Assembly: GCF_000293885.2 (NCBI RefSeq)
Contig: NZ_CP010945.1
Span: 3,864,001 to 3,928,000, forward strand
DNA length: 64,000 nt
Direction of reading: 5' to 3'
From: Pseudomonas fluorescens NCIMB 11764
Lineage (GTDB): Bacteria; Pseudomonadota; Gammaproteobacteria; Pseudomonadales; Pseudomonadaceae
Below, one piece after another: positions 1 through 64,000 of this stretch. The position numbers and the translations under genes are program-made. How positions within the stretch are numbered: position 1 is the first letter of the stretch; each line of letters begins with the position of its first letter. A model generated the notes under the pieces. It was not told the DNA's origin. It saw nothing but the letters and a program-made list of their open reading frames with translations, and ran no database searches.

Positions 1-166
1 CAGCCTCAGCATTGGGCTCGCCGCCTTCAACCCGGCTCACAATGACGCGATGCTGTGGCTCAACGACGCTGACCAGGCGCTCTACGAAGCCAAGACCACC
101 GGCCGTAATCGCGTGATCTGTTGCGGGGATGGCAAGCCGCGTCACGTACTGATCGACTCGATCTGA
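1..166 (+). CDS. C-terminal end of a GGDEF (diguanylate cyclase) protein, partial
   Basis: The reading frame is open from the left edge and ends at the TGA at 164-166. The last 54 residues are visible. They contain SLSIGLA followed by an aspartate-rich helix, then DQALYEAKTTGRNRV. This is the standard end of a GGDEF domain (SIGVA ... ADxALYxAKxxGRNRV), where the final helix packs on the cyclic-di-GMP synthase core. The catalytic GGDEF loop lies outside the window, so activity and any N-terminal sensor domain cannot be judged. Confidence 0.85.
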   Translation, partial: SLSIGLAAFNPAHNDAMLWLNDADQALYEAKTTGRNRVICCGDGKPRHVLIDSI

Positions 167-193
167 ACGCTACACCGTGCACTTGTGGAATCT

Positions 194-545
194 TTGGTGA
201 ATCGGGATTGCCGACTCCGGCTCCGGTTATGAACCGGGCCTGACCCAGGTCCGCGACATCGCCATCGATGAACTGAAAGAACTCGGCGCCACCCATCGAG
301 TTCGTGCCGAACACCCCCTCGACAAACGCAACCCCGTGATCGCGACGCTGAAGGGCACCGGCTAGGCGAGGCGTGGGTACGCCAGCGCTGGACGGGTTCG
401 GGATTGTGGGCGGCAATATTCATACGCCGGAGGAATACGCGGAGGTTGAGAGCGCGGCGCCGCGGATTTATCTGTTATCGCGGATGATATGGAGTTGGCC
501 AAGAAACAAGTCGTCAATGCTGACGCCATCGCCGGCGGGCGTTGG
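194..545 (+). pseudogene. Remnant of an M20-family (glutamate carboxypeptidase-like) metallopeptidase
   Basis: Two pieces of one peptidase survive. Bases 213-365 read DSGSGYEPGLTQVRDIA, then LKELGAT and NPVIATLKGTG, ending at a TAG; this matches the N-terminal part of M20 carboxypeptidases. From about 376 a second frame reads LDGFGIVGGNIHTPEEYAEV and PRIYLLSRM, the typical C-terminus. Around 486-490 a one-base deletion moves the last codons (MELAKK) into a third frame. The central catalytic region with the zinc ligands, several hundred residues, is missing, and the first codons before 213 are also out of frame. The gene therefore carries an internal deletion plus at least two frameshifts and cannot make an enzyme. 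The boundaries are approximate. Confidence 0.75.
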
Positions 546-566
546 CGTCAGAACAGATGCACGCTT

Positions 567-1436
567 TTACTCTTTAACGCTCATGAACTCTTCCGCCCAA
601 CGAATGTATTCCTCAGGCTGCGTGTAGGTATGCGTCAGTTCCGTCGCGCTCAGATCCGACGCCTGGGTGAAGATCTGCCGCTGCTCGCGCAGGCTGTCGT
701 AGGTCGCCTTGATCGCCGCGAAGTACGCGCCATGCCCGTCGATGGTGACGCGCACGCCCAGTTCGGCCAGGCGATTGTCGTCGCGCAGCAGCGGGTTGCC
801 GTAGGTGACCAGCATCAGCGGCACGCTCAGGTGTTCGGCAATCTGTTCGAGGTGATCGAAGTCACGCACGCCCACCATGCAAATCCCGTCCGCACCGGCT
901 TTCTGGTACTGCTGGGTGCGGCTGATGACTTCCTGCACCGGCAGAATCCCGGCATTGGTGCGAGCCACGATTGCCATTTCCGTATCAACCCGTGCTTCCA
1001 GCGCGGCGCGGATCTTGCCGACACCTTCAGCGACGCCGATCAGGTCGGTGGACTTGCGGCCGAATTGCGCGGGCAACAGCGTGTCTTCGATGGTCAGGGC
1101 CGCCACGCCGGCGCGTTCGAGCTCGACAATGGTGCGCATGACGTTCAATGCATTGCCGTAGCCGTGATCGGCGTCGGCGATGACCGGCAATTGGGCAACG
1201 CGACCGATACGGGTGGCTTGCTCGGCGAACTCGCTGAGCGTGATCAGGGCGAAATCGGGGGCGCCCAGTACCTGCAGCGAGGCAACCGAACCACCCAGAA
1301 TTCCCACTTCAAAACCCAGGTCCGCCGCGATGCGTGCCGACATCGGGTCGAAGACCGATGCCGTGTGATAGCACTTGTTGGACGCGAACAGTTCACGGAA
1401 GTTACGGCGCAAATCCTGATGGGAAAGCCTGGACAT
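567..1436 (-). CDS. Oxaloacetate decarboxylase (PEP mutase/isocitrate lyase superfamily)
   Basis: This 289-residue protein has the PEP mutase/isocitrate lyase TIM-barrel fold. Visible marks are D88-A-D90-H-G-Y-G-N, which holds the Mg-binding aspartates, E117-D118 in the next strand, and a G-H-G-A-Y-F segment near residue 234. The last feature is typical of the Pseudomonas oxaloacetate decarboxylase subgroup (PA4872 type), which turns oxaloacetate into pyruvate and CO2 in the cytoplasm. The isocitrate lyase KKCGH loop is absent. The start at MSRLSHQD was chosen because the 85 upstream codons do not resemble the family. The gene follows aruG on the same strand after a 154-base gap, so cotranscription is possible but not shown. 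Confidence 0.85.
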
Positions 1437-1590
1437 ATGAGTTCCACCAATACAAAGGAATGGAAAGGCTTGAACAAGAGTGTCAACGCCGAAGATACAA
1501 AAGGCTATCACGCAACAGGGGTGAGAATGATGACGAATTTGCAGGGTGGCCCTGATCGGGCCCCATCCTGCTGGGCGGGAGGCCGTCTTT

Positions 1591-2625
1591 TCAGGCAGCC
1601 ACAGCCTGTTGTTGTTGATTGAGCAGTAGCACTGCGCGTACGGAGTTGCCGGGTTGCAATTGCAGGCGTTTGGCGGTGAGTCGGTCGACAATCAGGCTGT
1701 TGCCCACCCGTCGGGCCGGGGCGGCGGTGATGCGGCAGTTTTCCAGTCGGCGGTTGTGGATCAGCCAGACCGGAGCCTGTTCGTCCGGGGTGCCGATGGC
1801 CAGCACCAGCGCCTGGCTGTCGCGCACGGTACGGATTTTCGACAGCGGTGCCTCGATGACCGGGCCGGCGTCGAAGATGTCGATATAGCCTTTGTGGGTG
1901 AAACCTTCGGCCGTGAGGATTTTCATCGCCGGCTCGGTGTTGGGGTGGGCCTTGCCGATCACGGCCTGGGCCTGCTCGGTGAGCAGGCAGGTGTACAGCG
2001 GTTGGCGCGGCATCAGTTCGGCGATGAACGCTTTGCTGCCCAGTCCCGACAAGTGATCCGCGTGGCTGAAGTCCATCTTGAAAAAGTGCCGGCCCAGGCT
2101 GTCCCAGAACGGTGAACAGCCTTGCTCATCGGCGCTGCCTCGCAGTTCGGCGATGAGCTTCTCGCCGAACAGGTGGGCGAATTCGGCCGCAAACAACAAG
2201 CGTCCCAACGACAGCAATCGGCCATTGCTGCCCTGGCGTTGATCGGGTCGCAGGAACAATGAACAGATTTCCGATTGCCCGGTCATTTCATTGTTCAGAA
2301 ACAGGGTTGGAATCTGTCGCTGGATGCCCAGGTCCGGTGATGAACTGACTGTCAGCCCGACCCGATAGTTGTACCACGGCTCACGCAGCCCGACGGCCCC
2401 CGTCAGGGCACTGACCCCCACCACTTGCTGGTCATCGTCTTCGAGCACGAACAGGTAGTCGGCATCGGCCCGCTCGACCTGTTCGGCGAAGGTCCGTTGT
2501 GCCCAGCGCAGCCGGTGGGCCAGGCGATCCTCGTTGGCGGGCAGGGTGGTTAACCCCGGGCCAGCCTGCCGTACCAGTGCCAGCAGGGCGGGCAGGTCGG
2601 TGACGTGAACCGGACGGACAATCAT
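1591..2625 (-). CDS. aruG: Arginine N-succinyltransferase, beta subunit (AruG/AstA family)
   Basis: This is a 344-residue member of the AstA family (GNAT-like fold). It starts [14 protein letters not shown] and keeps family blocks such as [38 protein letters not shown] and [10 protein letters not shown]. In pseudomonads the alpha (AruF) and beta (AruG) chains together transfer succinyl from succinyl-CoA to arginine or ornithine, the first step of the arginine succinyltransferase pathway. AAGGAG precedes the ATG at 2625. It lies 55 bases behind the alpha-chain gene. The later pathway genes (aruD, aruB, aruC, aruE) that normally flank the pair are absent here, so this may be a second copy. Confidence 0.9.
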
Positions 2626-2680
2626 GATGCAGCTCCTTCTACGGGCCGACGCAAATGCAGGGCATGGGGCCGGATGATGC

Positions 2681-3697
2681 TCACAGGGCGATCAACCGGA
2701 TCGGGCTGCCTTCGCTCACGTTCAGGGCCGTGCACATCTCGGTGCTCAGGGGCACGGGATGTCCGGCGGTGTACTCCAGATCGGCGACGATGGCACGATA
2801 GTCCTTCAACGAATCGTTACTCACGAGATAGCGGCCGCGAGCATCGATGACGTCGCCCGGTGTTGCCGTGCCGGTCTGGCTTTGCGCGATGGAACGGATG
2901 CTGGCGAGACGCGCGTACAAGGTCGGGCCGCCGTCGAACAGGTCGATGTAGCTGTTGGTCTCGAACCCCTCGCGTTCAAGGATATCGAAGGCTTCCTGGC
3001 CATCGGGGTGGATGCGGCCGATGCAGTCCTGCGCCGCCTGGGGCAGCATCGGCACGTAGATCGGGTATTGCGGCATCAGTTCGGCCAGGAACGTCCGGCT
3101 TTCCAGCCCGCAAAGGCGCTCGGCCTCGGCGTAGGGCAAGTCGAAGAAATGTTTGCCCAGCGCATCCCAGAATGGCGACCCTCCTTCATCGTCGCTGTAG
3201 CCGACGATCTCGGTGATGACCGCTTCGGCAAAGCGCTTCGCATGAGCGGCAATGAACATCAGTCGCCCCCGTGACAGCAGTTCGGAGGACGGCGTACGCA
3301 CCAGCGCCGCATCGATGTGAAAACCGCGCAGCAAGGTATGGCCGCTGAGGTCGTGACACAACGACAGCGCCGGCACGCCGTGCTCGATGTTCAGTTCTCG
3401 CGAGGCGCTGGTGAAATGGCGGTTGCGCAGGCTGTAGAACGGTTCGTCGAAACCGGCCGTGGCGAGGATCTCCGAGCAGCCTGCCAGGCGTCGGTTCGTC
3501 AGGTCCTCCAGCACGAAGAAGTAGTTTTCCGGGCCATGACCCTGGACGTCTTTGGCGAACGAGGCGCAGGAGTCGAGAATCCGCTCATGCAAGCGTTCGG
3601 TATCGTCCGGCAAGGACGTGACGCCGACCAGGCTTTCGCGCGCCAGTCGCTGCAGCTGGGGCAGGTCGGTTAACTCCACTGGGCGTAAGACCAGCAT
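2681..3697 (-). CDS. aruF: Arginine N-succinyltransferase, alpha subunit (AruF/AstA family)
   Basis: This 338-residue AstA-family protein is paralogous to the next gene downstream. It begins MLVLRPVELTDLPQL and has GGSPFWDALGKHFFDLPY, AELMPQYPIYVPML and SYIDLFDGGPTL, matching the corresponding blocks in aruG. The order alpha then beta is the Pseudomonas one. The two chains are known to form a heteromer that succinylates arginine and ornithine. The gene is first in its transcription unit. The 539 bases upstream carry no other gene, so the promoter should be there, but no ArgR site could be assigned with confidence. Confidence 0.9.
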   Translation of the reverse strand: MLVLRPVELTDLPQLQRLARESLVGVTSLPDDTERLHERILDSCASFAKDVQGHGPENYFFVLEDLTNRRLAGCSEILATAGFDEPFYSLRNRHFTSASRELNIEHGVPALSLCHDLSGHTLLRGFHIDAALVRTPSSELLSRGRLMFIAAHAKRFAEAVITEIVGYSDDEGGSPFWDALGKHFFDLPYAEAERLCGLESRTFLAELMPQYPIYVPMLPQAAQDCIGRIHPDGQEAFDILEREGFETNSYIDLFDGGPTLYARLASIRSIAQSQTGTATPGDVIDARGRYLVSNDSLKDYRAIVADLEYTAGHPVPLSTEMCTALNVSEGSPIRLIAL

Positions 3698-4236
3698 GGA
3701 TGCACTCCTGTATCAAAGGGTTCGGCGATTGGCACGAACCTGACTATCACTGTCGGTTTCCACGCGTTTAATCGGCGGTCGCTTGATGGCTTGCCAGCGC
3801 CGCTCTTTTTCTAATCAGTCGTTATTCGGGACAGCACTGTTTCGGCGTCCCATGCAATTGAGAGGCCGGTCGGGTTCTGGCAACGGAGGCGGTGGTTCAT
3901 GTCTCTGGGAGAGGGCATCCGGGCTCCTGCTGGATGGGGGGGTGTTGTTTACATTTTATAATCCGTTACAGCAGTATTTATTTATCCCGCGCCCCATGTC
4001 TAGTGAATTTTTGCGCGGTCCTGTCCAGCCCCAATATGGGGCGAAATGCCCGTAGGTCGGGGGCTACACGGATGTCGATCAGCGTTGTAGGCCCTCGCTG
4101 ACAGTGATGTCGGAGATCGCTGTTTTTTAGGGAGGATCGGTGTAATGAAACGCCCCCGATCGCACTTCTTACGGCACAATTACGCCTGAATGGTGGCTTG
4201 ACGCCGTTTTCTTTTCCTTAAACCGAGTGATCTTTC
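3698..4236. other. 539-base gene-free region between aruF and the phosphatase-cobF pair
   Basis: The region separates divergent transcription units and should hold promoters for both. A clearly AT-rich stretch lies at about 3945-3990, in contrast to the GC-rich surroundings. Short ORFs here have no recognisable product and atypical composition. No GCCACTG B12 box or other cobalamin riboswitch core was found, although cobF lies downstream. No REP palindrome was seen. Confidence 0.5.
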
Positions 4237-4809
4237 GTGCAGGCAACCCGTTTGACCCTGATGTGCCACGCTCGAACCGTCGCACAGAAATTGGCGCGTT
4301 TTCCTACGGATGAGCCTGTTGAGATGGATTGGCAATCGGCACAAGGCTCCCTTCGTTCCCGGTTCAAGGGGACGCCGCGGCTGTTCAGCGGACCGGAACG
4401 TCGAGCACGGCAAACCGCCGGGTTGTTCGGCAGTGATGTGGAGATTGTCGAGGCGCTGAGGGATTGCGATTTTGGACGCTGGAACGGCGCGCAGATCGAT
4501 GATCTGCAGAAATCCGAACCGCAGGCACTGCAGGCCTGGCTCGATGATCCGCATTCCGCGCCTCACGGTGGCGAGTCGGTAGCAAAACTGGGTGATCGGG
4601 TGGCTGCATGGCTCAAGACACTGGAAGCTACGCCGGGCCACATCGTTGCCATCACCCATCCATTTGTCATTCGTGCGGCGTTGACCCAGGTGTTGCAAAG
4701 CCCGTCGTTTAATCGGGTCGACGTCGAACCGCTGTCAGCTATCGAGTTGCGGTTCAATGGTTGCTGGCGTTTGCGTTTGTCGAGCGCTGACGTTGAGGGA
4801 GGGTATTAA
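4237..4809 (+). CDS. Histidine-phosphatase-superfamily protein linked to cobF
   Basis: The 190-residue protein is related to the phosphoglycerate mutase/CobC phosphatases. The N-terminal motif is degenerate: TLMCHART stands where the family has LxRHGxT, so the histidine is kept but the preceding arginine is a cysteine. GPERRARQTA, DFGRWNG and VAITHPFVIRAAL correspond to the other conserved blocks. The stop overlaps the cobF start (TAATG), so the two genes are translationally coupled. That points to a role in corrinoid metabolism, perhaps dephosphorylating an intermediate; this is inference. The GTG at 4237 fits the conserved N-terminus, but its ribosome-binding site is poor. Confidence 0.8.
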   Translation: MQATRLTLMCHARTVAQKLARFPTDEPVEMDWQSAQGSLRSRFKGTPRLFSGPERRARQTAGLFGSDVEIVEALRDCDFGRWNGAQIDDLQKSEPQALQAWLDDPHSAPHGGESVAKLGDRVAAWLKTLEATPGHIVAITHPFVIRAALTQVLQSPSFNRVDVEPLSAIELRFNGCWRLRLSSADVEGGY

Positions 4810-5564
4810 TGAAAAAACTGATGGTCATCGGCATCGGTGCCGGCAATCCCGACTACATCACGATGCAGGCCGTGAAGGCGCTGAACCTGGTTGATGTGTT
4901 TTTCCTGATGGACAAAGGCCAGAGCAAGGACAAGCTGATCGACCTGCGTCGCGAGATTTGCGAACGCTACATCAGCGAACACGTTTACCGCTTCGTTGAA
5001 GCGCATAGTCCGGAGCGTGAGCGCGGTGATGTGGACTACAAGGCCAGTGTGGAAGATCTGAACCTTGCCAAGCAGATGACCTTCGAGCGGCTGATCAATG
5101 AGGAAATGTCCGACGGCCAGTGCGGCGGTTTCCTCGTGTGGGGCGATCCGGCGTTGTATGACAGCACCATCAGAATCCTGCAGGCGATTCTGGCGTCAGG
5201 CCGATGTGACTTCGAGTTTGAAGTGATCCCCGGCATCACCAGCGTTCAGGCGTTGGCGGCGCAGCACAAGGTGCCGCTGAACCGGATCGGTCGATCCATT
5301 GAAATCACTACCGGCAGGCGGTTGGCGGCCGGGCAGGTGAGTGATGCCGACAGCCTGGTGGTGATGCTGGACGCGGAAGACTCCTACCATCAGGTGGCGG
5401 ATCAGGAGACAGAGATTTACTGGGGCGCTTACCTGGGGACGCCGGATGAAATCCTCATCAGCGGCAAGCTCAAGGACGTGGCGGATGAGATCGAGCGGGT
5501 GCGCAAGGCCGCGCGGTTGGCCAACGGGTGGATTATGGATACGTATCTTTTGCGTAAGCCTTGA
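4809..5564 (+). CDS. cobF: Precorrin-6A synthase (deacetylating), CobF
   Basis: This 251-residue protein belongs to the SAM-dependent tetrapyrrole methyltransferases. It opens with a glycine-rich strand (IGIGAGNPDYIT), then has GGFLVWGDPALYDST, the SAM-binding block, and EVIPGITSVQALAA, a hallmark of the family. CobF methylates C1 of precorrin-5 and releases the acetyl group in the aerobic cobalamin pathway. The long N-terminal EICERYI...EAHSPERER segment is specific to CobF. Other cob genes are not in the window. The start shares one base with the stop of the preceding phosphatase gene. Confidence 0.93.
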   Translation: MKKLMVIGIGAGNPDYITMQAVKALNLVDVFFLMDKGQSKDKLIDLRREICERYISEHVYRFVEAHSPERERGDVDYKASVEDLNLAKQMTFERLINEEMSDGQCGGFLVWGDPALYDSTIRILQAILASGRCDFEFEVIPGITSVQALAAQHKVPLNRIGRSIEITTGRRLAAGQVSDADSLVVMLDAEDSYHQVADQETEIYWGAYLGTPDEILISGKLKDVADEIERVRKAARLANGWIMDTYLLRKP

Positions 5565-5584
5565 GATCAGGGGGGGCACGGGCC

Positions 5585-6559
5585 TCACATTCCCGTTTTG
5601 ACCTCCCGTCCAAACCGCTCCCGATACACCGACGGTGGCACGCCGACCACGCTGCGAAACGCCACCCGGAAACTTTCCACCGAGCGATAGCCGCAATGTT
5701 CGGCAATCCGGTCGGTGTTCTGGCTCGTGCTTTCCAGCAACTCCCGAGCCCGCGCCAGGCGTTCATGTTGCAACCACGCTTTGGGCGGCATACCGGTCGC
5801 TTCTGTGAACCGACGCAGAAAAGTGCGCTCACTCATGGCCGCTTCGCTGGCCAGGTCGCGAACCTCCAGGGGTTCATGCAAGCGCTCACGAGCCCACTGC
5901 ATCACGCGTGAAAGATCGCTGCGCGGCGTAGGACTGACCGGTGTCGGAATGAACTGCGCCTGGCCGCCGGTGCGTTGCGGTGACATCACCAGTCGCCGCG
6001 CCACCGAATTGGCCACTTGCGTACCGAAATCCCGCGCCACCAGGTGCAGGCAGGCATCGATACCGGCAGCGCTGCCCGCTGAGGTAATCAGTTGCCCCGA
6101 GTCGACGTAAAGTACGTCGGGGTCCACCAGAATGTTCGGGAATCGCTCGGCCAGTTCCGCGGTGTAGCGCCAATGCGTGGTAGCGCCGTGACCGTCGAGC
6201 AAACCGGTCGCCGCCAGCACGAACACACCGGAGCAGATCGACAGCAACCGCGCCCCGCGCGCATGGGCCTGGCGCAGGGCCGCGAGCAACGTTTCGGGCA
6301 CCGGGGCGCTGCGATCACGCCAGCCGGGAATGATGATGGTTCGGGCGTCGCGGAGCAGTTCCATGCCGCCATCGGCCAGCACCTGAATCCCGCCCATGGC
6401 GCGCATCGGGCCCTGGTCGACGGCGGCGATCCGGTGCTCGTACCAGGGGAAATCGAACTCCGGCCGTGCCAGGCCGAAGATCTCCACGGCGATGCCGAAC
6501 TCGAATGTGCAGAGGCCATCGTAGGCCAGAATCGCGACCAATCCAGGGGTGGGCTGCAT
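5585..6559 (-). CDS. FtrA/GlxA-type transcriptional regulator (DJ-1/PfpI plus AraC domains)
   Basis: This 324-residue regulator has an N-terminal class-I amidotransferase-like (DJ-1/PfpI) domain, including LLSICSGVFVLAATGLLDG, and a C-terminal AraC double helix-turn-helix (MSERTFLRRFTEATGMPP and RIAEHCGYRSVESFRVAF). Such proteins usually activate metabolic operons; the N-terminal domain is thought to bind a ligand rather than act as an enzyme. MQPTPGLVAIL was taken as the start because it fits the family. The gene is transcribed away from the rhodanese gene and shares its roughly 100-base promoter region, so that gene is the obvious candidate target. Confidence 0.88.
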   Translation of the reverse strand: MQPTPGLVAILAYDGLCTFEFGIAVEIFGLARPEFDFPWYEHRIAAVDQGPMRAMGGIQVLADGGMELLRDARTIIIPGWRDRSAPVPETLLAALRQAHARGARLLSICSGVFVLAATGLLDGHGATTHWRYTAELAERFPNILVDPDVLYVDSGQLITSAGSAAGIDACLHLVARDFGTQVANSVARRLVMSPQRTGGQAQFIPTPVSPTPRSDLSRVMQWARERLHEPLEVRDLASEAAMSERTFLRRFTEATGMPPKAWLQHERLARARELLESTSQNTDRIAEHCGYRSVESFRVAFRSVVGVPPSVYRERFGREVKTGM

Positions 6560-6660
6560 TTGGCGGAAAGTTCCCGGTGAGTGTCTTGTGCGCCACTTTA
6601 GCCGCTGGCGACTGGGGAATAAAGTCTTCTCACACCCACCGAGACACTGGAGTACGACCC

Positions 6661-7095
6661 ATGACCAGCCTGGTCCGCAATGTTCCCGCCGCACCATCGG
6701 CCATTGCCCTGATGCATTTCAGCAACCGTCTGACCTTTGAAACCGACTGTTCCGACGTCTACAACAGTCAACAGGCGGGGGACGTGGATTTTGTCCTGGT
6801 GGACGTGCGCGGTCCGCAGGCGTTCGAGCGCGGACATGTGCCGGGCGCAATCAATTTGCCGGGGCGACTGCTGACCGCCGAAGGATTGGCGGGTTACGGT
6901 AAATCCACGCTGTTCGTGGTGTATTGCGCCGGGCCACACTGCAACGGTGCCAACAAGGCCGCGGTGAAACTGGCGGCGCTGGGTTACCCGGTCAAGGAAA
7001 TGATCGGCGGGGTGACCGGGTGGCTGGATGAAGGATTTGAGTTGAGCGCACAGGTGCAACAGCCTGCGGTGACCGTCATCGGTTGCGAATGCTGA
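6661..7095 (+). CDS. Single-domain rhodanese-like sulfurtransferase
   Basis: This 144-residue cytoplasmic protein has one rhodanese domain. VDVRGPQAFERGHVPGAINLP is the conserved first half, and the active-site loop starts at C89 (C89-A-G-P-H-C94-N-G), followed by KAAVKLAALGYPVKEMIGGV and GWLDEG. C89 should carry the persulfide; C94 in the same loop is an additional thiol. The ATG at 6661 has a GGAG eight bases upstream. It is divergent from the FtrA-type regulator, an arrangement suggesting regulation by that protein. The sulfur acceptor is not known. Confidence 0.9.
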   Translation: MTSLVRNVPAAPSAIALMHFSNRLTFETDCSDVYNSQQAGDVDFVLVDVRGPQAFERGHVPGAINLPGRLLTAEGLAGYGKSTLFVVYCAGPHCNGANKAAVKLAALGYPVKEMIGGVTGWLDEGFELSAQVQQPAVTVIGCEC

Positions 7096-7117
7096 ATTTC
7101 AGGCAACGCTGATCAAA

Positions 7118-7250
7118 TGTGGCGAGGGAGCTTGCTCCCGCTGGGTCGCGAAGCGGCCCCAGAAACTGCGACCCGATTCGTACAGTCACTGCGCATTCGC
7201 AAGGACTGCGGCCGCTTCGCAGCCGAGCGAGAGCAAGCTCCCTCGCCACA
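7118..7250. repeat. Paired inverted REP element (TGTGGCGAGGGAGC family)
   Basis: TGTGGCGAGGGAGCTTGCTC at the left end is mirrored by GAGCAAGCTCCCTCGCCACA at the right end. Inner arms TCGCGAAGCGGCC and GGCCGCTTCGCAGC pair too, so the whole 133 bases can fold into a long cruciform or hairpin. It lies between convergent genes and may also end transcription. Confidence 0.9.
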
Positions 7251-7321
7251 AAAGCACCTGCCGTAAACCTTCTGCCACTAAAGCACTTGCCACATTTACC
7301 ACAAAGGCATCGGCCACAGAG

Positions 7322-7975
7322 TCAGCGGGCGCCTGAAGCCGCCCACCATTTGTCCAGCGTCGCCTGCAACCAGTCAAGAACGGCTGCATGGGCGGCGCTG
7401 TCCGGTTCTCCCCGCGGCAACGGCGACTCATCGGCAAAGTGCGCATTGAGCGTCGCCACCGATTCTGCATTCCACTCCGGATGAAACTGCAACCCCACCC
7501 GCGCAGGGCCTACCCGATACATCTGCTGCTCGCACTGATCGCTGCTGGCCAGCAACTGCGCGCCGGGTGGCAGGTCTATCGCATCTTCGTGCCACTCCAG
7601 CACTTTCAGCTCCTGGCCATCGGCAAACGTCACTGAGGTCCAGCCCGTTTCGGTCCGATCCATCCGCCGCACATTTCCGCCCAGACCCAGCGCCAATAAC
7701 TGCGCTCCCAGGCATATCGCAAACACCGCAGCGCCTCGATCCAGGCAGCCCGCAAGCCACTGCCGTTCGGCCTCCAGCCACACCGGTCCGGCGTTGGACT
7801 CATAAGGCCCGCCCAACACAATCAGCGGTTGCGCACTCACGGGTGGTAACTGGCCTAGGTCTGCGCGAAAGACATTCAACGGCAGCCCCCGCAACTCGGC
7901 CCACTCGGCAATCGCGCCCGGACCTTCAGCCGGGTGGTGCTGGATCAGGTTCAGCCCGCGCATTTCATTGTTCAT
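7322..7975 (-). CDS. Class-I glutamine amidotransferase family protein
   Basis: A stand-alone 217-residue GATase-1 domain. The nucleophile is C88 in AICLGAQLLALGLGG, and the His-Glu pair is H165-P-E167 in LQFHPEW, so the catalytic triad is complete. VLGGPYES is the usual oxyanion strand. No synthetase domain or partner is encoded nearby, so the substrate is unknown; related stand-alone proteins act on glutamine conjugates or as amide hydrolases. It is divergent from the amino-acid binding protein gene at 8138, which may hint at a nitrogen-related role. Confidence 0.85.
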   Translation of the reverse strand: MNNEMRGLNLIQHHPAEGPGAIAEWAELRGLPLNVFRADLGQLPPVSAQPLIVLGGPYESNAGPVWLEAERQWLAGCLDRGAAVFAICLGAQLLALGLGGNVRRMDRTETGWTSVTFADGQELKVLEWHEDAIDLPPGAQLLASSDQCEQQMYRVGPARVGLQFHPEWNAESVATLNAHFADESPLPRGEPDSAAHAAVLDWLQATLDKWWAASGAR

Positions 7976-8137
7976 TCAGCTCGCCTTTTTTATAAATATT
8001 TGTCGCCTATGCACAATTTGCACGCCGACAGCCGCTCTAGACTGCCCGCCACTTCGGTCTTCTCCAATAAAAAAGCTCTGACCGAAAGCTACCAATCGAA
8101 CGCTGCCAATAAAAGCCTCCGCACACAGGAGTTATAA

Positions 8138-8917
8138 ATGAAGAAGCTAGTGATGTTCGGTGCCCTGGCACTGTCGATGTTGTCCCTGACCGCCGTGGCC
8201 GAAGACGCCAAGCCGATCCGCATCGGTATCGAAGCCGGTTACCCGCCATTCTCGATGAAGACCCCTGATGGCAAACTCACCGGTTTCGACGTCGATATCG
8301 GCGACGCGCTGTGCGAGCAGATGAAAGCGAAGTGTGTCTGGGTCGAGCAAGAGTTCGACGGCCTGATCCCGGCCCTGAAGGTCAAGAAAATCGACGCGAT
8401 CCTGTCGTCCATGACCATCACCGACGACCGTAAGAAAAACGTCGATTTCACCATCAAGTACTACCACACCCCGGCGCGCTTCGTGATGAAGGAAGGCTCC
8501 GACGTCAAAGACCCGTTGACCGAACTCAAGGGCAAGAAAGTCGGTGTGCTGCGCGCCAGTACCCACGACCGCTTCGCCACTGAAGTGCTGCAACCGGCCG
8601 GCATTATCCTGGTGCGTTACGGCTCCCAGCAGGAAGCCAACCTGGACATGGTCTCCGGCCGCCTCGACGCGATGCTGGCCGACTCGGTCAACCTCGACGA
8701 CGGTTTCCTGAAAACCGATGCCGGGAAAGGCTTCGCGTTTGTTGGTCCGACCTATGAAGACGCCAAGTACTTCGGCGGCGGTGCCGGCATTGCGGTGCGC
8801 AAGGGTGATAAAGAGCTGGCGGACAAATTCAACGCCGCCATCACTGAAATCCGCGCTAACGGCAAGTACAAGCAAGTGCAGGACAAGTATTTTGACTTTG
8901 ACGTATACGGTCATTAA
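8138..8917 (+). CDS. Periplasmic amino-acid-binding protein of an ABC transporter (HisJ/ArgT/AotJ type)
   Basis: The 259-residue precursor has a clear signal peptide ending TAVA before EDAKP (about residue 21). The mature protein shows the family-3 solute-binding pattern: [53 protein letters not shown] and [10 protein letters not shown]. These are typical of binding proteins for lysine, arginine, ornithine or histidine. AGGAG precedes the ATG. No permease or ATPase gene follows; a strong terminator ends the unit directly, so the protein must serve a transporter encoded elsewhere or have another role. Confidence 0.9.
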
Positions 8918-8924
8918 TACGCTG

Positions 8925-8964
8925 TAAAAAAGTGGCCTCCGTTGACGCGGTGGCCACTTTTTTT
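8925..8964 (+). terminator. Rho-independent terminator after the binding-protein gene
   Basis: AAAAAGTGGCC and GGCCACTTTTTTT form a stem of about 11 bp around a GC-rich loop, ending in a run of T. It starts 8 bases after the stop of the gene ending at 8917. Confidence 0.9.
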
Positions 8965-8990
8965 ATGCTGTCATTTCTATGAAATGAGAA

Positions 8991-9087
8991 CCCTGTGGGA
9001 GCGAGCCTGCTCGCGATAGCGACCTGTCAGTCGACATTAAATGTTGAATGTCAGTCCGCTATCGCGAGCAGGCTCGCTCCCACAGGG
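8991..9087. repeat. Paired inverted REP element (CTGTGGGAGCGAGC family)
   Basis: CCCTGTGGGAGCGAGCCTGC at the left is the reverse complement of the right end, GCAGGCTCGCTCCCACAGGG. The inner CTCGCGATAGCG/CGCTATCGCGAG arms also pair. It lies in the gap between the terminator and the next gene. Confidence 0.9.
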
Positions 9088-9120
9088 GACCTCACTGTTT
9101 TGATATTCAGGAGTTCTCCC

Positions 9121-10233
9121 ATGCAACGCATCGACCATCCACTGCCCTGGAGCCACCTGGGCACCGAACGCTCCCTCAGCGTGTTTCGTTATGGCGCCGG
9201 CACCCGCAAGGTTTACATCCAGGCCAGCTTGCACGCGGATGAATTGCCAGGGATGCGCACGGCCTGGGAACTGAAGAAACGCCTGGCAGAACTGGAAACC
9301 CAGGGCCAGTTGCAAGGCGTGATCGAACTGGTGCCGGTGGCCAATCCCATCGGTCTGGACCAGCACCTGCAAGGCAGCCACATGGGCCGTTTCGAACTTG
9401 GCAGCGGCAAGAATTTCAACCGCTCGTTCGTCGAGTTGAGCGCGCCAGTGGGCGAATTGATCGGCGACCGGTTGGGTGCCGATGCAAGCGCCAATATCGC
9501 GTTGATTCGTCAGACCATGGGCCAGGTGCTCGACGATTTGCCTGCACCCAAGTCGCAACTGGAAGCCATGCACCGTTTGCTGTTGCGCCACGCCTGCGAC
9601 GCCGACATCACCCTCGACCTGCATTGCGATTTCGAAGCGGCCATTCATATTTATGCACTGCCGCAACACTGGCCGCAGTGGCAGCCACTGGCGGCTCGCT
9701 TGAAGGCGGGCGTGGCGCTGCTGTGTGAAGATTCTGGCGGCAGTTCATTCGACGAATCCTGCTCCTCGCCGTGGTTGCGACTGGCCAGGGCGTTTCCCGA
9801 GGCGGCGATTCCGCCGGCCAACCTGGCGACAACGCTGGAGCTGGGCAGCATGGGCGATACCCGCGTCGATCAGGCCCAAGCCAATTGCGAGGCTATTCTC
9901 GGGTTCCTCGCCGAACAGGGTTTCATCAAAGGCACCTGGCCAGCGGCACCGAGTGAATGTTGTGAAGGCATGCCGTTCGAAGGCACGGAGTATCTGTTTG
10001 CGCCCCATCATGGCGTGGTCAGTTTCCTGCGCGATGCGGGTGAATGGGTGGAGCAGGGGGATGCGTTGTTTGAAGTGGTTGATCCGTTGAACGACCGGGT
10101 TACTACGGTGCGCGCCGGGACCAGCGGGGTGTTGTTTGCGATTGATCGTGGGCGCTATACGCAACCCGGGACGTGGCAGGCGAAGGTGGCGGGGCGTGAG
10201 CCGATTCGGGCCGGGAAGTTGATCAACGACTGA
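9121..10233 (+). CDS. Succinylglutamate desuccinylase/aspartoacylase family metalloenzyme
   Basis: The 370-residue protein belongs to the AstE/AspA branch of the M14 zinc peptidase fold. Zinc ligands are visible as H38 and E41 in LHADE and H168 in DLHCDFEA. The C-terminal FAPHHGVVSFLRDAGEWV and AIDRGRYTQPGTW form the beta-barrel tail common in DUF-type AstE relatives. It should remove an acyl group from an amino acid, but whether the substrate is N-succinylglutamate is not clear; it is longer and more divergent than classical AstE. AGGAG precedes the ATG at 9121. A longer upstream frame runs into the REP and was rejected. Confidence 0.83.
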   Translation: MQRIDHPLPWSHLGTERSLSVFRYGAGTRKVYIQASLHADELPGMRTAWELKKRLAELETQGQLQGVIELVPVANPIGLDQHLQGSHMGRFELGSGKNFNRSFVELSAPVGELIGDRLGADASANIALIRQTMGQVLDDLPAPKSQLEAMHRLLLRHACDADITLDLHCDFEAAIHIYALPQHWPQWQPLAARLKAGVALLCEDSGGSSFDESCSSPWLRLARAFPEAAIPPANLATTLELGSMGDTRVDQAQANCEAILGFLAEQGFIKGTWPAAPSECCEGMPFEGTEYLFAPHHGVVSFLRDAGEWVEQGDALFEVVDPLNDRVTTVRAGTSGVLFAIDRGRYTQPGTWQAKVAGREPIRAGKLIND

Positions 10234-10260
10234 CCGCAAGTTTTTTAGTGCTCTATCGAG

Positions 10261-10329
10261 CCTCTTCGCGAGCAAGCCCCCACATTTGAAACGCCTTCCC
10301 CTGTGGGAGCGGGCTTGCTCGCGAAGAGG
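10261..10329. repeat. Inverted REP pair (GCGGGCTTGCTCGCGAAGAGG type)
   Basis: CCTCTTCGCGAGCAAGCCC on the left is mirrored by GGGCTTGCTCGCGAAGAGG on the right, with a short spacer containing CTGTGGGAGC. It lies directly behind the AstE-like gene and could act as its terminator. Confidence 0.88.
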
Positions 10330-10412
10330 CCATGCGGGGCAGCGAAAATCCCTCGACCGGCTTCACAATGTTAGGCTCTGCCCCGAATCCTGCGCTTTGT
10401 GAAGGAAGGTTT

Positions 10413-11129
10413 ATGTTGAAGGTTCTCGCTCTGCTGACACTCCTGGCGTCCGCCGCCGTCCACGCTCAAACCCCGCTGCACACTGATCTGCCGCTCAAGT
10501 ACCTGGCGCAAGCCAACCCCGAATCGGTCAATCAGCCTCTGGTTATTTTTCTCCACGGCTACGGCAGTAACGAACAGGACCTGTTCGGCATCAAGGATGA
10601 ATTGCCTGCCCAATACAACTTCCTGTCGGTGCGGGCTCCGATGGTGATGGAAGAGGGCAGTTATCAATGGTTTCGCAAGAAAGGCGAAGGTGCCTACAAC
10701 GGCGAGACGGATGATCTGAAGGCCAGCGGCCAGGTGTTGCTGGATTTCATCTCACAGGCTGCGAAGAAATATCACACAGAACCGAACAAGGTTTTCCTGG
10801 TGGGCTTCAGTCAGGGCGCGATCATGTCCTACGAGGTCGCGCTACGTCATCCCGAGGCGGTGGGCGGGATTGCCGCGTTGAGCGGGCGGATTCTGCCGGT
10901 GCTCAAGTCCGCGCTCAAACCGGATGAAAAACGCCAGAAACTGGCGATTTTCATCGGGCATGGCACGGCGGACAAACGCCTTCCCTTCAACGACGGCACT
11001 GAAGCGGACAGCCTGTTGCAGAGCCTGTCACTCAAACCCGAGTTCCATGCCTACCCGGGTGTCGGGCACAGCATCAGTGCCACCGAGATGCAGGACTTGA
11101 GCGCCTGGTTGCAGCGGCTCAACCCTTGA
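10413..11129 (+). CDS. Secreted carboxylesterase/phospholipase-like alpha/beta hydrolase
   Basis: This 238-residue precursor has a signal peptide (MLKVLALLTLLASAAVHA) and the carboxylesterase/phospholipase (Abhydrolase_2) fold. The oxyanion region is FLHGYGSNEQD, the nucleophile elbow is G131-F-S133-Q-G, and D187 (HGTADKRLP) and H219 (GVGHSIS) complete the triad. It probably cleaves short-chain esters or lysophospholipids in the periplasm or outside. The ATG at 10413 has AAGGAAGG just upstream. The cytoplasmic members of the family lack a signal peptide, so export sets this one apart. Confidence 0.88.
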   Translation: MLKVLALLTLLASAAVHAQTPLHTDLPLKYLAQANPESVNQPLVIFLHGYGSNEQDLFGIKDELPAQYNFLSVRAPMVMEEGSYQWFRKKGEGAYNGETDDLKASGQVLLDFISQAAKKYHTEPNKVFLVGFSQGAIMSYEVALRHPEAVGGIAALSGRILPVLKSALKPDEKRQKLAIFIGHGTADKRLPFNDGTEADSLLQSLSLKPEFHAYPGVGHSISATEMQDLSAWLQRLNP

Positions 11130-11132
11130 GCC

Positions 11133-11702
11133 TTACTTGCCGCTGACGATCTGTTTGACCAGCGCTTCGTGGCCGGCATTGTCGCTGAGGCGGGAAATCA
11201 CCTGAACCAGCGCCATGCGCGTGCCCGAGGCAGCCATCAGCGTGGTATCGAGGGTTTTGCCGCCGCCCTGGGTGGCGATGCTGTCGATCTGTCGCAGCCC
11301 CAGGCCGGTGCCTTTCTGAGTGATGCTTTTTTCGCTGAGCTTGGTGAAATCCGGCAGTGCCTTGGCTTGCTCGGTGGCGAAGTCGGACGCCGTGGCGTCG
11401 AGGAACTCACCGTCGTTGTCCTTGGCATTGACGCCACCGGGGATGGTGTTTTCAGCAGCGATCACCACGGTTTTCGTGGTTTCGTTGGTGTACATGGTGC
11501 CACTCGCGCCGGTCGAGCTCGGTGGCAGAGGGTTGGCAATGAAGCCCTTGGGCAGGGTGAAGATGAATTTATTGCCCAGCATCGAGACTTTCTGCGTCGA
11601 CGCCGCCTCTTTGGCCACGACCTTGGCAGCCTGCGCGTTCAAAGCCCCCAGGCTGGCAACCGCCAGCAGCAGGACAACGGCTTTTTTACTCAACAGTGAC
11701 AT
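11133..11702 (-). CDS. Exported protein of unknown function
   Basis: The 189-residue product has a typical signal peptide (MSLLSKKAVVLLLAVASLGA, cleaved near residue 25 after LNAQA). The mature part contains FTLPKGFIANPLPPS, a serine/threonine-rich segment and TLMAASGTRMALVQVISR. There are no cysteines and no catalytic motif was recognised. The overall look is of a small periplasmic protein conserved among pseudomonads. It converges on the esterase gene with only 3 bases between stops. Confidence 0.7.
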   Translation of the reverse strand: MSLLSKKAVVLLLAVASLGALNAQAAKVVAKEAASTQKVSMLGNKFIFTLPKGFIANPLPPSSTGASGTMYTNETTKTVVIAAENTIPGGVNAKDNDGEFLDATASDFATEQAKALPDFTKLSEKSITQKGTGLGLRQIDSIATQGGGKTLDTTLMAASGTRMALVQVISRLSDNAGHEALVKQIVSGK

Positions 11703-11868
11703 TCAAAATCTCCAGGGTGGTCTCGCGGTGGGGGGCGATCATCCCATGGAGGTCGTGACGCATTCCAGCGTGGGCTAACGGACGGTCGGGTAAACCGCTT
11801 TTGAATGTAGCCAGTGTCGCCGTGGTGAGAGCCGAGCCCTCACCACGGGAACGAGTATCGCAAACGGC

Positions 11869-12543
11869 TTACTGCGCCTGATTCTGCGGAAATAGATTGC
11901 GGCGGGTTTCTTCGTCGAACTCGGCCTTCAACACCAGTTTCTCTTTAAGACCCTGGGCACGCTGCGCTGCCGGGCGGGCGCTGATTTCATCGAACAGACG
12001 CTTGACGTTCGGGTACGCCGCCAGGCCATTCTCGCCGAGGATGTACGGCGCATAACCGGCCCAGCCCCAGAGCGCCATGTCGGCGATGCTGTAGGTGTCG
12101 CCCGCCAGATAGGGATGATCGGCCAGGCGCTGGTCGAGCACGCGGTAATGGCGTTCGACTTCCTTGAGATAGCGGTTTTTCGCGTAAGCCAGGTCTTCCG
12201 GTGCGTGATGCAGGAAATGCACAGCCTGGCCGGAGAACGGCGACAGGCCGGTGGCGATGAACATCAGCCACGACAGCAGTTCGGCTTGCCCGGTGATCGA
12301 GGTCGGCAGGAAGCGTTGATGTTTTTGCGCGAGGTGCAGCAGGATTGCCTGGGAGTCGAAGACGGTAGCGTCGCCATCGACCAAGGCTGGCACCTTGGCG
12401 TTTGGGTTGATCGCCAGGAACGCTGGCTGATGTTGCTCGCCCTTGAAGGTGTCGACGCCGATCAATTCGTACGGCGTTTGCAGCTCTTCGAGCAGCAGGG
12501 CAACTTTCATCGGGTTGGGCGAAGGGTGGAAAAAGAACTTCAT
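11869..12543 (-). CDS. Glutathione S-transferase family protein
   Basis: The 224-residue protein has an N-terminal thioredoxin-like GST domain. NPNAKVPALVDG and VFDSQAILLHLAQKH carry the cis-proline and the Glu/Asp-Ser that bind the gamma-glutamyl group; here the pair is D-S in FDSQAI. An all-helical C-terminal domain follows, with YLAGDTYSIADMALWGWAGY, the helix-capping motif of GSTs. It resembles the Ure2p-like/YghU-type cytosolic GSTs. Substrate unknown. It stands alone between two unrelated genes. Confidence 0.88.
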   Translation of the reverse strand: MKFFFHPSPNPMKVALLLEELQTPYELIGVDTFKGEQHQPAFLAINPNAKVPALVDGDATVFDSQAILLHLAQKHQRFLPTSITGQAELLSWLMFIATGLSPFSGQAVHFLHHAPEDLAYAKNRYLKEVERHYRVLDQRLADHPYLAGDTYSIADMALWGWAGYAPYILGENGLAAYPNVKRLFDEISARPAAQRAQGLKEKLVLKAEFDEETRRNLFPQNQAQ

Positions 12544-12627
12544 GGTGTAGGCCTCAGTCAGTGATGGGTAAGTAACTGAGGCTGATGGTGGGCGAAACCC
12601 GTTCGATTGACGTACCAGGTTGTCGTT

Positions 12628-13458
12628 CTATTCGTTCGAAATAGTTGAACGAGTTGTCGGTGTATTCGCGGGTTTGGCCAACAGGCGTTTGGTGACGCCG
12701 AGCATGGCCACGGAGACCGCTACACCGACGCCGAACCCGCTCAGGCCCATGACGGGCAACGTCAGTGCTAGGACGAGGCAGAACGCTGCGAATGAATACA
12801 TGCCCGTCGCTGTGGCTCGCAACAAGGCCGCAGTAAAGGCTGGCCCGCGGGTTTGCTGGGAAAACACTGCCATCACGCTGCCCAATACCGGGAACACCGC
12901 GAGCAGGCCGCTCCAGCGTTCGCCGACGGTGCTCGCCAGTAAGGTCACGGCGAGGGTGAGCAGGGCGCCAGCGATCATGCGCAGCAACAATTTATCGGAC
13001 TTGGGTGCGGAGCCTGAAACGATGGGCTGTACGGTCGGGAACAGATACGGCGCCGCCAGCAGCGCAGTCGCGGCGGCGATGACGGAGAACGTCAGGGACG
13101 GCGGGATCACCGATAGCACAACGGCTGCCGTCGCCCAGACCAGCAGCGAAACGGTCAGTGCCCATGGCCATCCAGTCCGTTGTGCGACCTGGGCGTAGGT
13201 GACGCAGAAGGCGATCATCGCAAACATCGCGGATAACGCGGCGCTGGCCGATTGCGCGGCAAACACTTCGCCTTGCTCGATGGCGAGGAAAAACAGAATC
13301 GGCCCGACCACCACAGGCAACCCCGACAGCCAACCGGCGACGCTCGGACCCCAGCGTTTGCCCGCGAGGGAGATCAGCAAGAGAAACCCGGGAATGACCA
13401 GCAGTTTGAGCAGCAGCACGCTTGCGCCTCCGACCTGTGTGAGGGGCAACGTTAGCAT
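12628..13458 (-). CDS. Inner-membrane protein of unknown function, about 8 transmembrane helices
   Basis: The 276-residue protein is almost wholly hydrophobic, with about eight predicted helices. Short polar loops occur at GKRWGPSVAGW, RTGWPW, SAPKSDKLL and SQQTRGP. The repeated GW...GLPVV and LLAVFPVLGSVMAVFSQ segments in the two halves suggest internal duplication. No transporter family was recognised with certainty. It is divergent from mntH, with the start codon 149 bases from that of mntH, so the two share a promoter region and perhaps regulation by metal. Confidence 0.65.
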   Translation of the reverse strand: MLTLPLTQVGGASVLLLKLLVIPGFLLLISLAGKRWGPSVAGWLSGLPVVVGPILFFLAIEQGEVFAAQSASAALSAMFAMIAFCVTYAQVAQRTGWPWALTVSLLVWATAAVVLSVIPPSLTFSVIAAATALLAAPYLFPTVQPIVSGSAPKSDKLLLRMIAGALLTLAVTLLASTVGERWSGLLAVFPVLGSVMAVFSQQTRGPAFTAALLRATATGMYSFAAFCLVLALTLPVMGLSGFGVGVAVSVAMLGVTKRLLAKPANTPTTRSTISNE

Positions 13459-13607
13459 TGTGGGTGGCGGATTGCTCTATGGATATCGATGTTTTGTATA
13501 CAAAGCGTCAGGTTTCAAAAGATCACCTTCCCTACGGGTTTTGCCTGTACATCAGTTCGAGTGAAACGTCTAAGCTGCCCCTCCCGTCTGTTTTCTGGAA
13601 TAAGTGC

Positions 13608-14927
13608 GTGAAATTCAGTTTGCCCAAAGTCGCCACTGCGCCATTTTGCCCGCCGGAAGTGGCGGGCAGCGTTGCCGTTGACCCTCGCGCGTCATTCTTC
13701 AAGCGTGTCCTGCGTTTCGCCGGTCCGGGTTTGCTGGTGTCCATCGGCTACATGGACCCGGGTAACTGGGCCACCGCCATCGAGGCCGGTTCGCGGTTTG
13801 GCTACAGCCTGTTGTTCGTGGTGCTGCTGGCCAGTCTGGCGGGCATGGTGGTGCAGTGTTTGTGCTCGCGCCTGGGCATTGCCACCGGGCGGGACCTGGC
13901 GCAGTTGTCCCGCGAACGCTACAGCACGCGCACCGCGCGCACCCAATGGTTACTGGCGGAAATCTCGATCATCGCCACCGACCTTGCCGAAGTACTCGGC
14001 TGTGCGTTGGCATTCCATCTGTTGCTGGGTTGCTCGCTGACCTTCGGCATCGCCCTCACGGCGTTCGACACGCTGTTGGTGCTGGCCCTGCAGAATCGGG
14101 GCTTCCGCCGCCTGGAAGCGATCATGCTGGTGCTGGTGAGCACCATCGGTGTGTGTTTCTTCGTTGAGTTGCTGTTGATCAAGCCTTACTGGCCAGACGT
14201 CGCACGGGGATTCACGCCGTCGTTGTCCGCCATCGGCGATGCTGCGCCGCTGTACCTGGCCATCGGGATTCTCGGGGCCACGGTGATGCCGCATAACCTG
14301 TACCTGCACACCTCGATCGTACAGACCCGGATGATCGGCAAGGACCTGGCCAGCAAGCAGGACGCCGTGAAGCTGGCGCGTATCGACACCATCGGCTCCC
14401 TGGCACTGGCGTTGCTGGTCAATGCCGCGATCCTGATTCTCGCGGCGGCGGCATTCCACAAGACCGGGCACACCGACGTGGTGGACATCCAGGACGCCTA
14501 TCACCTGCTTGATCCACTGGTGGGCGGGGCGTTGGCCAGCGTGTTGTTTGGCGTTGCGTTGCTGGCGTCCGGTCAGAGTTCGACGTTCACCGGCACCATC
14601 GCGGGGCAGGTGATCATGGAGGGTTACCTGAACCTGCGGATTCCCTGCTGGCAACGGCGGTTGATTACACGAGGGCTGGCGCTGATCCCGGCGTTTATCG
14701 GCGTGTGGCTGATGGGGGACGATGCGATTGGCAAGCTGCTGGTGCTGAGTCAGGTGGTGTTGAGTCTGCAGCTGCCGTTTGCGCTTTATCCGCTGATCCG
14801 GATGACCAACGACCAGAAATTGATGGGGCCGTTTGTGAACCGGCTGCCGACGCGGGTGTTGGCGTGGGGATTGTTTGTGGTGATCAGTGGGGCGAATAGC
14901 TGGTTGATTCTGCAGTTTTTGGCGTGA
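13608..14927 (+). CDS. mntH: Mn2+/Fe2+ symporter of the NRAMP family
   Basis: This 439-residue NRAMP transporter has 11 membrane helices. The metal-binding motifs are present: DPGN in helix 1 (YMDPGNWATA) and MPH in helix 6 (GATVMPHNLYLHT). It should import manganese, and less well iron, driven by protons. The GTG at 13608 gives the N-terminus MKFSLPKVATAPF and was preferred over a frame extending 50 codons further up, which has no family character. In the upstream region (13459-13607) a TTTTGTATACAAAG palindrome at about 13490-13503 might be an operator; this was not tested. Confidence 0.9.
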   Translation: MKFSLPKVATAPFCPPEVAGSVAVDPRASFFKRVLRFAGPGLLVSIGYMDPGNWATAIEAGSRFGYSLLFVVLLASLAGMVVQCLCSRLGIATGRDLAQLSRERYSTRTARTQWLLAEISIIATDLAEVLGCALAFHLLLGCSLTFGIALTAFDTLLVLALQNRGFRRLEAIMLVLVSTIGVCFFVELLLIKPYWPDVARGFTPSLSAIGDAAPLYLAIGILGATVMPHNLYLHTSIVQTRMIGKDLASKQDAVKLARIDTIGSLALALLVNAAILILAAAAFHKTGHTDVVDIQDAYHLLDPLVGGALASVLFGVALLASGQSSTFTGTIAGQVIMEGYLNLRIPCWQRRLITRGLALIPAFIGVWLMGDDAIGKLLVLSQVVLSLQLPFALYPLIRMTNDQKLMGPFVNRLPTRVLAWGLFVVISGANSWLILQFLA

Positions 14928-14994
14928 CTGTCAGGGCTTCATCGCAGTCTTCCTCAGGCAAAAGGACCCCGGTGCATCTGATGTCTGCCAGCCC

Positions 14995-15111
14995 TTTGTG
15001 GCGAGGGAGCTTGCTCCCGCCGGGTTGCGAAGCAGCCCTGAAATCTCGGCAACTGTCGAAGATTTTGGGAGCGCTGCGCACTCCAGCGGGAGCAAGCCCC
15101 CTCGCCACAAA
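14995..15111. repeat. Paired inverted REP element (TGTGGCGAGGGAGC family)
   Basis: TTTGTGGCGAGGGAGCTTGC at the left end is mirrored by GGGAGCAAGCCCCCTCGCCACAAA at the right end. It is the same family as the element at 7118-7250. It lies between the convergent mntH and thiolase genes. Confidence 0.88.
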
Positions 15112-15191
15112 AGCTAGCCCTGCAGAAACACCGGGGGTGTTGCCGGACGGCAGCGGATCTTCGTGGGTCCTCGCGCCGTCCGTTGAACGCG

Positions 15192-16373
15192 TTACGCTCG
15201 TTCGAGTGCCAGCGCCACGCCCTGACCGCCACCGATGCACAGGGTGGCAAGGCCTTTCTTGGCGTCACGCTTGATCATTTCGTGCAGCAGGGTCACCAGC
15301 ACGCGGCAACCTGACGCACCAATCGGGTGGCCCAGCGCAATGGCACCGCCGTTGACGTTGACCTTGTTCAAGTCCCATTCCAGGTCCTTGGCCACCGCCA
15401 GGGATTGCGCGGCGAAGGCTTCGTTGGCTTCAACCAGCTCAAGCTGGTCGATGGTCCAGCCGGCCTTGTCCAGGCAACGGCGAGTCGCCGACACCGGACC
15501 GATGCCCATGATCGCCGGGTCCACGCCCGCGTTGGCGTAAGCGGCGATTTTTGCCAGCACCGGCAAACCCAGGGCCTTGGCTTTTTCCGCGCTCATCAGG
15601 ATCACGGCGGCGGCGCCATCGTTCAGGGACGAAGCGTTACCGGCGGTCACCGAACCGTCCTTCTTGAAGGCAGCTTTCAGTTTGCCCAGGGATTCGGCGG
15701 TGGTGCCGGCCCGTGGCTGCTCGTCGGTGGCGAAGGACAGTGGGTCGCCCTTGCGCTGCGGAATCAGGATCGGCGTGATCTCATCGGCAAAACGCCCGGC
15801 TTCGATAGCAGCCACGGCTTTCTGTTGCGAGGCCGCCGCGAAGGCGTCCTGTTGTTCGCGGGTCAGGTTGTACTTGTCTGCCAGGTTCTCGGCGGTGATG
15901 CCCATGTGGTAATCGTTGAACGCATCCCACAGGCCGTCGCTGATCATGGTGTCGACGATTTGCGCGTGACCCATGCGCAGGCCGGTGCGCGCCCCGGGCA
16001 TGACGTAGTTGGACAGGCTCATGTTTTCCTGACCGCCCGCAATGATCACCTCGGCGTCGCCGCAGCGAATCGCCTGGGCGCCCAGGTGCAGTGCCTTGAG
16101 ACCCGAGCCGCAGACCTTGTTCAGGGTCATCGCCGGTACAGCGAACGGCAGGCCGGCCTTGATCGACGCCTGGCGCGCAGGGTTTTGCCCGGCGCCGGCG
16201 GTCAGCACCTGGCCCATGATCACTTCATCGACTTCAGCAGGGTCCAGACCGGTTTGCGCCAGCAACTGACGGATCACCGCGGCGCCGAGGTCAACGGCGG
16301 ACACATTGGCCAGCGAACCCTGGAAACTGCCGATGGCGGTTCGGGTGGCGGCAACAATGACGACTTCTTGCAT
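15192..16373 (-). CDS. atoB: Acetyl-CoA C-acetyltransferase (thiolase II)
   Basis: This 393-residue thiolase has all three catalytic residues: C88 ([12 protein letters not shown]), H349 (LGHPIGASG) and C379 (LCIGGGQG). It splits or forms acetoacetyl-CoA in the cytoplasm. It follows the two CoA-transferase genes on the same strand, so the three make acetoacetate usable as acetyl-CoA. The ATG at 16373 was chosen because GAGGAA lies just upstream; an upstream ATG at 16388 would overlap the preceding gene. It could equally serve poly-hydroxybutyrate synthesis, but no pha genes are here. Confidence 0.93.
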
Positions 16374-16384
16374 GGAATGATTCC

Positions 16385-17050
16385 TCACTGGTCAGCGAAC
16401 TGCATTTCCGGAACGTGATCAGGCACGATCAGTTTACCGGCGGTCTTGGCGACGATTTCCTCGACGCTTACACCCGGCGCCCGTTCCTTGAGAATGAACG
16501 CGCCGTTTTCGATTTCAAGATACGCCAGGTCGGTCAGGACGCGCTTGATGCAACCGGCGCCGGTCAGCGGCAGGCTGCATTGGGACAAGAGCTTGGACTC
16601 ACCGTCCTTGGACGCATGGGTCATGATAACGATGATGTTGTCTGCGCCGGCCACCAGGTCCATGGCGCCGCCCATGCCCTTGACCAGCTTGCCAGGGATC
16701 ATCCACGAGGCGATGTTGCCTTGCACGTCGACTTCAAAGGCGCCCAGCACGGTCAGGTCGACATGACCACCGCGGATCATCGCGAAGGACTCGGCCGAGG
16801 AAAAGATCGACGCACCGATCCGCGCGGTCACGGTTTGTTTGCCGGCGTTGATCATGTCGGCGTCGATGGTTTCTTCAGTGGGGAAGGGACCCATGCCGAG
16901 CAGGCCGTTCTCCGACTGCAGCATGACTTCCATGCCTTCAGGAATGTAGTTGGCGACCAGGGTCGGAATGCCGATGCCCAGGTTCACGTAGAAGCCGTCC
17001 TGCATTTCGCGGGCGACGCGTTGAGCCATTTGTTCGCGGGAAAGTGCCAT
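16385..17050 (-). CDS. scoB: 3-oxoacid CoA-transferase, subunit B
   Basis: This 221-residue beta chain of succinyl-CoA:3-ketoacid (acetoacetate) CoA-transferase contains the active glutamate in [12 protein letters not shown], which forms the CoA thioester. [13 protein letters not shown] is the characteristic N-terminal segment and [16 protein letters not shown] the second. With subunit A it transfers CoA from succinyl-CoA to acetoacetate. AAGGAA precedes the ATG. It is 36 bases behind scoA and 11 bases before the thiolase start, so the three genes form one operon. Confidence 0.94.
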
Positions 17051-17086
17051 TGTTGTTATTCCTTCATTCGGTCCGGGGGCAGGGGA

Positions 17087-17785
17087 TCACTTACGCACGG
17101 TGCGCTGTTCGATGCGCTTCTCGAACGTGCCGCAAATGACCCGGTCGACGTAGATGCCAGGGGTGTGGATCTGCGACGGTTCCAGCTCGCCGGGTTCGAC
17201 GATTTCTTCGACTTCGACCACGGTGATCTTGCCGGCGGTGGCCGCCAGCGGGTTAAAGTTCTGGGCGGTGTGGCGATAGATGACGTTGCCGAAATGGTCG
17301 GCTTTCCAGCCTTTGACGATGGCGAAGTCACCGGTGATGGATTCTTCCATCAGGTACTTGCGACCATGGAACTCGCGCACTTCCTTGCCTTCGGCAACAG
17401 GTGTGCCGACACCGGTGGCGGTGAAGAAGGCCGGGATGCCGGCGCCGCCCGCGCGCATTTTTTCGGCGAGGGTGCCTTGGGGGGTCAGGACGACTTCGAT
17501 TTCGCCTTTGAGCAATTGGTCTTCGAACAGTTTGTTCTCACCGACGTAGGAGGCCACTACTTTGCGGATCTGCCGGTCTTCCAGCAGGACACCGAGACCG
17601 AAACCGTCGACGCCGCAGTTGTTGGAGACCACGGTGAGGTCACGGGTGCCTTTGCGCTTGATCTCGGCGATCAGGTTTTCCGGAATGCCGCAGAGGCCAA
17701 AGCCACCCGCGATCACGGTCATGCCGTCTTCAAGACCTGCCAGAGCTTCCTCGTAGGAACTCACGCGCTTGTCGAAACCTGCCAT
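17087..17785 (-). CDS. scoA: 3-oxoacid CoA-transferase, subunit A
   Basis: This 232-residue alpha chain of the acetoacetate CoA-transferase has the conserved [19 protein letters not shown] and [11 protein letters not shown] segments of subunit A, followed by [13 protein letters not shown] and the late block [12 protein letters not shown]. The start at [10 protein letters not shown] has AGAGGTG just upstream; the longer open frame was rejected. It is the first gene of the scoA-scoB-atoB unit and is divergent from a LysR regulator that probably controls it. Confidence 0.94.
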
Positions 17786-17903
17786 ATGCACCTCTTTTAT
17801 TCTTTGTGGGCGGCTGGCTAGCCGTATGGGATGAAGTGTCTCGCTCGATGATTTATTTGTTAAGTTGATTTTTAAGGTTGATTGATAGATAAAACTCACC
17901 AAT

Positions 17904-18000
17904 CCGTAGGAGCTGCCGGAGGCTGCGATCTTTTGATCTTCAGCGATTTCAGCATCGCCCAGTAAAAATCAAAAGATCGCAGCCTTCGGCCGCTCCTACA
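17904..18000. repeat. REP-like hairpin, GTAGGAGCTGCC...GATCTTTTGATC family (copy 1)
   Basis: GTAGGAGCTGCCGGAGGCTG at the left mirrors GCAGCCTTCGGCCGCTCCTAC at the right, with GCGATCTTTTGATC and its mirror inside. The central loop (AGCGATTTCAGCATCGCCC) is nearly identical to that of the copy at 19904-19999. It sits between scoA and the LysR gene, ending 21 bases before the LysR start. Confidence 0.9.
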
Positions 18001-18020
18001 ATACCTCGGAGATACCGCAG

Positions 18021-18923
18021 ATGACCGTTAAGCAGATCCGCGCCTTTCTGGCCGTGGCCCAGAGCCTGAGCTTTGCCGTGGCCTGCGAGCGGTTGCACCT
18101 GTCGCAATCGGCCCTGAGCCTGACCATCAAGGCGCTGGAGGAGGGCCTGGGCGGACGGCTGTTTACGCGTAACACGCGCAATGTGGCGCTGACCGCTGAA
18201 GGTGAGTCGCTGGTGCCGTTGGCCCGTCGATTGATCGCCGACTGGGACAACGCCGAAGATGAGCTGCGCCAGCGTTTTACCCTGCAACGCGGACGGGTGA
18301 CGCTGGCGGCGATGCCGTCGTTTGCCGGCAACCTGTTGCCGCCCATCCTCAAGACGTTTCGTGCGCGCTATCCGAAGGTCAACGTCACGGTGAATGACGT
18401 GATCAACGAACAGGTGCTGGAGATGGTGCGTGATCGGCAGGTCGAGCTGGGTGTGGCATTTGAGCCGACGCAGAGTTCGTCGCTGGCGTTCACGCCGCTG
18501 TACATCGACCGTTTCGTTGCGGTGGTGCCGTTTGATTCCGCGTTTGCTGAACGGGACGATATCGACTGGCAGACGTTGCTTGAACAACCGTTCATTACCT
18601 TGCAGCGACCGTCCACGGTACGGGTGATGCTGGAAGAGCACTTGCAGGCGCGAGGGATGAAGTTGCCGGTGGAGTTCGAAAGCCATCAGTTGGCGACGGT
18701 CGGAAGAATGGTTGCCAGCGGGCTTGGGGTGAGTGCGGTGCCGGCGTTGTGTGCCGGACAGATGCGCGAGTTGGGCGCGCGGTGCATCACGTTGCGCGAC
18801 CCGATCGTGGAAAGGGCGATTGGTGTGCTGACCAAACCGGGGATTGAATTGTCGGCGGCGGCGCAGGCGTTGTTCGATATTTTGAAGGAGGAAAACCTGG
18901 GCCAACGGGTTTCCATGGACTGA
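18021..18923 (+). CDS. LysR-family transcriptional regulator
   Basis: The 300-residue protein has an N-terminal winged helix-turn-helix (VKQIRAFLAVAQSLSFAVAC then LHLSQSALSLTIKALEE) and a periplasmic-binding-protein-like effector domain. It is divergent from scoA-scoB-atoB, the usual arrangement for LysR control of a neighbouring catabolic operon, so acetoacetate or a related ketone body is a reasonable but untested inducer. The REP-like hairpin between the two genes lies within the shared promoter region. Confidence 0.92.
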   Translation: MTVKQIRAFLAVAQSLSFAVACERLHLSQSALSLTIKALEEGLGGRLFTRNTRNVALTAEGESLVPLARRLIADWDNAEDELRQRFTLQRGRVTLAAMPSFAGNLLPPILKTFRARYPKVNVTVNDVINEQVLEMVRDRQVELGVAFEPTQSSSLAFTPLYIDRFVAVVPFDSAFAERDDIDWQTLLEQPFITLQRPSTVRVMLEEHLQARGMKLPVEFESHQLATVGRMVASGLGVSAVPALCAGQMRELGARCITLRDPIVERAIGVLTKPGIELSAAAQALFDILKEENLGQRVSMD

Positions 18924-18937
18924 TCACCGTCCACCTG

Positions 18938-19030
18938 ATGTGGGAGCCAGCCTGCTGGCGATAGCGGTGTGTCAGTGACCGTGAATGCTGGATGTGCTGA
19001 CCCAATCGCCAGCAGGCTGGCTCCCACAGG
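18938..19030. repeat. Paired inverted REP element (TGTGGGAGCCAGCCTGCTGGCGA type)
   Basis: TGTGGGAGCCAGCCTGCTGG on the left and CCAGCAGGCTGGCTCCCACA on the right are exact reverse complements. It lies between the convergent LysR and sirtuin genes. Confidence 0.9.
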
Positions 19031-19041
19031 GGGTAGTGGCG

Positions 19042-19884
19042 TCAGGTGGAGAGGCGTTGAGCCAGCAGCGGCAACAGCTGTTCGCAGGAGGCTTCAATCT
19101 TCAGGTCCAGGAGATCGTCCGCCCGTGTCTTCCCCAGGTTGATTGCCAGCAACGGCTTGCCCTGATCCGCCACTGCCCGGCACAAACGAAACGCCGAATA
19201 CGCCATCAACGACGACCCGACCACCAGCAGGCCCGCGGCTTTCTCGACCGCCGCCATCGCTTTGGCTGCCGTCTGTTGCGCCACGTTCTCGCCAAAAAAC
19301 ACCACATCCGGTTTCATCCGTTCACCGGCGCAATGCGGGCATTGCGGCACCTGGAAGCGCGCCTCGAACGCCGAGTCGAGCAAGGTATCGCCATCCGGCG
19401 CCTGTACCGCGTCGACACCGGCCAGGTAAGGGTTCTGCGCTTCCATCAACTGCTGGATCGAGTCGCGTTCGCTGCGTTGCCCGCAATCCAGACACAACAC
19501 CCGGTGCAGGCTGCCATGCAGTTCAATCACCTCGTGACTGCCGGCCTGATCGTGCAAGGTGTCAACATTCTGGGTAATCAATCCGCCGATCCGCCGAGTG
19601 CTTTGCAGACTGGCCAACGCCTCGTGCGCCACATTCGGTTGTGCCAGGCGCACCCGCGGCCAGCCGAGCATCGCCCGCGCCCAATAGCGGCGCCGGGATT
19701 CCGGGGCGGAGAGAAATTCCTGATACATCATCGGCTGCCGGCCACGCCGTATGCCCTGATTGTCGCGGTAGTCCGGAATGCCCGACGGGGTGCTGATGCC
19801 GGCACCGGTCAGGACCACAAACGGTTGGTCGGCCATGAGCTGCTGGAGCCGGTCGAGTTGTTCGCGGGTACGGCTGTCGAGCAT
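19042..19884 (-). CDS. Sir2-family NAD-dependent protein deacylase
   Basis: The 280-residue sirtuin shows the NAD-binding GAGISTPSGIPDYR motif (about residues 26-39), TQNVDTLHD, and the catalytic histidine in ELHGSLHRVLC. Zinc is held by two CxxC pairs (CLDC and CPHC). It should remove acetyl or longer acyl groups from protein lysines, giving nicotinamide and O-acyl-ADP-ribose. The start at MLDSRTREQL was chosen since 47 upstream codons run through a REP-like repeat. Such class II-like sirtuins with a longer zinc module are common in pseudomonads. Confidence 0.92.
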   Translation of the reverse strand: MLDSRTREQLDRLQQLMADQPFVVLTGAGISTPSGIPDYRDNQGIRRGRQPMMYQEFLSAPESRRRYWARAMLGWPRVRLAQPNVAHEALASLQSTRRIGGLITQNVDTLHDQAGSHEVIELHGSLHRVLCLDCGQRSERDSIQQLMEAQNPYLAGVDAVQAPDGDTLLDSAFEARFQVPQCPHCAGERMKPDVVFFGENVAQQTAAKAMAAVEKAAGLLVVGSSLMAYSAFRLCRAVADQGKPLLAINLGKTRADDLLDLKIEASCEQLLPLLAQRLST

Positions 19885-19903
19885 GTTCAACACTCCGATG
19901 GGC

Positions 19904-19999
19904 CTGTAGGCGCTGCCGAAGGCTGCGATCTTTTGATCTTCAGCGATTTCAGCATCGACCAATAAAATCCAAAGATCGCAGCCTTCGGCAGCTCCTACA
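19904..19999. repeat. REP-like hairpin, GTAGG...GATCTTTTGATC family (copy 2)
   Basis: GTAGGCGCTGCCGAAGGCTG pairs with CAGCCTTCGGCAGCTCCTAC, and GCGATCTTTTG with its mirror. It shares nearly the whole 95 bases with the copy at 17904-18000, including the non-palindromic loop. It is upstream of the sirtuin start. Confidence 0.9.
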
Positions 20000-20031
20000 G
20001 TAATCGGTTCGCAGTCCGCGGTCACCGGTGC

Positions 20032-21081
20032 TTATTTACGCGCTTCCAGAATCAGGTTGAACGGCGTTTCCGTGGCTCGACGGAATGTCTTGAATCCGGC
20101 CTCGGTAAACACTTTGCGCAGCCGCGCCTCACCCGCCTGGGCGCCGAGCCCGAGCCCGACTTCCTGGGACAGGGAGTTCGGCGTACAGATGAAGGTCGAA
20201 GCCGCGTAGAACAACCGGCCGACCGGGGTGACGTTGTCGTCGAGCTTGTCATTGGCGAACGGTTCCACCAGCAGCACCGTACCGTCGGGTTTCAGCGAGT
20301 CATACGCGTGCCTGGCTGCACCCACCGGATCGCCCATGTCGTGCAGGCAGTCGAAATAGCAGACCAGGTCGTAGTCATCACCCGGATAGCTTTTCGCCGT
20401 GCCCTGGAAGAACCGCGCCCGGCCGGCCACGCCGCCTTCTTCAGCACGCTGGGTGGCGACGGTGACGGACGGGGCGTGGTAGTCGAAGCCAACGAACCGC
20501 GAATCCGGGAACGCCTGGGCCATGATCACCGTGGAGGCGCCATGGCCGCAGCCGATGTCGGCGACTTTGGCGCCCGCTTCGAGTTTGGCGACGACGCCGT
20601 CTAGGGCCGGTAGCCATTCGGTGATCAAGTGCGCTTTGTAGCCGGGGCGGAAGAATCGCTCTGTGCCGCTGAACATGCACGGATGGTGATCGCCCCAGGC
20701 CAGGGCCCCGTTGCCGCGCATGGCGTTGACCAGTTTGTCCTTGTCATGGAAAAACGACGCGACCACCCCGACACCACCGGCGATGTAGACCGGCGAATCT
20801 TCGATGGCCAGGGCCAGGGCTTGTTCTTCGGGCAGACGGAACTGGCCGTCGCTGTGTTCCATATAGCCGGAAGCGGCGTGGGCGCTGAGCCATTCGCGCA
20901 GCAGACGGGGGTTGCAGCCGGTCTTGTCGGCAAGTGCTTCAGGGGTGATTGGCTGGCTGTCGGCCATGGCCCGGTACAGGCCGAGCTCTTCGCCGAGGAT
21001 GACGTTGGCGAGCATGGCCGCACCGCCCATGTCGTTCACCAGTTTGCCCATGAAATCGTTGAGTCTGGCCTCGTCCATCAT
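20032..21081 (-). CDS. SAM-dependent methyltransferase with N-terminal winged helix
   Basis: This 349-residue protein has an N-terminal dimerisation/winged-helix part (EELGLYRAMADSQPITPEAL, then RLLREWLSAHAASGYME) and a Rossmann methyltransferase domain with VADIGCGHGASTVIMAQAFP and SAM acidic loop FVGFDYH. The late DPVGAARHAYDSLKPDGTVLL is typical of methyltransferases of the Rv2258c/O-methyltransferase type. The substrate is unknown. AAGGAG precedes the tandem ATG-ATG at 21081/21078. It is divergent from the formamidase-like gene. Confidence 0.85.
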   Translation of the reverse strand: MMDEARLNDFMGKLVNDMGGAAMLANVILGEELGLYRAMADSQPITPEALADKTGCNPRLLREWLSAHAASGYMEHSDGQFRLPEEQALALAIEDSPVYIAGGVGVVASFFHDKDKLVNAMRGNGALAWGDHHPCMFSGTERFFRPGYKAHLITEWLPALDGVVAKLEAGAKVADIGCGHGASTVIMAQAFPDSRFVGFDYHAPSVTVATQRAEEGGVAGRARFFQGTAKSYPGDDYDLVCYFDCLHDMGDPVGAARHAYDSLKPDGTVLLVEPFANDKLDDNVTPVGRLFYAASTFICTPNSLSQEVGLGLGAQAGEARLRKVFTEAGFKTFRRATETPFNLILEARK

Positions 21082-21247
21082 GTGTGCTCCTTCAGCAGGA
21101 TCACGGTCCAGAGGCATTGTTTTCGAGGCGTTCAGCTCTGGGCGGTGGTCGTGGGAATGAACAGGACAATAACCGCGTCCTGGGTGCTCTAAGTTTAGTC
21201 CGGTGGTTGTGGGCCGCCGGCCGCAGCGACGAAAGCCCATCCTCCAG

Positions 21248-21291
21248 ACACCCCCAATCCCCTGTGGGAACCCCCAGGGGATTGGGGGTGT
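21248..21291. repeat. Perfect 17-bp inverted repeat in a promoter region
   Basis: ACACCCCCAATCCCCTG at 21248-21264 is exactly reverse complementary to CAGGGGATTGGGGGTGT at 21275-21291, separated by 10 bases. No T-run follows, so it is not a standard terminator. Its right arm ends where the TGTATC pair begins, in front of the formamidase-like gene. Confidence 0.85.
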
Positions 21292-21306
21292 GTATCTCAC
21301 TGTATC
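21291..21306 (+). promoter_or_regulatory. TGTATC direct repeat with 10-bp period (putative response-regulator site)
   Basis: TGTATC occurs at 21291-21296 and again at 21301-21306, exactly one helical turn apart, about 120 bases before the start of the formamidase-like gene. The same arrangement occurs in front of the two-component locus (28968-29051). OmpR-family regulators usually bind such direct repeats. That this is the site of the RR encoded at 28156-28896 is inference. Confidence 0.5.
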
Positions 21307-21426
21307 TAAACACCACCCCGACACATTCCAGTTCATTCCCCGCCACTGCCGAACACAGCCCAGATACAAACCTGCGATGAACTGCATAGGCCGCTTGGCG
21401 CCCTATACACCGTGAAGGGGACAACA

Positions 21427-22761
21427 ATGACCATGCTCCTGCCTGAAACCGACCTGAATTCCACCCCCGTCGATCGCCTGCGCGTCGACCAATACACCAA
21501 CGGCCTCATCGGCCCGAGCCAGCCGATGCTCGGCCCATTGGCCGACGGTGGCACCCTGATCACCGGCACGCCGCCGGGCTGTTGGGGGCCGATGATTACG
21601 CCAGCCTTCGAGGGCGGCCATGAAGTCACTCAACCGGTGGCCATCGCCGGTGCCGAAATCGGCGATGCCGTGGCGATCAAGATCAAAAGCATGCGCGTCA
21701 CGTCGCTGGCCACCTCGTCCGGGGTGATGAGTTTTGTCGAAGGCCGATACAACGGCGACCCGTTCGTTTCGAAATTCTGCAGCAAATGCGGCACCGAACA
21801 CCCGGCCAGCCACGTCGAAGGCATCGGCGAGGATTCGATTCGCTGCAACAACTGTGGCGCCGAGGTCAGCGCGTTCCGTTTCAGCCACGGTTACGTGATC
21901 GTGTTCGATGCGCAGAACCAGGTCAGCCTGACCGTCAATCAGGACATCGCCAATCAACTGGCCGGTAACGCCTCCGAAATGTCGGCGCTGCCGGAATTCG
22001 CCGCCCAGCATTCGATCCTGTCCCTGGCCCGCGCTGACATTCCCGGCGTCGCCGCGCACATGCGGCCGTTCCTCGGCAACATCGGCACCACGCCGTCGCG
22101 GGACTTGCCGGACTCGCACAACTGCGCCGATTTCGGCCAGTACCTGATCGGCGCGCCGCACCGTTTCGGCATGACCCGCGAAGAACTCCACGCGGCCAAG
22201 ACCGACGGTCACATGGACACCAACTCGATCCGCGAAGGCTGCGTGCTGATCTGCCCGGTGAAAGTCCCGGGTGCCGGCGTGTACATGGGCGACATGCATG
22301 CCCAGCAGGGCAACGGCGAAATCGCCGGGCACGCCACCGACTGCTCCGGGGAAACCGAAGTGCAGGTCGAAGTGATCAAGAACCTGACCCTGGAAGGGCC
22401 GATCCTCCTGCAGAACCTCGACGATCTGCCGCCGATGGCCCGGCCGATGAATGCCCGGCAGCGGCAGAAAGTCCGTGAGCTGGGCGAGCGCTGGGGTCAG
22501 CATGACATCGAAGAGAGCGGCCCGATCACCTTCATCGGCAGTGGCGAAAACCTTAACGTGGCGGTGGAAAACGGCCTGAAACGCGCCGCCTCGGTCACCG
22601 GCCTGCCGTATGACGAAGTACTCAACCGCGCGACCATCACCGGTTCCATCGACATCAGCCGCTTGCCGGGCACTGTGCGCGTGACGTTCCTGTGCCCGAT
22701 GCCGGTGCTGGATCGCATGGGCATTGGCCATCTGGTTCGCGAGAAATACGACCTGGCGTAA
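21427..22761 (+). CDS. Acetamidase/formamidase family protein with a zinc-ribbon insertion
   Basis: The 444-residue protein belongs to the FmdA/AmdA family ([15 protein letters not shown] near the N-terminus, [20 protein letters not shown] in the middle). Those enzymes hydrolyse formamide or acetamide to ammonia. It carries an extra segment with C118-x2-C121 and C140-x2-C143, which looks like a zinc or metal ribbon. AAGGGG lies just before the ATG at 21427. It is followed by the DUF692-DUF2063 pair on the same strand and preceded by the TGTATC repeat, so amide hydrolysis of a metabolite may not be its real job here. Confidence 0.83.
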
Positions 22762-22766
22762 CGCCA

Positions 22767-22804
22767 CCGGCGGGTCTGTACCGAAGTGTGTACAGACCCG
22801 CCGG
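22767..22804. repeat. Perfect 15-bp inverted repeat between formamidase-like gene and DUF692 gene
   Basis: CCGGCGGGTCTGTAC (22767-22781) pairs exactly with GTACAGACCCGCCGG (22790-22804) around an 8-base loop. No T-run follows. It could be an attenuator or RNA-processing hairpin dividing the upstream gene from the DUF692 pair, or an operator. Confidence 0.75.
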
Positions 22805-22904
22805 CGATACAACCGCTGCGATTTTCTGCCGGAACGGAACACAGGCCCGATACACCGCTTCGGTTAACTGTGATTCTGTTCTGGCAACCCCTGAGATCGA
22901 CATC

Positions 22905-23744
22905 ATGCAGACTTCCCTCACATCAACGAAGGCCACCGTCGGACTTGGCCTGCGTCGCGGTTTAATGAAGGACCTCCAGGCCGCCCCGGTGGGCGATTTC
23001 GACTTCCTGGAAGTCGCGCCGGAGAACTGGATCGGCATCGGCGGCGCCCATGGCGCGGCGTTGCGCGCCCTGGCCGAGCGGTATCCGTTGTCCTGTCACG
23101 GTCTGTCGCTGTCACTGGGCGGGCCGGCGCCGCTGGACGTCGGGTTTTTGCAGGAAGTCCGGGGTTTTCTTGATCAATACAACGTGCCGCTGTACAGCGA
23201 ACACCTGAGCTACTGCAGCGATGACGGCCACCTTTACGACCTGTTGCCGCTGCCCTTTACCGAAGAAGCGGTGCATCACGTCGCCGCGCGCATTCGCCAG
23301 TCCCAAGACATCCTCGGTCGGCGCCTGGCGGTGGAAAATGTCTCTTACTACGCCGCGCCACAGCAAGACATGGACGAGCTGACGTTCACCAATGCGGTGC
23401 TGCGCGAAGCCGATTGCGACCTGTTGCTGGACGTCAACAATGTGTACGTCAACTCGATCAACCACGGTTTCGATCCGCAGACCTTTCTGGCCGGCATCGA
23501 TTCGGGGCGGGTGGTGGCGATGCACATAGCCGGGCATTTCGATGAGTCCGATACCTTGAAAATCGACACCCATGGCGCCTCGGTGAAGCCAGTGGTCTGG
23601 TCGTTGCTGGCCGAGGCCTATGCCCGGTTCGGCGCGCAACCGACGTTGCTGGAGCGGGATTTCAATTTCCCTGCGTTCTCTGAATTGGTCGCCGAATTGC
23701 GAACCATCCGCCGCTTGCAGGCCAAGGGGATGAACCGTGGATAA
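22905..23744 (+). CDS. DUF692 (UPF0276, MNIO) multinuclear iron oxidase-like protein
   Basis: The 279-residue TIM-barrel protein is of the UPF0276/DUF692 family, the same family as MbnB, TglH and the bufferin enzyme BufB. Metal-binding residues are visible: H65 ([10 protein letters not shown]), the SEHLSYC segment, [24 protein letters not shown] and ERDFNFP. Characterised members use two or three irons to oxidise cysteines in a precursor peptide. The start at MQTSLTS was chosen because the longer frame crosses the inverted repeat. It overlaps the DUF2063 gene by 8 bases. Unusually, no small precursor gene lies upstream. Confidence 0.9.
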
Positions 23745-24495
23745 ACCCACCCTGTTTCAACAGCAGAACACCCTGGGTCTTTACCTGCGCGACCCGGAAC
23801 ACTGCGCGCCACCGGCCGGGATGGATGTGGCGCGGGCGCAGGTTTACCGCGACTTGATTTTCAACAACCTGTCGATGCTGCTCAGCGGCACTTTTCCGGT
23901 GTTGATCAAGATTCTGGGTGATGAGCACTGGCGTTCGCTGATGCGGATCTTCCTGCGGGACTACCGCGCGCACACGCCGAAATTCGGTGAGATCGCCCAG
24001 GAATTCGTCGAGTTTCTTGCCGCACAGCCGCCGGCGTTGAACGACGGGCCGTGGCCGCCTTTCATGGTGGAGCTGGCGCATTACGAGTGGGTCGAGATGG
24101 CGTTGCAGCAGTCCGAGGCCGAGCCGTTACCGGCGAGCGACGCCGGGGCGCTGCTGGATCGACCGTTGCGGATTTCGCCGCTGGCCTGGCCGTTGGCGTA
24201 TGCCTGGCCGGTGCATTTGGTCGGACCGGATTATCAACCGGACGCTGTACCGGCCGAGCCGACGTTGCTGCTGGTGCGGCGGGTTGAGGACTGGAGTGTG
24301 AAGTTTTCCGCGCTGAGCCCCTTGGCGTGGCGGTTGTTGCAACGCATTGGAGAGTTTCCCGAACTGAACGGGCGGGCGCAGCTGGAGGGATTGGCCGTCG
24401 AGGCAGGAACCACCGGATCGCAGGACTTCATCGACAGCGGGACGGCGTTGTTGCGGCAGATGCAGGGAGAAGGGGTGGTTGGCGTAATTGCCTGA
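23737..24495 (+). CDS. DUF2063 (putative DNA-binding-like/MNIO partner) protein
   Basis: The 252-residue protein has the DUF2063 N-terminus ([21 protein letters not shown] then [17 protein letters not shown] and [12 protein letters not shown]), which in MbnC and BufC recognises the precursor peptide and presents it to the DUF692 enzyme. [15 protein letters not shown] is the second conserved block. A C-terminal winged-helix-like part follows. It starts with GTG at 23737, behind AAGGGG, inside the end of the DUF692 gene, so the two are translationally coupled. Confidence 0.88.
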
Positions 24496-24524
24496 CCAAA
24501 CACAATCCTCCAAGCACCCGATAA

Positions 24525-24558
24525 CCCTGTGGGAGCGGGCAAGCCCGCTCCCACAGGG
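24525..24558. repeat. Short palindromic REP (CTGTGGGAGCGGGC/GCCCGCTCCCACAG)
   Basis: CCCTGTGGGAGCGGGC pairs with GCCCGCTCCCACAGGG around a two-base centre. It lies between convergent genes and probably ends transcription of the DUF692-DUF2063 unit. Confidence 0.9.
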
Positions 24559-24577
24559 AATGGGGAATGCCCGTTAT

Positions 24578-25525
24578 TTACTGGGCCGAAAAGAAATACC
24601 GCGTCAGGTGAAAGAAGATCGGCGCCGCGAAGCAGATCGAGTCCATCCGGTCGAGCATGCCGCCGTGGCCCTTGATCATGGTGCCCCAATCCTTGGCGCT
24701 GAGGCTGCGCTTGATCGCCGACATCACCAGCCCGCCGAGGAAACCCATCACCACGATGACGAATGACATCATCAGCGACTGCCAGAAACTGAACGGCGTC
24801 ATCCAGAACATGCAGCCGCCAATCAGCGTGGCAGACAAACCGCCACCTACCAGGCCTTCCACGGTTTTCGACGGACTCACCAGCGGCGCAACCTTGTGCT
24901 TGCCGAAGAGCTTCCCGAAGACGTATTGCAACACGTCACTCAACTGAACGACGAACACCAGATAGAACAGCAGCAACGCGTTCTGGCCCTGGAAACCTTC
25001 CAGGTCGAGCAACAACAGCGCAGGCGCGTGGCTGATGCAATAGATGCAAATCATCACGCCCCACTGGATCTTCGCGGTTCTTTCCAGAAAGCCTTCGGTG
25101 TCCTGGCTCAGCACCGCAATCGCCGGCAGCAGCAGGAAGGCGTACACCGGAATCAGCAGCGTGAACATCGAATACCAATGGGTGCCGATCAGCACGTATT
25201 GCAGCGGAATCAGGATGAAAAATGCCGAGAACAGTGCGTTGTGATCGCCCCGGGTGGTGGGTGTCAGGGTAATGAATTCCCGCAGCGCAAACAGCGAAAT
25301 GAAGCCAAACAGGATGACCGTTGCGTTACCGCCCAACTGGTAGGAAACGAAGAAGATGATCACCATCCCCCACCAGGCATTCACGCGCTGGTTGAGGTTT
25401 TCGATGGTCGAGATCGAGCTTTCCGTTTTGGCCCGTCGGGCCAGCAGTCGGCCAATGAGCGAAGCCACGGCCAGCAGGCAGGCGATCGCAAAAAAGAACC
25501 ACAAGAACTTTGCTTCAAGACTCAT
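24578..25525 (-). CDS. Phosphatidate cytidylyltransferase (CdsA/YnbB type)
   Basis: The 315-residue membrane protein has about eight helices and the C-terminal CdsA signature around VSPSKTVEGLVGG and SLSAKDWGTMIKGHGGMLDRMDS. It should make CDP-diacylglycerol from phosphatidate and CTP in the inner membrane. It is closest in organisation to YnbB of the E. coli ynb cluster rather than to the housekeeping CdsA. It is third in a very tight operon; its ATG overlaps the acyltransferase stop (ATGA). Together with the two upstream genes it forms a complete small lipid-making set. Confidence 0.88.
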   Translation of the reverse strand: MSLEAKFLWFFFAIACLLAVASLIGRLLARRAKTESSISTIENLNQRVNAWWGMVIIFFVSYQLGGNATVILFGFISLFALREFITLTPTTRGDHNALFSAFFILIPLQYVLIGTHWYSMFTLLIPVYAFLLLPAIAVLSQDTEGFLERTAKIQWGVMICIYCISHAPALLLLDLEGFQGQNALLLFYLVFVVQLSDVLQYVFGKLFGKHKVAPLVSPSKTVEGLVGGGLSATLIGGCMFWMTPFSFWQSLMMSFVIVVMGFLGGLVMSAIKRSLSAKDWGTMIKGHGGMLDRMDSICFAAPIFFHLTRYFFSAQ

Positions 25526-26121
25526 TTCGACAGCCTCACAATGGCGTCACGCGCCCGCTCCAGGAACACCTGTTTTTCCTCGCCGGCAACCCTCTCCAGC
25601 GGATTTCCGATGCGGATCGTGCAGATAATCGGCAGCGGCACGTGTTTGCCTTTGGGCATGGAGCGATGCAGGTTTTCCAGGTAGATGGGCACCAGGTCGA
25701 CATCGGGGAAGGCCTCGCTCAATCGATACAGACCCGATTTGAACTCACCGGGCAATGCCTGGCTGGACCGGGTGCCTTCCGGGAAGATGATGATCGAATG
25801 GCCGGCGCGCACCACATCGAAAATCGGCTCCAGCACGTTCACACCGGGCGCCGGGTTACGTTCGATCAGGACCGCATTCAAGCCTTTCTGCGAGATGTAC
25901 GACAGAAACCGGTTCTTTCCCCAGTAATCGGCGGCGGCCACCGGCTTCACATTCACCCGGGCTTCGGGGGGCAGGGCGGCGATGATGGCGAGGGTGTCCA
26001 TGTGGCTGGTGTGATTGGCGAAATAGATGCGCTGGCGTGAAAGATCCGGCGGGCTTTCCCACCTCGCCGTGACGCCGATGAGAAAACGAAGCACCGAAAT
26101 CAACGCATTACTGATCCACAT
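25522..26121 (-). CDS. Lysophosphatidate acyltransferase (PlsC family)
   Basis: This 199-residue acyltransferase has the catalytic HX4D motif (H37-T-S-H-M-D42 in ANHTSHMD) and the FPEGTRS substrate-binding motif. It should acylate a lysophospholipid or a related head-group lipid at the cytoplasmic face. An N-terminal hydrophobic helix (NALISVLRFLIGV) anchors it. The start at MWISNAL lies inside the end of the CDP-alcohol transferase gene (14-base overlap), behind AAAGGTG. The longer frame starting at 26208 was rejected for lack of family character. Confidence 0.87.
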   Translation of the reverse strand: MWISNALISVLRFLIGVTARWESPPDLSRQRIYFANHTSHMDTLAIIAALPPEARVNVKPVAAADYWGKNRFLSYISQKGLNAVLIERNPAPGVNVLEPIFDVVRAGHSIIIFPEGTRSSQALPGEFKSGLYRLSEAFPDVDLVPIYLENLHRSMPKGKHVPLPIICTIRIGNPLERVAGEEKQVFLERARDAIVRLSK

Positions 26122-26740
26122 GGGCGGCACCTTTGAGCTGCTTGGAAATGTCCAGCGTGCGCGTGACGCAGGTAGCAACGGAGCCGATGGCGATGATGGC
26201 CAGCGCAATCAACAGCACGTAATGACTGCCATAAACGCTCGCTTCGACAGCGTTCAGCAAAAGCCCCGCCGTCATCACCGCCATCCGGTGTTGCTTGGCC
26301 ATCGGGCCGATGAAACTCTGCTTGAGACCGATCGAACCGCCAAACACCCTGACATACGCCGTCAGCGCCGCGGCCAGCGCGGCAAACCAGCCAAGGTCCG
26401 GATAGCCGATGGCATATCCCAGCCCGACAATCAGCAGGCTGTCGGCAATCCGGTCGGGGAATTCGTTGTAGAGGCTGCCGATGTCGGATTTCTTGCCGCC
26501 TTCAATCGCGACCATTCCGTCGAAGAGGTTGCACAGCAGGCGCAGCTGAATGCCGATTGCGCAGAGGATTGAGCCGGCAATGCCGTTATCGATGTTGAGC
26601 GCCACGATGCCAACGAGCGCGAAGGCGATGCTGGCCACGGAGATCTGATTGGGGGAGAGGTCTCTTTTCACCAACGTGTCGGTGATGCGTTTGGCCCATC
26701 CCGCAGAACGCGTCTTGATGGGTCTTCTGTTTTCATCCAT
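26108..26740 (-). CDS. CDP-alcohol phosphatidyltransferase-like protein (YnbA type)
   Basis: The 210-residue protein has the CDP-alcohol phosphatidyltransferase fold with six helices. The signature DxxDGxxAR...GxxxDxxxD is altered: N71 replaces the first aspartate, D74-G75 are kept, I79 replaces the arginine, N92 replaces the third aspartate and D96 remains. From memory, the E. coli YnbA protein has the same two Asp-to-Asn changes, so this seems a subfamily trait rather than a defect. The lipid made is unknown. First gene of the three-gene lipid operon, 105 bases behind the sensor kinase gene. Confidence 0.82.
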   Translation of the reverse strand: MDENRRPIKTRSAGWAKRITDTLVKRDLSPNQISVASIAFALVGIVALNIDNGIAGSILCAIGIQLRLLCNLFDGMVAIEGGKKSDIGSLYNEFPDRIADSLLIVGLGYAIGYPDLGWFAALAAALTAYVRVFGGSIGLKQSFIGPMAKQHRMAVMTAGLLLNAVEASVYGSHYVLLIALAIIAIGSVATCVTRTLDISKQLKGAAHVDQ

Positions 26741-26845
26741 TAGCCAATGTCCATATCAATGATGAGGTACTGCCGAGTACAGCACAGCGGCGATTCACCG
26801 ACTGCGCCCGACAATATAAAGGCTTTCCTTCGCCCTTGTGTCTGT

Positions 26846-28159
26846 TTACTGACTGACAGGTCGAGTCGGCAACTTCAACTCTGCACACAAACCGCCGCCC
26901 TCGCGGTTGCTCAAGGTCAGGGAGCCGCCGATGGCCAGTGCCAGTTGCTGGGCAATCGCCAGGCCCAGGCCGGTCCCGCCGGTGCTGCGGTTACGCGAGT
27001 TTTCCACGCGGTAGAACGGCTCCATCACGTGGGCCAGTTCTTCTTCGGCAATCCCGGGGCCGCGATCCATCACCTTCAACGACAAACTGCCGCCGGGTTT
27101 CGACTCCACCCGCAATTCAGCCGCGCCAGCGAATTTGAGCGCGTTGTCCGTGAGGTTCACCAGCACACGTCGCAATGCATGCGGCCGGATATCAATGACC
27201 GCTTCACTTTTTCCACTGAGCTGTACGTCTTTGCCCACGTCCTGATAGTCGAACACCAGGCTGTCGAGGAACGAATCCAGATCGGTGCGGCGGTTCTCTT
27301 CGGTGGCGCCATGGACGCTGCGGGCATAGGCCACACCTTCACGCACCAGGTGCTCCATTTCGCCGAGATCGTTCCACAGTTTGTCTTTTTCGCTGCAGTC
27401 GTCCATGAGTTCGGCGCGCAGTTTCATGCGCGTGATCGGCGTTTGCAGGTCGTGGGAAATCGCTGCCAGCAGTTGCATGCGTTCTTTCAGATAGGCCGCG
27501 ATGCGCGCCTGCATGGCGTTGAAGGCCATGGCGGCATGGGCGACTTCGGTCGGGCCTTTTTCATCCAGGTGCACGGCGTGGGTGTTGGGGTCCAGCGTTT
27601 CTACCGCCTGCGCGAGGCGGGTGAGGGGGCGGATGGCGATTCGCACGGCCAGCCAGGTGCAGAGGATCATCAGCAACAGTTGGCCCAGCAGAACGATGGG
27701 CAACCAGGGCGACAGCGGCACCATCGTCGGGATCACGTCGATGGTCACCGGGCTGCCATCGGCCAGTTTCAGATGGACCTGGAAGTGTTTTACCGGGCCG
27801 GGAATGTCGGTCATGGTCATTGGGTAGTCCTTGCCGATGGCGTCCTTGATCGACGTCATTGCAATCGGCGTGTCGCTCATGGCCGTACCCGGTGAGCCTT
27901 CATTCAGCAAGTAGCGGTAGTTACGGCGATTCAGCTGTTTCAACCAACTCATGCGTTCTTCGGCCGGCAAGCGGTCGAGGATGGCAATGGAGGTCGAAAC
28001 GTCGGTTTCCAGATTGCCGAGCATGGTGTTTTTCGAGCTTTCGTAACGCTCGTAATACTGCGCGCCGAACGACAGTGCCTGCGCCAGAATCAGACCGATC
28101 AGAAAGATCAGCGACAGCCGCGAGGCGAGGGTGCGAGGCCAGCGCAGAGAGTATTTCAT
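26846..28159 (-). CDS. Two-component sensor histidine kinase (probable copper/Dsb-type sensor)
   Basis: The 437-residue membrane kinase has two transmembrane helices (residues about 13-33 and 152-172) bounding a periplasmic domain of about 120 residues, then HAMP, a HisKA domain with H236 in AAISHDLQTPITRM, and an HATPase_c domain (NLTDNAL, DRGPGI, GGTGLGLAIAQQLA). It phosphorylates the response regulator encoded just upstream; the ATG overlaps that gene's stop (ATGA). Next to dipZ, the pair matches the P. aeruginosa PA2479-PA2480 (DsbRS) locus, described as copper-responsive; that orthology is inferred from context. Confidence 0.9.
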   Translation of the reverse strand: MKYSLRWPRTLASRLSLIFLIGLILAQALSFGAQYYERYESSKNTMLGNLETDVSTSIAILDRLPAEERMSWLKQLNRRNYRYLLNEGSPGTAMSDTPIAMTSIKDAIGKDYPMTMTDIPGPVKHFQVHLKLADGSPVTIDVIPTMVPLSPWLPIVLLGQLLLMILCTWLAVRIAIRPLTRLAQAVETLDPNTHAVHLDEKGPTEVAHAAMAFNAMQARIAAYLKERMQLLAAISHDLQTPITRMKLRAELMDDCSEKDKLWNDLGEMEHLVREGVAYARSVHGATEENRRTDLDSFLDSLVFDYQDVGKDVQLSGKSEAVIDIRPHALRRVLVNLTDNALKFAGAAELRVESKPGGSLSLKVMDRGPGIAEEELAHVMEPFYRVENSRNRSTGGTGLGLAIAQQLALAIGGSLTLSNREGGGLCAELKLPTRPVSQ

Positions 28160-28896
28160 GATGGCGCACCGAGGACTTCGACCGGCAGGGAAAACACATA
28201 GCCCTCACTGCGCACGGTCTTGATGTAGGCCGGTTCCCGTGCATCGTCGAGCAAGCGCTGACGCAAGCGGCTGACCAGCAAGTCGATGGAGCGGTCGAAC
28301 AGGTCAGCGTCGCGGCCCTGGGTCAGGTTCAGCAACTGGTCACGATTGAGCACGCGCTGAGGATGGTCGAGGAATACCCGCAGCAACCGATACTCCGCGC
28401 CGCTGAGGGCGACCATGGTGCCGTCGTCATCGAGCAAGTGGCGGGCGGAGGTGTCGAGGCGCCAGCGACCGAAGGCCAGCAGGCGCCCGCTTTCGGTGAC
28501 CACCAGGTTCGGCGGCAGCATCCGCGTACGGCGCAACACCGCATTGATCCGCGCCAGCAATTCACGGGCGGCGAACGGCTTGACCAGATAGTCGTCGGCG
28601 CCCATTTCGAGGCCGATGATGCGGTCGGTTTCATCGTTGCGGGCGGTGAGCATCAATACCGGGGTGGCCTTGTGCTTGCCGGCGCGGATCTCGCGGCACA
28701 GCATCAGGCCATCGTCGCCCGGCATCATGATGTCGAGCACGATCAGGTCCACCGGCGTGGACTCCAGGAACGCGCGCATCTGTCGGCCGTCAGCGACAAC
28801 GGTGGTGCGCAGGCCGTTCTTCTTCAGGTAGTTGCCTACCAGCTCTCGAATCTCGCGGTCATCGTCCACGATGAGAATGTGATCGACGTGTTCCAT
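28156..28896 (-). CDS. OmpR-family response regulator
   Basis: This 246-residue regulator has a receiver domain with D11/D12, the phosphoacceptor D55 (VLDIMMPG), and K107 (LVKPFA), followed by a winged-helix OmpR-type DNA-binding domain (LSGAEYRLLRVFL ... RSIDLLVSRLRQRL ... IKTVRSEGYVF). It should bind direct repeats. It is divergent from the DUF2790-peptide-dipZ genes. AGAGG precedes the ATG at 28896. Clusters of TGTATC repeats in the upstream region are the natural candidates for its own operator. Confidence 0.93.
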   Translation of the reverse strand: MEHVDHILIVDDDREIRELVGNYLKKNGLRTTVVADGRQMRAFLESTPVDLIVLDIMMPGDDGLMLCREIRAGKHKATPVLMLTARNDETDRIIGLEMGADDYLVKPFAARELLARINAVLRRTRMLPPNLVVTESGRLLAFGRWRLDTSARHLLDDDGTMVALSGAEYRLLRVFLDHPQRVLNRDQLLNLTQGRDADLFDRSIDLLVSRLRQRLLDDAREPAYIKTVRSEGYVFSLPVEVLGAPS

Positions 28897-29202
28897 GGGA
28901 CCAAGCCTCTGAAAATGGGGGATGACGCACAGTCTATCGAGCCTTTGCCCATTCGCCCGCCACCTTTTGTATTGCAGTGTATCTGGTGTATCGGCGGATA
29001 CACGCAGACGCAAAAACGCTGGATTTCAGGGGGTTTGTATCGCTGTGTATCCGCAGGCCCCTTTGATACGTACCGATTTACAGGCGCCGGTTTTCGACAC
29101 AGACGAGATACCTCGCAGGCTTCTAATAGGTTCCATCGAGGCAAACCCAACCGCCTCGGCTCAATTGAACGACCTACTTATTGAAGCCTTGAGGAAACCA
29201 CC
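28897..29202. promoter_or_regulatory. 306-base divergent promoter region with TGTATC repeats
   Basis: TGTATT/TGTATC occur at 28968, 28978 and 28987 (periods 10 and 9), with a mirrored GATAC at 28997. A second pair, TGTATC at 29036 and 29046 (period 10), lies towards the DUF2790 gene. Mirrored GATAC also occurs at 29065 and 29107. The left cluster lies 72-105 bases from the response-regulator start, the right one about 155 bases from the DUF2790 start. Direct repeats one helical turn apart are typical OmpR-family targets. No coding region is visible. Confidence 0.6.
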
Positions 29203-29463
29203 ATGAATACCAAAGCCATCTACGCCGCTTGCCTGTTTGCCGCCCTGAACATCTGCACCCTGTCGGCCCGTGCCGAAGCAGACGTCACCGCCAAGACCTA
29301 CTCCTACGGCACGCACCTGGACATCAAGAAAGTGGTGTCGCTGAAACAGGATGCCTCGAATTCCTGCGGGATTGTGGACGCCCAGCTGACTTACCTGGAT
29401 TCCCAGAACAAGACCCAGGTCCTGGACTACCGCAAATTTGCTGACTGCGACTCGGACAACTGA
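29203..29463 (+). CDS. Small exported DUF2790 protein
   Basis: The 86-residue precursor has a signal peptide (to about residue 24, ending SARA) and a short mature domain beginning EADVTAKTYSYGTHLDIKKV, then SCGIVDAQLTYLDSQNKTQVLDYRKFADCDSDN in two parts. It fits the DUF2790 family of small pseudomonad periplasmic proteins. Two cysteines could form a disulfide. GAGGAAA precedes the ATG. It is first in the unit that also encodes the repeat peptide and DipZ and is divergent from the response regulator. Confidence 0.85.
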   Translation: MNTKAIYAACLFAALNICTLSARAEADVTAKTYSYGTHLDIKKVVSLKQDASNSCGIVDAQLTYLDSQNKTQVLDYRKFADCDSDN

Positions 29464-29511
29464 GTCCTTCGTTGACTGATTGCCAATCCCCTTCGATACA
29501 GGAAAACCATC

Positions 29512-29766
29512 ATGAAAAACGTAACCCGCTACTTGACCGCCGCCGCCTTCGCCCTTGCCGGCGCCGCCGCCCACGCCAACACCGCCGTTGAACAAAGCAC
29601 CTGCGGCAGCAGCACCTGCTTCCAGCTGACCCCGGTGAACGAGCAGGGCGCCAACGCCTTCCTGGCACAGGATGGCTCCAGCCGTACACCGCAAGGGCAG
29701 TTGTTGGCCGAGAACGGCAGCAGCCGCACGCCACAAGGTCAGTTGCTGGATGAGCAGACGGCCTGA
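29512..29766 (+). CDS. Small exported peptide with TCGSSTC motif and 14-residue tandem repeat
   Basis: The 84-residue precursor has a signal peptide ending AHA-N (about residue 22). The mature peptide of about 62 residues holds C31 and C36 in the sequence TCGSSTCF, then two consecutive 14-residue units (LAQDGSSRTPQGQL and LAENGSSRTPQGQL) at residues 51-64 and 65-78. The repeat units differ at many silent positions, so the amino acids are conserved rather than the DNA being newly copied. No known family was recognised. Its position between DUF2790 and dipZ suggests a redox or metal-related role. AGGAAA precedes the ATG. Confidence 0.8.
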   Translation: MKNVTRYLTAAAFALAGAAAHANTAVEQSTCGSSTCFQLTPVNEQGANAFLAQDGSSRTPQGQLLAENGSSRTPQGQLLDEQTA

Positions 29767-29800
29767 GGCCGGACAGTGTTTCAGTCATCACCCCTGATCC

Positions 29801-29832
29801 CATGTGCGAGCGGGCAAGCCTGCTCCCACAGG
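29801..29832. repeat. Short imperfect REP palindrome before dipZ
   Basis: TGTGCGAGCGGGCAAGCCTG and CTCCCACAGG form an imperfect palindrome of the CTGTGGGAGCGGGC family. It lies between the peptide gene and dipZ, 43 bases before the dipZ start. Confidence 0.75.
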
Positions 29833-29875
29833 TCATGGGTGGTGCGTCGCCCTCCATCATTTCAAGGTGATTCTC

Positions 29876-31108
29876 ATGTTTCTCATCGCTTTCCTGGGCG
29901 GCATATTGACCGTCCTCAGCCCCTGCATCCTCCCGGTCGTACCGTTTCTGTTCGCCGGCGTTGACCGCACTCGCTCGTCGATCCTGCTCACCCTCGGCGG
30001 CATGGTCCTGACTTTCGCCCTGATCTCCAGCCTGGCCGTGGTCAGCAGCGAATGGGTGGTACAAGCCAACAACACCGGTCGTCATGTGGCTCTGGTCGTG
30101 ATGGGTCTGTTCGCCCTGTCGCTGATATCTGCACGGGTCGGTGGCTGGCTGGCTCGCCCGTTGGTCCTGCTGGGCAACCGCCTCGACCCGGAAACCCGGA
30201 AAATGTCCGGGCCTTTGGGGTCGGTGATGATCGGTGTCGCGACAGGTCTGCTCTGGGCACCGTGCGCCGGGCCGATCCTCGGGGTGATCCTCACTGGTGC
30301 GATGCTGCAAGGCGCCAATGCGCAAACCAGTCTGTTGCTGGTGGCGTACGGCCTGGGCAGCGCGTTGTCCCTGGGCACCCTGATTTTCGCCGGTCGCGGC
30401 CTGGTCAATCGCTTGAAAGCATCGATTCCGGTCACCGGTTGGTTGCGTAAGGGGGCCGGGGTTGCGGTACTGGCCGCCGCGGTGGTGATTTCCACCGGCG
30501 CCGACAAGACTCTGCTCGCTGGCACCTCGTCCGAAGGCGTCAGTACCCTGGAGAAAGGTGTGTTGGAAAGCGTACCGAAAGTGGTGGATTACCTGGTCAG
30601 CAAGGTCAAGGCCGACACGACCATGGATAACGCCCAAGGCGCCATGCCGTCGCTGTCCGGCGCCGTCGAATGGATCAACTCGCCAGCCCTGACCAATGAC
30701 TCGCTCAAAGGCAAGGTGGTGCTGGTGGACTTCTGGACCTACGACTGCATCAACTGCCAGCACACCCTGCCTTACGTGAAAGACTGGGCGAAGAAATACG
30801 AGAAGGATGGCCTGGTGGTGATCGGCGTCCATACCCCGGAGTACGGCTTCGAACGCATCATCGGCAACGTCAAGGATCAAGTGAAGAAGCTCGGTATCAC
30901 CTACCCGGTGGCCATCGACAACAACTACGCGATCTGGCGCAACTTCGACAACCAGTACTGGCCCGCTCACTACCTGATCGATGCCAAGGGTCAGGTGCGT
31001 TTCACCCACTTCGGTGAAGGTCGCTACGAGACTCAGGAGAAGATGATCCAACAGTTGCTGGAAGAGGCCAAGGCAGACGCCAAGGCCGCCACCGCACCCG
31101 CGGCGTAA
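29876..31108 (+). CDS. dipZ: DipZ: CcdA-like membrane domain fused to a thioredoxin-like domain
   Basis: The 410-residue protein has an N-terminal CcdA-type domain of six helices with two conserved cysteine-proline motifs (LSPCILPVVPF and APCAGPILG), and a periplasmic C-terminal thioredoxin-like domain with active site C291-I-N-C294. It should carry electrons from cytoplasmic thioredoxin to periplasmic thiol proteins. The start at ATG 29876 lies behind AAGGTGA; the longer frame runs into the REP. It lies behind the DUF2790 and peptide genes, near the sensor pair, as in P. aeruginosa dsbD2. Confidence 0.92.
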   Translation: MFLIAFLGGILTVLSPCILPVVPFLFAGVDRTRSSILLTLGGMVLTFALISSLAVVSSEWVVQANNTGRHVALVVMGLFALSLISARVGGWLARPLVLLGNRLDPETRKMSGPLGSVMIGVATGLLWAPCAGPILGVILTGAMLQGANAQTSLLLVAYGLGSALSLGTLIFAGRGLVNRLKASIPVTGWLRKGAGVAVLAAAVVISTGADKTLLAGTSSEGVSTLEKGVLESVPKVVDYLVSKVKADTTMDNAQGAMPSLSGAVEWINSPALTNDSLKGKVVLVDFWTYDCINCQHTLPYVKDWAKKYEKDGLVVIGVHTPEYGFERIIGNVKDQVKKLGITYPVAIDNNYAIWRNFDNQYWPAHYLIDAKGQVRFTHFGEGRYETQEKMIQQLLEEAKADAKAATAPAA

Positions 31109-31125
31109 GCCTGAACATCAATGGC

Positions 31126-31587
31126 TCACAGGTCTCGCACCATGAGCCATTGTTCTTTGTCCCACGCCCGAAAAGATTCCAGCTCCGTCCAGCCACGCTT
31201 GGCGTAGTAGTCGCGTTTATCCTGGGTGTGCAGATAAATCCTCGTTACACCGCTGGCCCTCGCTTCCTCGCAGATCCCCTCGATCAATCGCTCCGCCAGA
31301 CCCTTCCCGCGCGCTTCAGGCGTGATGAAGACGCAGGCCAGCCACGGCCCCAGATCCGGGCGATGGGCCAGATCCGCTCTGGCCAACGCTGCGCCACCCT
31401 TCAATTGATTCCCCTCCAGCGCAATCAGGCATTTCCAGTGGCCGTTCAGTTGGCCTTCGGCAAACTCCTGTTGCCAGTCGGTCAGGGGTTGGTCGGCGTA
31501 TTCGTAGTGGAATTGCCGATGAATCCAGGCCGCGAAGGTGTCGCTGTGCTGCGGATGGGCGGCGAGCCAGTCCAGTTGAGGTGTCAT
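31126..31587 (-). CDS. GNAT-family N-acetyltransferase
   Basis: This 153-residue single GNAT domain has the acetyl-CoA motif around VFITPEARGKGLAERLIEGIC and the later beta4-alpha4 segment VTRIYLHTQDKRDYYAKRGWTE. The substrate is unknown. It ends 17 bases from dipZ in convergent orientation and no hairpin separates them. Confidence 0.87.
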   Translation of the reverse strand: MTPQLDWLAAHPQHSDTFAAWIHRQFHYEYADQPLTDWQQEFAEGQLNGHWKCLIALEGNQLKGGAALARADLAHRPDLGPWLACVFITPEARGKGLAERLIEGICEEARASGVTRIYLHTQDKRDYYAKRGWTELESFRAWDKEQWLMVRDL

Positions 31588-31628
31588 GGTTGAATCCTTT
31601 CAAAAGTCGGTGGCCCATAAGAGCCGAT

Positions 31629-32618
31629 TCACGACGTCCCGGCAATCCCGAGGTGGCTCCGCGAAGCCGTCTGACCTCGTCGCCATGCCGCGGGCGGCGC
31701 GCCGAACTCACGACGAAATGCTCGGCTGAAGGCCGTGTCGGTCTGGTAGCCGACCTCTTCGGCGATGCGCAACAATGAGCTGTTACTGCTGCGTAACAGG
31801 TTCGCCGCCAGCAGCATCCGCCATTGCGTCAGGTACTGCATCGGCGAAATGCCCACCAATTGTTGAAAGCGTTCGGCCAACACCGATCTTGACGTGCCGG
31901 CGGTGCGCGCCAGTTCATCCAGTGTCCAGGCATGACAGGGTTTTTTGTGCAACGCGTTGAGGGCGGCGCCAACGATCCGGTCACCCACGCCCGCCAGCCA
32001 TCCCGTTCGTCCTTCGCCCTGTTCGTGCATGTACAGGCGCAGCACCTCGATGAATAGCACCTCGGCCAGTTTGGCCAGAACCCCTTCGCCGCCGGGCCTC
32101 GGCGAGCGTGCTTCAGTCAGTGCGTAACGAACCGACGATTCCAGCCACATGCCGGCATTCGAATCCCGCACATTGACCCGCACCACGGCCGGCAACCCGG
32201 TCAGCAACATGCCCGCCAACCGCGTGTCGCACGCCAGATAGCCGCACACCAGCCGCGTGACTGTGCCGCCACCGCCGTAGCTCAACTGCCGCGGACGCCG
32301 TGACAGCACCACGTCCAGCCGCGCCCCTGTTGCCGGTTTGAGGCCGGGTGCCGAGCTCATGCGGTGCGCGTCTCCCTGAGGGAACACCACCACATCACCG
32401 GCCGTTAATAGAAGGGGCGGATCATCGCCGAGTTCGACAAAACACTCGCCTTCGGTGATCAAGTGAAAGATCACCACGCGTTCGGCGCCGGGCTCCAGGA
32501 ACGGCGCTGCCGTATCGGCGCTCGGCGACTGGTAGCACCAGGGCGCGGTGAACCTGGCGTTGATGAAAATTGCGCCGACCAGGCGGACGACGCGCAGGGT
32601 CTGGGACAGGGCGTCCAT
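31629..32618 (-). CDS. AraC-family regulator with N-terminal cupin domain
   Basis: The 329-residue protein has an N-terminal cupin-like sensing domain (GDVVVFPQGDAHRM is the metal/ligand strand pair) and a C-terminal AraC domain with LDELARTAGTSRSVLAERFQ and RIAEEVGYQTDTAFSRAFRREFG. The start at MDALSQTL was chosen over a longer frame. It is divergent from a DUF4242 protein and a methyltransferase, which it probably controls. Confidence 0.9.
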   Translation of the reverse strand: MDALSQTLRVVRLVGAIFINARFTAPWCYQSPSADTAAPFLEPGAERVVIFHLITEGECFVELGDDPPLLLTAGDVVVFPQGDAHRMSSAPGLKPATGARLDVVLSRRPRQLSYGGGGTVTRLVCGYLACDTRLAGMLLTGLPAVVRVNVRDSNAGMWLESSVRYALTEARSPRPGGEGVLAKLAEVLFIEVLRLYMHEQGEGRTGWLAGVGDRIVGAALNALHKKPCHAWTLDELARTAGTSRSVLAERFQQLVGISPMQYLTQWRMLLAANLLRSSNSSLLRIAEEVGYQTDTAFSRAFRREFGAPPAAWRRGQTASRSHLGIAGTS

Positions 32619-32800
32619 GGTGGTTTTCCCCTGTGGGCGGGCAGCTTTTGATTGTGAGCCTGTCGCGGCGCAACGCAAAACCTCCGGACGATCGGACAGT
32701 GTTGGCCGACGATCGGGCAGGACGCCCCCGGCCAGCAGCGCGATAGTGGTCACACAGGGTCTGCCGACCCTGTCATCAATAACAAGAATGAGAGGTTGCC

Positions 32801-33070
32801 ATGCCGAAGTTCGTCATTGAACGCGAGATTCCGGGTGCTGGAACACTGTCAGAAAGGGATTTGAAAGCGGCTTCGCAAAAGTCCTGCAGGGCGTTGCGCG
32901 ATTTGCCGGAGGTGCAGTGGCAGCAGAGCTATGTCACCGGCGACAAGCTCTACTGCGTGTACATTTCGCCCAGCGAAGAGTTGATCAGGGAACACGCCAG
33001 GCAGAGCGGTTTCCCGGCCAACAGCATTTCCCGGGTCACATCCATCATCGATCCCACCACGGCAGAATGA
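32801..33070 (+). CDS. Small DUF4242-family protein
   Basis: This 89-residue cytoplasmic protein has the DUF4242 layout: MPKFVIEREIPGAG, WQQSYVTGDKLYCVYISPS and IREHARQSGFPANSI. The fold is ferredoxin-like; members are sometimes called nickel-binding, without proof for this one. GAGAGG precedes the ATG. It is 36 bases before the methyltransferase gene, so the two form an operon facing away from the AraC regulator. Confidence 0.82.
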   Translation: MPKFVIEREIPGAGTLSERDLKAASQKSCRALRDLPEVQWQQSYVTGDKLYCVYISPSEELIREHARQSGFPANSISRVTSIIDPTTAE

Positions 33071-33106
33071 GCCGGGGATGTTCCACCCTGTATCGGAGCG
33101 GATTTA

Positions 33107-33919
33107 ATGAGTACACCCATTGATCTCACTGCCCTGAAAAACCGCCAGATGGCCTCCTGGGCCAGCGGCGACTATGCCGTGATCGGCACCACCTTGCAGA
33201 TTGTCGGCGAGCAGTTGGCCGAAGCCTGCGACCTGCTTTGCGATGAACGCGTGCTCGACGTCGCCGCCGGTAACGGCAATGCGACGCTGGCAGCCGCGCG
33301 CCGTGGCGCTCACGTCACCTCAACCGACTATGTCGCTGCCCTGCTTGAGCGTGGCGAAGACCGGGCCCGGGCCGAACGCCTGGAGGTCACTTTTCAAGTG
33401 GCCGACGCCGAGGCATTGCCTTTCGAGGATGGCAGTTTCGATGCCGTGCTTTCGACTTTCGGTGTGATGTTTACACCGGACCAGGCAAAGGCTGCTGCGG
33501 AACTGGCACGGGTCTGTCGCCCCGGTGGCCGGATCGGCCTGGCCAACTGGACGCCCGAAGGCTTTGTCGGCCAGATGTTCAAAACCCTCGGCCGCCATCT
33601 GCCGCCACCGCCAGGGGCTCAACCGCCCTCGAACTGGGGCACCGAGGCCTGGTTGCATGCGCACTTCGATGAGCGGGATTTCCTGCTCCAGGTGACCCGG
33701 CGGTTCTTCAACTTTCGTTACCGCTCGGCGGCGCATTTCATCGACACGTTCCGCACCTGGTACGGCCCGGTCCACAAGGCGTTCGCGGCGCTGCCACCGG
33801 AAGGTGCCACAGCCCTTGAAGGGGATCTGACCGAGCTGATAAACCACATGAACCGGGCGGGAGACAAGTCGCTGGTGGTGCCGAGTGAATACCTTGAGGT
33901 GGTGATCACAAGGCGTTGA
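33107..33919 (+). CDS. Class I SAM-dependent methyltransferase
   Basis: This 270-residue methyltransferase of the UbiE/COQ5 type has VLDVAAGNGNATLAAARRG (motif I), the acidic loop STDYVAALLERG, ADAEALPFEDGSFDAVLSTFGVMF (motifs II and III) and CRPGGRIGLANWTPEG. The acceptor is probably a small molecule, but nothing here defines it. GGAG precedes the ATG. It follows the DUF4242 gene and ends at a REP pair. Confidence 0.88.
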   Translation: MSTPIDLTALKNRQMASWASGDYAVIGTTLQIVGEQLAEACDLLCDERVLDVAAGNGNATLAAARRGAHVTSTDYVAALLERGEDRARAERLEVTFQVADAEALPFEDGSFDAVLSTFGVMFTPDQAKAAAELARVCRPGGRIGLANWTPEGFVGQMFKTLGRHLPPPPGAQPPSNWGTEAWLHAHFDERDFLLQVTRRFFNFRYRSAAHFIDTFRTWYGPVHKAFAALPPEGATALEGDLTELINHMNRAGDKSLVVPSEYLEVVITRR

Positions 33920-33936
33920 CCGGTCCACGCAAAACC

Positions 33937-34032
33937 CCTTGTGGGAGCGGGCGTGCTCGCGAAGGCGGAGTGTCAGGCAACATCATTGTCGACTGAAAGA
34001 CCGCCTTCGCGAGCACGCCCGCTCCCACAGGG
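33937..34032. repeat. Paired inverted REP element (GTGGGAGCGGGCGTGCTCGCGAAGGCGG)
   Basis: CCTTGTGGGAGCGGGCGTGC and GCACGCCCGCTCCCACAGGG mirror each other, with TCGCGAAGGCGG and CCGCCTTCGCGA inside. It lies between convergent genes. Confidence 0.9.
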
Positions 34033-34055
34033 ATGTGGGGTGTCTGGTCGATTGA

Positions 34056-34982
34056 TTACTCATCCAGCCGCTCGGTGTACACCACCCAGACACTGCACGG
34101 CATTTTGTACAGCAGGTGCTCCACCGTGCTGCCGATCAGCCGCCCGAGGCCACGATGGCCGATCCGGCCCATGACCAGCACGTCGACGTCGAAGGCATCG
34201 GCATAGCGGGTCAACACCTTGGCCGGGTTGCCCATGATCATGTGCCGTTGCTCCGGCGCGATGCCGTTACGTTCGACCAGCTCGTGGAAGGCTTCCTCCT
34301 GATAGTCGAATACGGTTCTGGCCTTGGCCGAAGAGAAAAACGCAGAGCCATTGTCGAAGCCGAATTCGTCGGCGCTGATGGATGACAGGTCGTAGGCGTA
34401 GACCACGTCCAGTTCGGCATCGCAGACGCTCGCCAGTTTCAACGCTTCGTGAAGGATCCGGTCGTTGAAGCTTTTGTACTGATCATCCCGATGAAAAGGA
34501 TCGACCGCCGCAACAATCCTGCGGGGCAGGGCATGCACGGCATGGCTGACGAAATGCAGCGGCACCGGGCACTCACGCAGCAGATGCACATCAAGAGGCG
34601 TGAACATCAGCCTTGAGAGCATCGAATGCGGCTCCAGCGCCTTGATCAGCACGTCCATCGGTTGTTCTTTGAGGTGAATCAGTATTTCTTCCAGCGGACG
34701 TTCGACCCACGTCACTTCGGTGGTGACCTTCACGCCGATCTTGCGCAACGGCCGGGCCTGTTCCTCAAGCCATAGCCGGTGTCGATCGACATAGCCCAGG
34801 CGCATTTGCTCCAGCGCTTTTTCGTTGACCAGGCTGGCGGTCGCCAGGCCTTCCAGATAATCGAACGCCACAATGTGCAGCGCCGCGTCTTCGGCCTTGG
34901 CCAGCGCCGCGGCCCGGTCGAAGGCGGGGCTGTGTTCCATCAGGGGCGAGGCGACCAGCATGAAACGTGATTGCTCAGACAT
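34056..34982 (-). CDS. Tandem-domain universal stress protein (UspE type)
   Basis: The 308-residue protein has two universal stress domains. The second keeps the nucleotide-binding motif G-x2-G-x9-G-S in MGRIGHRGLGRLIGSTVEHLL; the first is degenerate. Such proteins are induced by growth arrest or low oxygen and may bind ATP. GGAGG precedes the ATG at 34982. It is a single-gene unit. Confidence 0.9.
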   Translation of the reverse strand: MSEQSRFMLVASPLMEHSPAFDRAAALAKAEDAALHIVAFDYLEGLATASLVNEKALEQMRLGYVDRHRLWLEEQARPLRKIGVKVTTEVTWVERPLEEILIHLKEQPMDVLIKALEPHSMLSRLMFTPLDVHLLRECPVPLHFVSHAVHALPRRIVAAVDPFHRDDQYKSFNDRILHEALKLASVCDAELDVVYAYDLSSISADEFGFDNGSAFFSSAKARTVFDYQEEAFHELVERNGIAPEQRHMIMGNPAKVLTRYADAFDVDVLVMGRIGHRGLGRLIGSTVEHLLYKMPCSVWVVYTERLDE

Positions 34983-35149
34983 GACAAACCTCCCGTGGGT
35001 GAACGAGCAGGTGATGGTCCCGTTGCAACAGCCTGGACATTGCCGCCCGGTGCGCGGTCATTCGACAGGCATTCAATCCTTCAAGTATTGACCATGTTCG
35101 ACGTCCTGTCCGTCAGGTGGGCACAGGGGGCATTTGGCGTTCGCGCGGC

Positions 35150-35536
35150 CTATACCACTTTGGCGCCGCGTGCCTTTAGCAGTTCGCGCAATACGGAGCG
35201 ATGGCAGTGCGCTTCAACCTCGCAATAGCACCCGATGGCCATCGAGGTTTGATGGGAGAGGGCCGCCAACAAATCGAGCAGCTGGCTGGCGGCAGGATGA
35301 TTCATTTCAGCCTTGAACTTGCGCCGAAAAGCCTCCCAGGCTTTTTCGTCTTCTGCGGCTTTTGCTTCTGCAACCAGTTCCGCACTGGGCGACAACAGCG
35401 GCTGCCACACATCATAAAAATCACGGCTGGCAAACTCGGCTTTCGGCACACCCCGAGGCGGGCGGCGCACCGTGCCTAAACGCAGGCCTTCATCGGGCAG
35501 GCGAGGTGAACCGAGTCGCACGATATGAATGGGCAT
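35150..35536 (-). CDS. DUF488 family protein
   Basis: The 128-residue protein has the DUF488 pattern, including VRLGSPRLPDEGLRLGTVRR at the start and IGCYCEVEAHCHRSVLRELL at the end, with cysteines and histidines that could bind a metal. The function of the family is unknown. Its start follows the pcs stop by only 6 bases, so it is cotranscribed with pcs. Confidence 0.83.
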   Translation of the reverse strand: MPIHIVRLGSPRLPDEGLRLGTVRRPPRGVPKAEFASRDFYDVWQPLLSPSAELVAEAKAAEDEKAWEAFRRKFKAEMNHPAASQLLDLLAALSHQTSMAIGCYCEVEAHCHRSVLRELLKARGAKVV

Positions 35537-35542
35537 GGCGAC

Positions 35543-36301
35543 TTACCGGAGCCGCGACCCGTCAAACCACTCCAGCGCCGTACGCCAGATGCAGATCCCC
35601 AGAAAGTAGGCCGACATCAGCAGCCAAAGCCCCATGACCATCGGGTTGATCACCGGGTGGTTGATCACCAGCGACAAGCTGCACAGCAACCAGATGGCGG
35701 TCACGGCAATGTTGATCGGCATGAACTTGCGCACGCGGAACGGGTGCAGGAATTTCATCCGGGTCACGGTCAGCAGTGCCAGGCCGATGACGGTGAGCAG
35801 GGTGATCCACGGCGACGGTGCGATGATGTACAGGCATAGCGCAACCACGTTCCAGGCCGCGGGGAAGCCCTGGAAGTAGTTGTCCTTGCTTTTCATATTG
35901 ACGTTGCAGAAGCAAAACAGCGACGAGACCAGAATCAGCGACACGGTCAACAGCAACGTGTAGTCCGGCAATGGAATGTAGCGATAGATGAACAGCGCCG
36001 GGATGAACACATACGTGAGGTAATCGATCACCAGATCGAGGATCGAACCGTCGAAACTCGGCAGTACCGACTGGACATTGACCTTGCGCGCCAACGCACC
36101 GTCCAGCCCGTCGACGATCAGGGCGACGCCCAGCCACAGCAGGCAGTTGGTGGGCTGGTTTTCCAGCAGGGCGAGGGTTGCGAGGAAGGCAGTGACCACG
36201 CCAGTGGCGGTAAAACCATGGGCGCCCCATGCTTTGAGCCTGGCGATGTGTAGAGTCGAAATCACGGGGGCGTTCTCCAGAAAGTGAAGCAAGCCAGTCA
36301 T
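35543..36301 (-). CDS. pcs: Phosphatidylcholine synthase
   Basis: This 252-residue inner-membrane CDP-alcohol phosphotransferase has eight helices and the Pcs signature: D64-G-L-D67-G68-A-L-A71-R72, followed by D89 and D93 in SFDGSILDLVIDY. Pcs joins choline directly to CDP-diacylglycerol, giving phosphatidylcholine and CMP, a reaction limited to bacteria that live with eukaryotes or scavenge choline. MTGLLHFLEN was taken as the start; an alternative start further up adds 70 residues without family character. It is first in a two-gene unit with DUF488. Confidence 0.88.
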   Translation of the reverse strand: MTGLLHFLENAPVISTLHIARLKAWGAHGFTATGVVTAFLATLALLENQPTNCLLWLGVALIVDGLDGALARKVNVQSVLPSFDGSILDLVIDYLTYVFIPALFIYRYIPLPDYTLLLTVSLILVSSLFCFCNVNMKSKDNYFQGFPAAWNVVALCLYIIAPSPWITLLTVIGLALLTVTRMKFLHPFRVRKFMPINIAVTAIWLLCSLSLVINHPVINPMVMGLWLLMSAYFLGICIWRTALEWFDGSRLR

Positions 36302-36506
36302 CACCCTCGTCGATCGAGGGCGGCGGCAAACCGGGTCGGGTTGCAGGTATCGACCGGAAATCCAGGAATAAGGTTCACCGTCTGTGAATCTTAGCTGCGC
36401 CGCCAAAAAATACTTCGGATTAATCCTGAGGCTGTTCGTTTGAGAAAATGCTTGAGTGGGACTGACATTCTTGACGGTGGGGAATGTCCCCGGCGGACTG
36501 TGCTGG

Positions 36507-36700
36507 TACATATCCGTTTCTGCGGTAACGGCGGCTATGGGTTCCGCTCTTACAGCGGGTTACTTGGAAAAGCGCCAAGTAACCAAGCGCCAGCGCCCCT
36601 GACGTACGGCCTCCCGACGGGGCAGATCAAGATCAAAATCAAAAACAAAGCGAGGCGGCCTGATAGCCGACCTGAATTCCGTCAAGATCATCGGCGGTGA
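36507..36700. repeat. Dispersed Pseudomonas intergenic repeat
   Basis: The element begins CATATCCGTTTCTGCGGTAA (36509) and includes the hairpin arms GGTTACTTGG (36558-36567) and CCAAGTAACC (36575-36584). The pattern (a CCGTT(T/G)CTGCGGTAACGG head followed by a GTTACTTTTGG-like hairpin) is familiar from many fluorescent-pseudomonad intergenic regions. A related head occurs at 45387-45412. The right boundary is approximate. Confidence 0.65.
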
Positions 36701-36728
36701 ACACCCATGTCATGCCACCCGCCAATCC

Positions 36729-36757
36729 ACTGTGGGAGCTAGCCTGCTAGCGATGGA
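36729..36757. repeat. Single REP unit (CTGTGGGAGCTAGCCTGCTAGCGATG)
   Basis: One copy of the CTGTGGGAGCnnGCnTGCT family, with the internal AGCTAGCCTGCTAGCG palindrome. It is unpaired and is the last REP seen in the window. Confidence 0.75.
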
Positions 36758-36866
36758 CGTCCAGACACCGCATTGATTCAGATCGCCCGCGAAGTCAGCC
36801 AAACGGTGCTGGCGCAATAGCCTGCGAGGACTATTGTTGCCTGACCCAACCCATGAGGACGTCGTC

Positions 36867-37583
36867 ATGAATACCAGCGATTTGCTCGAACAACTCCTGC
36901 GAGCCGGCCAGGGCTCGATGACACAGCAAGGTAGCGGCGTACCAGGCCAGGGCGGCATGGGTGGCGGTCTTGGCGGATTGCTCGGGGGCCTGCTGGGCGC
37001 AGGGGGCGGTGCAAACAGCGGATTGGGCGGTTTGCTGGGAGGACTGCTCGGCGGCGGCTCCGGCTTGGGCGGTTCAACCCAGCGGCGCTCCGGTGGCGGC
37101 ACCCAGTACGCGGCGCTGGCCTCCCTCGGCATGATGGCTTTTCAAGCGTATCAGGCCTGGCAGCGCAGCCAGGCGGCCGCGCCGCAACAGGCACCCCGCA
37201 CCGTGGACCTGTTATCCGGCCCGGAAGTCGAGGATCACAGCCACGCCGTCCTGCGAGCATTAATAGCAGCGGCAAAGGCCGATGGCCGGATCGATGACGC
37301 CGAGAAACAGATGATCAGCACTGAACTCGGCCGCCACACCGATGACCCGGAACTCCAGCAATGGCTGGACAATGAAGTTGCACGTCCGCTCGATGCCGCC
37401 AATGTGGCGGAGGCGGCGACGGACCCGGCGATAGCCGCGGAAATGTACCTGGCCAGCGTGATGCTGGTGGACGATCAGCAGGACGCCGAACGCAGCTACC
37501 TCGATGAACTGGCGGCGGCGTTGCAGATCGATCCGGATTTGCAGGTGCATCTGGAACAGCAGGCCAAGGGCGGCGCGGCCTGA
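36867..37583 (+). CDS. DUF533 (TerB-like, YebE type) protein with glycine-rich repeats
   Basis: The 238-residue protein starts with a short helix and a glycine-rich stretch made of GLGGLLGGLLGxG units at about residues 34-67, probably a membrane-associated or flexible segment. A C-terminal TerB-like helical domain follows (HAVLRALIAAAKADGRIDDAEKQMI, then DQQDAERSYLDELAAAL). DUF533 proteins such as YebE are envelope proteins of unknown role, stress-induced in some species. The ATG at 36867 was chosen over a longer frame. Confidence 0.88.
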   Translation: MNTSDLLEQLLRAGQGSMTQQGSGVPGQGGMGGGLGGLLGGLLGAGGGANSGLGGLLGGLLGGGSGLGGSTQRRSGGGTQYAALASLGMMAFQAYQAWQRSQAAAPQQAPRTVDLLSGPEVEDHSHAVLRALIAAAKADGRIDDAEKQMISTELGRHTDDPELQQWLDNEVARPLDAANVAEAATDPAIAAEMYLASVMLVDDQQDAERSYLDELAAALQIDPDLQVHLEQQAKGGAA

Positions 37584-37592
37584 CCGGTCGGC

Positions 37593-38024
37593 CTACACCA
37601 GAAACGTCACCCCGTGCGCTTCGGCAATCTCCAGTATCTGCGGCAAATCCTCCGGCACCCTGAGCCGGTCCACTGCCGCAAAGAACTGGCCGCCCCGTGG
37701 ATCAGACACCACGCCGATCATCTTCGCCGTGGCGCTGATGTTCTTGTAGGCATGGATGGACCCACCGGGTATATGTACGTAACCGCCGGCCGAGACGGTG
37801 GTGGAAGTGCCCTCGACCGTCACCTCCACCTGCCCGTCAATCACGTAGAACGCCTCATCCCAAGGATGAAAGTGCAGTGGCGGGCCGCCTCCCTGCACGC
37901 CTTCCTGGATGTGCACCTCAAAGGGCTTGCTCAGATCACCGCCCGCGAGAATCGTGATCGCCTCACCCACGACATTGACCGGCCTGGGGGTTTTTCCAGA
38001 CCCGATGACGTGAACCGTTCGCAT
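37593..38024 (-). CDS. Cupin-domain protein
   Basis: This 143-residue single cupin barrel has the first motif with metal ligands (GGPPLHFHPWDEAFYVIDGQVEV) and the second (GGYVHIPGGSIHAYKN). The histidines and glutamate could bind Fe or Mn. It is probably a small-molecule binding protein or dioxygenase; no partner identifies the substrate. It converges on the DUF533 gene. Confidence 0.85.
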   Translation of the reverse strand: MRTVHVIGSGKTPRPVNVVGEAITILAGGDLSKPFEVHIQEGVQGGGPPLHFHPWDEAFYVIDGQVEVTVEGTSTTVSAGGYVHIPGGSIHAYKNISATAKMIGVVSDPRGGQFFAAVDRLRVPEDLPQILEIAEAHGVTFLV

Positions 38025-38218
38025 GACTGCTCTCCCGAAGATGAGTCCACACCCGGTTGAGTATATTCACTCGAACCGCGCCGGGTGCGGCGGCGCAAGG
38101 CCGTCTGTCAGGGTAATTTCAACCCCGATTGAATTTTTCTCCGGGCAAATCGCTCTGCTGAATTAGAGACGTGATGATTCAGCGTCCTGCCACTGGCCAT
38201 AGACCGAGAGATGCGCCC

Positions 38219-39604
38219 ATGACTGCCCTGACACGACTTGAAGCCCAGCCTTCCCACGAGCACGCCATCCCGACTGCCGGCAGCCTGAAGCAGTGCTATG
38301 AACAGTTACTGCTGGGCGACGATGCCGAGCAACGCCGCGCACTCGGCAATACGTTCCTGAAAGCGCAACTGCAACGGTCCGCAGACCTTCCCGAAGAAAT
38401 ACCGGAGGACGTGTCGGCCCTGCAATCCTTCGTCGAGCAGCACAGCACCGAAGTGGCGCGCCAATATGCTGATTACCTGAGCGCCCGCAAGGAAGGCGGG
38501 CCACGGCAGTTCTTCAGCAACAAGGCCCACGCGCTGTTCTTCCTGCAAGCCGTCAGCCCGACCAAACTGGTGGACGGTGCCTGGTTGTACGGCCTGTTGC
38601 AGCACTGGCGCGACCCGCGTTACGAAGGGCTGATCTGCACCTATCTGGAGGAGTTGGGCGATGGCAACCCAGCCCAGAATCATGTGGTGATCTACCGCAA
38701 GCTTCTCGCCGAACTCGGTTTGCAGGACAGCGGCGTCATTGCCGACGAGCATTACCTGCAAGGCGCGATTCAACTGGCGCTGGGCGAATGCGCCGACGAC
38801 TTTTTGCCAGAAGTGATCGGCTACAACCTCGGCTACGAACAGCTGCCGCTGCATTTGTTGATCAGCGCCTACGAGCTCAGCGAACTGGGTATCGATCCGT
38901 ATTACTTCACCTTGCACGTGACCATCGACAATGCCAGCACCGGGCACGCGCAAAAAGCAGTGCAATCGGTGCTGCAACTGCTGCCGATCGAAGGCGATCG
39001 CGAGGACTTTTTGCGCAGGGTCGCGCTGGGCTACCGGCTCAATGACCTGGGACAGGGCAGTCGCGCGATTATCGAGTCGTTCGACCTTTACGCTGAAGTG
39101 TTGAACATGCTGGAACGCAAACGCCCGTTCGGCCAGCACATGCATTCCGACTATTGCCGGTTCGAGGGCAAGACCGTCAATCAATGGTTGACCTCGCGGG
39201 AGCAGTTGCCAGGTTTTCTCGATGCCATGGAAAACAAGGGCTGGATCAAACGTCATCGGGACCCGCAGGAAAGCCGCTTCTGGCAGTTGATTGATGGCGA
39301 CGGTGCGGCCATGTTCGGTGTGTTCAGTCCTTACGAAAAGCAACTGCTGCACGACTGGATCTCGGGTGACTGGACAGCGGAGCGTTCAGCACCTGCGGCT
39401 CGCCGCCTGAGCAGTGGCGCGGTCGAGCCGGTGTTGCCCGCCAGCGACCCGGATATTCAAACCCTGCAAGCCGCGCTGGAAGGATTGTCCGCCGCCGAGC
39501 AAATGCCGGTGCTGATTCCGTGGCTGTCCGCCCATCGACACGCCCATCCTGCCGGCCTGATGGCCACGCGGCGATTCATCGAACTCAAATCCAGCCTTCG
39601 ATAG
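38219..39604 (+). CDS. Iron-containing redox enzyme (haem-oxygenase-like diiron oxidase, HDO)
   Basis: This 461-residue protein has a central haem-oxygenase-like helical domain. Candidate iron ligands are E144/E145 and H155 in YLEELGDGNPAQNH, and H233, D237 and H243 in LHVTIDNASTGH. Members of this family (UndA, BesC, SznF type) carry out O2-dependent C-C, C-H or N-oxygenation in natural-product pathways. A C-terminal region of about 150 residues after the helical domain is unassigned. It is directly followed by a methyltransferase gene and then ligD. The ATG at 38219 was chosen over 16 upstream codons. Confidence 0.83.
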   Translation: MTALTRLEAQPSHEHAIPTAGSLKQCYEQLLLGDDAEQRRALGNTFLKAQLQRSADLPEEIPEDVSALQSFVEQHSTEVARQYADYLSARKEGGPRQFFSNKAHALFFLQAVSPTKLVDGAWLYGLLQHWRDPRYEGLICTYLEELGDGNPAQNHVVIYRKLLAELGLQDSGVIADEHYLQGAIQLALGECADDFLPEVIGYNLGYEQLPLHLLISAYELSELGIDPYYFTLHVTIDNASTGHAQKAVQSVLQLLPIEGDREDFLRRVALGYRLNDLGQGSRAIIESFDLYAEVLNMLERKRPFGQHMHSDYCRFEGKTVNQWLTSREQLPGFLDAMENKGWIKRHRDPQESRFWQLIDGDGAAMFGVFSPYEKQLLHDWISGDWTAERSAPAARRLSSGAVEPVLPASDPDIQTLQAALEGLSAAEQMPVLIPWLSAHRHAHPAGLMATRRFIELKSSLR

Positions 39605-39614
39605 GGTGCACGGC

Positions 39615-40607
39615 ATGAATCAGGAAGAACAACTGGGGGCTGCGGATCTGGCCTTGCTGCAATTGGGGCGCCGCTTGCAAGCGGACGGTTACCGCTTTAT
39701 CACCCCGACGCCGCTGACCCATCAGCGAGTCAATGACCGCGCGTTCGGCCAGAGTGCCCGGACCCTGCGCGAGGTGTTCGGTTGGTCGCGGCCATTCGAG
39801 CCGGGTCTGTTATCGGCGGACGAACAGCGGCAATTACAACAGGCGGGCGTTCTCGAAGAGAGCAATGGCCGGCTGAAAAGCCGAGTACGCTGGTCCAGCC
39901 TCGATGACCTGCTGTTCGTGCATTCCGGATTCCCCACGGACGCGGCCGACGCAGTGTTCTTTGGTCCGGATACCTACCGTTTTGCCCAGTTGATTCACGC
40001 CCATCTGCAACAGCGTCTCGCGCCGATCAGACGCGCCGTGGACATCGGCTGCGGCGCTGGCGTCGGCGCCATCGTGATTGCTCGTGCACGCCGTGAGGCC
40101 GAGGTGCTGGCGGTGGACATCAACCCGGCGGCGCTCCGCCTGACGGCTGTGAATGCAGCGCTCGCCGAAGTGGCCAACGTCAGTATTGAAACCAGTGATG
40201 TGCTGCAGGATGTCGACGGCACATTCGACGTGATCGTTGCCAATCCGCCCTACATGGCCGACCCGGCCGAGCGTGCCTATCGCCACGGCGGCGGGGCGCT
40301 TGGCGCGCAATTGTCGGTGCGCATTGTCGAGCAGGCGCTGAATCGACTGACCGCTGGCGGTTCGCTGGTGTTATACACCGGAGTGGCAATGGTCGACGGC
40401 TGCGATCCGTTTATCGCCGCGTTGGCGCCGTACCTGGATTCGGCCCGGTTCGGCTGGACCTATCGCGAGATCGATCCCGACGTGTTTGGCGAAGAACTGT
40501 TGATGCCCGACTACCAGAGGGTGGAGCGGATCGCAGTGGTCGCGCTGATCGTTACGCGTCTCGCTCCGGGCATCGGGGGCAGCGTTGAATCAGCCACAGG
40601 CGAGTGA
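39615..40607 (+). CDS. Class I methyltransferase with NPPY motif
   Basis: The 330-residue protein has an N-terminal extension of about 120 residues and a Rossmann methyltransferase domain with VDIGCGAGVGAIVIA (motif I), LAVDINPAALRLTAVNA, and the catalytic VIVANPPYMADP (motif IV). NPPY is typical of N-methyltransferases such as PrmC that act on amides or adenine amino groups. Substrate unknown. It follows the HDO gene after 10 bases and the ligD start follows after 3 bases, so the three genes form an operon. Confidence 0.87.
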   Translation: MNQEEQLGAADLALLQLGRRLQADGYRFITPTPLTHQRVNDRAFGQSARTLREVFGWSRPFEPGLLSADEQRQLQQAGVLEESNGRLKSRVRWSSLDDLLFVHSGFPTDAADAVFFGPDTYRFAQLIHAHLQQRLAPIRRAVDIGCGAGVGAIVIARARREAEVLAVDINPAALRLTAVNAALAEVANVSIETSDVLQDVDGTFDVIVANPPYMADPAERAYRHGGGALGAQLSVRIVEQALNRLTAGGSLVLYTGVAMVDGCDPFIAALAPYLDSARFGWTYREIDPDVFGEELLMPDYQRVERIAVVALIVTRLAPGIGGSVESATGE

Positions 40608-40610
40608 GCC

Positions 40611-43196
40611 ATGAACAAGAACCTGGATGACTACAACCGCATGCGCGACTTCTCGGCGACCTCTGAGCCGGCCGCTAAACATTCGGGCAAGAAAGCCGCG
40701 AAAGATCACGCCTTGCAGTTCTGCATCCAGAAACATGACGCCTCGCGCCTGCATTATGACTTTCGCCTGGAACTCGATGGTGCGTTGAAGAGTTGGGCGG
40801 TGCCGAAAGGCCCGTCTCTGGACCCCAAGGTCAAGCGCCTGGCGGTGCATGTCGAAGACCATCCGTTGGATTACGCCACGTTCGAGGGCAGCATTCCCGA
40901 AGGGCATTACGGTGCCGGTGACGTGATTGTCTGGGACCGTGGTGTCTGGATTCCGCAGGAAGACCCGGTAAAGGCCTACGCCAAGGGCAAGCTCAAATTC
41001 GAACTGCAGGGCGAGAAGCTCGGCGGCCTGTGGAACCTGGTGCGTACGCACATGCCGGGCAAGCAGGAGCAATGGTTCCTGATCAAGCATCAGGACAGCG
41101 CCGCCAAACCCGAAAGCGATTACGACGTGGTCGCCGCCGAGCCGGACAGTGTGCTCAGTGACCGGACAATCGTTGCGAGAAAACCGAAAGCAGCGGAAAA
41201 ACCCAAGCCCATCAAAAAACCGGCGCGCAAAGTTGCGGCTAAACAACAGGCGGCGCAACTTACCGGTGCGCACAAAGCGAAAATGCCGGACCTGATGAAA
41301 CCCGAACTGGCGACGCTGGTGGAAAAGGCCCCGGACGGTGAATGGAGCTACGAGATCAAGTTCGACGGTTATCGGATCATGGCTCGCATCGACCATGGCG
41401 AGGTCAAGCTGTTCACCCGCAACGGTCACGACTGGACCCACAAACTGCCGAAACAAGCCGAGGCGTTGGCTTCGCTGCAACTCGAATCAGCCTGGCTTGA
41501 CGGTGAAATGGTGGTTGCCAACGAGCAGGGCGTGCCGGACTTTCAAGCGCTGCAAAACGCCTTCGACTCCGGGCGCAGCGGCAATATTCTTTACTACCTG
41601 TTCGACATGCCTTACCTCAATGGCGTGGACCTGCGCGAGGTACCGGTCGAAGAGCGTCGGGTCGCGCTGGCGACGGTGCTCAAGCCGAATGAAGATCCGT
41701 TGTTGCGGTTCTCCGACGCGTTCGCCGAAGAGCCCGACGCCTTGCTCAACAGCGCCTGCCAGATGCAGATGGAGGGGCTGATCGGCAAACGCCTGGGCTC
41801 ACCTTACGTGTCGCGTCGCAGCAGCGACTGGATCAAGCTCAAGTGCAAGCACCGGCAAGAATTTGTGGTAGTCGGCTACACCGATCCGAAAGGATCGCGC
41901 AATGCGTTTGGCGCGTTGCTGCTGGGGCTGCACGACCGGGACAGCGGTCAGCTGCGGTATGCCGGCAAGGTCGGCACCGGTTTCAACGAGACAACGCTTA
42001 AGAGCATTTACGAGCAACTGAAACCGTTGCAGACCAGGAAGCCGTCAGTGGTCAATCCACCGACCGGTTTTGACGCCAAAGGTGTGCACTGGCTCAAACC
42101 CGTTCTGCTGGCTGAGATTGCCTTTGCCGAAATGACCAAGGAAGGCTCGGTGCGCCACGCCGTGTTCCATGGCCTGCGCGACGACAAGCCGGCCGAAGAC
42201 ATCACCGAGGAGCGCCCGAAAGTGGTGAAGAAAAGCACAGCAGAAAAACCTGCCACCCGCCAAAAGAAAAGCTCGGAAAAAGCCGCACCGGCGCCGTCAC
42301 AACTCGGTCTGGGCGAGGGCAAGGTGCGGATCACTCACCCGGACCGGGTCATCGACGCCAGCAGCGGCACGACCAAAGTGCAGCTGGCGGAGTATTACGC
42401 CCGCGTCGCCGAATGGATTCTGCCCGAATTGAAAGACCGGCCCGTGGCGCTGGTTCGTGCGCCGGACGGTATTGCCGGTGAATTGTTTTTCCAGAAGAAC
42501 GCCGAACGCCTGGCCATTCCCGGGATTACCACACTCGACAAGGAACTCACCGGTCAGCCGATCATGATCATCAACAGCGCCGAAGCACTGATCGGTGCCG
42601 TACAGATGAGCACCGTCGAGCTGCATACCTGGAACGCCACGTCGGACAACCTCGACAAGCCCGATCGCTTCGTTCTCGACCTCGACCCGGACCCGGCGCT
42701 GCCGTGGAAAAGCATGGTCGAGGCGACTCAGCTGACGCTGTCGGTGCTGGATGAGCTGGGGCTCAAGGCTTTTCTCAAGACCAGCGGCGGTAAAGGCATT
42801 CACCTCGTGGTGCCGCTGACCCGCAAGCTCGGCTGGGATGAAGTGAAGGATTTCAGCCACGCCATCGTCAGTCACATGGCCAAACTGTTGCCGGAACGGT
42901 TTTCCGCGGTGTCGGGGCCGAAGAACCGGGTGGGTCGGATCTTCATCGATTACCTGCGCAACGGCCTCGGCGCCACCACCATTTGTGCCTACGCCGCCCG
43001 CACCCGCGAAGGGCTGCCGGTGTCGGTGCCGATCTTTCGCGAGGAGGTGGCCGGGCTCAAGGGCGGCAATCAGTGGAACATCCACACGGTGCATGAGCGC
43101 TTGGCCGAGGTGGGCGACGGGCCTTGGGCCGACCTGAAGAAAACGAAACAGACGATTACTGCCGAGATGCGGCGGCGGGTGGGGATGAAGAAGTAG
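40611..43196 (+). CDS. ligD: Multifunctional ATP-dependent DNA ligase LigD
   Basis: The 861-residue protein has the three domains in the Pseudomonas order. N-terminal phosphoesterase: HDASRLHYDFRLELDG, with GHYGAGDV. Central ligase: the AMP-accepting K250 in YEIKFDGYR, DGEMV, GLIGKR and WIKLKC. C-terminal primase/polymerase: DLDPDPALPW and TSGGKGIHLVVPL. A lysine-rich linker separates phosphoesterase and ligase. It repairs double-strand breaks with Ku by non-homologous end joining. No ku gene is in the window. Confidence 0.96.
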   Translation: MNKNLDDYNRMRDFSATSEPAAKHSGKKAAKDHALQFCIQKHDASRLHYDFRLELDGALKSWAVPKGPSLDPKVKRLAVHVEDHPLDYATFEGSIPEGHYGAGDVIVWDRGVWIPQEDPVKAYAKGKLKFELQGEKLGGLWNLVRTHMPGKQEQWFLIKHQDSAAKPESDYDVVAAEPDSVLSDRTIVARKPKAAEKPKPIKKPARKVAAKQQAAQLTGAHKAKMPDLMKPELATLVEKAPDGEWSYEIKFDGYRIMARIDHGEVKLFTRNGHDWTHKLPKQAEALASLQLESAWLDGEMVVANEQGVPDFQALQNAFDSGRSGNILYYLFDMPYLNGVDLREVPVEERRVALATVLKPNEDPLLRFSDAFAEEPDALLNSACQMQMEGLIGKRLGSPYVSRRSSDWIKLKCKHRQEFVVVGYTDPKGSRNAFGALLLGLHDRDSGQLRYAGKVGTGFNETTLKSIYEQLKPLQTRKPSVVNPPTGFDAKGVHWLKPVLLAEIAFAEMTKEGSVRHAVFHGLRDDKPAEDITEERPKVVKKSTAEKPATRQKKSSEKAAPAPSQLGLGEGKVRITHPDRVIDASSGTTKVQLAEYYARVAEWILPELKDRPVALVRAPDGIAGELFFQKNAERLAIPGITTLDKELTGQPIMIINSAEALIGAVQMSTVELHTWNATSDNLDKPDRFVLDLDPDPALPWKSMVEATQLTLSVLDELGLKAFLKTSGGKGIHLVVPLTRKLGWDEVKDFSHAIVSHMAKLLPERFSAVSGPKNRVGRIFIDYLRNGLGATTICAYAARTREGLPVSVPIFREEVAGLKGGNQWNIHTVHERLAEVGDGPWADLKKTKQTITAEMRRRVGMKK

Positions 43197-43302
43197 CCTT
43201 TTCAGCCGGATTAATATGCTCTGATGTGCGCGATGGACAGGGTGGTGGCCCTTTAGTAGCATCGCGCCCTCTCCATAGCCTTCGCGCGTCAGGGACGATC
43301 CA

Positions 43303-44364
43303 ATGCCGGTTTCCTTCAATCGCTCCACACGCGTCATTGCTGTCGCGGCGCTTCTGTCCGCTCTGCTCAGCGGCTGCGCCGTCAAAGACACTTACACCGA
43401 TGCCACCGAGCCCGACGCCGCCAAGGTGCGCTTCATCGCCAACACCAGCAATGCGAAGCTCTACTACTACGATCCGGAACATTGTCAGGGGCGAGTCACC
43501 GGTGAACTCAACAACCTGTACGCCCGTGATACCGAGCGTCGGGTGGGCATGAGTGTCGCGCCGCCGGCCGATGCCAGGGGCTATCTGGAGATCAAGGTCA
43601 AACCCGACCAGGATAATTACCTGCACCTCGCCACGAGTGGCAGCAACTGGGTGTGTGTCACCAGTTTGAGCCTGACACCCGAGCGCAATGCTGAATACGA
43701 GGTGACGTTAAATCTGCGCGACGGCCGTTGCGGCGTGCTGTTGAATCAGTTGAAGCGCATCGATGGCCGTGCGGTGCGGTTGCCGATGCCGGTCATGGAC
43801 AAGGGCTTGCCTGCCTGTGTCGGTCGCGGCACGTCATTCCCGGCGCTTCCGCCCGCGCTCCCCGACACGCCTCAGCGGGTGATGTTGATAGAGCGGATCT
43901 TCGACGGTGCGACCATCGCCGGCATGAAACCGGACCCGGCCAAGGACAGCAGCGAACGCTACACACCGGAAAAACTCGACAAGCTGATTGCCGAACGCAA
44001 GGCGAAGCTGGGCTTTACCCTGCCGGACGATTACTGGACCCTGTACCGCCAGAACCTGATTGCCTTCGACGAAGAAGCGGCGGGAAACAAGGCGGAAACG
44101 TTCAAGCGTTACAGCGACAAATACCGTCTGCGCCTGCAACGACTGACCGATCAGCAACTGGAACAATGGGCACATCCTGAGGACAAGGCGTCCAGGCCTA
44201 CGCACTTTGCGGCGTCTGAAGAGCGCAAGACGATGGCGAAGTTTTACGTCCAGACCAGCCAGAATCTGTTGCTCGAAACCATCAATCACCATCTCGACCG
44301 GATGGCGCAAATGGATCGGCAGTATGGCGTGTGCGCGCGTTACGCAGAGTGCTGGAAACGCTGA
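43303..44364 (+). CDS. Lipoprotein of unknown function
   Basis: The 353-residue precursor has a lipoprotein signal with lipobox L-L-S-G-C25, so the mature protein is anchored in a membrane. The rest has cysteines at several places (including C near EHCQGRV, WVCVTS, GRCGVL) and a helical C-terminal half (EKLDKLIAERKAKLGFTLP ... LLLETINHHLDRMAQ). No domain was recognised. AGGGA precedes the ATG. It is followed by a likely terminator hairpin. Confidence 0.75.
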   Translation: MPVSFNRSTRVIAVAALLSALLSGCAVKDTYTDATEPDAAKVRFIANTSNAKLYYYDPEHCQGRVTGELNNLYARDTERRVGMSVAPPADARGYLEIKVKPDQDNYLHLATSGSNWVCVTSLSLTPERNAEYEVTLNLRDGRCGVLLNQLKRIDGRAVRLPMPVMDKGLPACVGRGTSFPALPPALPDTPQRVMLIERIFDGATIAGMKPDPAKDSSERYTPEKLDKLIAERKAKLGFTLPDDYWTLYRQNLIAFDEEAAGNKAETFKRYSDKYRLRLQRLTDQQLEQWAHPEDKASRPTHFAASEERKTMAKFYVQTSQNLLLETINHHLDRMAQMDRQYGVCARYAECWKR

Positions 44365-44373
44365 CAGGGTGCC

Positions 44374-44398
44374 GGGCGGCGAGCGGCACTCGCCGCCC
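44374..44398. terminator. GC-rich hairpin between convergent genes
   Basis: GGGCGGCGAG (44374-44383) pairs perfectly with CTCGCCGCCC (44389-44398) around a five-base loop. A weak T-stretch (GTTTATT) follows. It lies between the lipoprotein gene and the convergent DUF3303 gene and probably ends both. Confidence 0.7.
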
Positions 44399-44405
44399 CG
44401 AACGT

Positions 44406-44687
44406 TTATTGCTGGCTGACAGCCGCCGCCAGCAGCGGCCCGGCCTGATCATCGGTGAGTGCCGCATGCACCTCCATGTTCATCAGGTCATTCCATTCCA
44501 GCACCCACTTTTGAATCTGTACGACATCATCGGTTTCTGCGATGCCAAAACCGCTCGAGCCGCCGACGGCATGCCAGCGCCCCAGCATCTTGACGCCGGC
44601 GGGTGGTGCCCCTTTGGTTTCGAGGAAACGCTTGATCACGCTGTTACGGTTTTGCGGACTGATCGACCAACTGACCATGAATAACAT
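44406..44687 (-). CDS. Small DUF3303-family protein
   Basis: The 93-residue protein starts MLFMVSWSISPQNRN and contains GVKMLGRWHAVGGSSGFGI and MNMEVHAALTD, as in DUF3303 (a small ferredoxin-like family). The function is unknown. A strong AGGAGGTG lies before the ATG at 44687, which decides the start against a longer frame. Confidence 0.8.
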   Translation of the reverse strand: MLFMVSWSISPQNRNSVIKRFLETKGAPPAGVKMLGRWHAVGGSSGFGIAETDDVVQIQKWVLEWNDLMNMEVHAALTDDQAGPLLAAAVSQQ

Positions 44688-44889
44688 TTGCCACCTCCTG
44701 CTACGGACTGGCACCTGTTGCTCTTTGCGCGCCTGGCTGGCGCCGGACCACGGCCACGCCTGTTTCCCGTGTCTCCCTGACAGGGCTGAAGCAATTGCTC
44801 CCATGAGAAGGCATAGCAGCGCGGAACGGTTCGCGTATGACCGCTGATCCTCTTTTATTGCATCTGGAATTGATCGCGGCGCCTGACCG

Positions 44890-45291
44890 TCAGGTATCGC
44901 GCAACAGGTCGTTGGCGTTGAGCAGTTCGTAGGCGATTTCCGGACGTTTTTCCATACCGCGGCGAATGGCGGTCGGGATTGCCTGGCGGGTTTTGCGGCA
45001 CAGGCCTGGCAGTTCGGCGATGGTGATGGCGATACCGCGCATGGTGCGGACTTCGTTGAAACCCGGGGCGACTTCTACCCGGATGCCCAGTTGCTCGTAC
45101 ATCCGTTGCTGTAACCGTTCGAGGTCGCTCAGGCTCTGGAGGTTTTCCAGGCGTTCGATCAGGCGCCTTTCCTCGGTGCGAGTCAGAAACAGGATGCGCA
45201 GGTCCGCGCCGGGTGTTTCCAGCAGCGGTTCACGCTCGCAGATGCAGGCACCGGGCGGGCAGGGTTGGCGGATCGGCAGCGGTGTTGTCAT
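44890..45291 (-). CDS. Small cytoplasmic protein of unknown function
   Basis: The 133-residue product has a cysteine-containing N-terminus (CPPGACICEREPLL), which could hold a metal, then a helical stretch, LTRTEERRLIERLENLQSL, and a more conserved-looking C-terminal half. No family was recognised, though the gene looks real from its length and codon bias. Two in-frame ATGs (45303 and 45291) lack a clear ribosome-binding site; the second was used. Confidence 0.6.
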   Translation of the reverse strand: MTTPLPIRQPCPPGACICEREPLLETPGADLRILFLTRTEERRLIERLENLQSLSDLERLQQRMYEQLGIRVEVAPGFNEVRTMRGIAITIAELPGLCRKTRQAIPTAIRRGMEKRPEIAYELLNANDLLRDT

Positions 45292-45386
45292 GGCGGCAAT
45301 CATAGTGCGCTGTGTACTGATTTGCCCATAGGGATTGCCGGTGTGCTCGAGGGGGCATTGTTAAAAGCGCGGCGGTTTGGGGATGT

Positions 45387-45412
45387 ATATCCGTTACCGC
45401 AGCAACGGATAT
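45387..45412. repeat. Short palindrome, second copy of the CCGTTNCTGCGGTAACGG motif
   Basis: ATATCCGTT (45387-45395) pairs with AACGGATAT (45404-45412). In reverse complement it reads CATATCCGTTGCTGCGGTAA, identical except for one base to the head of the repeat at 36509. It lies just upstream of the 44890 gene. Confidence 0.65.
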
Positions 45413-45436
45413 GCACCCCAACAAAAATCCGTCGCC

Positions 45437-45688
45437 TCAGGCCAGCATCGATAACAAACCTCCCTGACGATCAAGCTTGGCCAGTTCGTCAAAACCGCCG
45501 ACATGGGTGTCACCGATAAAAATCTGCGGCACGCTGCGTCGACCGCTGCGGCTTTGCATCTCCTGGAATTTCCCCGGTTCTGATTGAACGTTGAATTCCT
45601 GGGCTGCAATGCCCCGACTGGCCAGCAGTGCTTTGGCGTTGCGGCAATAAGGGCAGGTGTCGGTGGTATAGAGCGTCACGGTCTTCAT
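45437..45688 (-). CDS. grxC: Glutaredoxin 3
   Basis: This 83-residue monothiol/dithiol oxidoreductase has the classical C12-P-Y-C15 active site and the glutathione-binding SVPQIFIGDTHVGGFDEL. It reduces protein disulfides and mixed glutathione disulfides in the cytoplasm. GGGAGC precedes the ATG. It is 27 bases behind the AhpD-like gene on the same strand. An AraC regulator faces this pair, so the glutaredoxin probably reduces the AhpD-like protein. Confidence 0.92.
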   Translation of the reverse strand: MKTVTLYTTDTCPYCRNAKALLASRGIAAQEFNVQSEPGKFQEMQSRSGRRSVPQIFIGDTHVGGFDELAKLDRQGGLLSMLA

Positions 45689-45715
45689 AAGCGGTGCTCC
45701 CGAATTGAAAGTCGT

Positions 45716-46234
45716 TCAAGCATCGATGGCCGGGAAATCAATCTCGGTCAGGGCAACGTTGTTGAGATAATTGGTCAGGGTCTGCGACGCCACATGGCCG
45801 ATCACTTCGACAATCTTGCTGTCGTCGATGCCGGCTGCCCGTGCCGCCTCGATCTGCTCGCTGTTCAAGTGACCCCGGCTTTCGGTGATCTGTCGGGCGA
45901 GGGTGGCGAACGCATTGAGCTGGCCATCACGGGCGCTGAGGATGTCTTGTGCAGACAAACCGGCCTTGCCGGCAAACAGGGTGTGGGCCGCCAGGCAGTA
46001 GTCGCAACCATTCACCTGAGAGGTGGCGAGGAAGATCGCTTCTTTCTCGGTAGCGCTCAGGGATGTTTTACCGAGGGTCGCGGACTGTTGCAGATAAGAC
46101 GCAAGCACCGCAGGTGCATGGGCCAGCGTCTTGAAGACATTGGGCAGAAAACCGATTTTTTTCTGCACACCTTCCAGCAACGGGCGGGTGGTGTCGGTGG
46201 CGTGTTCAAGACTCAGGGTATTGATGCGGCTCAT
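45716..46234 (-). CDS. Carboxymuconolactone decarboxylase/AhpD-like protein
   Basis: The 172-residue helical protein has the AhpD-type redox motif CDYC in QVNGCDYCLAAHTLF, preceded by EAIFLA, which contributes the acid. AhpD-like proteins reduce peroxidase disulfides; here it lies next to a glutaredoxin. GGAG precedes the ATG. It is divergent from the AraC regulator at 46369, which shares its promoter region. Confidence 0.9.
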   Translation of the reverse strand: MSRINTLSLEHATDTTRPLLEGVQKKIGFLPNVFKTLAHAPAVLASYLQQSATLGKTSLSATEKEAIFLATSQVNGCDYCLAAHTLFAGKAGLSAQDILSARDGQLNAFATLARQITESRGHLNSEQIEAARAAGIDDSKIVEVIGHVASQTLTNYLNNVALTEIDFPAIDA

Positions 46235-46368
46235 GATGGATCTCCGTAGATGACTGCGCGGTGTGCGCTGGGTACGGAGTCCATGTTATTGACGGACGCT
46301 GGTCTATTGGGTGCAAATCGTCGAGGATATACGACAGATCGTCCAGATTTGCCCTCGGGAGCCTGCCA

Positions 46369-47196
46369 ATGGATCGCTTGTCTACGTTGCTCAGCCACTT
46401 CGGCGTCAGTGCCGGAACCTTCCACAGCGGCACGTTCTGTGGCACCACGGGTTTCGACGGTGAGCAGGCGTGTGGGCACCTTCATTTGCTAAAGGACGGT
46501 GACCTGACCCTTAAGCTGGCCGATGAGCGCGATATCCAGATCAACAAGCCCACCTTGATTTTTTTCCCCCGACCCTTCCGTCATCGCTTGTTCGCTGCAG
46601 AGACGTCCGACACACAACTGGTGTGCGCCTCACTGACCTTCGATGGCGGTGCGGGCAATGCGCTGGCGGCCGCCTTGCCCGATTACCTGGTGCTGGGGCT
46701 CGACGAAATACCCAGCATGACCGGCACGCTGGACTGGCTGTTCAACGAAGCCTTCGGTGGCATTTGCGGTCGCGAAGCGATGATGGACCGCTTGTTCGAA
46801 ATGCTCGTGATCCAGTTGCTGCGGCACCTGTTGACTCACCATCAGCAAAGCCCCGGCATGATGGCAGGCCTGGCCGACCCGCGACTGGCGCGTTCCTTGA
46901 GCCTGATGCATGACACCCCGGGCAAAGCCTGGACCGTGGCGCAATTGTCATCGGCGGCCAACATGTCCCGGGCCAGCTTCGCCGAGCACTTTCGCCAGGT
47001 GGTGGGGCAGACGCCGGTTGATTATCTGGTGAGCTGGCGCATCAGCCTGGCGCAGAAACGCTTGCGTGAAGGCAAGTCCATCGCCCTGATTGCCGAGGAA
47101 GTGGGCTACGAAAGCCCTTCGGCGCTGGCTCGGGCGTTTCGGCGCAAGACTGGCGTCAGTCCGCGGGAATGGATGCGCAACGGGACGCTGCGATAG
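46369..47196 (+). CDS. AraC-family transcriptional regulator
   Basis: The 275-residue protein has an N-terminal cupin-like domain (LIFFPRPFRHRLF) and a C-terminal AraC domain with VAQLSSAANMSRASFAEHFR and LIAEEVGYESPSALARAFRRKTG. The start at MDRLSTLL was chosen over a 36-codon longer frame. It is divergent from the AhpD-like/glutaredoxin operon and probably activates it in response to a chemical signal. Confidence 0.9.
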   Translation: MDRLSTLLSHFGVSAGTFHSGTFCGTTGFDGEQACGHLHLLKDGDLTLKLADERDIQINKPTLIFFPRPFRHRLFAAETSDTQLVCASLTFDGGAGNALAAALPDYLVLGLDEIPSMTGTLDWLFNEAFGGICGREAMMDRLFEMLVIQLLRHLLTHHQQSPGMMAGLADPRLARSLSLMHDTPGKAWTVAQLSSAANMSRASFAEHFRQVVGQTPVDYLVSWRISLAQKRLREGKSIALIAEEVGYESPSALARAFRRKTGVSPREWMRNGTLR

Positions 47197-47477
47197 TTTT
47201 TTGTCGCCGGCCTTTCGGCGGGGGGGCGGAACGGGTCTATCACACCTTGGAAAGCGCCCAAAGCCCACGCTTGAGCCGTTTCATATGAATAGAGAGAACC
47301 GTATTCAACGGCATTTGTTGGCGTTTTTTTGACGCCATTCTCCGTAGAATTTTATTTTTATTTATTGTTGTGACGGACCATTGACGTAATGGCGATGTGC
47401 TTATAGGCTCCAAGCAACTGGGTAACGAATCCTTCATTCGATATCAGGAAAACCCTGTAGGCAGGGAGGCGGTCTTC
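47197..47477. other. AT-rich region upstream of the exopolysaccharide locus
   Basis: These 281 bases hold no gene. From about 47320 the DNA becomes clearly AT-rich, with runs of T and A at 47331 and 47350-47370. A hairpin (TGGCGT ... ACGCCA with a T-rich loop) lies at 47319-47337. A promoter of the EPS operon is likely here. The change in composition suggests a boundary of acquired DNA. Confidence 0.5.
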
Positions 47478-47975
47478 ATGCGTTCATCACTGGTTCTCAA
47501 ATCCGTTTTGTTCTGTGTGCTCTTTAATGGTGCGGCCATTGCCACCGCTCACGCGAGCCATTTGGCCCATGAAATTAACCGCATAGCCGATTCTTGTGCA
47601 GCGTCCGGGCCAAAAGTGGGCGCGACAGCGGAAGGGCAGGCTGGCGCCCCTTCTACTGTCGAAAGCAAACTTGGCGCGACAGTCTCGCTGGGCGATATTT
47701 CTTCCGTTGATACTGCAAAAGATCAACTCAAAAACCTTATCACTTCTGTTGTCAAGGTGGGTGCCACCGTCAATAGTACTTCCTGTGACGGATTAATGGC
47801 GCAACTAAATACTGACAAGTTCACGGCAGATTTAGATGCACAGGCTAAAGTATTGAGTGGAGGAGCCGACGCGTTCGTTAATCAACCCAATGCAGTTCCG
47901 TTGTCTGCTGCAGCCTGGTTGTTTTCGTCGGCATTGTTCGGGTTTGTCATGGTCGCCAACCGGCGGAAGGTGTAA
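47478..47975 (+). CDS. Exported protein with VPLPA-type (PEP-CTERM-like) sorting signal
   Basis: The 165-residue protein has a signal peptide (MRSSLVLKSVLFCVLF..., cleaved near THA) and a C-terminus made of VPLSAAAWLF, a hydrophobic helix and ANRRKV (residues 140-165). This is the exact layout of VPLPA-CTERM/PEP-CTERM signals, which exosortases cleave. The central part has three K(V/L)GAT copies and two cysteines and no known domain. GGGAGG precedes the ATG. It is first in an EPS-export operon; no exosortase gene is seen in this window. Confidence 0.75.
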   Translation: MRSSLVLKSVLFCVLFNGAAIATAHASHLAHEINRIADSCAASGPKVGATAEGQAGAPSTVESKLGATVSLGDISSVDTAKDQLKNLITSVVKVGATVNSTSCDGLMAQLNTDKFTADLDAQAKVLSGGADAFVNQPNAVPLSAAAWLFSSALFGFVMVANRRKV

Positions 47976-48127
47976 CTAGCAGTTTGATTTTGCTGGCGAT
48001 TAAGTGGCGCATTGATACTAGTGGTTGATATCAGTTTGATGTGTCAGTGGTTGGCGATGTATTGGCTGAATGACGGACTCTATTGAAAAGAGTGCTATTA
48101 ATTTGGCGAGTAAGCATCGGGGGTCAT

Positions 48128-48325
48128 ATGTTTAACGACAAGTTACTGTTAAATAAAAAACTTCCTTCACTAGAGGCCTTGCTGCAGATAATTGATACGT
48201 CGGGCCGACGAAAAATGGCCGCTGCCAGCCGCGAAAAAATGCTCGTTGAGCGGTTACCGAGCGACAAAAATTGCGAGCGTGATTTGCCTTGGTTTTTGTG
48301 TGAAACTCTTGGCAAGGCTACTTAG
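48128..48325 (+). CDS. Possible small protein in the EPS operon
   Basis: A 65-codon frame starts MFNDKLLLNKKLPSLEALLQ and ends 14 bases before the export gene. A G-rich stretch precedes the ATG. It has no signal peptide, is basic, and resembles no known family. Its composition is AT-richer than its neighbours. It may be real or accidental. Confidence 0.4.
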   Translation: MFNDKLLLNKKLPSLEALLQIIDTSGRRKMAAASREKMLVERLPSDKNCERDLPWFLCETLGKAT

Positions 48326-48339
48326 GCGGAGGGATCCCG

Positions 48340-48897
48340 ATGTTGCGTTTCTGGTTACCTGTGGTCTGCGCGCTGGCTGTCCTGCCCAGCATTTCCAATG
48401 CCGTCGCAAACGAAGCGAACTACCGGCTGAGTCCGGGTGATACGCTCAATGTTTCTGTTTGGGGCGAAGACAAGCTCAATAAGGATGTGATCGTTCTTCC
48501 CAACGGAAGCATCACCTTCCCGTTGGCAGGGCAGGTTGATGTGGTGGGTCTCGATGCCACCGCAGTCGAAGAGAAAATAGCGGCCAAGCTTGTAAAATTC
48601 ATACCCGATCCGCAGGTGAGCGTGGTTGTCACGGGCACCGCCGGTAATCTCGTGTACGTGCAGGGCAAAGTGTTGAAGCCCGGCAGTGTCCACTTATCAG
48701 GTCAAACGTCAGTGCTGCAGGTTTTGAGCATGGCGGGTGGCCTCGACAAATTCGCCGCCAAGAATGACATCAAGGTCGTGCGACTCAATGGATCAAAACA
48801 ACAGATCCTGCGTGTCGACTACAACGAGTTGATGTCCGGCGATGACATGACGACCAATTTTATTCTTGAGGCCGGCGATACGCTGGTCGTGCCTTAG
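48340..48897 (+). CDS. Wza-like polysaccharide export protein
   Basis: This 185-residue precursor with a signal peptide has the poly-export domain (YRLSPGDTLNVSVWGEDKLN, VLPNGSITFPLAG) and an SLBB domain (VYVQGKVLKPGSVHL ... LSMAGGLDKFA). It should form the periplasmic/outer-membrane channel subunit for polysaccharide export. The short form without a C-terminal membrane helix is typical of EpsE-like proteins associated with PEP-CTERM loci. GGAGGG precedes the ATG. Confidence 0.9.
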   Translation: MLRFWLPVVCALAVLPSISNAVANEANYRLSPGDTLNVSVWGEDKLNKDVIVLPNGSITFPLAGQVDVVGLDATAVEEKIAAKLVKFIPDPQVSVVVTGTAGNLVYVQGKVLKPGSVHLSGQTSVLQVLSMAGGLDKFAAKNDIKVVRLNGSKQQILRVDYNELMSGDDMTTNFILEAGDTLVVP

Positions 48898-48899
48898 CC

Positions 48900-50039
48900 T
48901 TGCGCGATGCACTAGGGATTACCTTGCTTTCTCTTCGAACCACCGGGGTTGCCACGGCAACCCTGATCCTTTCGTGTTCCGGTGTGGCCTCTGCGGCGAC
49001 CTGGCTACCGGCAATATCGCTGCCTTCGACGGTTGAGTACGACAGCAATCCACTGTTGCTCACAAGTGGCGAGAAGGGCGTGACCCGCGCCATCATCGCC
49101 CCCGACCTCAACCTTGTCGGCACCTCCGGACGAGATGAGTTCCAGTTCGGTCTCGGGGTGTATGTCGTGCGTTCGTCCGATACAGATATCGTGTCAGATC
49201 GTGAAGACCCCAGATTGAGGTTCCGGTGGAGTCGCGAGACCGAAACCGGTGGTTATGGACTCACGGCCCGCTATGAAGAGAGCTCCACGCTTTCCACCGA
49301 GGTCCAGGAAACCGGCGTAGTGGCTTCCGACGGCACGCAAAAGCTTTATACCGTGGGGGGCAACTGGCGTACGGCGCTCAGTGAGCGAACCACTCTGCTC
49401 AACGAAACTGACTACACTCATGTCACTTACGACATTCCCACCCTGATCAACTATGACGAGTTGGCAAGCCGCTTTAGCTTGACCTATGCATGGAGCGAGC
49501 GGGTCGAGCTCTTCACCCGTATTGGCGTGAGGCGTTATGAGCCGGATGAGGGAACCGTGGCGTCTTCCTCCAATAGCTACACTCCCACGGTTGGCCTGAA
49601 TTTCCAGGTCTCCGAGGCATTCAAGGGGTCGGTGTACGCGGGTGTCAATCAAGTCTCCGGCACGGGTGACGGTCCCACAGGCGAGGGCGGGGTGAACTTG
49701 CAGTACACCGGTGAGCGCTTTGAAAGCATCTTCGATGCCAGCCGTAGCACCGTCGCCAGCGGGGACGGTGGGTTCGTCGAGGCCGATAACCTGAAGGGCT
49801 CCGTGAGTTACCTCATCGATGAAACCCGACGCACCGGTCTTGATGCTTCCTGGCAGGACACCAAGGGGCAGACGCCGAATACCCTGGTCAATTACAGCGC
49901 CTGGATCAGTCAGGAACTCTCGCCTTTTTGGAATGCCCGCCTATTCTTCACTTACAAAGAACGCAAGCAGGACAGCTTGCCGGATGCCAGCGCAAATGTC
50001 GTCGGGTTGACCTTGACTTATAGTTACCCCGGTCTCTGA
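48900..50039 (+). CDS. Outer-membrane beta-barrel protein of the EPS locus (EpsL-like)
   Basis: The 379-residue precursor has a signal peptide ending ASA-A and is otherwise made of alternating amphipathic strands ending with an aromatic (TLTYSYPGL, typically preceded by LTY or VGL). Strand-like segments with R/E/D in turns (YDIPTLINYD, ERVELFTRIGVRRYEP) point to an outer-membrane barrel of about 16 strands. Such barrels are found next to Wza in PEP-CTERM-type EPS loci. The start is uncertain: TTG at 48900 gives this length, with a second TTG at 48924. Confidence 0.78.
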   Translation: MRDALGITLLSLRTTGVATATLILSCSGVASAATWLPAISLPSTVEYDSNPLLLTSGEKGVTRAIIAPDLNLVGTSGRDEFQFGLGVYVVRSSDTDIVSDREDPRLRFRWSRETETGGYGLTARYEESSTLSTEVQETGVVASDGTQKLYTVGGNWRTALSERTTLLNETDYTHVTYDIPTLINYDELASRFSLTYAWSERVELFTRIGVRRYEPDEGTVASSSNSYTPTVGLNFQVSEAFKGSVYAGVNQVSGTGDGPTGEGGVNLQYTGERFESIFDASRSTVASGDGGFVEADNLKGSVSYLIDETRRTGLDASWQDTKGQTPNTLVNYSAWISQELSPFWNARLFFTYKERKQDSLPDASANVVGLTLTYSYPGL

Positions 50040-50060
50040 AATTCAGCTTTGTGATGATCT

Positions 50061-51626
50061 ATGACTACTGAATACGAAATGTCGGTCAACGACTACATTG
50101 CAATCATCAAGCACCACGCGGTGCTGTTGATCGTCAGTTGCGCAGCGATCCTTGGCGTGAGCATCGCGGTCGCGATGTCACTCCCGCCCACCTTCGAGTC
50201 CTCCGGCACGATTCTGATCGAGTCGCAACAGATCTCGCCTGAGCTGGTCGCGGCGAACAACAGCACCTTTGCCGATGAGCGCATCGAAGTCATTCGCCAG
50301 CGCGTGATGACCCGAGAAAACCTGGCCGCGATCATCGACAAATACAACTTGTTCTCTACTCAAGGCCGGAATTTGAGCGTTACAGAGAAAATCGATGAAA
50401 TGCGCAATGCGATTGGCGTCACCCTGGTCAGCGCCGCGATCAAGGGGCGCGGGGAAGTGACGATTGCGTTTCGCCTTTCCTTTGAGCACCGCCAGCCAGA
50501 GATTGCCACCCAGGTGGCCAACGAACTGGTGACGCTGTTCCTCAATGAAAACATTCGGCAGCGCACCGAGCGCGCCAATGAAAACACGGAGTTCGCCAAG
50601 CAGGAGGCAGACAAGCTCGAGGTTGCCCTGAATGCCCAGGACAGTCGCGTGGCGGAATTCAAGGAGAAACACAGCGATGCACTGCCCGAGAATCGGGAAC
50701 TGCTCACGAACATGTTGACCCGCGCCGAGAGCGACCTCAAAGAGGTCGACCGTGACTACAAGGCTGCCCGCGAGGAGTTGCGTTTCAATGAATTGGAGCT
50801 CATTGCCGCCAATTCCGGCGTAGCGACCAAGCCTGGAGTAGCGGGAGCAGCCGCCGACAAACCACAGGACCTCGCCAGCCTCAAGGCGGAGTACGCCCGT
50901 TTGCAGACGCTGTATACCGACGCCCACCCCGATGTGCGTTCCGTGAAACGCAAGATTGCGGCACTTGAGGCGAACAAAATGGTTGCCGGTAGTGCGGCAG
51001 CGCCCGTCAATATGGATGTATCCAGGGCTCAGACGCGGATCGCCGCCACCGAGGCGCGAATCAAGTCACTGGCCGATCAGAAGCAGCAGACGGTCCAGAA
51101 AATATCCGAATACCAAGCGCGAATTATTGAAATGCCTCAAGTCGAGCGCGGCCTGATCACGCTGATGCGCGACCATGACAACGCGAAAAAGAAGTATGAG
51201 GAAATGCGCGCCAAAGAGATGAACGCGAGAATTTCCGAAAGCCTGGAACAGGAAAACAAGGCGGAGCGTTTTGTTCTTCTGGAGTCGCCGCTGATGCCTG
51301 AAAAGCCGGTTCGGCCGAACCGCAAGAAAGTGGTCGCCATGGGCTTCGTGCTTGCTCCGGTGGGCGCTGGCGCGCTGGTGATGCTGCTCGAGATGATGAG
51401 TTCGCGTGTGCGCGGTGCTGAAGCCCTGGCCAGTGTGCTCGGTAGACGTGTACTGGTTTCCATCCCCTACATTCACACCATGGCCGAACTGGAGCGCCGC
51501 AAGAAGTGGCGAACGCGCCTGATCGTGTGTGGAATCGTGCTGGTCGCAATCCTTTTGGTGCTCGTGCACTTCCTCTACATGCCTCTGGATCAGTTGGCGT
51601 ATAAAACGCTGGGCCGGTTTGCATAA
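50061..51626 (+). CDS. Wzz/GNVR-type polysaccharide chain-length determinant
   Basis: The 521-residue inner-membrane protein has helices at residues about 17-39 and near 485-506 bounding a long periplasmic coiled coil. The GNVR-type block (residues about 300-420) and EKPVRPNRKKVVAMGFVLAP before the second helix are typical. It sets chain length and couples synthesis to export. It lacks the C-terminal kinase domain, which is supplied by the next gene. Confidence 0.9.
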   Translation: MTTEYEMSVNDYIAIIKHHAVLLIVSCAAILGVSIAVAMSLPPTFESSGTILIESQQISPELVAANNSTFADERIEVIRQRVMTRENLAAIIDKYNLFSTQGRNLSVTEKIDEMRNAIGVTLVSAAIKGRGEVTIAFRLSFEHRQPEIATQVANELVTLFLNENIRQRTERANENTEFAKQEADKLEVALNAQDSRVAEFKEKHSDALPENRELLTNMLTRAESDLKEVDRDYKAAREELRFNELELIAANSGVATKPGVAGAAADKPQDLASLKAEYARLQTLYTDAHPDVRSVKRKIAALEANKMVAGSAAAPVNMDVSRAQTRIAATEARIKSLADQKQQTVQKISEYQARIIEMPQVERGLITLMRDHDNAKKKYEEMRAKEMNARISESLEQENKAERFVLLESPLMPEKPVRPNRKKVVAMGFVLAPVGAGALVMLLEMMSSRVRGAEALASVLGRRVLVSIPYIHTMAELERRKKWRTRLIVCGIVLVAILLVLVHFLYMPLDQLAYKTLGRFA

Positions 51627-51637
51627 GGAATATAGAC

Positions 51638-52426
51638 ATGGAAATTATCAAGCCCGATACCGAAAACACCGAGCCCAAGAACTCGTCCAAAGCCATGACA
51701 CCTACCGCGCATTCTTCAGGCCTGAACGCGCTCAGCTATGTGCAAACCAAAGTTGTCCCTTTGCGGCCGGACCACCTCGAGCGCAATCGCATTGTGGCGT
51801 ACAACAAGAATTCGAATATGGGCGGGGCGTTCGATCTGCTCCGTACGCAAGTTCTGAAAGTCATGGAAGAAAATGGCTGGCGCACGCTCGCCATCACCTC
51901 GCCGACACCGGAGGCCGGCAAGACGGTACTGGCGATCAACCTGGCAATGAGCATCGCTCATCACACCACCAAGACAGCATTGCTGGTGGATTTCGACTTG
52001 CGCCGTCCGACCGTGGGTGCCTGCCTGGGCCTGTCGATGGAGAAATCGCTGAATGAATACCTGGCCGATGAAGCGGAACTGCAAGAGGTTCTGGTTAACC
52101 CGACCTTGCCACGCTTTGTAGTGCTGCCGACCCGCAAGCCGATTCCGCTCTCCACCGAGGTGCTGTCTTCGCCCAAGGTAAGCCACTTGATCAGTGATTT
52201 GCGCGAACGCTACAACTCACGGGTCGTGATTTTCGATTTGCCGCCCATCTTGAGTTCGGACGATGTCATTACCGTCCTGCCTAAATTCGACTGCGTCCTG
52301 CTGGTCGTCGCCAACGGCATGAACAGCAGGAAAGAGATCGAGGAAAGCCTTCACCATCTCGGGACAGCCAATCTGATTGGCACTGTGTTGAACAAAGCCG
52401 AGCCGCAAAACCGCTCTTACTACTAG
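51638..52426 (+). CDS. BY-kinase-like ATPase (CapB/EpsG type)
   Basis: The 262-residue protein has the P-loop SPTPEAG94-K95-T96, Walker A' LLVDFDLRRP (about residues 115-124) and a C-terminal VLLVVANGMNSRKEI and tail NRSYY with two tyrosines. It is the cytosolic kinase half acting with the Wzz-like membrane protein. The Tyr tail is very short compared with the multi-Tyr clusters of classical BY-kinases. AAGGA precedes the ATG. Its end converges on galE. Confidence 0.88.
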   Translation: MEIIKPDTENTEPKNSSKAMTPTAHSSGLNALSYVQTKVVPLRPDHLERNRIVAYNKNSNMGGAFDLLRTQVLKVMEENGWRTLAITSPTPEAGKTVLAINLAMSIAHHTTKTALLVDFDLRRPTVGACLGLSMEKSLNEYLADEAELQEVLVNPTLPRFVVLPTRKPIPLSTEVLSSPKVSHLISDLRERYNSRVVIFDLPPILSSDDVITVLPKFDCVLLVVANGMNSRKEIEESLHHLGTANLIGTVLNKAEPQNRSYY

Positions 52427-52444
52427 CGCGTCATTCTCAAACGA

Positions 52445-52467
52445 TCGGCGCTGGCGGCCAGCGCCGA
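52445..52467. terminator. Perfect hairpin between EPS operon and convergent galE
   Basis: TCGGCGCTGG (52445-52454) pairs with CCAGCGCCGA (52458-52467) around a three-base loop. It lies between the two stop codons and can end transcription in both directions, although it lacks a long T-run. Confidence 0.7.
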
Positions 52468-52469
52468 CT

Positions 52470-53447
52470 TCACTGCCAGGGATGCTTCTTTTCCCAACTC
52501 CAGGCGTGCGTCACGATCTGTTCCAGCGAGGCAAATTGCGGTTGCCAGCCAAGCAGGCTGTACGCCCTTTGGGGATCAGCCACCAGCCTTGGAGGATCAC
52601 CCGCACGGCGTGGCGCATCGCTGACGGAGATCGCCTGGCCAGTGACACGACGCGCGGTGTCTATCACTTCCTGTACCGAGAATCCCTGGCCATTGCCGAG
52701 GTTGAACGCCGTGCTTGCACCGCCGGTCACCAGGTAATCCACGGCCAGTGCGTGAGCGGCCGCCAGATCGGCGACATGGACGTAGTCGCGAATACAGGTG
52801 CCGTCAGGCGTGTCGTAATCGCGGCCATAGACGGTGATGCTCGCACGCCGGCCGGAGGCGGCTTGCAGGATCAACGGCAGCAGGTGGGTTTCCGGTTCGT
52901 GGCGTTCACCCAGCTGTCCGTCAGGGTCTGCTCCGGCCGCGTTGAAGTAGCGCAGGCAAACCGACTTCAGCCCGTACGCGCGATCAAAATCTTCAAGCAT
53001 CTGTTCCACCATCCACTTACTGCGACCATAAGGATTGATCGCCGCCTTGGGATGTTCTTCGTCGATGGGCACATACGCCGGGTCGCCATAAATGGCGGCA
53101 GTCGAGGAAAAGATGAAGCGCTTGACGTTCGCGCGAACCATGGCCTGTAGCAGCGTCAGCGTGGCGGCCAGGTTGTTCTGGTAATACTTGGCCGGTTCGG
53201 TGACGGATTCGCCAACCTGTATGAATGAGGCGAAGTGGAACACGGCATCGAAGTGGTGCGTGGCAAACAAGGTGTCCAGGGCTTGCGCGTCGGCGATGTC
53301 CAGTTCAACCAGTGTTCCGCCCGTCAAGGCGTCGCGATACCCCGTGGAAAAATTGTCCGCCACCACCAGCTCGTGACCTGTGCGCAGCAGATGCTTGACC
53401 ATGTGCGAGCCGATGTAACCTGCGCCGCCGACCACCAAAAAATTCAT
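52470..53447 (-). CDS. galE: UDP-glucose 4-epimerase
   Basis: This 325-residue extended short-chain dehydrogenase has the NAD-binding GGAGYIG at residues 7-13 and the catalytic block FSSTAAIYGDP plus Y-x3-K in NPYGRSK. It converts UDP-glucose to UDP-galactose in the cytoplasm. A strong AGGAGG precedes the ATG at 53447. It is the last gene of the unit with the glycosidase and the Wzy-like protein; galactose is therefore probably a component of the polysaccharide. Confidence 0.92.
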   Translation of the reverse strand: MNFLVVGGAGYIGSHMVKHLLRTGHELVVADNFSTGYRDALTGGTLVELDIADAQALDTLFATHHFDAVFHFASFIQVGESVTEPAKYYQNNLAATLTLLQAMVRANVKRFIFSSTAAIYGDPAYVPIDEEHPKAAINPYGRSKWMVEQMLEDFDRAYGLKSVCLRYFNAAGADPDGQLGERHEPETHLLPLILQAASGRRASITVYGRDYDTPDGTCIRDYVHVADLAAAHALAVDYLVTGGASTAFNLGNGQGFSVQEVIDTARRVTGQAISVSDAPRRAGDPPRLVADPQRAYSLLGWQPQFASLEQIVTHAWSWEKKHPWQ

Positions 53448-53492
53448 CCTGTCCTCCTGGAAACTGTTGCTGTGCAAACGCAGATTGTACCG

Positions 53493-56114
53493 TCAGTGCG
53501 CAGCGCTTTTTTTCAAAAACAACCAATTGAAAGCCTGCACGCCGTCGAACTTGATCGTGTAGCGCCCATCAAGGTAAGTCGCGGGCAACTTCTTCAGTTG
53601 GGCCTGCGTGCCTTGGGTGTACAGCGTCAGGCCTGGCGGTCCCTGAATGCTGAGCGTGCCTTCAAGCGGCTCGACGTAAAAAGGTGTTTTGTCATCGTCT
53701 TTGGGGATAGCACGAGTGCCCAGAGAAATCAGCAGATCCTGCGACCGACCGACAGGTGCGGCGTCCAGGCTTTGCACCACCACGCTGGCATTGGCGGTCT
53801 TCACTTGAACCTGGATGTTGCCCAGGCTGATCGACTCGCCACCGATCCAGCCGGTGACGGCCTGGGTGCGCGGCGTATTGATGGTGTAGATGCCTTGTTT
53901 CCAGTTGCGCTTGAGTTCGCCCGTATCGGTCGTGGACTCGCTGGCATTGGCGTCCAGCAACGATTGGTCAGGATCATGAAACACCTGCGCATTGCTCGGG
54001 ATAATGCCCGGCTGCAACCAGGGCAGTTCCGGCGTCTGTGGCATGGCGATTTGCAGCTTGCCTTTCTCCATGGCGGTACGCAGCAGAACCGAGTTGGCCG
54101 GTGAGACGGGTTTGTTGAACAGGGTGTCGGGTGTCGGTGCGAAGACGTAAGTCGTGTTGGCTTCGCTGACGTCGGCACGGCGGTAGAGCAGGGCGGCGGC
54201 GGGCAGGGTCGCCAGCATCGCAGGGTCGTTGTAGGCGTGCCAGTTGTCGGCCGTTACCCAGCCGCCGTCGAGCGGCTGCTGGCTGTAGGCATATTGCATC
54301 AGCGCGTCCCAGCCCTGGTGGCTGGCGGTGCCGGCGACATAGAGGGGCAACGAGTGGCGGTCGGGTGTCGGGAACGGTTCGTTGTTCCACTCGGTGACGG
54401 TCAGCGGTTTGCCGGTGACCTGGCCAGCGCTCATCCAGTCGACGATCCCTTCGGTGGTGAGCGGGTTTTTCTCCAGCTGCCCGGAGCCGCCATAGCTGTG
54501 AACGTCGATGACGTCGCCCGCAGTCAGGGCCGGCAAGGAACTCAGGCCATCGCCGCCCCAACTGCTGGTGGTGGCAATGGGTACCTTCACGCCCAATTCG
54601 CGAAGATGCTGGATCATCTCTACGTTGAAATTCCGTTCCAGATCGTTAAGGAACAGCTTGGCGGGGCCATGCTCCCACGAGCGCCAGGTGAGGCTTGCCG
54701 ATAGATTGTGCTGACTGGCAAAGGCATCCGCCCGGTTCTTGTAGAGCTCCCAGTGCCTGGGAACGCCCTTGTCTCGCAGCAGGGCGTTGCCAAAGTGTTG
54801 AGTGACGTCATTTTCGTTGGTGATCAGCACGGCGGCGATTGCCGGATCATCTTTATAGGCGAGGCCGGTAAAGGGATTTACATGGGTCATGTAGGCTTCG
54901 GCGAAGCGTTTCATCGCCTGCTGAATGGTGATGTTCACATACGCGAAGCCCTTGAGGCTGGCATTGTTCTGCTCGTCTTTTGGCAGCTCGTCGAAGCCGA
55001 AAATGTTGTCTTTCGCCATCAGGGCTCGCTCGACGTGCATGTCGAGCCATACATAAATGCCTTCGTCTTTCAGGCACTTGATCCACCAGTCGATTTTTTT
55101 CAGCGATGCTGCGCTGAGTTGCTGAGTGTCCTGCGTTTGGTCGCGGTCACCAAAGATGTTGGGGCTGACCCAGGGGGAGTCATGGTGGTGCAGGCGGACG
55201 AGGTTGAAACCGAGTGCCGACAGGCGTTTGGCTTGTTGCTTGATTGCATCGTCGGACGTTCGGAACAGCGCATAGGACGTGATGTTGGTGCCCCAAAAGC
55301 GCGCCGGGGTGTTGTCCGCGAACAGCAGTTGTTCGCCGGACGCTTTGACGAAGCCGCGCTTGCCCGCAGGTTTTTCGCCAGCGTTGAGGAAGGACAGATC
55401 GACCGGAGAGGTTTTGATGTCGACCTTGTCATCTGGCCAGGTCTTCGGGTCCGTCAGGCCAAAACGCTCTGTCGTGGTGGGGCCGAGAACAACGTCGCCA
55501 GAAATGCTCAGGGTCGCTTTGACGTGTTGCTCGCCGGGTTTGATCGTGTTTTTGTAGAAGAAAGCACGTACCTCGGATGGGCTGCCGGGCTCAAAGTACA
55601 CGCTCGCCAGCGCCGGCTCGAAACGCATCTCGATGCGTCGGCCTTGTGCATTGCCCCACGACCAGCCGCGGTTGCCGGGCAGCAATTGCGGCGTGCTCAT
55701 TTCACCGGCGAAAAGGGCCGGGTCGAAATTGAAGACGATACCTCCACCCATCACGCCTGACTTCACGCTGTGTGCATTCAGGTCAAAGTCCCAGGTCAGT
55801 GTCTTTTCGTCTTCTTTCTGAATCTGCCCCGTAAGGTCGAAGTCCAGTGCTTTGTTCTGGCCTTCCAGGGTGTATTTGTAGGGGGCGTCGACCTTGAACC
55901 GGGTGCCGAAGGACGTCCAGTCCCAGTTACTCCCCCAGAAGGTAAATTTTGACGCCGCGACAGGGCTGCCGCCGCGCGTCAGCACGGGCAGGCCGCTGCG
56001 TTCATCGACACTGGCAACCCACTCCGAGGCCCAGGTACTGAACGGCCAAATGGCAACGCACAGGAGCGCCGGAAGCAGCATCGGAGTGCGGCGTAACAAA
56101 GTGGTCATTGGCAT
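53493..56114 (-). CDS. Large secreted clan-A glycoside hydrolase of the EPS locus
   Basis: The 873-residue precursor has a signal peptide, an N-terminal beta-rich region, a central TIM-barrel cellulase-like domain with candidate acid/base E434 (ITNENDVTQ) and nucleophile E575 (TVTEWNNEP), and a C-terminal beta-sandwich. The NE...E arrangement is typical of clan A. It may trim or release the polysaccharide in the periplasm, as PslG does for Psl, though the family differs. The ATG overlaps the stop of the preceding gene (TAATG), so the start at 56114 is well supported. Confidence 0.85.
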   Translation of the reverse strand: MPMTTLLRRTPMLLPALLCVAIWPFSTWASEWVASVDERSGLPVLTRGGSPVAASKFTFWGSNWDWTSFGTRFKVDAPYKYTLEGQNKALDFDLTGQIQKEDEKTLTWDFDLNAHSVKSGVMGGGIVFNFDPALFAGEMSTPQLLPGNRGWSWGNAQGRRIEMRFEPALASVYFEPGSPSEVRAFFYKNTIKPGEQHVKATLSISGDVVLGPTTTERFGLTDPKTWPDDKVDIKTSPVDLSFLNAGEKPAGKRGFVKASGEQLLFADNTPARFWGTNITSYALFRTSDDAIKQQAKRLSALGFNLVRLHHHDSPWVSPNIFGDRDQTQDTQQLSAASLKKIDWWIKCLKDEGIYVWLDMHVERALMAKDNIFGFDELPKDEQNNASLKGFAYVNITIQQAMKRFAEAYMTHVNPFTGLAYKDDPAIAAVLITNENDVTQHFGNALLRDKGVPRHWELYKNRADAFASQHNLSASLTWRSWEHGPAKLFLNDLERNFNVEMIQHLRELGVKVPIATTSSWGGDGLSSLPALTAGDVIDVHSYGGSGQLEKNPLTTEGIVDWMSAGQVTGKPLTVTEWNNEPFPTPDRHSLPLYVAGTASHQGWDALMQYAYSQQPLDGGWVTADNWHAYNDPAMLATLPAAALLYRRADVSEANTTYVFAPTPDTLFNKPVSPANSVLLRTAMEKGKLQIAMPQTPELPWLQPGIIPSNAQVFHDPDQSLLDANASESTTDTGELKRNWKQGIYTINTPRTQAVTGWIGGESISLGNIQVQVKTANASVVVQSLDAAPVGRSQDLLISLGTRAIPKDDDKTPFYVEPLEGTLSIQGPPGLTLYTQGTQAQLKKLPATYLDGRYTIKFDGVQAFNWLFLKKSAAH

Positions 56115-57640
56115 TACCGGAGTTGGAGGTGGGCACTCGCAGTGACTGCGATCGAAGTGTGCTTGAGCTTGCGAGCCATCTGGACATAGGCAACGCCCAG
56201 CCCGGCCACCGACCAATACACAATGGGGATGAACGTGATACTGCTGACCGTCACGATGGTCACCATGATCCCGGCCAGTGTCGCCAGGAGTGCGCGTCCG
56301 AGCCGGCGTCTTTCATCATCCTTGTCGGGGAACGAACGCATTGCCTTGCGGATACCCAGCAGAACCGTGACGAAAAAAGCCACGAACAGCGTCAACCCGA
56401 CCAACCCGACCTGCAGCGCCACGTTGATGTAGGTGTTCACGATATCGATGATGCCCTGGCCCTGGATCATGGACTGCATTTCCGGCGTGCTGCGGAAGTC
56501 GAAAGCGCCGAACAAGGGGTTGCGCTGGATAACGATCATTGCGTTATCGAACAAACGTTGTCGGTACGTGATGTTCTCTACTTCGATGGTGCCGATGAAC
56601 GGTAGCAGGTCCAGGAATTTTTGCCCGCCCGGTACGATGGCCAGCAAAGGAATAGCGAGCACGGCGGCGAGCGCCAGCAGCATCAAGCGTTTGGCAGCGC
56701 CGCGACCCGTGGCGATAAACGCTGTGATCATGACGACGGCGCCGATCCAGGGACCACGCGACAGCGGCGCGAACAGTCCGCCAGCCAGCAGGAGACCACC
56801 GAGCCGCCGCTGGAGCTTGCTGCGCACACCTTCCTGCAAAAACAGGTACAGGCCGAGGGCGACGCTGATGACAAACCCCAGCGCAATGGCCTGGCCAGTG
56901 GTGGCGCTCGCGCGCAATGAACCGCCACGGCTCAAGTACCCGGACATTTCCCATTGCATGCCCAGGGCGTCCGTCAGCGCGCTGTAGAGCAGCCAGCTGC
57001 GGGCAAATTCGAAGAGCCCGATAATGGACAGCACCATCGCGGCGAGGACAAACGCCAACAGGGCGTCCTTGAAGTCGCTGAGGTCTTTCAGGGCCCGGCT
57101 GGCGACGTAGTAAGGCAAAAAGACTTCGATGAACATGTAGGCCGTTTGGCGCAACGTGTCGGTGAGTGTCGTTTCGCGCAGCAACAGCAGGCTCGTCAGC
57201 ACAAGGCCGGCGGTCAACAGTTTGTCAGGCCAGGTGCGCCCGAAAGGCAGCGTGTCCGATCGCCTGCGCAGCACGAAAAACGCGGGAAGCAAGACGCACA
57301 GGGACAGCAACCGGATATGGTTGAGATCAAAGAAATAGTTGATGACGCCCATGCCGGGAATCTGCGCCGACGCCGGCGGGACGAGAAACAGCAGCATGAA
57401 GAACAGTGCCATGGGATTGCGCTCGCGTTTCCGTGCGACCGTCAGCACCACAGCGGCAACCGCTGCATACACCCAGAAACTGTGCGCGAAAAAAACCAGC
57501 AGGGTCAAAACGAACCACAGATTGCGACGACGTGTGAAGTCGTTGTACGGAATCAGGTCCTTTGCCGGTCGACGGGCCAGGGTAAAAACGGTGCCGGCGA
57601 GGACCAGAATGACGATTAGCGCGCGTATGTGCTCAGGCAT
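56114..57640 (-). CDS. Wzy/O-antigen-ligase-like membrane protein
   Basis: The 508-residue protein has about 12 helices and the large periplasmic loop characteristic of the O-antigen ligase/Wzy family, with GGSLRASATTGQAIALG and SRGPWIGAVV typical of the family core, and FIGTIEVENITYRQRLFDNA in the loop. It should polymerise repeat units at the outer face of the inner membrane. First gene of its operon, divergent from the flippase gene; the 95 bases between them hold both promoters. Confidence 0.87.
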   Translation of the reverse strand: MPEHIRALIVILVLAGTVFTLARRPAKDLIPYNDFTRRRNLWFVLTLLVFFAHSFWVYAAVAAVVLTVARKRERNPMALFFMLLFLVPPASAQIPGMGVINYFFDLNHIRLLSLCVLLPAFFVLRRRSDTLPFGRTWPDKLLTAGLVLTSLLLLRETTLTDTLRQTAYMFIEVFLPYYVASRALKDLSDFKDALLAFVLAAMVLSIIGLFEFARSWLLYSALTDALGMQWEMSGYLSRGGSLRASATTGQAIALGFVISVALGLYLFLQEGVRSKLQRRLGGLLLAGGLFAPLSRGPWIGAVVMITAFIATGRGAAKRLMLLALAAVLAIPLLAIVPGGQKFLDLLPFIGTIEVENITYRQRLFDNAMIVIQRNPLFGAFDFRSTPEMQSMIQGQGIIDIVNTYINVALQVGLVGLTLFVAFFVTVLLGIRKAMRSFPDKDDERRRLGRALLATLAGIMVTIVTVSSITFIPIVYWSVAGLGVAYVQMARKLKHTSIAVTASAHLQLR

Positions 57641-57735
57641 GAATTAATGCACTTATTGATTGGTGAGCGAAGCATAGTGGATTGCCTGATTGCGGCTATA
57701 GTAACGTTCGTGCAACTGATTCCGGGATTGATGTT

Positions 57736-59112
57736 ATGCCTTCAATTGATTTATCGCCATCGTTGAGCCTGCGCAAGCGAGCGATATTCGCCGGGGCATG
57801 GAATATCGGAGCGCTTGTCACGTCTCAGGCCATGCGCCTGGGTGGCAACCTGATCATGGCTCGCCTGCTGATGCCGGAGATGTTCGGCATCATGGTCATC
57901 GCGACCACCGTTTCGGTGATCCTCCATTTGCTTTCCGATGTGGGCTTGCGCCAGAACATCATCCAGAGCCCGCGGGGTGACGATCCAGTATTTCTCAATA
58001 CCGTGTGGACCGTGCAGATCGTGCGCGGTTTTGTCCTTTTTGCCTCAACGTTACTGATCGCGGGCTTTGCCTGGTTTGCGCAAGTCATCCATTTGTGGTC
58101 GCCCGAATCCACTTATGCGGCACCCGAGTTACCGCTGGTGTTGGCCTGCACGGGGTTGTCCGCGGTCATCTATGGTTTTCAGTCGACAAAAGTCGACGTG
58201 GCCGTTCGCGCATTCCAGCAAAAGAAAGTCGTGCTCGCCGAGTTTGCGTCCCAGATTGCCGGCCTGCTGGTGATGCTGGCTATCGGTTACTTCACCCGGT
58301 CTATCTGGTCGCTGGTGGGCGCGGGCCTGATCTCCGCGCTGGTCAGTACGCTTCTGGGACATTTCTGGTTTCAGGGTCCGCATAACCGTCTGCTCTGGGA
58401 TCGTACCGCGCTCCAGGAACTGGTCGTCTTCGGCCGTTGGATATTGCTGTCATCGGCGGTAGGCGTACTGGCCATGAATGGCGACCGCATCTGGTTCGGC
58501 GGCAGCATGTCGGCTGCCGAACTGGGCGTCTACTCCATCGCCGTGCTGATTCTTGGGGCTATCACGCTCGGCGTGCAGAGGCTGGTTGGCGCCGTGGCGT
58601 TGCCCGCCTTCGGCGAGGCGGCAAGAACCAACGACACAGCGCGGCTCCGCTCTTTGTATGATCGCTTCAGACTGATTGTCGACATCGTCTTGCTGTTTAT
58701 CACCGGACTGTTGTGGATCATCAGCCCACTGATCATTCACTGGTTATACGACGAGCGTTATGCCGAGGCCGGCGGCATGATGGCCGTGCTGTCACTCTCT
58801 TTCTTCACTTTGCGCTACGGCGTCGCGCATCAAGCCTGGCTGGCCTTGGGACTCACCAAGTATCAGGCCATGGATAACATCATTCGCGCCATCTCGTTAT
58901 GGGTGTTGCTGCCGGTGTTGCTGGCGGTTGGCGGCGTGAAATATGCGATTTGGGGTGTTGCGCTGCATACGCTCCCTACACTTGTGCTAATTGTTTATGT
59001 GAACTGTCGTATAGGGCTGTTCAATCTCAAGCGGGAGCTGGTTGTCCTGCCAATGTTGCTGGTCGGGGTGTTGTGCGGGGAGTTGGTGCTGGGGCTCGCT
59101 GAATGGCTTTGA
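57736..59112 (+). CDS. Wzx-type polysaccharide flippase
   Basis: This 458-residue membrane protein of the MOP/PST family has about 12-14 helices. The N-terminal part (AIFAGAWNIGALVTSQAMRL and RLLMPEMFGIMVIATTV) is typical. It moves the undecaprenyl-linked repeat unit across the inner membrane. The ATG at 57736 was chosen over an upstream frame that starts in the promoter region. The ribosome-binding site is weak. A 119-base gap separates it from the Tat-signal gene. Confidence 0.9.
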   Translation: MPSIDLSPSLSLRKRAIFAGAWNIGALVTSQAMRLGGNLIMARLLMPEMFGIMVIATTVSVILHLLSDVGLRQNIIQSPRGDDPVFLNTVWTVQIVRGFVLFASTLLIAGFAWFAQVIHLWSPESTYAAPELPLVLACTGLSAVIYGFQSTKVDVAVRAFQQKKVVLAEFASQIAGLLVMLAIGYFTRSIWSLVGAGLISALVSTLLGHFWFQGPHNRLLWDRTALQELVVFGRWILLSSAVGVLAMNGDRIWFGGSMSAAELGVYSIAVLILGAITLGVQRLVGAVALPAFGEAARTNDTARLRSLYDRFRLIVDIVLLFITGLLWIISPLIIHWLYDERYAEAGGMMAVLSLSFFTLRYGVAHQAWLALGLTKYQAMDNIIRAISLWVLLPVLLAVGGVKYAIWGVALHTLPTLVLIVYVNCRIGLFNLKRELVVLPMLLVGVLCGELVLGLAEWL

Positions 59113-59231
59113 TTTGATCTGAGTCACTGGCTGTTTCCAGCGCTTGGGGGAACGTCACCTTTCGGGGAGTGATGGGTTTGACGGGTCGCTGAAAATACAA
59201 ACGCAATCTTAATGTCGTGGGGCTTTGAATC

Positions 59232-59426
59232 ATGAATGAACTTGATTTGAATACCTCTGTGATGGGGCGCAGAGACTTCCTCCAGGCGTTTGCGGTGTTG
59301 AGTCTGGGGGGGATGACATTTGGATTGTCCTCGTTCCTTGTTCCGCCTTCTTCTGAAAAAAACGGGTTTGTCGTCGTTAACGGCTGGGTGTTGCCTGCCC
59401 AGTATTTTCGGCAAACGCGCACATGA
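59232..59426 (+). CDS. Tat-signal microprotein overlapping the GMC oxidoreductase
   Basis: This 64-residue protein consists of a Tat signal (GR13-R14-DFLQAFAV followed by a hydrophobic core) and a short tail ending NGWVLPAQYFRQTRT. Its stop shares ATGA with the oxidoreductase start, so translation is coupled. Three-subunit gluconate and sorbitol dehydrogenases have a Tat-bearing gamma subunit of roughly 170-200 residues that carries a signal-less FAD subunit across the membrane; this one is much shorter. It may be a minimal Tat escort. No homologue was recognised. Confidence 0.7.
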   Translation: MNELDLNTSVMGRRDFLQAFAVLSLGGMTFGLSSFLVPPSSEKNGFVVVNGWVLPAQYFRQTRT

Positions 59427-60886
59427 TCAAAGATTACCAATCGCAGAAAGAACTGCGCGATCACTATGACTTCTGCATCATCGGGGCCGGGCCGGCGGGC
59501 ATCACGCTGGCGTTGCGTCTGGCCGGTGATGGCCGGCGCGTGCTGCTTGTCGAGGGCGGGGGGCACGAATATTCACCGTCCTCGCAAACCCTCTACAACT
59601 GCCCCTCGACAGGTCTGAATGTCTACGCTGAAGAAACACGCCTGCGGTTTCTCGGCGGCACGTCGAACCACTGGGCGGGGCGTTGCCGGCCCTTCGAAAA
59701 ATCAGATTTCGACTGGGGCCCTCCGGTCAGCCTTCCTGGCTGGCCCATCAGATTTTCCGAGTTCGAACGCTATCTGCCAGCAGCCATGGCCATTGTGGAT
59801 CTCCCGTCGGATTCCGGATTCAAGACGATCAATGCGTCCATGGACGGCAACGACTTTGTAGCGGATCGTTTCCTGCTGAGTCCGCCGACGCGATTTGCAC
59901 AAAAATACGCCAAGGATCTTCAAGAGACCGAGGGGCTTGATGTCTTCATCAATTGCAACTGTGTCGATCTTGAATTTGATGACAAGACCGGCCGCATCGC
60001 CGCCATCGTTGTGTCCGATTACGACAGGCACCGAGAGCGAGTGAAGGCAAAACAGTTCATTCTGGCCACGGGCGCCATCGAGAATGCCAGGCAGCTGATG
60101 AACAGTGAGTCTTTGACAGCCGCCGGAGTCGTCAGCAAGGACGGTTTGGTCGGCAAATGTTTCATGGAACACCTGAACCTCGACCTGGGGACTTTCATCC
60201 TGGGGGAGGGGCAGAGTACAGAGCCTCGACAGTACTTCACGACCGATGCGTTTGTAGCGCAATATCAATCAGGCAAAGGAAATGTATCGGCATCGCTCCT
60301 GGCGCACGTGCAGGCCTATGGGCGAACGGCAGCCATCAAGGACTTTCTGGAGAACCTCGCCTGCGATGTAGGGTTGGCGCACAAGCTCGATTTCATTTCC
60401 CGCTTCAATTGTCCCGGGGATGGGGTGATCACCACGCTTATCGAACAATTTCCCAATCGAAACAGCGGCATCACGTTGCTTGATGAACGGGATGCATTGG
60501 GGGTGCGCAAGGTCAGCATCAATTGGGAAGTGGCACCCGAAGACAGGCGTACCATCAAGTGCATAGGGATGGAGGTGGCGAAGTGTTTTGCCGACACGGG
60601 GCTGGGCTTCGTCAAGCTGGAAGAGTGCGTGTATGACGTCTCTGTGCCATTAAAAGTGACGCCCCACGCTCATCATATGGGGACTACTCGGATGGCCTCG
60701 GCGCCTGAGTTCGGAGTGGTCGACGAGAACTGCAAAGTGTTCGGCATCGACAATCTTTACGTGGCGGGCAGCAGTGTCTTTGCTACAGCCGGTGCGAGCA
60801 ATCCGACCATGCCTCTTTTACAACTTGCCCTGAGGCTGGCAGATCACCTGAATCGTCAAGCGGGCCCGGCGGGCAGATATTCCTGA
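59423..60886 (+). CDS. GMC-family FAD oxidoreductase
   Basis: The 487-residue protein has the FAD-binding fold IIGAGPAGITLALRLAG, a GGTSNHWAGRC active loop and the C-terminal GMC domain with HAHHMGTTRM, where the histidine acts as base, and NLYVAGSSVFATAGASNPT. No signal peptide is present. It should oxidise a sugar or alcohol, perhaps a group on the polysaccharide or its precursor. It directly follows the Tat microprotein with a 4-base overlap, so export of the pair via Tat is plausible. Confidence 0.9.
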   Translation: MIKDYQSQKELRDHYDFCIIGAGPAGITLALRLAGDGRRVLLVEGGGHEYSPSSQTLYNCPSTGLNVYAEETRLRFLGGTSNHWAGRCRPFEKSDFDWGPPVSLPGWPIRFSEFERYLPAAMAIVDLPSDSGFKTINASMDGNDFVADRFLLSPPTRFAQKYAKDLQETEGLDVFINCNCVDLEFDDKTGRIAAIVVSDYDRHRERVKAKQFILATGAIENARQLMNSESLTAAGVVSKDGLVGKCFMEHLNLDLGTFILGEGQSTEPRQYFTTDAFVAQYQSGKGNVSASLLAHVQAYGRTAAIKDFLENLACDVGLAHKLDFISRFNCPGDGVITTLIEQFPNRNSGITLLDERDALGVRKVSINWEVAPEDRRTIKCIGMEVAKCFADTGLGFVKLEECVYDVSVPLKVTPHAHHMGTTRMASAPEFGVVDENCKVFGIDNLYVAGSSVFATAGASNPTMPLLQLALRLADHLNRQAGPAGRYS

Positions 60887-60962
60887 TACTACAATCAAAA
60901 AAACACAGGGTGTATCTGACTCTGACACGGATGAAAATCGCAGGATATGTGAGGCTGACAGG

Positions 60963-61577
60963 ATGATAGGGCTGGCAAGACGTGCAGTAAGTTACTACGT
61001 CAATAAAACGGGGCGCGGACCCGGAATCTTCAAATGGTTTTGTAAACCTAACGGATACCAGTGGGCTAAGTATCTGGCGCGCTGGGGATCGCTGCATTCA
61101 GTCGGCACCGGTGTGTGGATCAATGTCGGATGCAACATCACTGACCCTTCGCTGGTCCGCCTGGGCAACAACGTCGGCTTATCGGATTGCACGCTGTTCG
61201 GGCACGACGGCGTCATCGGCATATTTGCCGAGCGTTTCAACGTAAAGCTCGATTCTGTCGGACCGGTCGACATCCGTGACAACTGTTTTGTCGGGCACGG
61301 TGCGATCATCATGCCGCGCGTGACCATAGGTCCGGATTCAATTGTCGCCGCAGGTGCCGTTGTCACGAAAGATGTTCCACCCGGGGTGGTAGTCGGGGGT
61401 AATCCGGCAAAGGTCATTTGTACGATCGAAGAGCTGATCAGAAAACTCGAGACGCGTTGCAACACCTATCCGTGGATGGACATGATCAGAGAACGCAAAG
61501 GCGCCTATGATCCAAGCGTGGAGCCGACGCTCATGGCCATGCGAGTGCAGTACTTTTTTGGCGAGCCACCAAAATGA
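60963..61577 (+). CDS. Hexapeptide-repeat acyltransferase (XAT type)
   Basis: The 204-residue protein has a left-handed beta-helix with hexapeptide repeats (PVDIRDNCFVGHGAIIMPRV, then IGPDSIVAAGAVVTKDVPPG, GNPAKVI). It probably adds an acetyl or similar group to the polysaccharide precursor. GAGG precedes the ATG at 60963. The stop overlaps the glycosyltransferase start (ATGA). Confidence 0.88.
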   Translation: MIGLARRAVSYYVNKTGRGPGIFKWFCKPNGYQWAKYLARWGSLHSVGTGVWINVGCNITDPSLVRLGNNVGLSDCTLFGHDGVIGIFAERFNVKLDSVGPVDIRDNCFVGHGAIIMPRVTIGPDSIVAAGAVVTKDVPPGVVVGGNPAKVICTIEELIRKLETRCNTYPWMDMIRERKGAYDPSVEPTLMAMRVQYFFGEPPK

Positions 61578-62530
61578 CCCGTACTCCCCTTGATGTACTG
61601 GTCGTCAACTACAACACGGCGACGCTGTTACAGCCGATGTTCGATGCATTGCGCCAGGCAAGCAGTGCGGATCCGACGCGCTATCTGGTCGTGGACAATG
61701 CCTCTGCCGATAATTCCCTGGAACGTCTGGAAAATGTTTGCCCAGAGGCATTGTTGCTGGCCAATGAAAACAATGTGGGCTTTGGCCGTGCCAACAATCA
61801 ACTGGTTGAACACTTGCAGGGCAAGTACGCGTTGCTCATCAATACCGATGCCTTCGTTGCCGCCGACACCCTGAAAAAAACCCTCGACTACATGGAGGCG
61901 CATCCGGATTGCGGAGTCCTCGGCGTTCGGCTGGTTGGCCGGGAAGGCGATCTGCAACCCTCGTGTCGCTACTTTCCGACGCCGCTGAATGTCTTCCTCT
62001 CGCGCACCGGGCTTGAACGGTTTTTCCCGGTGGTGAAGAGGGTGGATGACATGGACTGGGATCACGCCTCGGTCCGTGAGTGCGACTGGGTACCGGGCTG
62101 CTATTACCTGATCCGCCGTGAAGTCATCGACCAGGTGGGCTTGTTCGATCCGCGCTACTTCCTCTATTACGAGGAGGTCGATCACTGCAAGCGCGTCAAG
62201 CAGGCTGGCTGGAAAGTGGTGTATTACCCCGACACCACGGTGGTGCATATCGGCGGTGAGAGTGCCAAGACGGTTGTCGAGCTCAATGCGGTCAGTCGAC
62301 AGATACCCAAGATACAGATCGAAAGCGAACTGTTGTACTTCCGCAAGCACCACGGTCTGTTGGGGCTGGCTTGGCATATGTTCCTGGTTTGCCTGGGAGA
62401 TCTGATTCTGGCGCTCAAGGCACTGCTGAAAGGCCGTGGCCGAGCCGCCATCGCAACGTGCTGGCAGCATACGCGCGCTACTTGGGCGCTGCTGCGAGAA
62501 ACCCGATTCGCTACCCAACCCACACGGTAG
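61574..62530 (+). CDS. Family-2 glycosyltransferase (rhamnosyltransferase-like)
   Basis: This 318-residue GT-A enzyme has VLVVNYNTATLL at the start, the metal-binding acidic motif (LLINTDAFV in place of DxD), and the acceptor region VPGCYYLIRREVIDQVGLFD followed by YYEEVDHCKRVKQAGWKV. Such WbbL-type enzymes often transfer rhamnose. It has a C-terminal amphipathic or membrane helix (MFLVCLGDLILALKALL). Coupled to the acyltransferase before it. Confidence 0.9.
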   Translation: MTRTPLDVLVVNYNTATLLQPMFDALRQASSADPTRYLVVDNASADNSLERLENVCPEALLLANENNVGFGRANNQLVEHLQGKYALLINTDAFVAADTLKKTLDYMEAHPDCGVLGVRLVGREGDLQPSCRYFPTPLNVFLSRTGLERFFPVVKRVDDMDWDHASVRECDWVPGCYYLIRREVIDQVGLFDPRYFLYYEEVDHCKRVKQAGWKVVYYPDTTVVHIGGESAKTVVELNAVSRQIPKIQIESELLYFRKHHGLLGLAWHMFLVCLGDLILALKALLKGRGRAAIATCWQHTRATWALLRETRFATQPTR

Positions 62531-62538
62531 GTCAATCA

Positions 62539-63090
62539 ATGTTCGAGAATATACGCGCGGACTTGCGTGCCTATGGCGGTGATTGGGGTGCTCAGGGCCT
62601 CTGGGTGATGCTGGTTTATCGCTTCGGACGCTGGCGTTACGGGGTGCGCCCGGCACTGTTGCGCAAGCTGCTCTCCTTTATCTACAAAGTCCTCTACAAA
62701 CTGGTGCAGATCCTCACGGGCATCGAGCTGCCCTGTGAAGTCGTGATCGGACGCAACTTTGTCATCGATCATTTCGGCGGGATCATTATCAGTGGGTATG
62801 CGCAGTTCGGCGATGATTGCCGGATCCGCAATGGCGTGGTCGTGGGCCTGAAGAATGTGAATGAGCCGATCGCCCCGGTGATCGGCAACAACGTTGATAT
62901 CGGCACCGGGGCCAAGGTGCTGGGCAATATCCGCATTGGCAACAATGTCGTGATTGGTGCCAATGCCGTGGTGCTGACCGATGTACCGGATGACTCGGTG
63001 GCAGTGGGCGTACCCGCCATTATCAAGAGAAGGCAGTCGGCTGAAGCAACAGCATCCTCCCTGGACACTTCCGACTGCGACGCCAAGTGA
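62539..63090 (+). CDS. Serine-acetyltransferase-like hexapeptide acyltransferase
   Basis: The 183-residue protein has an N-terminal helical part (FENIRADLRAYGGDWGAQGL) and a CysE-like hexapeptide helix (VVIGRNFVIDHFGGIIISG, NNVDIGTGAKVLGNIRIGNN, GVPAIIKRR). Its relation to CysE suggests acetyl-CoA as donor, but the setting suggests that a sugar is the acceptor. The ATG at 62539 follows the previous stop after 8 bases; the longer frame inside the glycosyltransferase gene was rejected. Confidence 0.88.
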   Translation: MFENIRADLRAYGGDWGAQGLWVMLVYRFGRWRYGVRPALLRKLLSFIYKVLYKLVQILTGIELPCEVVIGRNFVIDHFGGIIISGYAQFGDDCRIRNGVVVGLKNVNEPIAPVIGNNVDIGTGAKVLGNIRIGNNVVIGANAVVLTDVPDDSVAVGVPAIIKRRQSAEATASSLDTSDCDAK

Positions 63091-63095
63091 ACCCC

Positions 63096-64000
63096 ATGGC
63101 GATCGGCATGGGGGTCGTTGTTATCGGTCGCAACGAGGGCCTGCGGCTTGAGCGCTGCCTGGTTTCGCTGGTGGGTGCGGCAGAGCAGGTGGTCTATGTC
63201 GACTCTGGATCAACGGACGATTCGGTGGAGATGGCAAAGGCGCTCGGGGTCGAGGTGGTCGAGCTGGATATGTCGATCCCGTTTACGGCGGCCCGCGCTC
63301 GCAATGAAGGATTTGCCCGCCTGCAACGTCTGCTGCCGGCGATGCGCTACGTACAATTTGTCGACGGTGATTGCGAGGTTGTCGAAGGCTGGTTGTCCCG
63401 GGCACAGGACTTTCTCGATACCCGGCCTGACGTGGCGGTGGTCTGTGGGCGGCGCCGCGAACGATTTCCACAGCGCTCGATTTACAACTTGTTGTGCGAC
63501 CTCGAATGGGACACGCCGATAGGCGAGGCCAAGGCCTGTGGTGGCGATGCGTTGATGCGGGCGGATGCCTTCGCCGCAGCGTCGGGGTTTCGAGCGGACC
63601 TGATCGCCGGGGAAGAGCCCGAATTGTGTGTGCGCCTGCGGGCGAATGAATGGAAGGTCTGGCGTCTGGCCGAGGAAATGACTTTGCACGATGCGGCCAT
63701 GACCCGCTTCGGCCAGTGGTGGCGGCGTACATTGCGCGGCGGACATGCCTTTGCCGAAGGTGCTTTTTTACATGGGGCTGCACCGGAGAAACATTGGCTG
63801 CGGGAGTCGCGTCGTGCCTGGTTCTGGGGCTTGGGCGTGCCACTGGCGACGGTGATCGCACTGTTGATGCTGGGCTGGTCAGGGCTGCTTCTGCTGCTGG
63901 TCTACCCGTTGCAAGTCGTGCGCCTGGCTCGTCGAGGCGGTAGATCAAAGCGCGAAAACTGGCTGCTGGCTTTATTCCTCGTGCTGGGAAAATTTCCCGA
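63096..64000 (+). CDS. Family-2 glycosyltransferase, partial at right edge
   Basis: The frame starts at ATG 63096, 5 bases after the previous stop, and is still open at the end of the window (301 codons visible). It reads VVVIGRNEGLRLERCLVSLV and VVYVDSGSTDDSVEMA, with DGDCE as the metal-binding motif, RADLIAGEEPELCVRLR for the acceptor region, and a hydrophobic C-terminal part (LGVPLATVIALLMLGWSGLL). It is a GT-A family-2 transferase with membrane helices. It is probably not complete. Confidence 0.9.
   Translation, partial: MAIGMGVVVIGRNEGLRLERCLVSLVGAAEQVVYVDSGSTDDSVEMAKALGVEVVELDMSIPFTAARARNEGFARLQRLLPAMRYVQFVDGDCEVVEGWLSRAQDFLDTRPDVAVVCGRRRERFPQRSIYNLLCDLEWDTPIGEAKACGGDALMRADAFAAASGFRADLIAGEEPELCVRLRANEWKVWRLAEEMTLHDAAMTRFGQWWRRTLRGGHAFAEGAFLHGAAPEKHWLRESRRAWFWGLGVPLATVIALLMLGWSGLLLLLVYPLQVVRLARRGGRSKRENWLLALFLVLGKFP

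Follow-up and report, generated by a model that had tools for sequence, protein, structure and literature searches.

P84, an unannotated peptide of 84 residues with a CX4C cysteine pair, is probably a co-regulated neighbour of the HvfB/HvfC enzyme pair and not its substrate. The best explanation, which rests on gene content, a shared promoter motif, co-occurrence and conservation, is that P84, small and exported, serves as a thiol peptide in a metal/thiol-stress regulon and is not the RiPP substrate of HvfBC, and this explanation, together with the chain of events proposed for it below, is considered fairly probable. The first-pass annotation of the window (the whole 64,000-nucleotide stretch of DNA analysed here) had put P84 forward as a possible trans substrate of the pair; since the likely targets of the pair are three other peptides in the genome, that link is probably wrong.

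The P84 gene and its locus

The P84 frame has an ATG start and lies on the plus strand (Table 1). Residues 1–22 are hydrophobic and signal-like and end in AHA before an N (cleavage after residue 22, read by eye), leaving a mature part of 62 residues with TCGSSTC (Cys31 and Cys36, CX4C) near its N-terminus; frame and sequence here agree with the first reading of an exported peptide whose mature part is about 62 residues. Two 14-residue units follow at residues 53–66 and 67–80, in which 11 of 14 residues are alike, with silent codon differences at 6 of the 11 (pN 0.15, pS 0.72, unit against unit), and the earlier statement that the repeat is kept at protein level despite silent changes is thus confirmed. 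The tail consists of the GSSRTPQGQL repeat, which is also found in a PtrA-type peptide.

At E<1e-16, orthologues occur in 44 of 199 genomes of the same genus, Pseudomonas, the next best genome following at 6.4e-10; some match at E<=0.001 is present in 70 of the 199, and those beyond the 44 are repeat-tail paralogues or remote homologues. A set of named loci (80 kept out of 97 found, partly from the same genomes as the 199) is Pseudomonas in every case, and most of its members presumably belong to the P. fluorescens complex. Against the window copy, mean pN/pS over the 80 loci is 0.32 for the signal part and 0.21 for the CX4C part, and over the 26 loci of 84 aa it is 0.63 for the linker and 0.22 and 0.28 for the two units; the number of units varies from 1 to 6, with a single unit in 27 of the 80. 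Judged by this sequence conservation, the 84-residue ORF is a genuine conserved Pseudomonas gene, and its product is under purifying selection.

When P84 was compared with Pfam and NCBIfam models, no family was over cut-off; a weak match to HdeA (E 0.18) lay under cut-off and was disregarded. No relative of solved structure was found at E<=1, and the AlphaFold model, made from the single sequence, was uninformative (mean pLDDT 46.5). Between the P84 gene and dipZ there is a REP-like stretch (29806–29830, by eye).

Table 1. Features of the window and HvfA-type genes elsewhere in the same genome (G000:C1).
Feature	Position	Strand	Basis
FmdA (acetamidase/formamidase family), upstream neighbour of hvfB	21412..22761	+	domain match
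fmdA upstream region	21291..21368	+	TGTATC-N4-TGTATC (21291), ACACAGCCCAGATACA (21353)
ACACAGGCCCGATACA element upstream of hvfB	22839..22854	+	pattern search
HvfB, MNIO (DUF692) maturase	22905..23744	+	NF003818 equivalog, 420 bits vs cut-off 360
HvfC, RiPP maturation partner (DUF2063 + NGO1945_C)	23737..24495	+	NF050145 equivalog, 261.3 bits vs cut-off 142
EnvZ-type sensor kinase	26846..28159	-	domain matches
OmpR-type response regulator, divergent from P84 operon	28156..28896	-	domain matches
Divergent control region	28968..29112	.	TGTATT-N4-TGTATC (28968), TGTATC-N4-TGTATC (29036), ACACAGACGAGATACC (29097)
DUF2790 protein, first gene of P84 operon	29203..29463	+	PF10976, 60.5 bits vs cut-off 27
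P84 (84-aa exported peptide, export read by eye)	29512..29766	+	ORF, orthologues, named loci
DipZ-like CcdA-TlpA fusion (DsbD_2 + redoxin)	29876..31108	+	domain matches
HvfA1, 67 aa	from about G000:C1:5212772		HvfA query; NF050137 and NF050188 scores
HvfA2, EF-hand tail	G000:C1 about 61980-62378 (L150)		EF-hand over Pfam cut-off
HvfA3, EF-hand tail	G000:C1 5252209-5252670 (L151:4210-4671)	-	EF-hand over Pfam cut-off

The recurrent gene order, with variations, is FmdA-HvfB-HvfC-(CdsA-PlsC-PgsA)-kinase-regulator, followed by the divergent DUF2790-P84-DipZ. The DUF2790 protein is one of 14 DUF2790 matches in the genome, and in 26 sequences of the sensor kinase Met46 is kept in all, His125 in 25 and His129 in 24. 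A zinc-ribbon-like stretch in FmdA scored 22 bits, short of the cut-off of 25. HvfB lies within the fetched stretch (flank at most 8 kb) in 53 of the 80 named loci, and of the 27 in which it was not seen, 11 had less than 7.5 kb of upstream sequence. In the window HvfC ends at 24495, so the distance to P84 of about 5 kb given by the first-pass annotation is correct (5.0 kb), and its thiol/copper-type locus is supported as a thiol/metal-type locus, which holds DipZ, the two-component system and, often, HvfBC.

P84 adjoins DipZ in 79 of the 80 named loci, the sole exception being a contig end, and the same adjacency is seen in stretches without HvfBC and a close regulator pair (L295, L296 and L116–L119). 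This constancy, together with the constraint on the CX4C part, speaks for P84 as a redox client of DipZ, or as its electron carrier, that serves thiol repair in the periplasm and has nothing to do with metal. However, the remote homologues L162–L165 stand beside the regulator with no DipZ within the fetched stretch, and the promoter is common to the HvfA genes, which points to metal, so that a purely redox role is regarded as quite unlikely.

The enzyme pair, its precursors and the common promoter

By the curated cut-offs, the DUF692/DUF2063 pair at 22905–24495 is HvfB/HvfC, and HvfB is the sole PF05114 match in the 7.0-Mb genome, that is to say, its single MNIO enzyme. Two other identities of HvfB were rejected, MbnB (TIGR04159 equivalog, 48.1 bits, cut-off 325) and BufB (NF050167 equivalog, 275 bits, cut-off 310). 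The first reading had assigned the pair to the families of the methanobactin system MbnA/MbnB/MbnC; the DUF692 superfamily is indeed shared, but the pair itself is HvfB/HvfC and HvfB falls far below the MbnB cut-off. Methanobactin precursors have a conserved Cys-Gly-Ser core, and the likeness of P84 to this core does not hold up, Cys-Gly-Ser being present in only 47 of the 80 named loci and not conserved. In the bufferin systems BufA/BufB/BufC, exported Cys peptides go with MNIO enzymes, and the precursors carry the BufA-type Pfam domain DUF2282; the locus differs from them both in the score of HvfB and in P84, which has no BufA-type or other Pfam match over cut-off.

No EGKCG ORF was found in the 64-kb window, hence no HvfA core near HvfB, and the HvfA query returned three EGKCGEGKCG ORFs from other parts of the genome, unlinked to hvfBC. 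All three pass the KCGExKCG domain model NF050137 (26.1, 24.8 and 42.4 bits, cut-off 19.5) and fail the equivalog NF050188 (21.3, 23.8 and 30.8 bits, cut-off 95), and they are therefore called 'HvfA-type'. With HvfB and HvfC over their cut-offs and three ORFs over NF050137, the set resembles the HvfA/HvfB/HvfC oxazolone/thioamide RiPP metallophore system, but the hvfA genes here are unlinked from hvfBC, two of them have EF-hand tails, and their products lie under the NF050188 cut-off. By eye, the EF-hand tails behind the KCG core are like fusions at other Pseudomonas HvfB loci. Dispersal of hvfA is not universal, since an EGKCG ORF lies in the HvfB stretch of 4 of the 27 P84 genomes read (L088, L103, L105 and L115). 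Among HvfB loci without P84, of which 20 were fetched from 20 of the 45 such genomes, 18 have an EGKCG ORF near HvfB, mostly directly upstream, and the other two (L137, L139) have none nearby and one elsewhere in each genome; the regulator pair and DUF2790 occur in 14 of these 20 loci and DipZ in 9.

The motif TGTATC-N4-TGTATM has eight exact sites in the 7.0-Mb genome, all before a small gene set. Two of the sites precede a second regulator, and the others stand one each before fmdA, the P84 operon, HvfA1, HvfA3, an alpha/beta hydrolase and a PtrA-like repeat peptide. If one mismatch is allowed, the count rises to 29, against 5 for the reversed control; among the 21 one-mismatch matches, gene assignment covered three, which lie in promoters described here (61786, 3892968 and 5383768), and the HvfA2 promoter has a site with one mismatch. 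In most cases an ACACAG-N4-GATACA element, with mismatches in several, follows 61–63 bp downstream, and hvfB in this genome has this element only. Taken alone the element is weak: allowing one mismatch gives 8 matches, and the reversed control gives 4. Five of the eight lie at regulon genes; as to the remaining three, the regions at 2540748 and 4048986 are without relatives of the window genes and 4850599 is near DUF2790 genes. The second response regulator (G000:C1:5383879-5384622, L149:2880-3623) is 90% identical to that of the window and has three promoter sites, two exact and one with a mismatch; behind it only remnants of a kinase gene are left (HK residues 189–242). The alpha/beta hydrolase-like protein (G000:C1 about 5263138-5264226, L176:5139-6227) has a signal-like start, both readings being by eye, and lies behind the same promoter.

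Across loci, the exact motif was counted within 400 bp upstream of each gene, and the reversed control gave 0 in every set. It stands before DUF2790 in 68 of 79 named P84 loci (reversed control 0 of 79) and in all 33 fetched P84 loci, and the shared TGTATC signal of the first-pass annotation is real, being common to the P84 operon and the region of the enzyme pair. In the P84-minus loci it precedes DUF2790 in 2 of 14, where half-sites number 33 against 0 in the control. HvfB has the exact site in 24 of 52, 10 of 27 and 1 of 20 loci (34 of 79 for the first two together), FmdA in 6 of 8 and 9 of 12, and a mixed, looser set of hvfA upstreams in 14 of 33; none was found upstream of HvfC, DipZ or the kinase. 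In 23 unlinked hvfA loci, comprising the 3 of this genome and 20 picked by hand (not at random) from 15 other P84 genomes, TGTATC-N4-TGTATM occurs at <=1 mismatch in 20 (reversed control 0 of 23), and ACACAG-N4-GATACA at <=1 mismatch likewise in 20 (control 0). The GATACA at 29495 was considered as a control site of P84 itself and rejected: the 400 bp upstream of DipZ, which often take in the GATACA just before P84, hold 6 half-sites against 8 in the control over 79 loci.

Co-occurrence, cysteines and the substrate question

In the 199 genomes P84 is present in 44, HvfB over cut-off in 84 and the HvfA motif in 83, HvfA being counted by a DNA pattern that tolerates one mismatch and would miss a divergent HvfA; the genomes are related, so that the counts are not independent, and the statistics ignore kinship. 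HvfA and HvfB occur together in 81 genomes, HvfA only in 2 (G011, G183) and HvfB only in 3 (G008, G113, G194), with phi 0.95. P84 and HvfB occur together in 39, P84 only in 5 (G044, G067, G090, G121, G175) and HvfB only in 45, with phi 0.50 and Fisher p 1.1e-12. HvfA tracks HvfB far better than P84 does. The joint occurrence of peptide and pair, proposed at first reading as a check, is therefore found in part: HvfB is present in 39 of 44 P84 genomes against 45 of 155 without P84, but the association is much looser than that of HvfA and HvfB. The HvfA motif is present in all 39 genomes that have both P84 and HvfB, and in none of the five P84-only genomes. Further DUF692 proteins, below the HvfB cut-off, are present in each of these five (best E from 1e-84 to 1e-86), and another MNIO could therefore act there.

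The CX4C pair was found in all 41 orthologue genomes read (41 of the 44, with G046, G137 and G151 left out), including 5 of 5 without HvfB over cut-off. In the named loci it is kept in 77 of 80, Cys36 in 80 and Cys31 in 77, and Gly follows Cys31 in 52. Cys31 is lost in L270, L287 and L289; at L270 and L289 the adjoining HvfB and HvfC frames are open, and at L287 no HvfB was found within the fetched stretch. Six remote homologues, which stand beside the same regulator pair in genomes without HvfB over cut-off, keep Cys36 only, which weakens a two-cysteine mechanism; as to their lack of HvfB, the substrate idea and simple divergence fit equally. In four of the six, no repeat was seen by eye.

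If P84 were an extra, non-canonical trans substrate of HvfBC, HvfC would bind its signal or leader and HvfB would oxidise Cys31 and/or Cys36 to give a second metallophore. The common promoter motif, the presence of HvfB in 53 of the 80 named loci, the 39 of 44 co-occurrence and the conserved, Cys-bearing mature N-terminus agree with this, and co-regulation and linkage with HvfBC are equally expected of a substrate; so does the absence of Cys31 from the six homologues in genomes without HvfB over cut-off, and the five P84-only genomes, which keep CX4C, do hold other DUF692 proteins. However, three HvfA-type precursors are present, CX4C persists in all five genomes that lack both HvfB over cut-off and the HvfA motif, Cys31 is lost at two loci whose HvfB and HvfC frames are open, Gly follows Cys31 in no more than 52 of 80, and 45 HvfB genomes have no P84. 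No EGKCG and no HvfA-like leader or core was detected in P84 either: it matched neither NF050137 nor NF050188, it was not listed by the HvfA query at E<=10, and it gave no local alignment with HvfA. Such a role is therefore judged very unlikely, and the proposal of P84 as trans substrate is not sustained. A variant in which HvfBC has P84 as a second substrate class, one that lacks EGKCG, its CX4C being matured beside HvfA and loss of the first Cys being tolerated, is likewise given a very small probability; if true, it would mean a wider recognition range for MNIO/HvfC pairs.

PtrA-type relatives and the proposed chain

PtrA has a copper role, and the 14-residue repeat of P84 is shared with PtrA-type exported peptides (NF041599): the tail is 68–74% identical to a 170-aa paralogue of the same genome, which scores 78.2 bits against the PtrA cut-off of 31. 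A PtrA-like repeat peptide (G000:C1:5385953-5386339, L149:4954-5340) lies under the same promoter and reaches 30.4 bits against 31; its signal part resembles HvfA (66% over 43 residues, HvfA query), and it has no Cys core. A PtrA-type protein (G000:C1:1826845-1827456, L006:4846-5457), with seven RTPQGQ units related to the P84 tail, is near genes that by eye resemble urease accessory genes.

It may therefore be asked whether P84 is itself a PtrA-like copper peptide, in which the exported repeat tail does the work and the cysteines are secondary. The repeat in common with the paralogue, the PtrA-like peptide under the same promoter, and units that vary in number and are conserved all the same (pN/pS 0.22–0.28) argue for it. 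On the other side, the PtrA model (cut-off 31) matches neither P84 nor two orthologues that carry 5 and 6 units, P84 has an added, conserved Cys N-terminus, the unit occurs just once in 27 of the 80 named loci, and four of the six remote homologues keep Cys36 with no repeat seen by eye. This explanation is rather unlikely, though it deserves some weight.

For the preferred explanation, that of P84 as an exported thiol peptide beside HvfBC, we infer a chain that includes the signal, the binding of the regulator, the modification of HvfA in this species and the chemistry of P84. The sensor kinase would detect a periplasmic metal or thiol signal, and the linked regulator, or its 90% identical paralogue, would act at the TGTATC-N4-TGTATM promoters and turn on DUF2790-P84-DipZ, fmdA, hvfBC, the three dispersed hvfA genes and the PtrA-like peptide. 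HvfBC would then modify, in trans, the EGKCG cysteines of HvfA1–3. P84 would reach the periplasm via Sec. Its cysteines may work there in unmodified form, as a site for thiol/disulfide chemistry or copper binding, and the TlpA domain of DipZ would plausibly keep them reduced. Copper may be the signal, as the biology of HvfA and PtrA and the conserved sensor residues Met46, His125 and His129 suggest; fmdA and the hydrolase fit copper poorly. In P. aeruginosa, DsbRS controls the dsb locus, where, as here, an OmpR-type regulator and a kinase stand beside a DipZ-like gene; the sensor of the window has no Cys in residues 25–166.

What is mainly gained, in place of a tempting but weak link of peptide and enzyme, is a dispersed hvf regulon: one HvfBC, three HvfA-type precursors (two of them with EF-hand tails), a CcdA-TlpA fusion, a CX4C peptide and a PtrA-like peptide have in common one sharply defined promoter motif beside a two-component system. 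If this is right, the regulon map would indicate the way in which RiPP metallophore precursors act in trans in Pseudomonas; the promoter motif would offer a DNA handle with which unlinked precursors could be sought in further genomes, and P84 would serve to mark the stimulus that the system senses.
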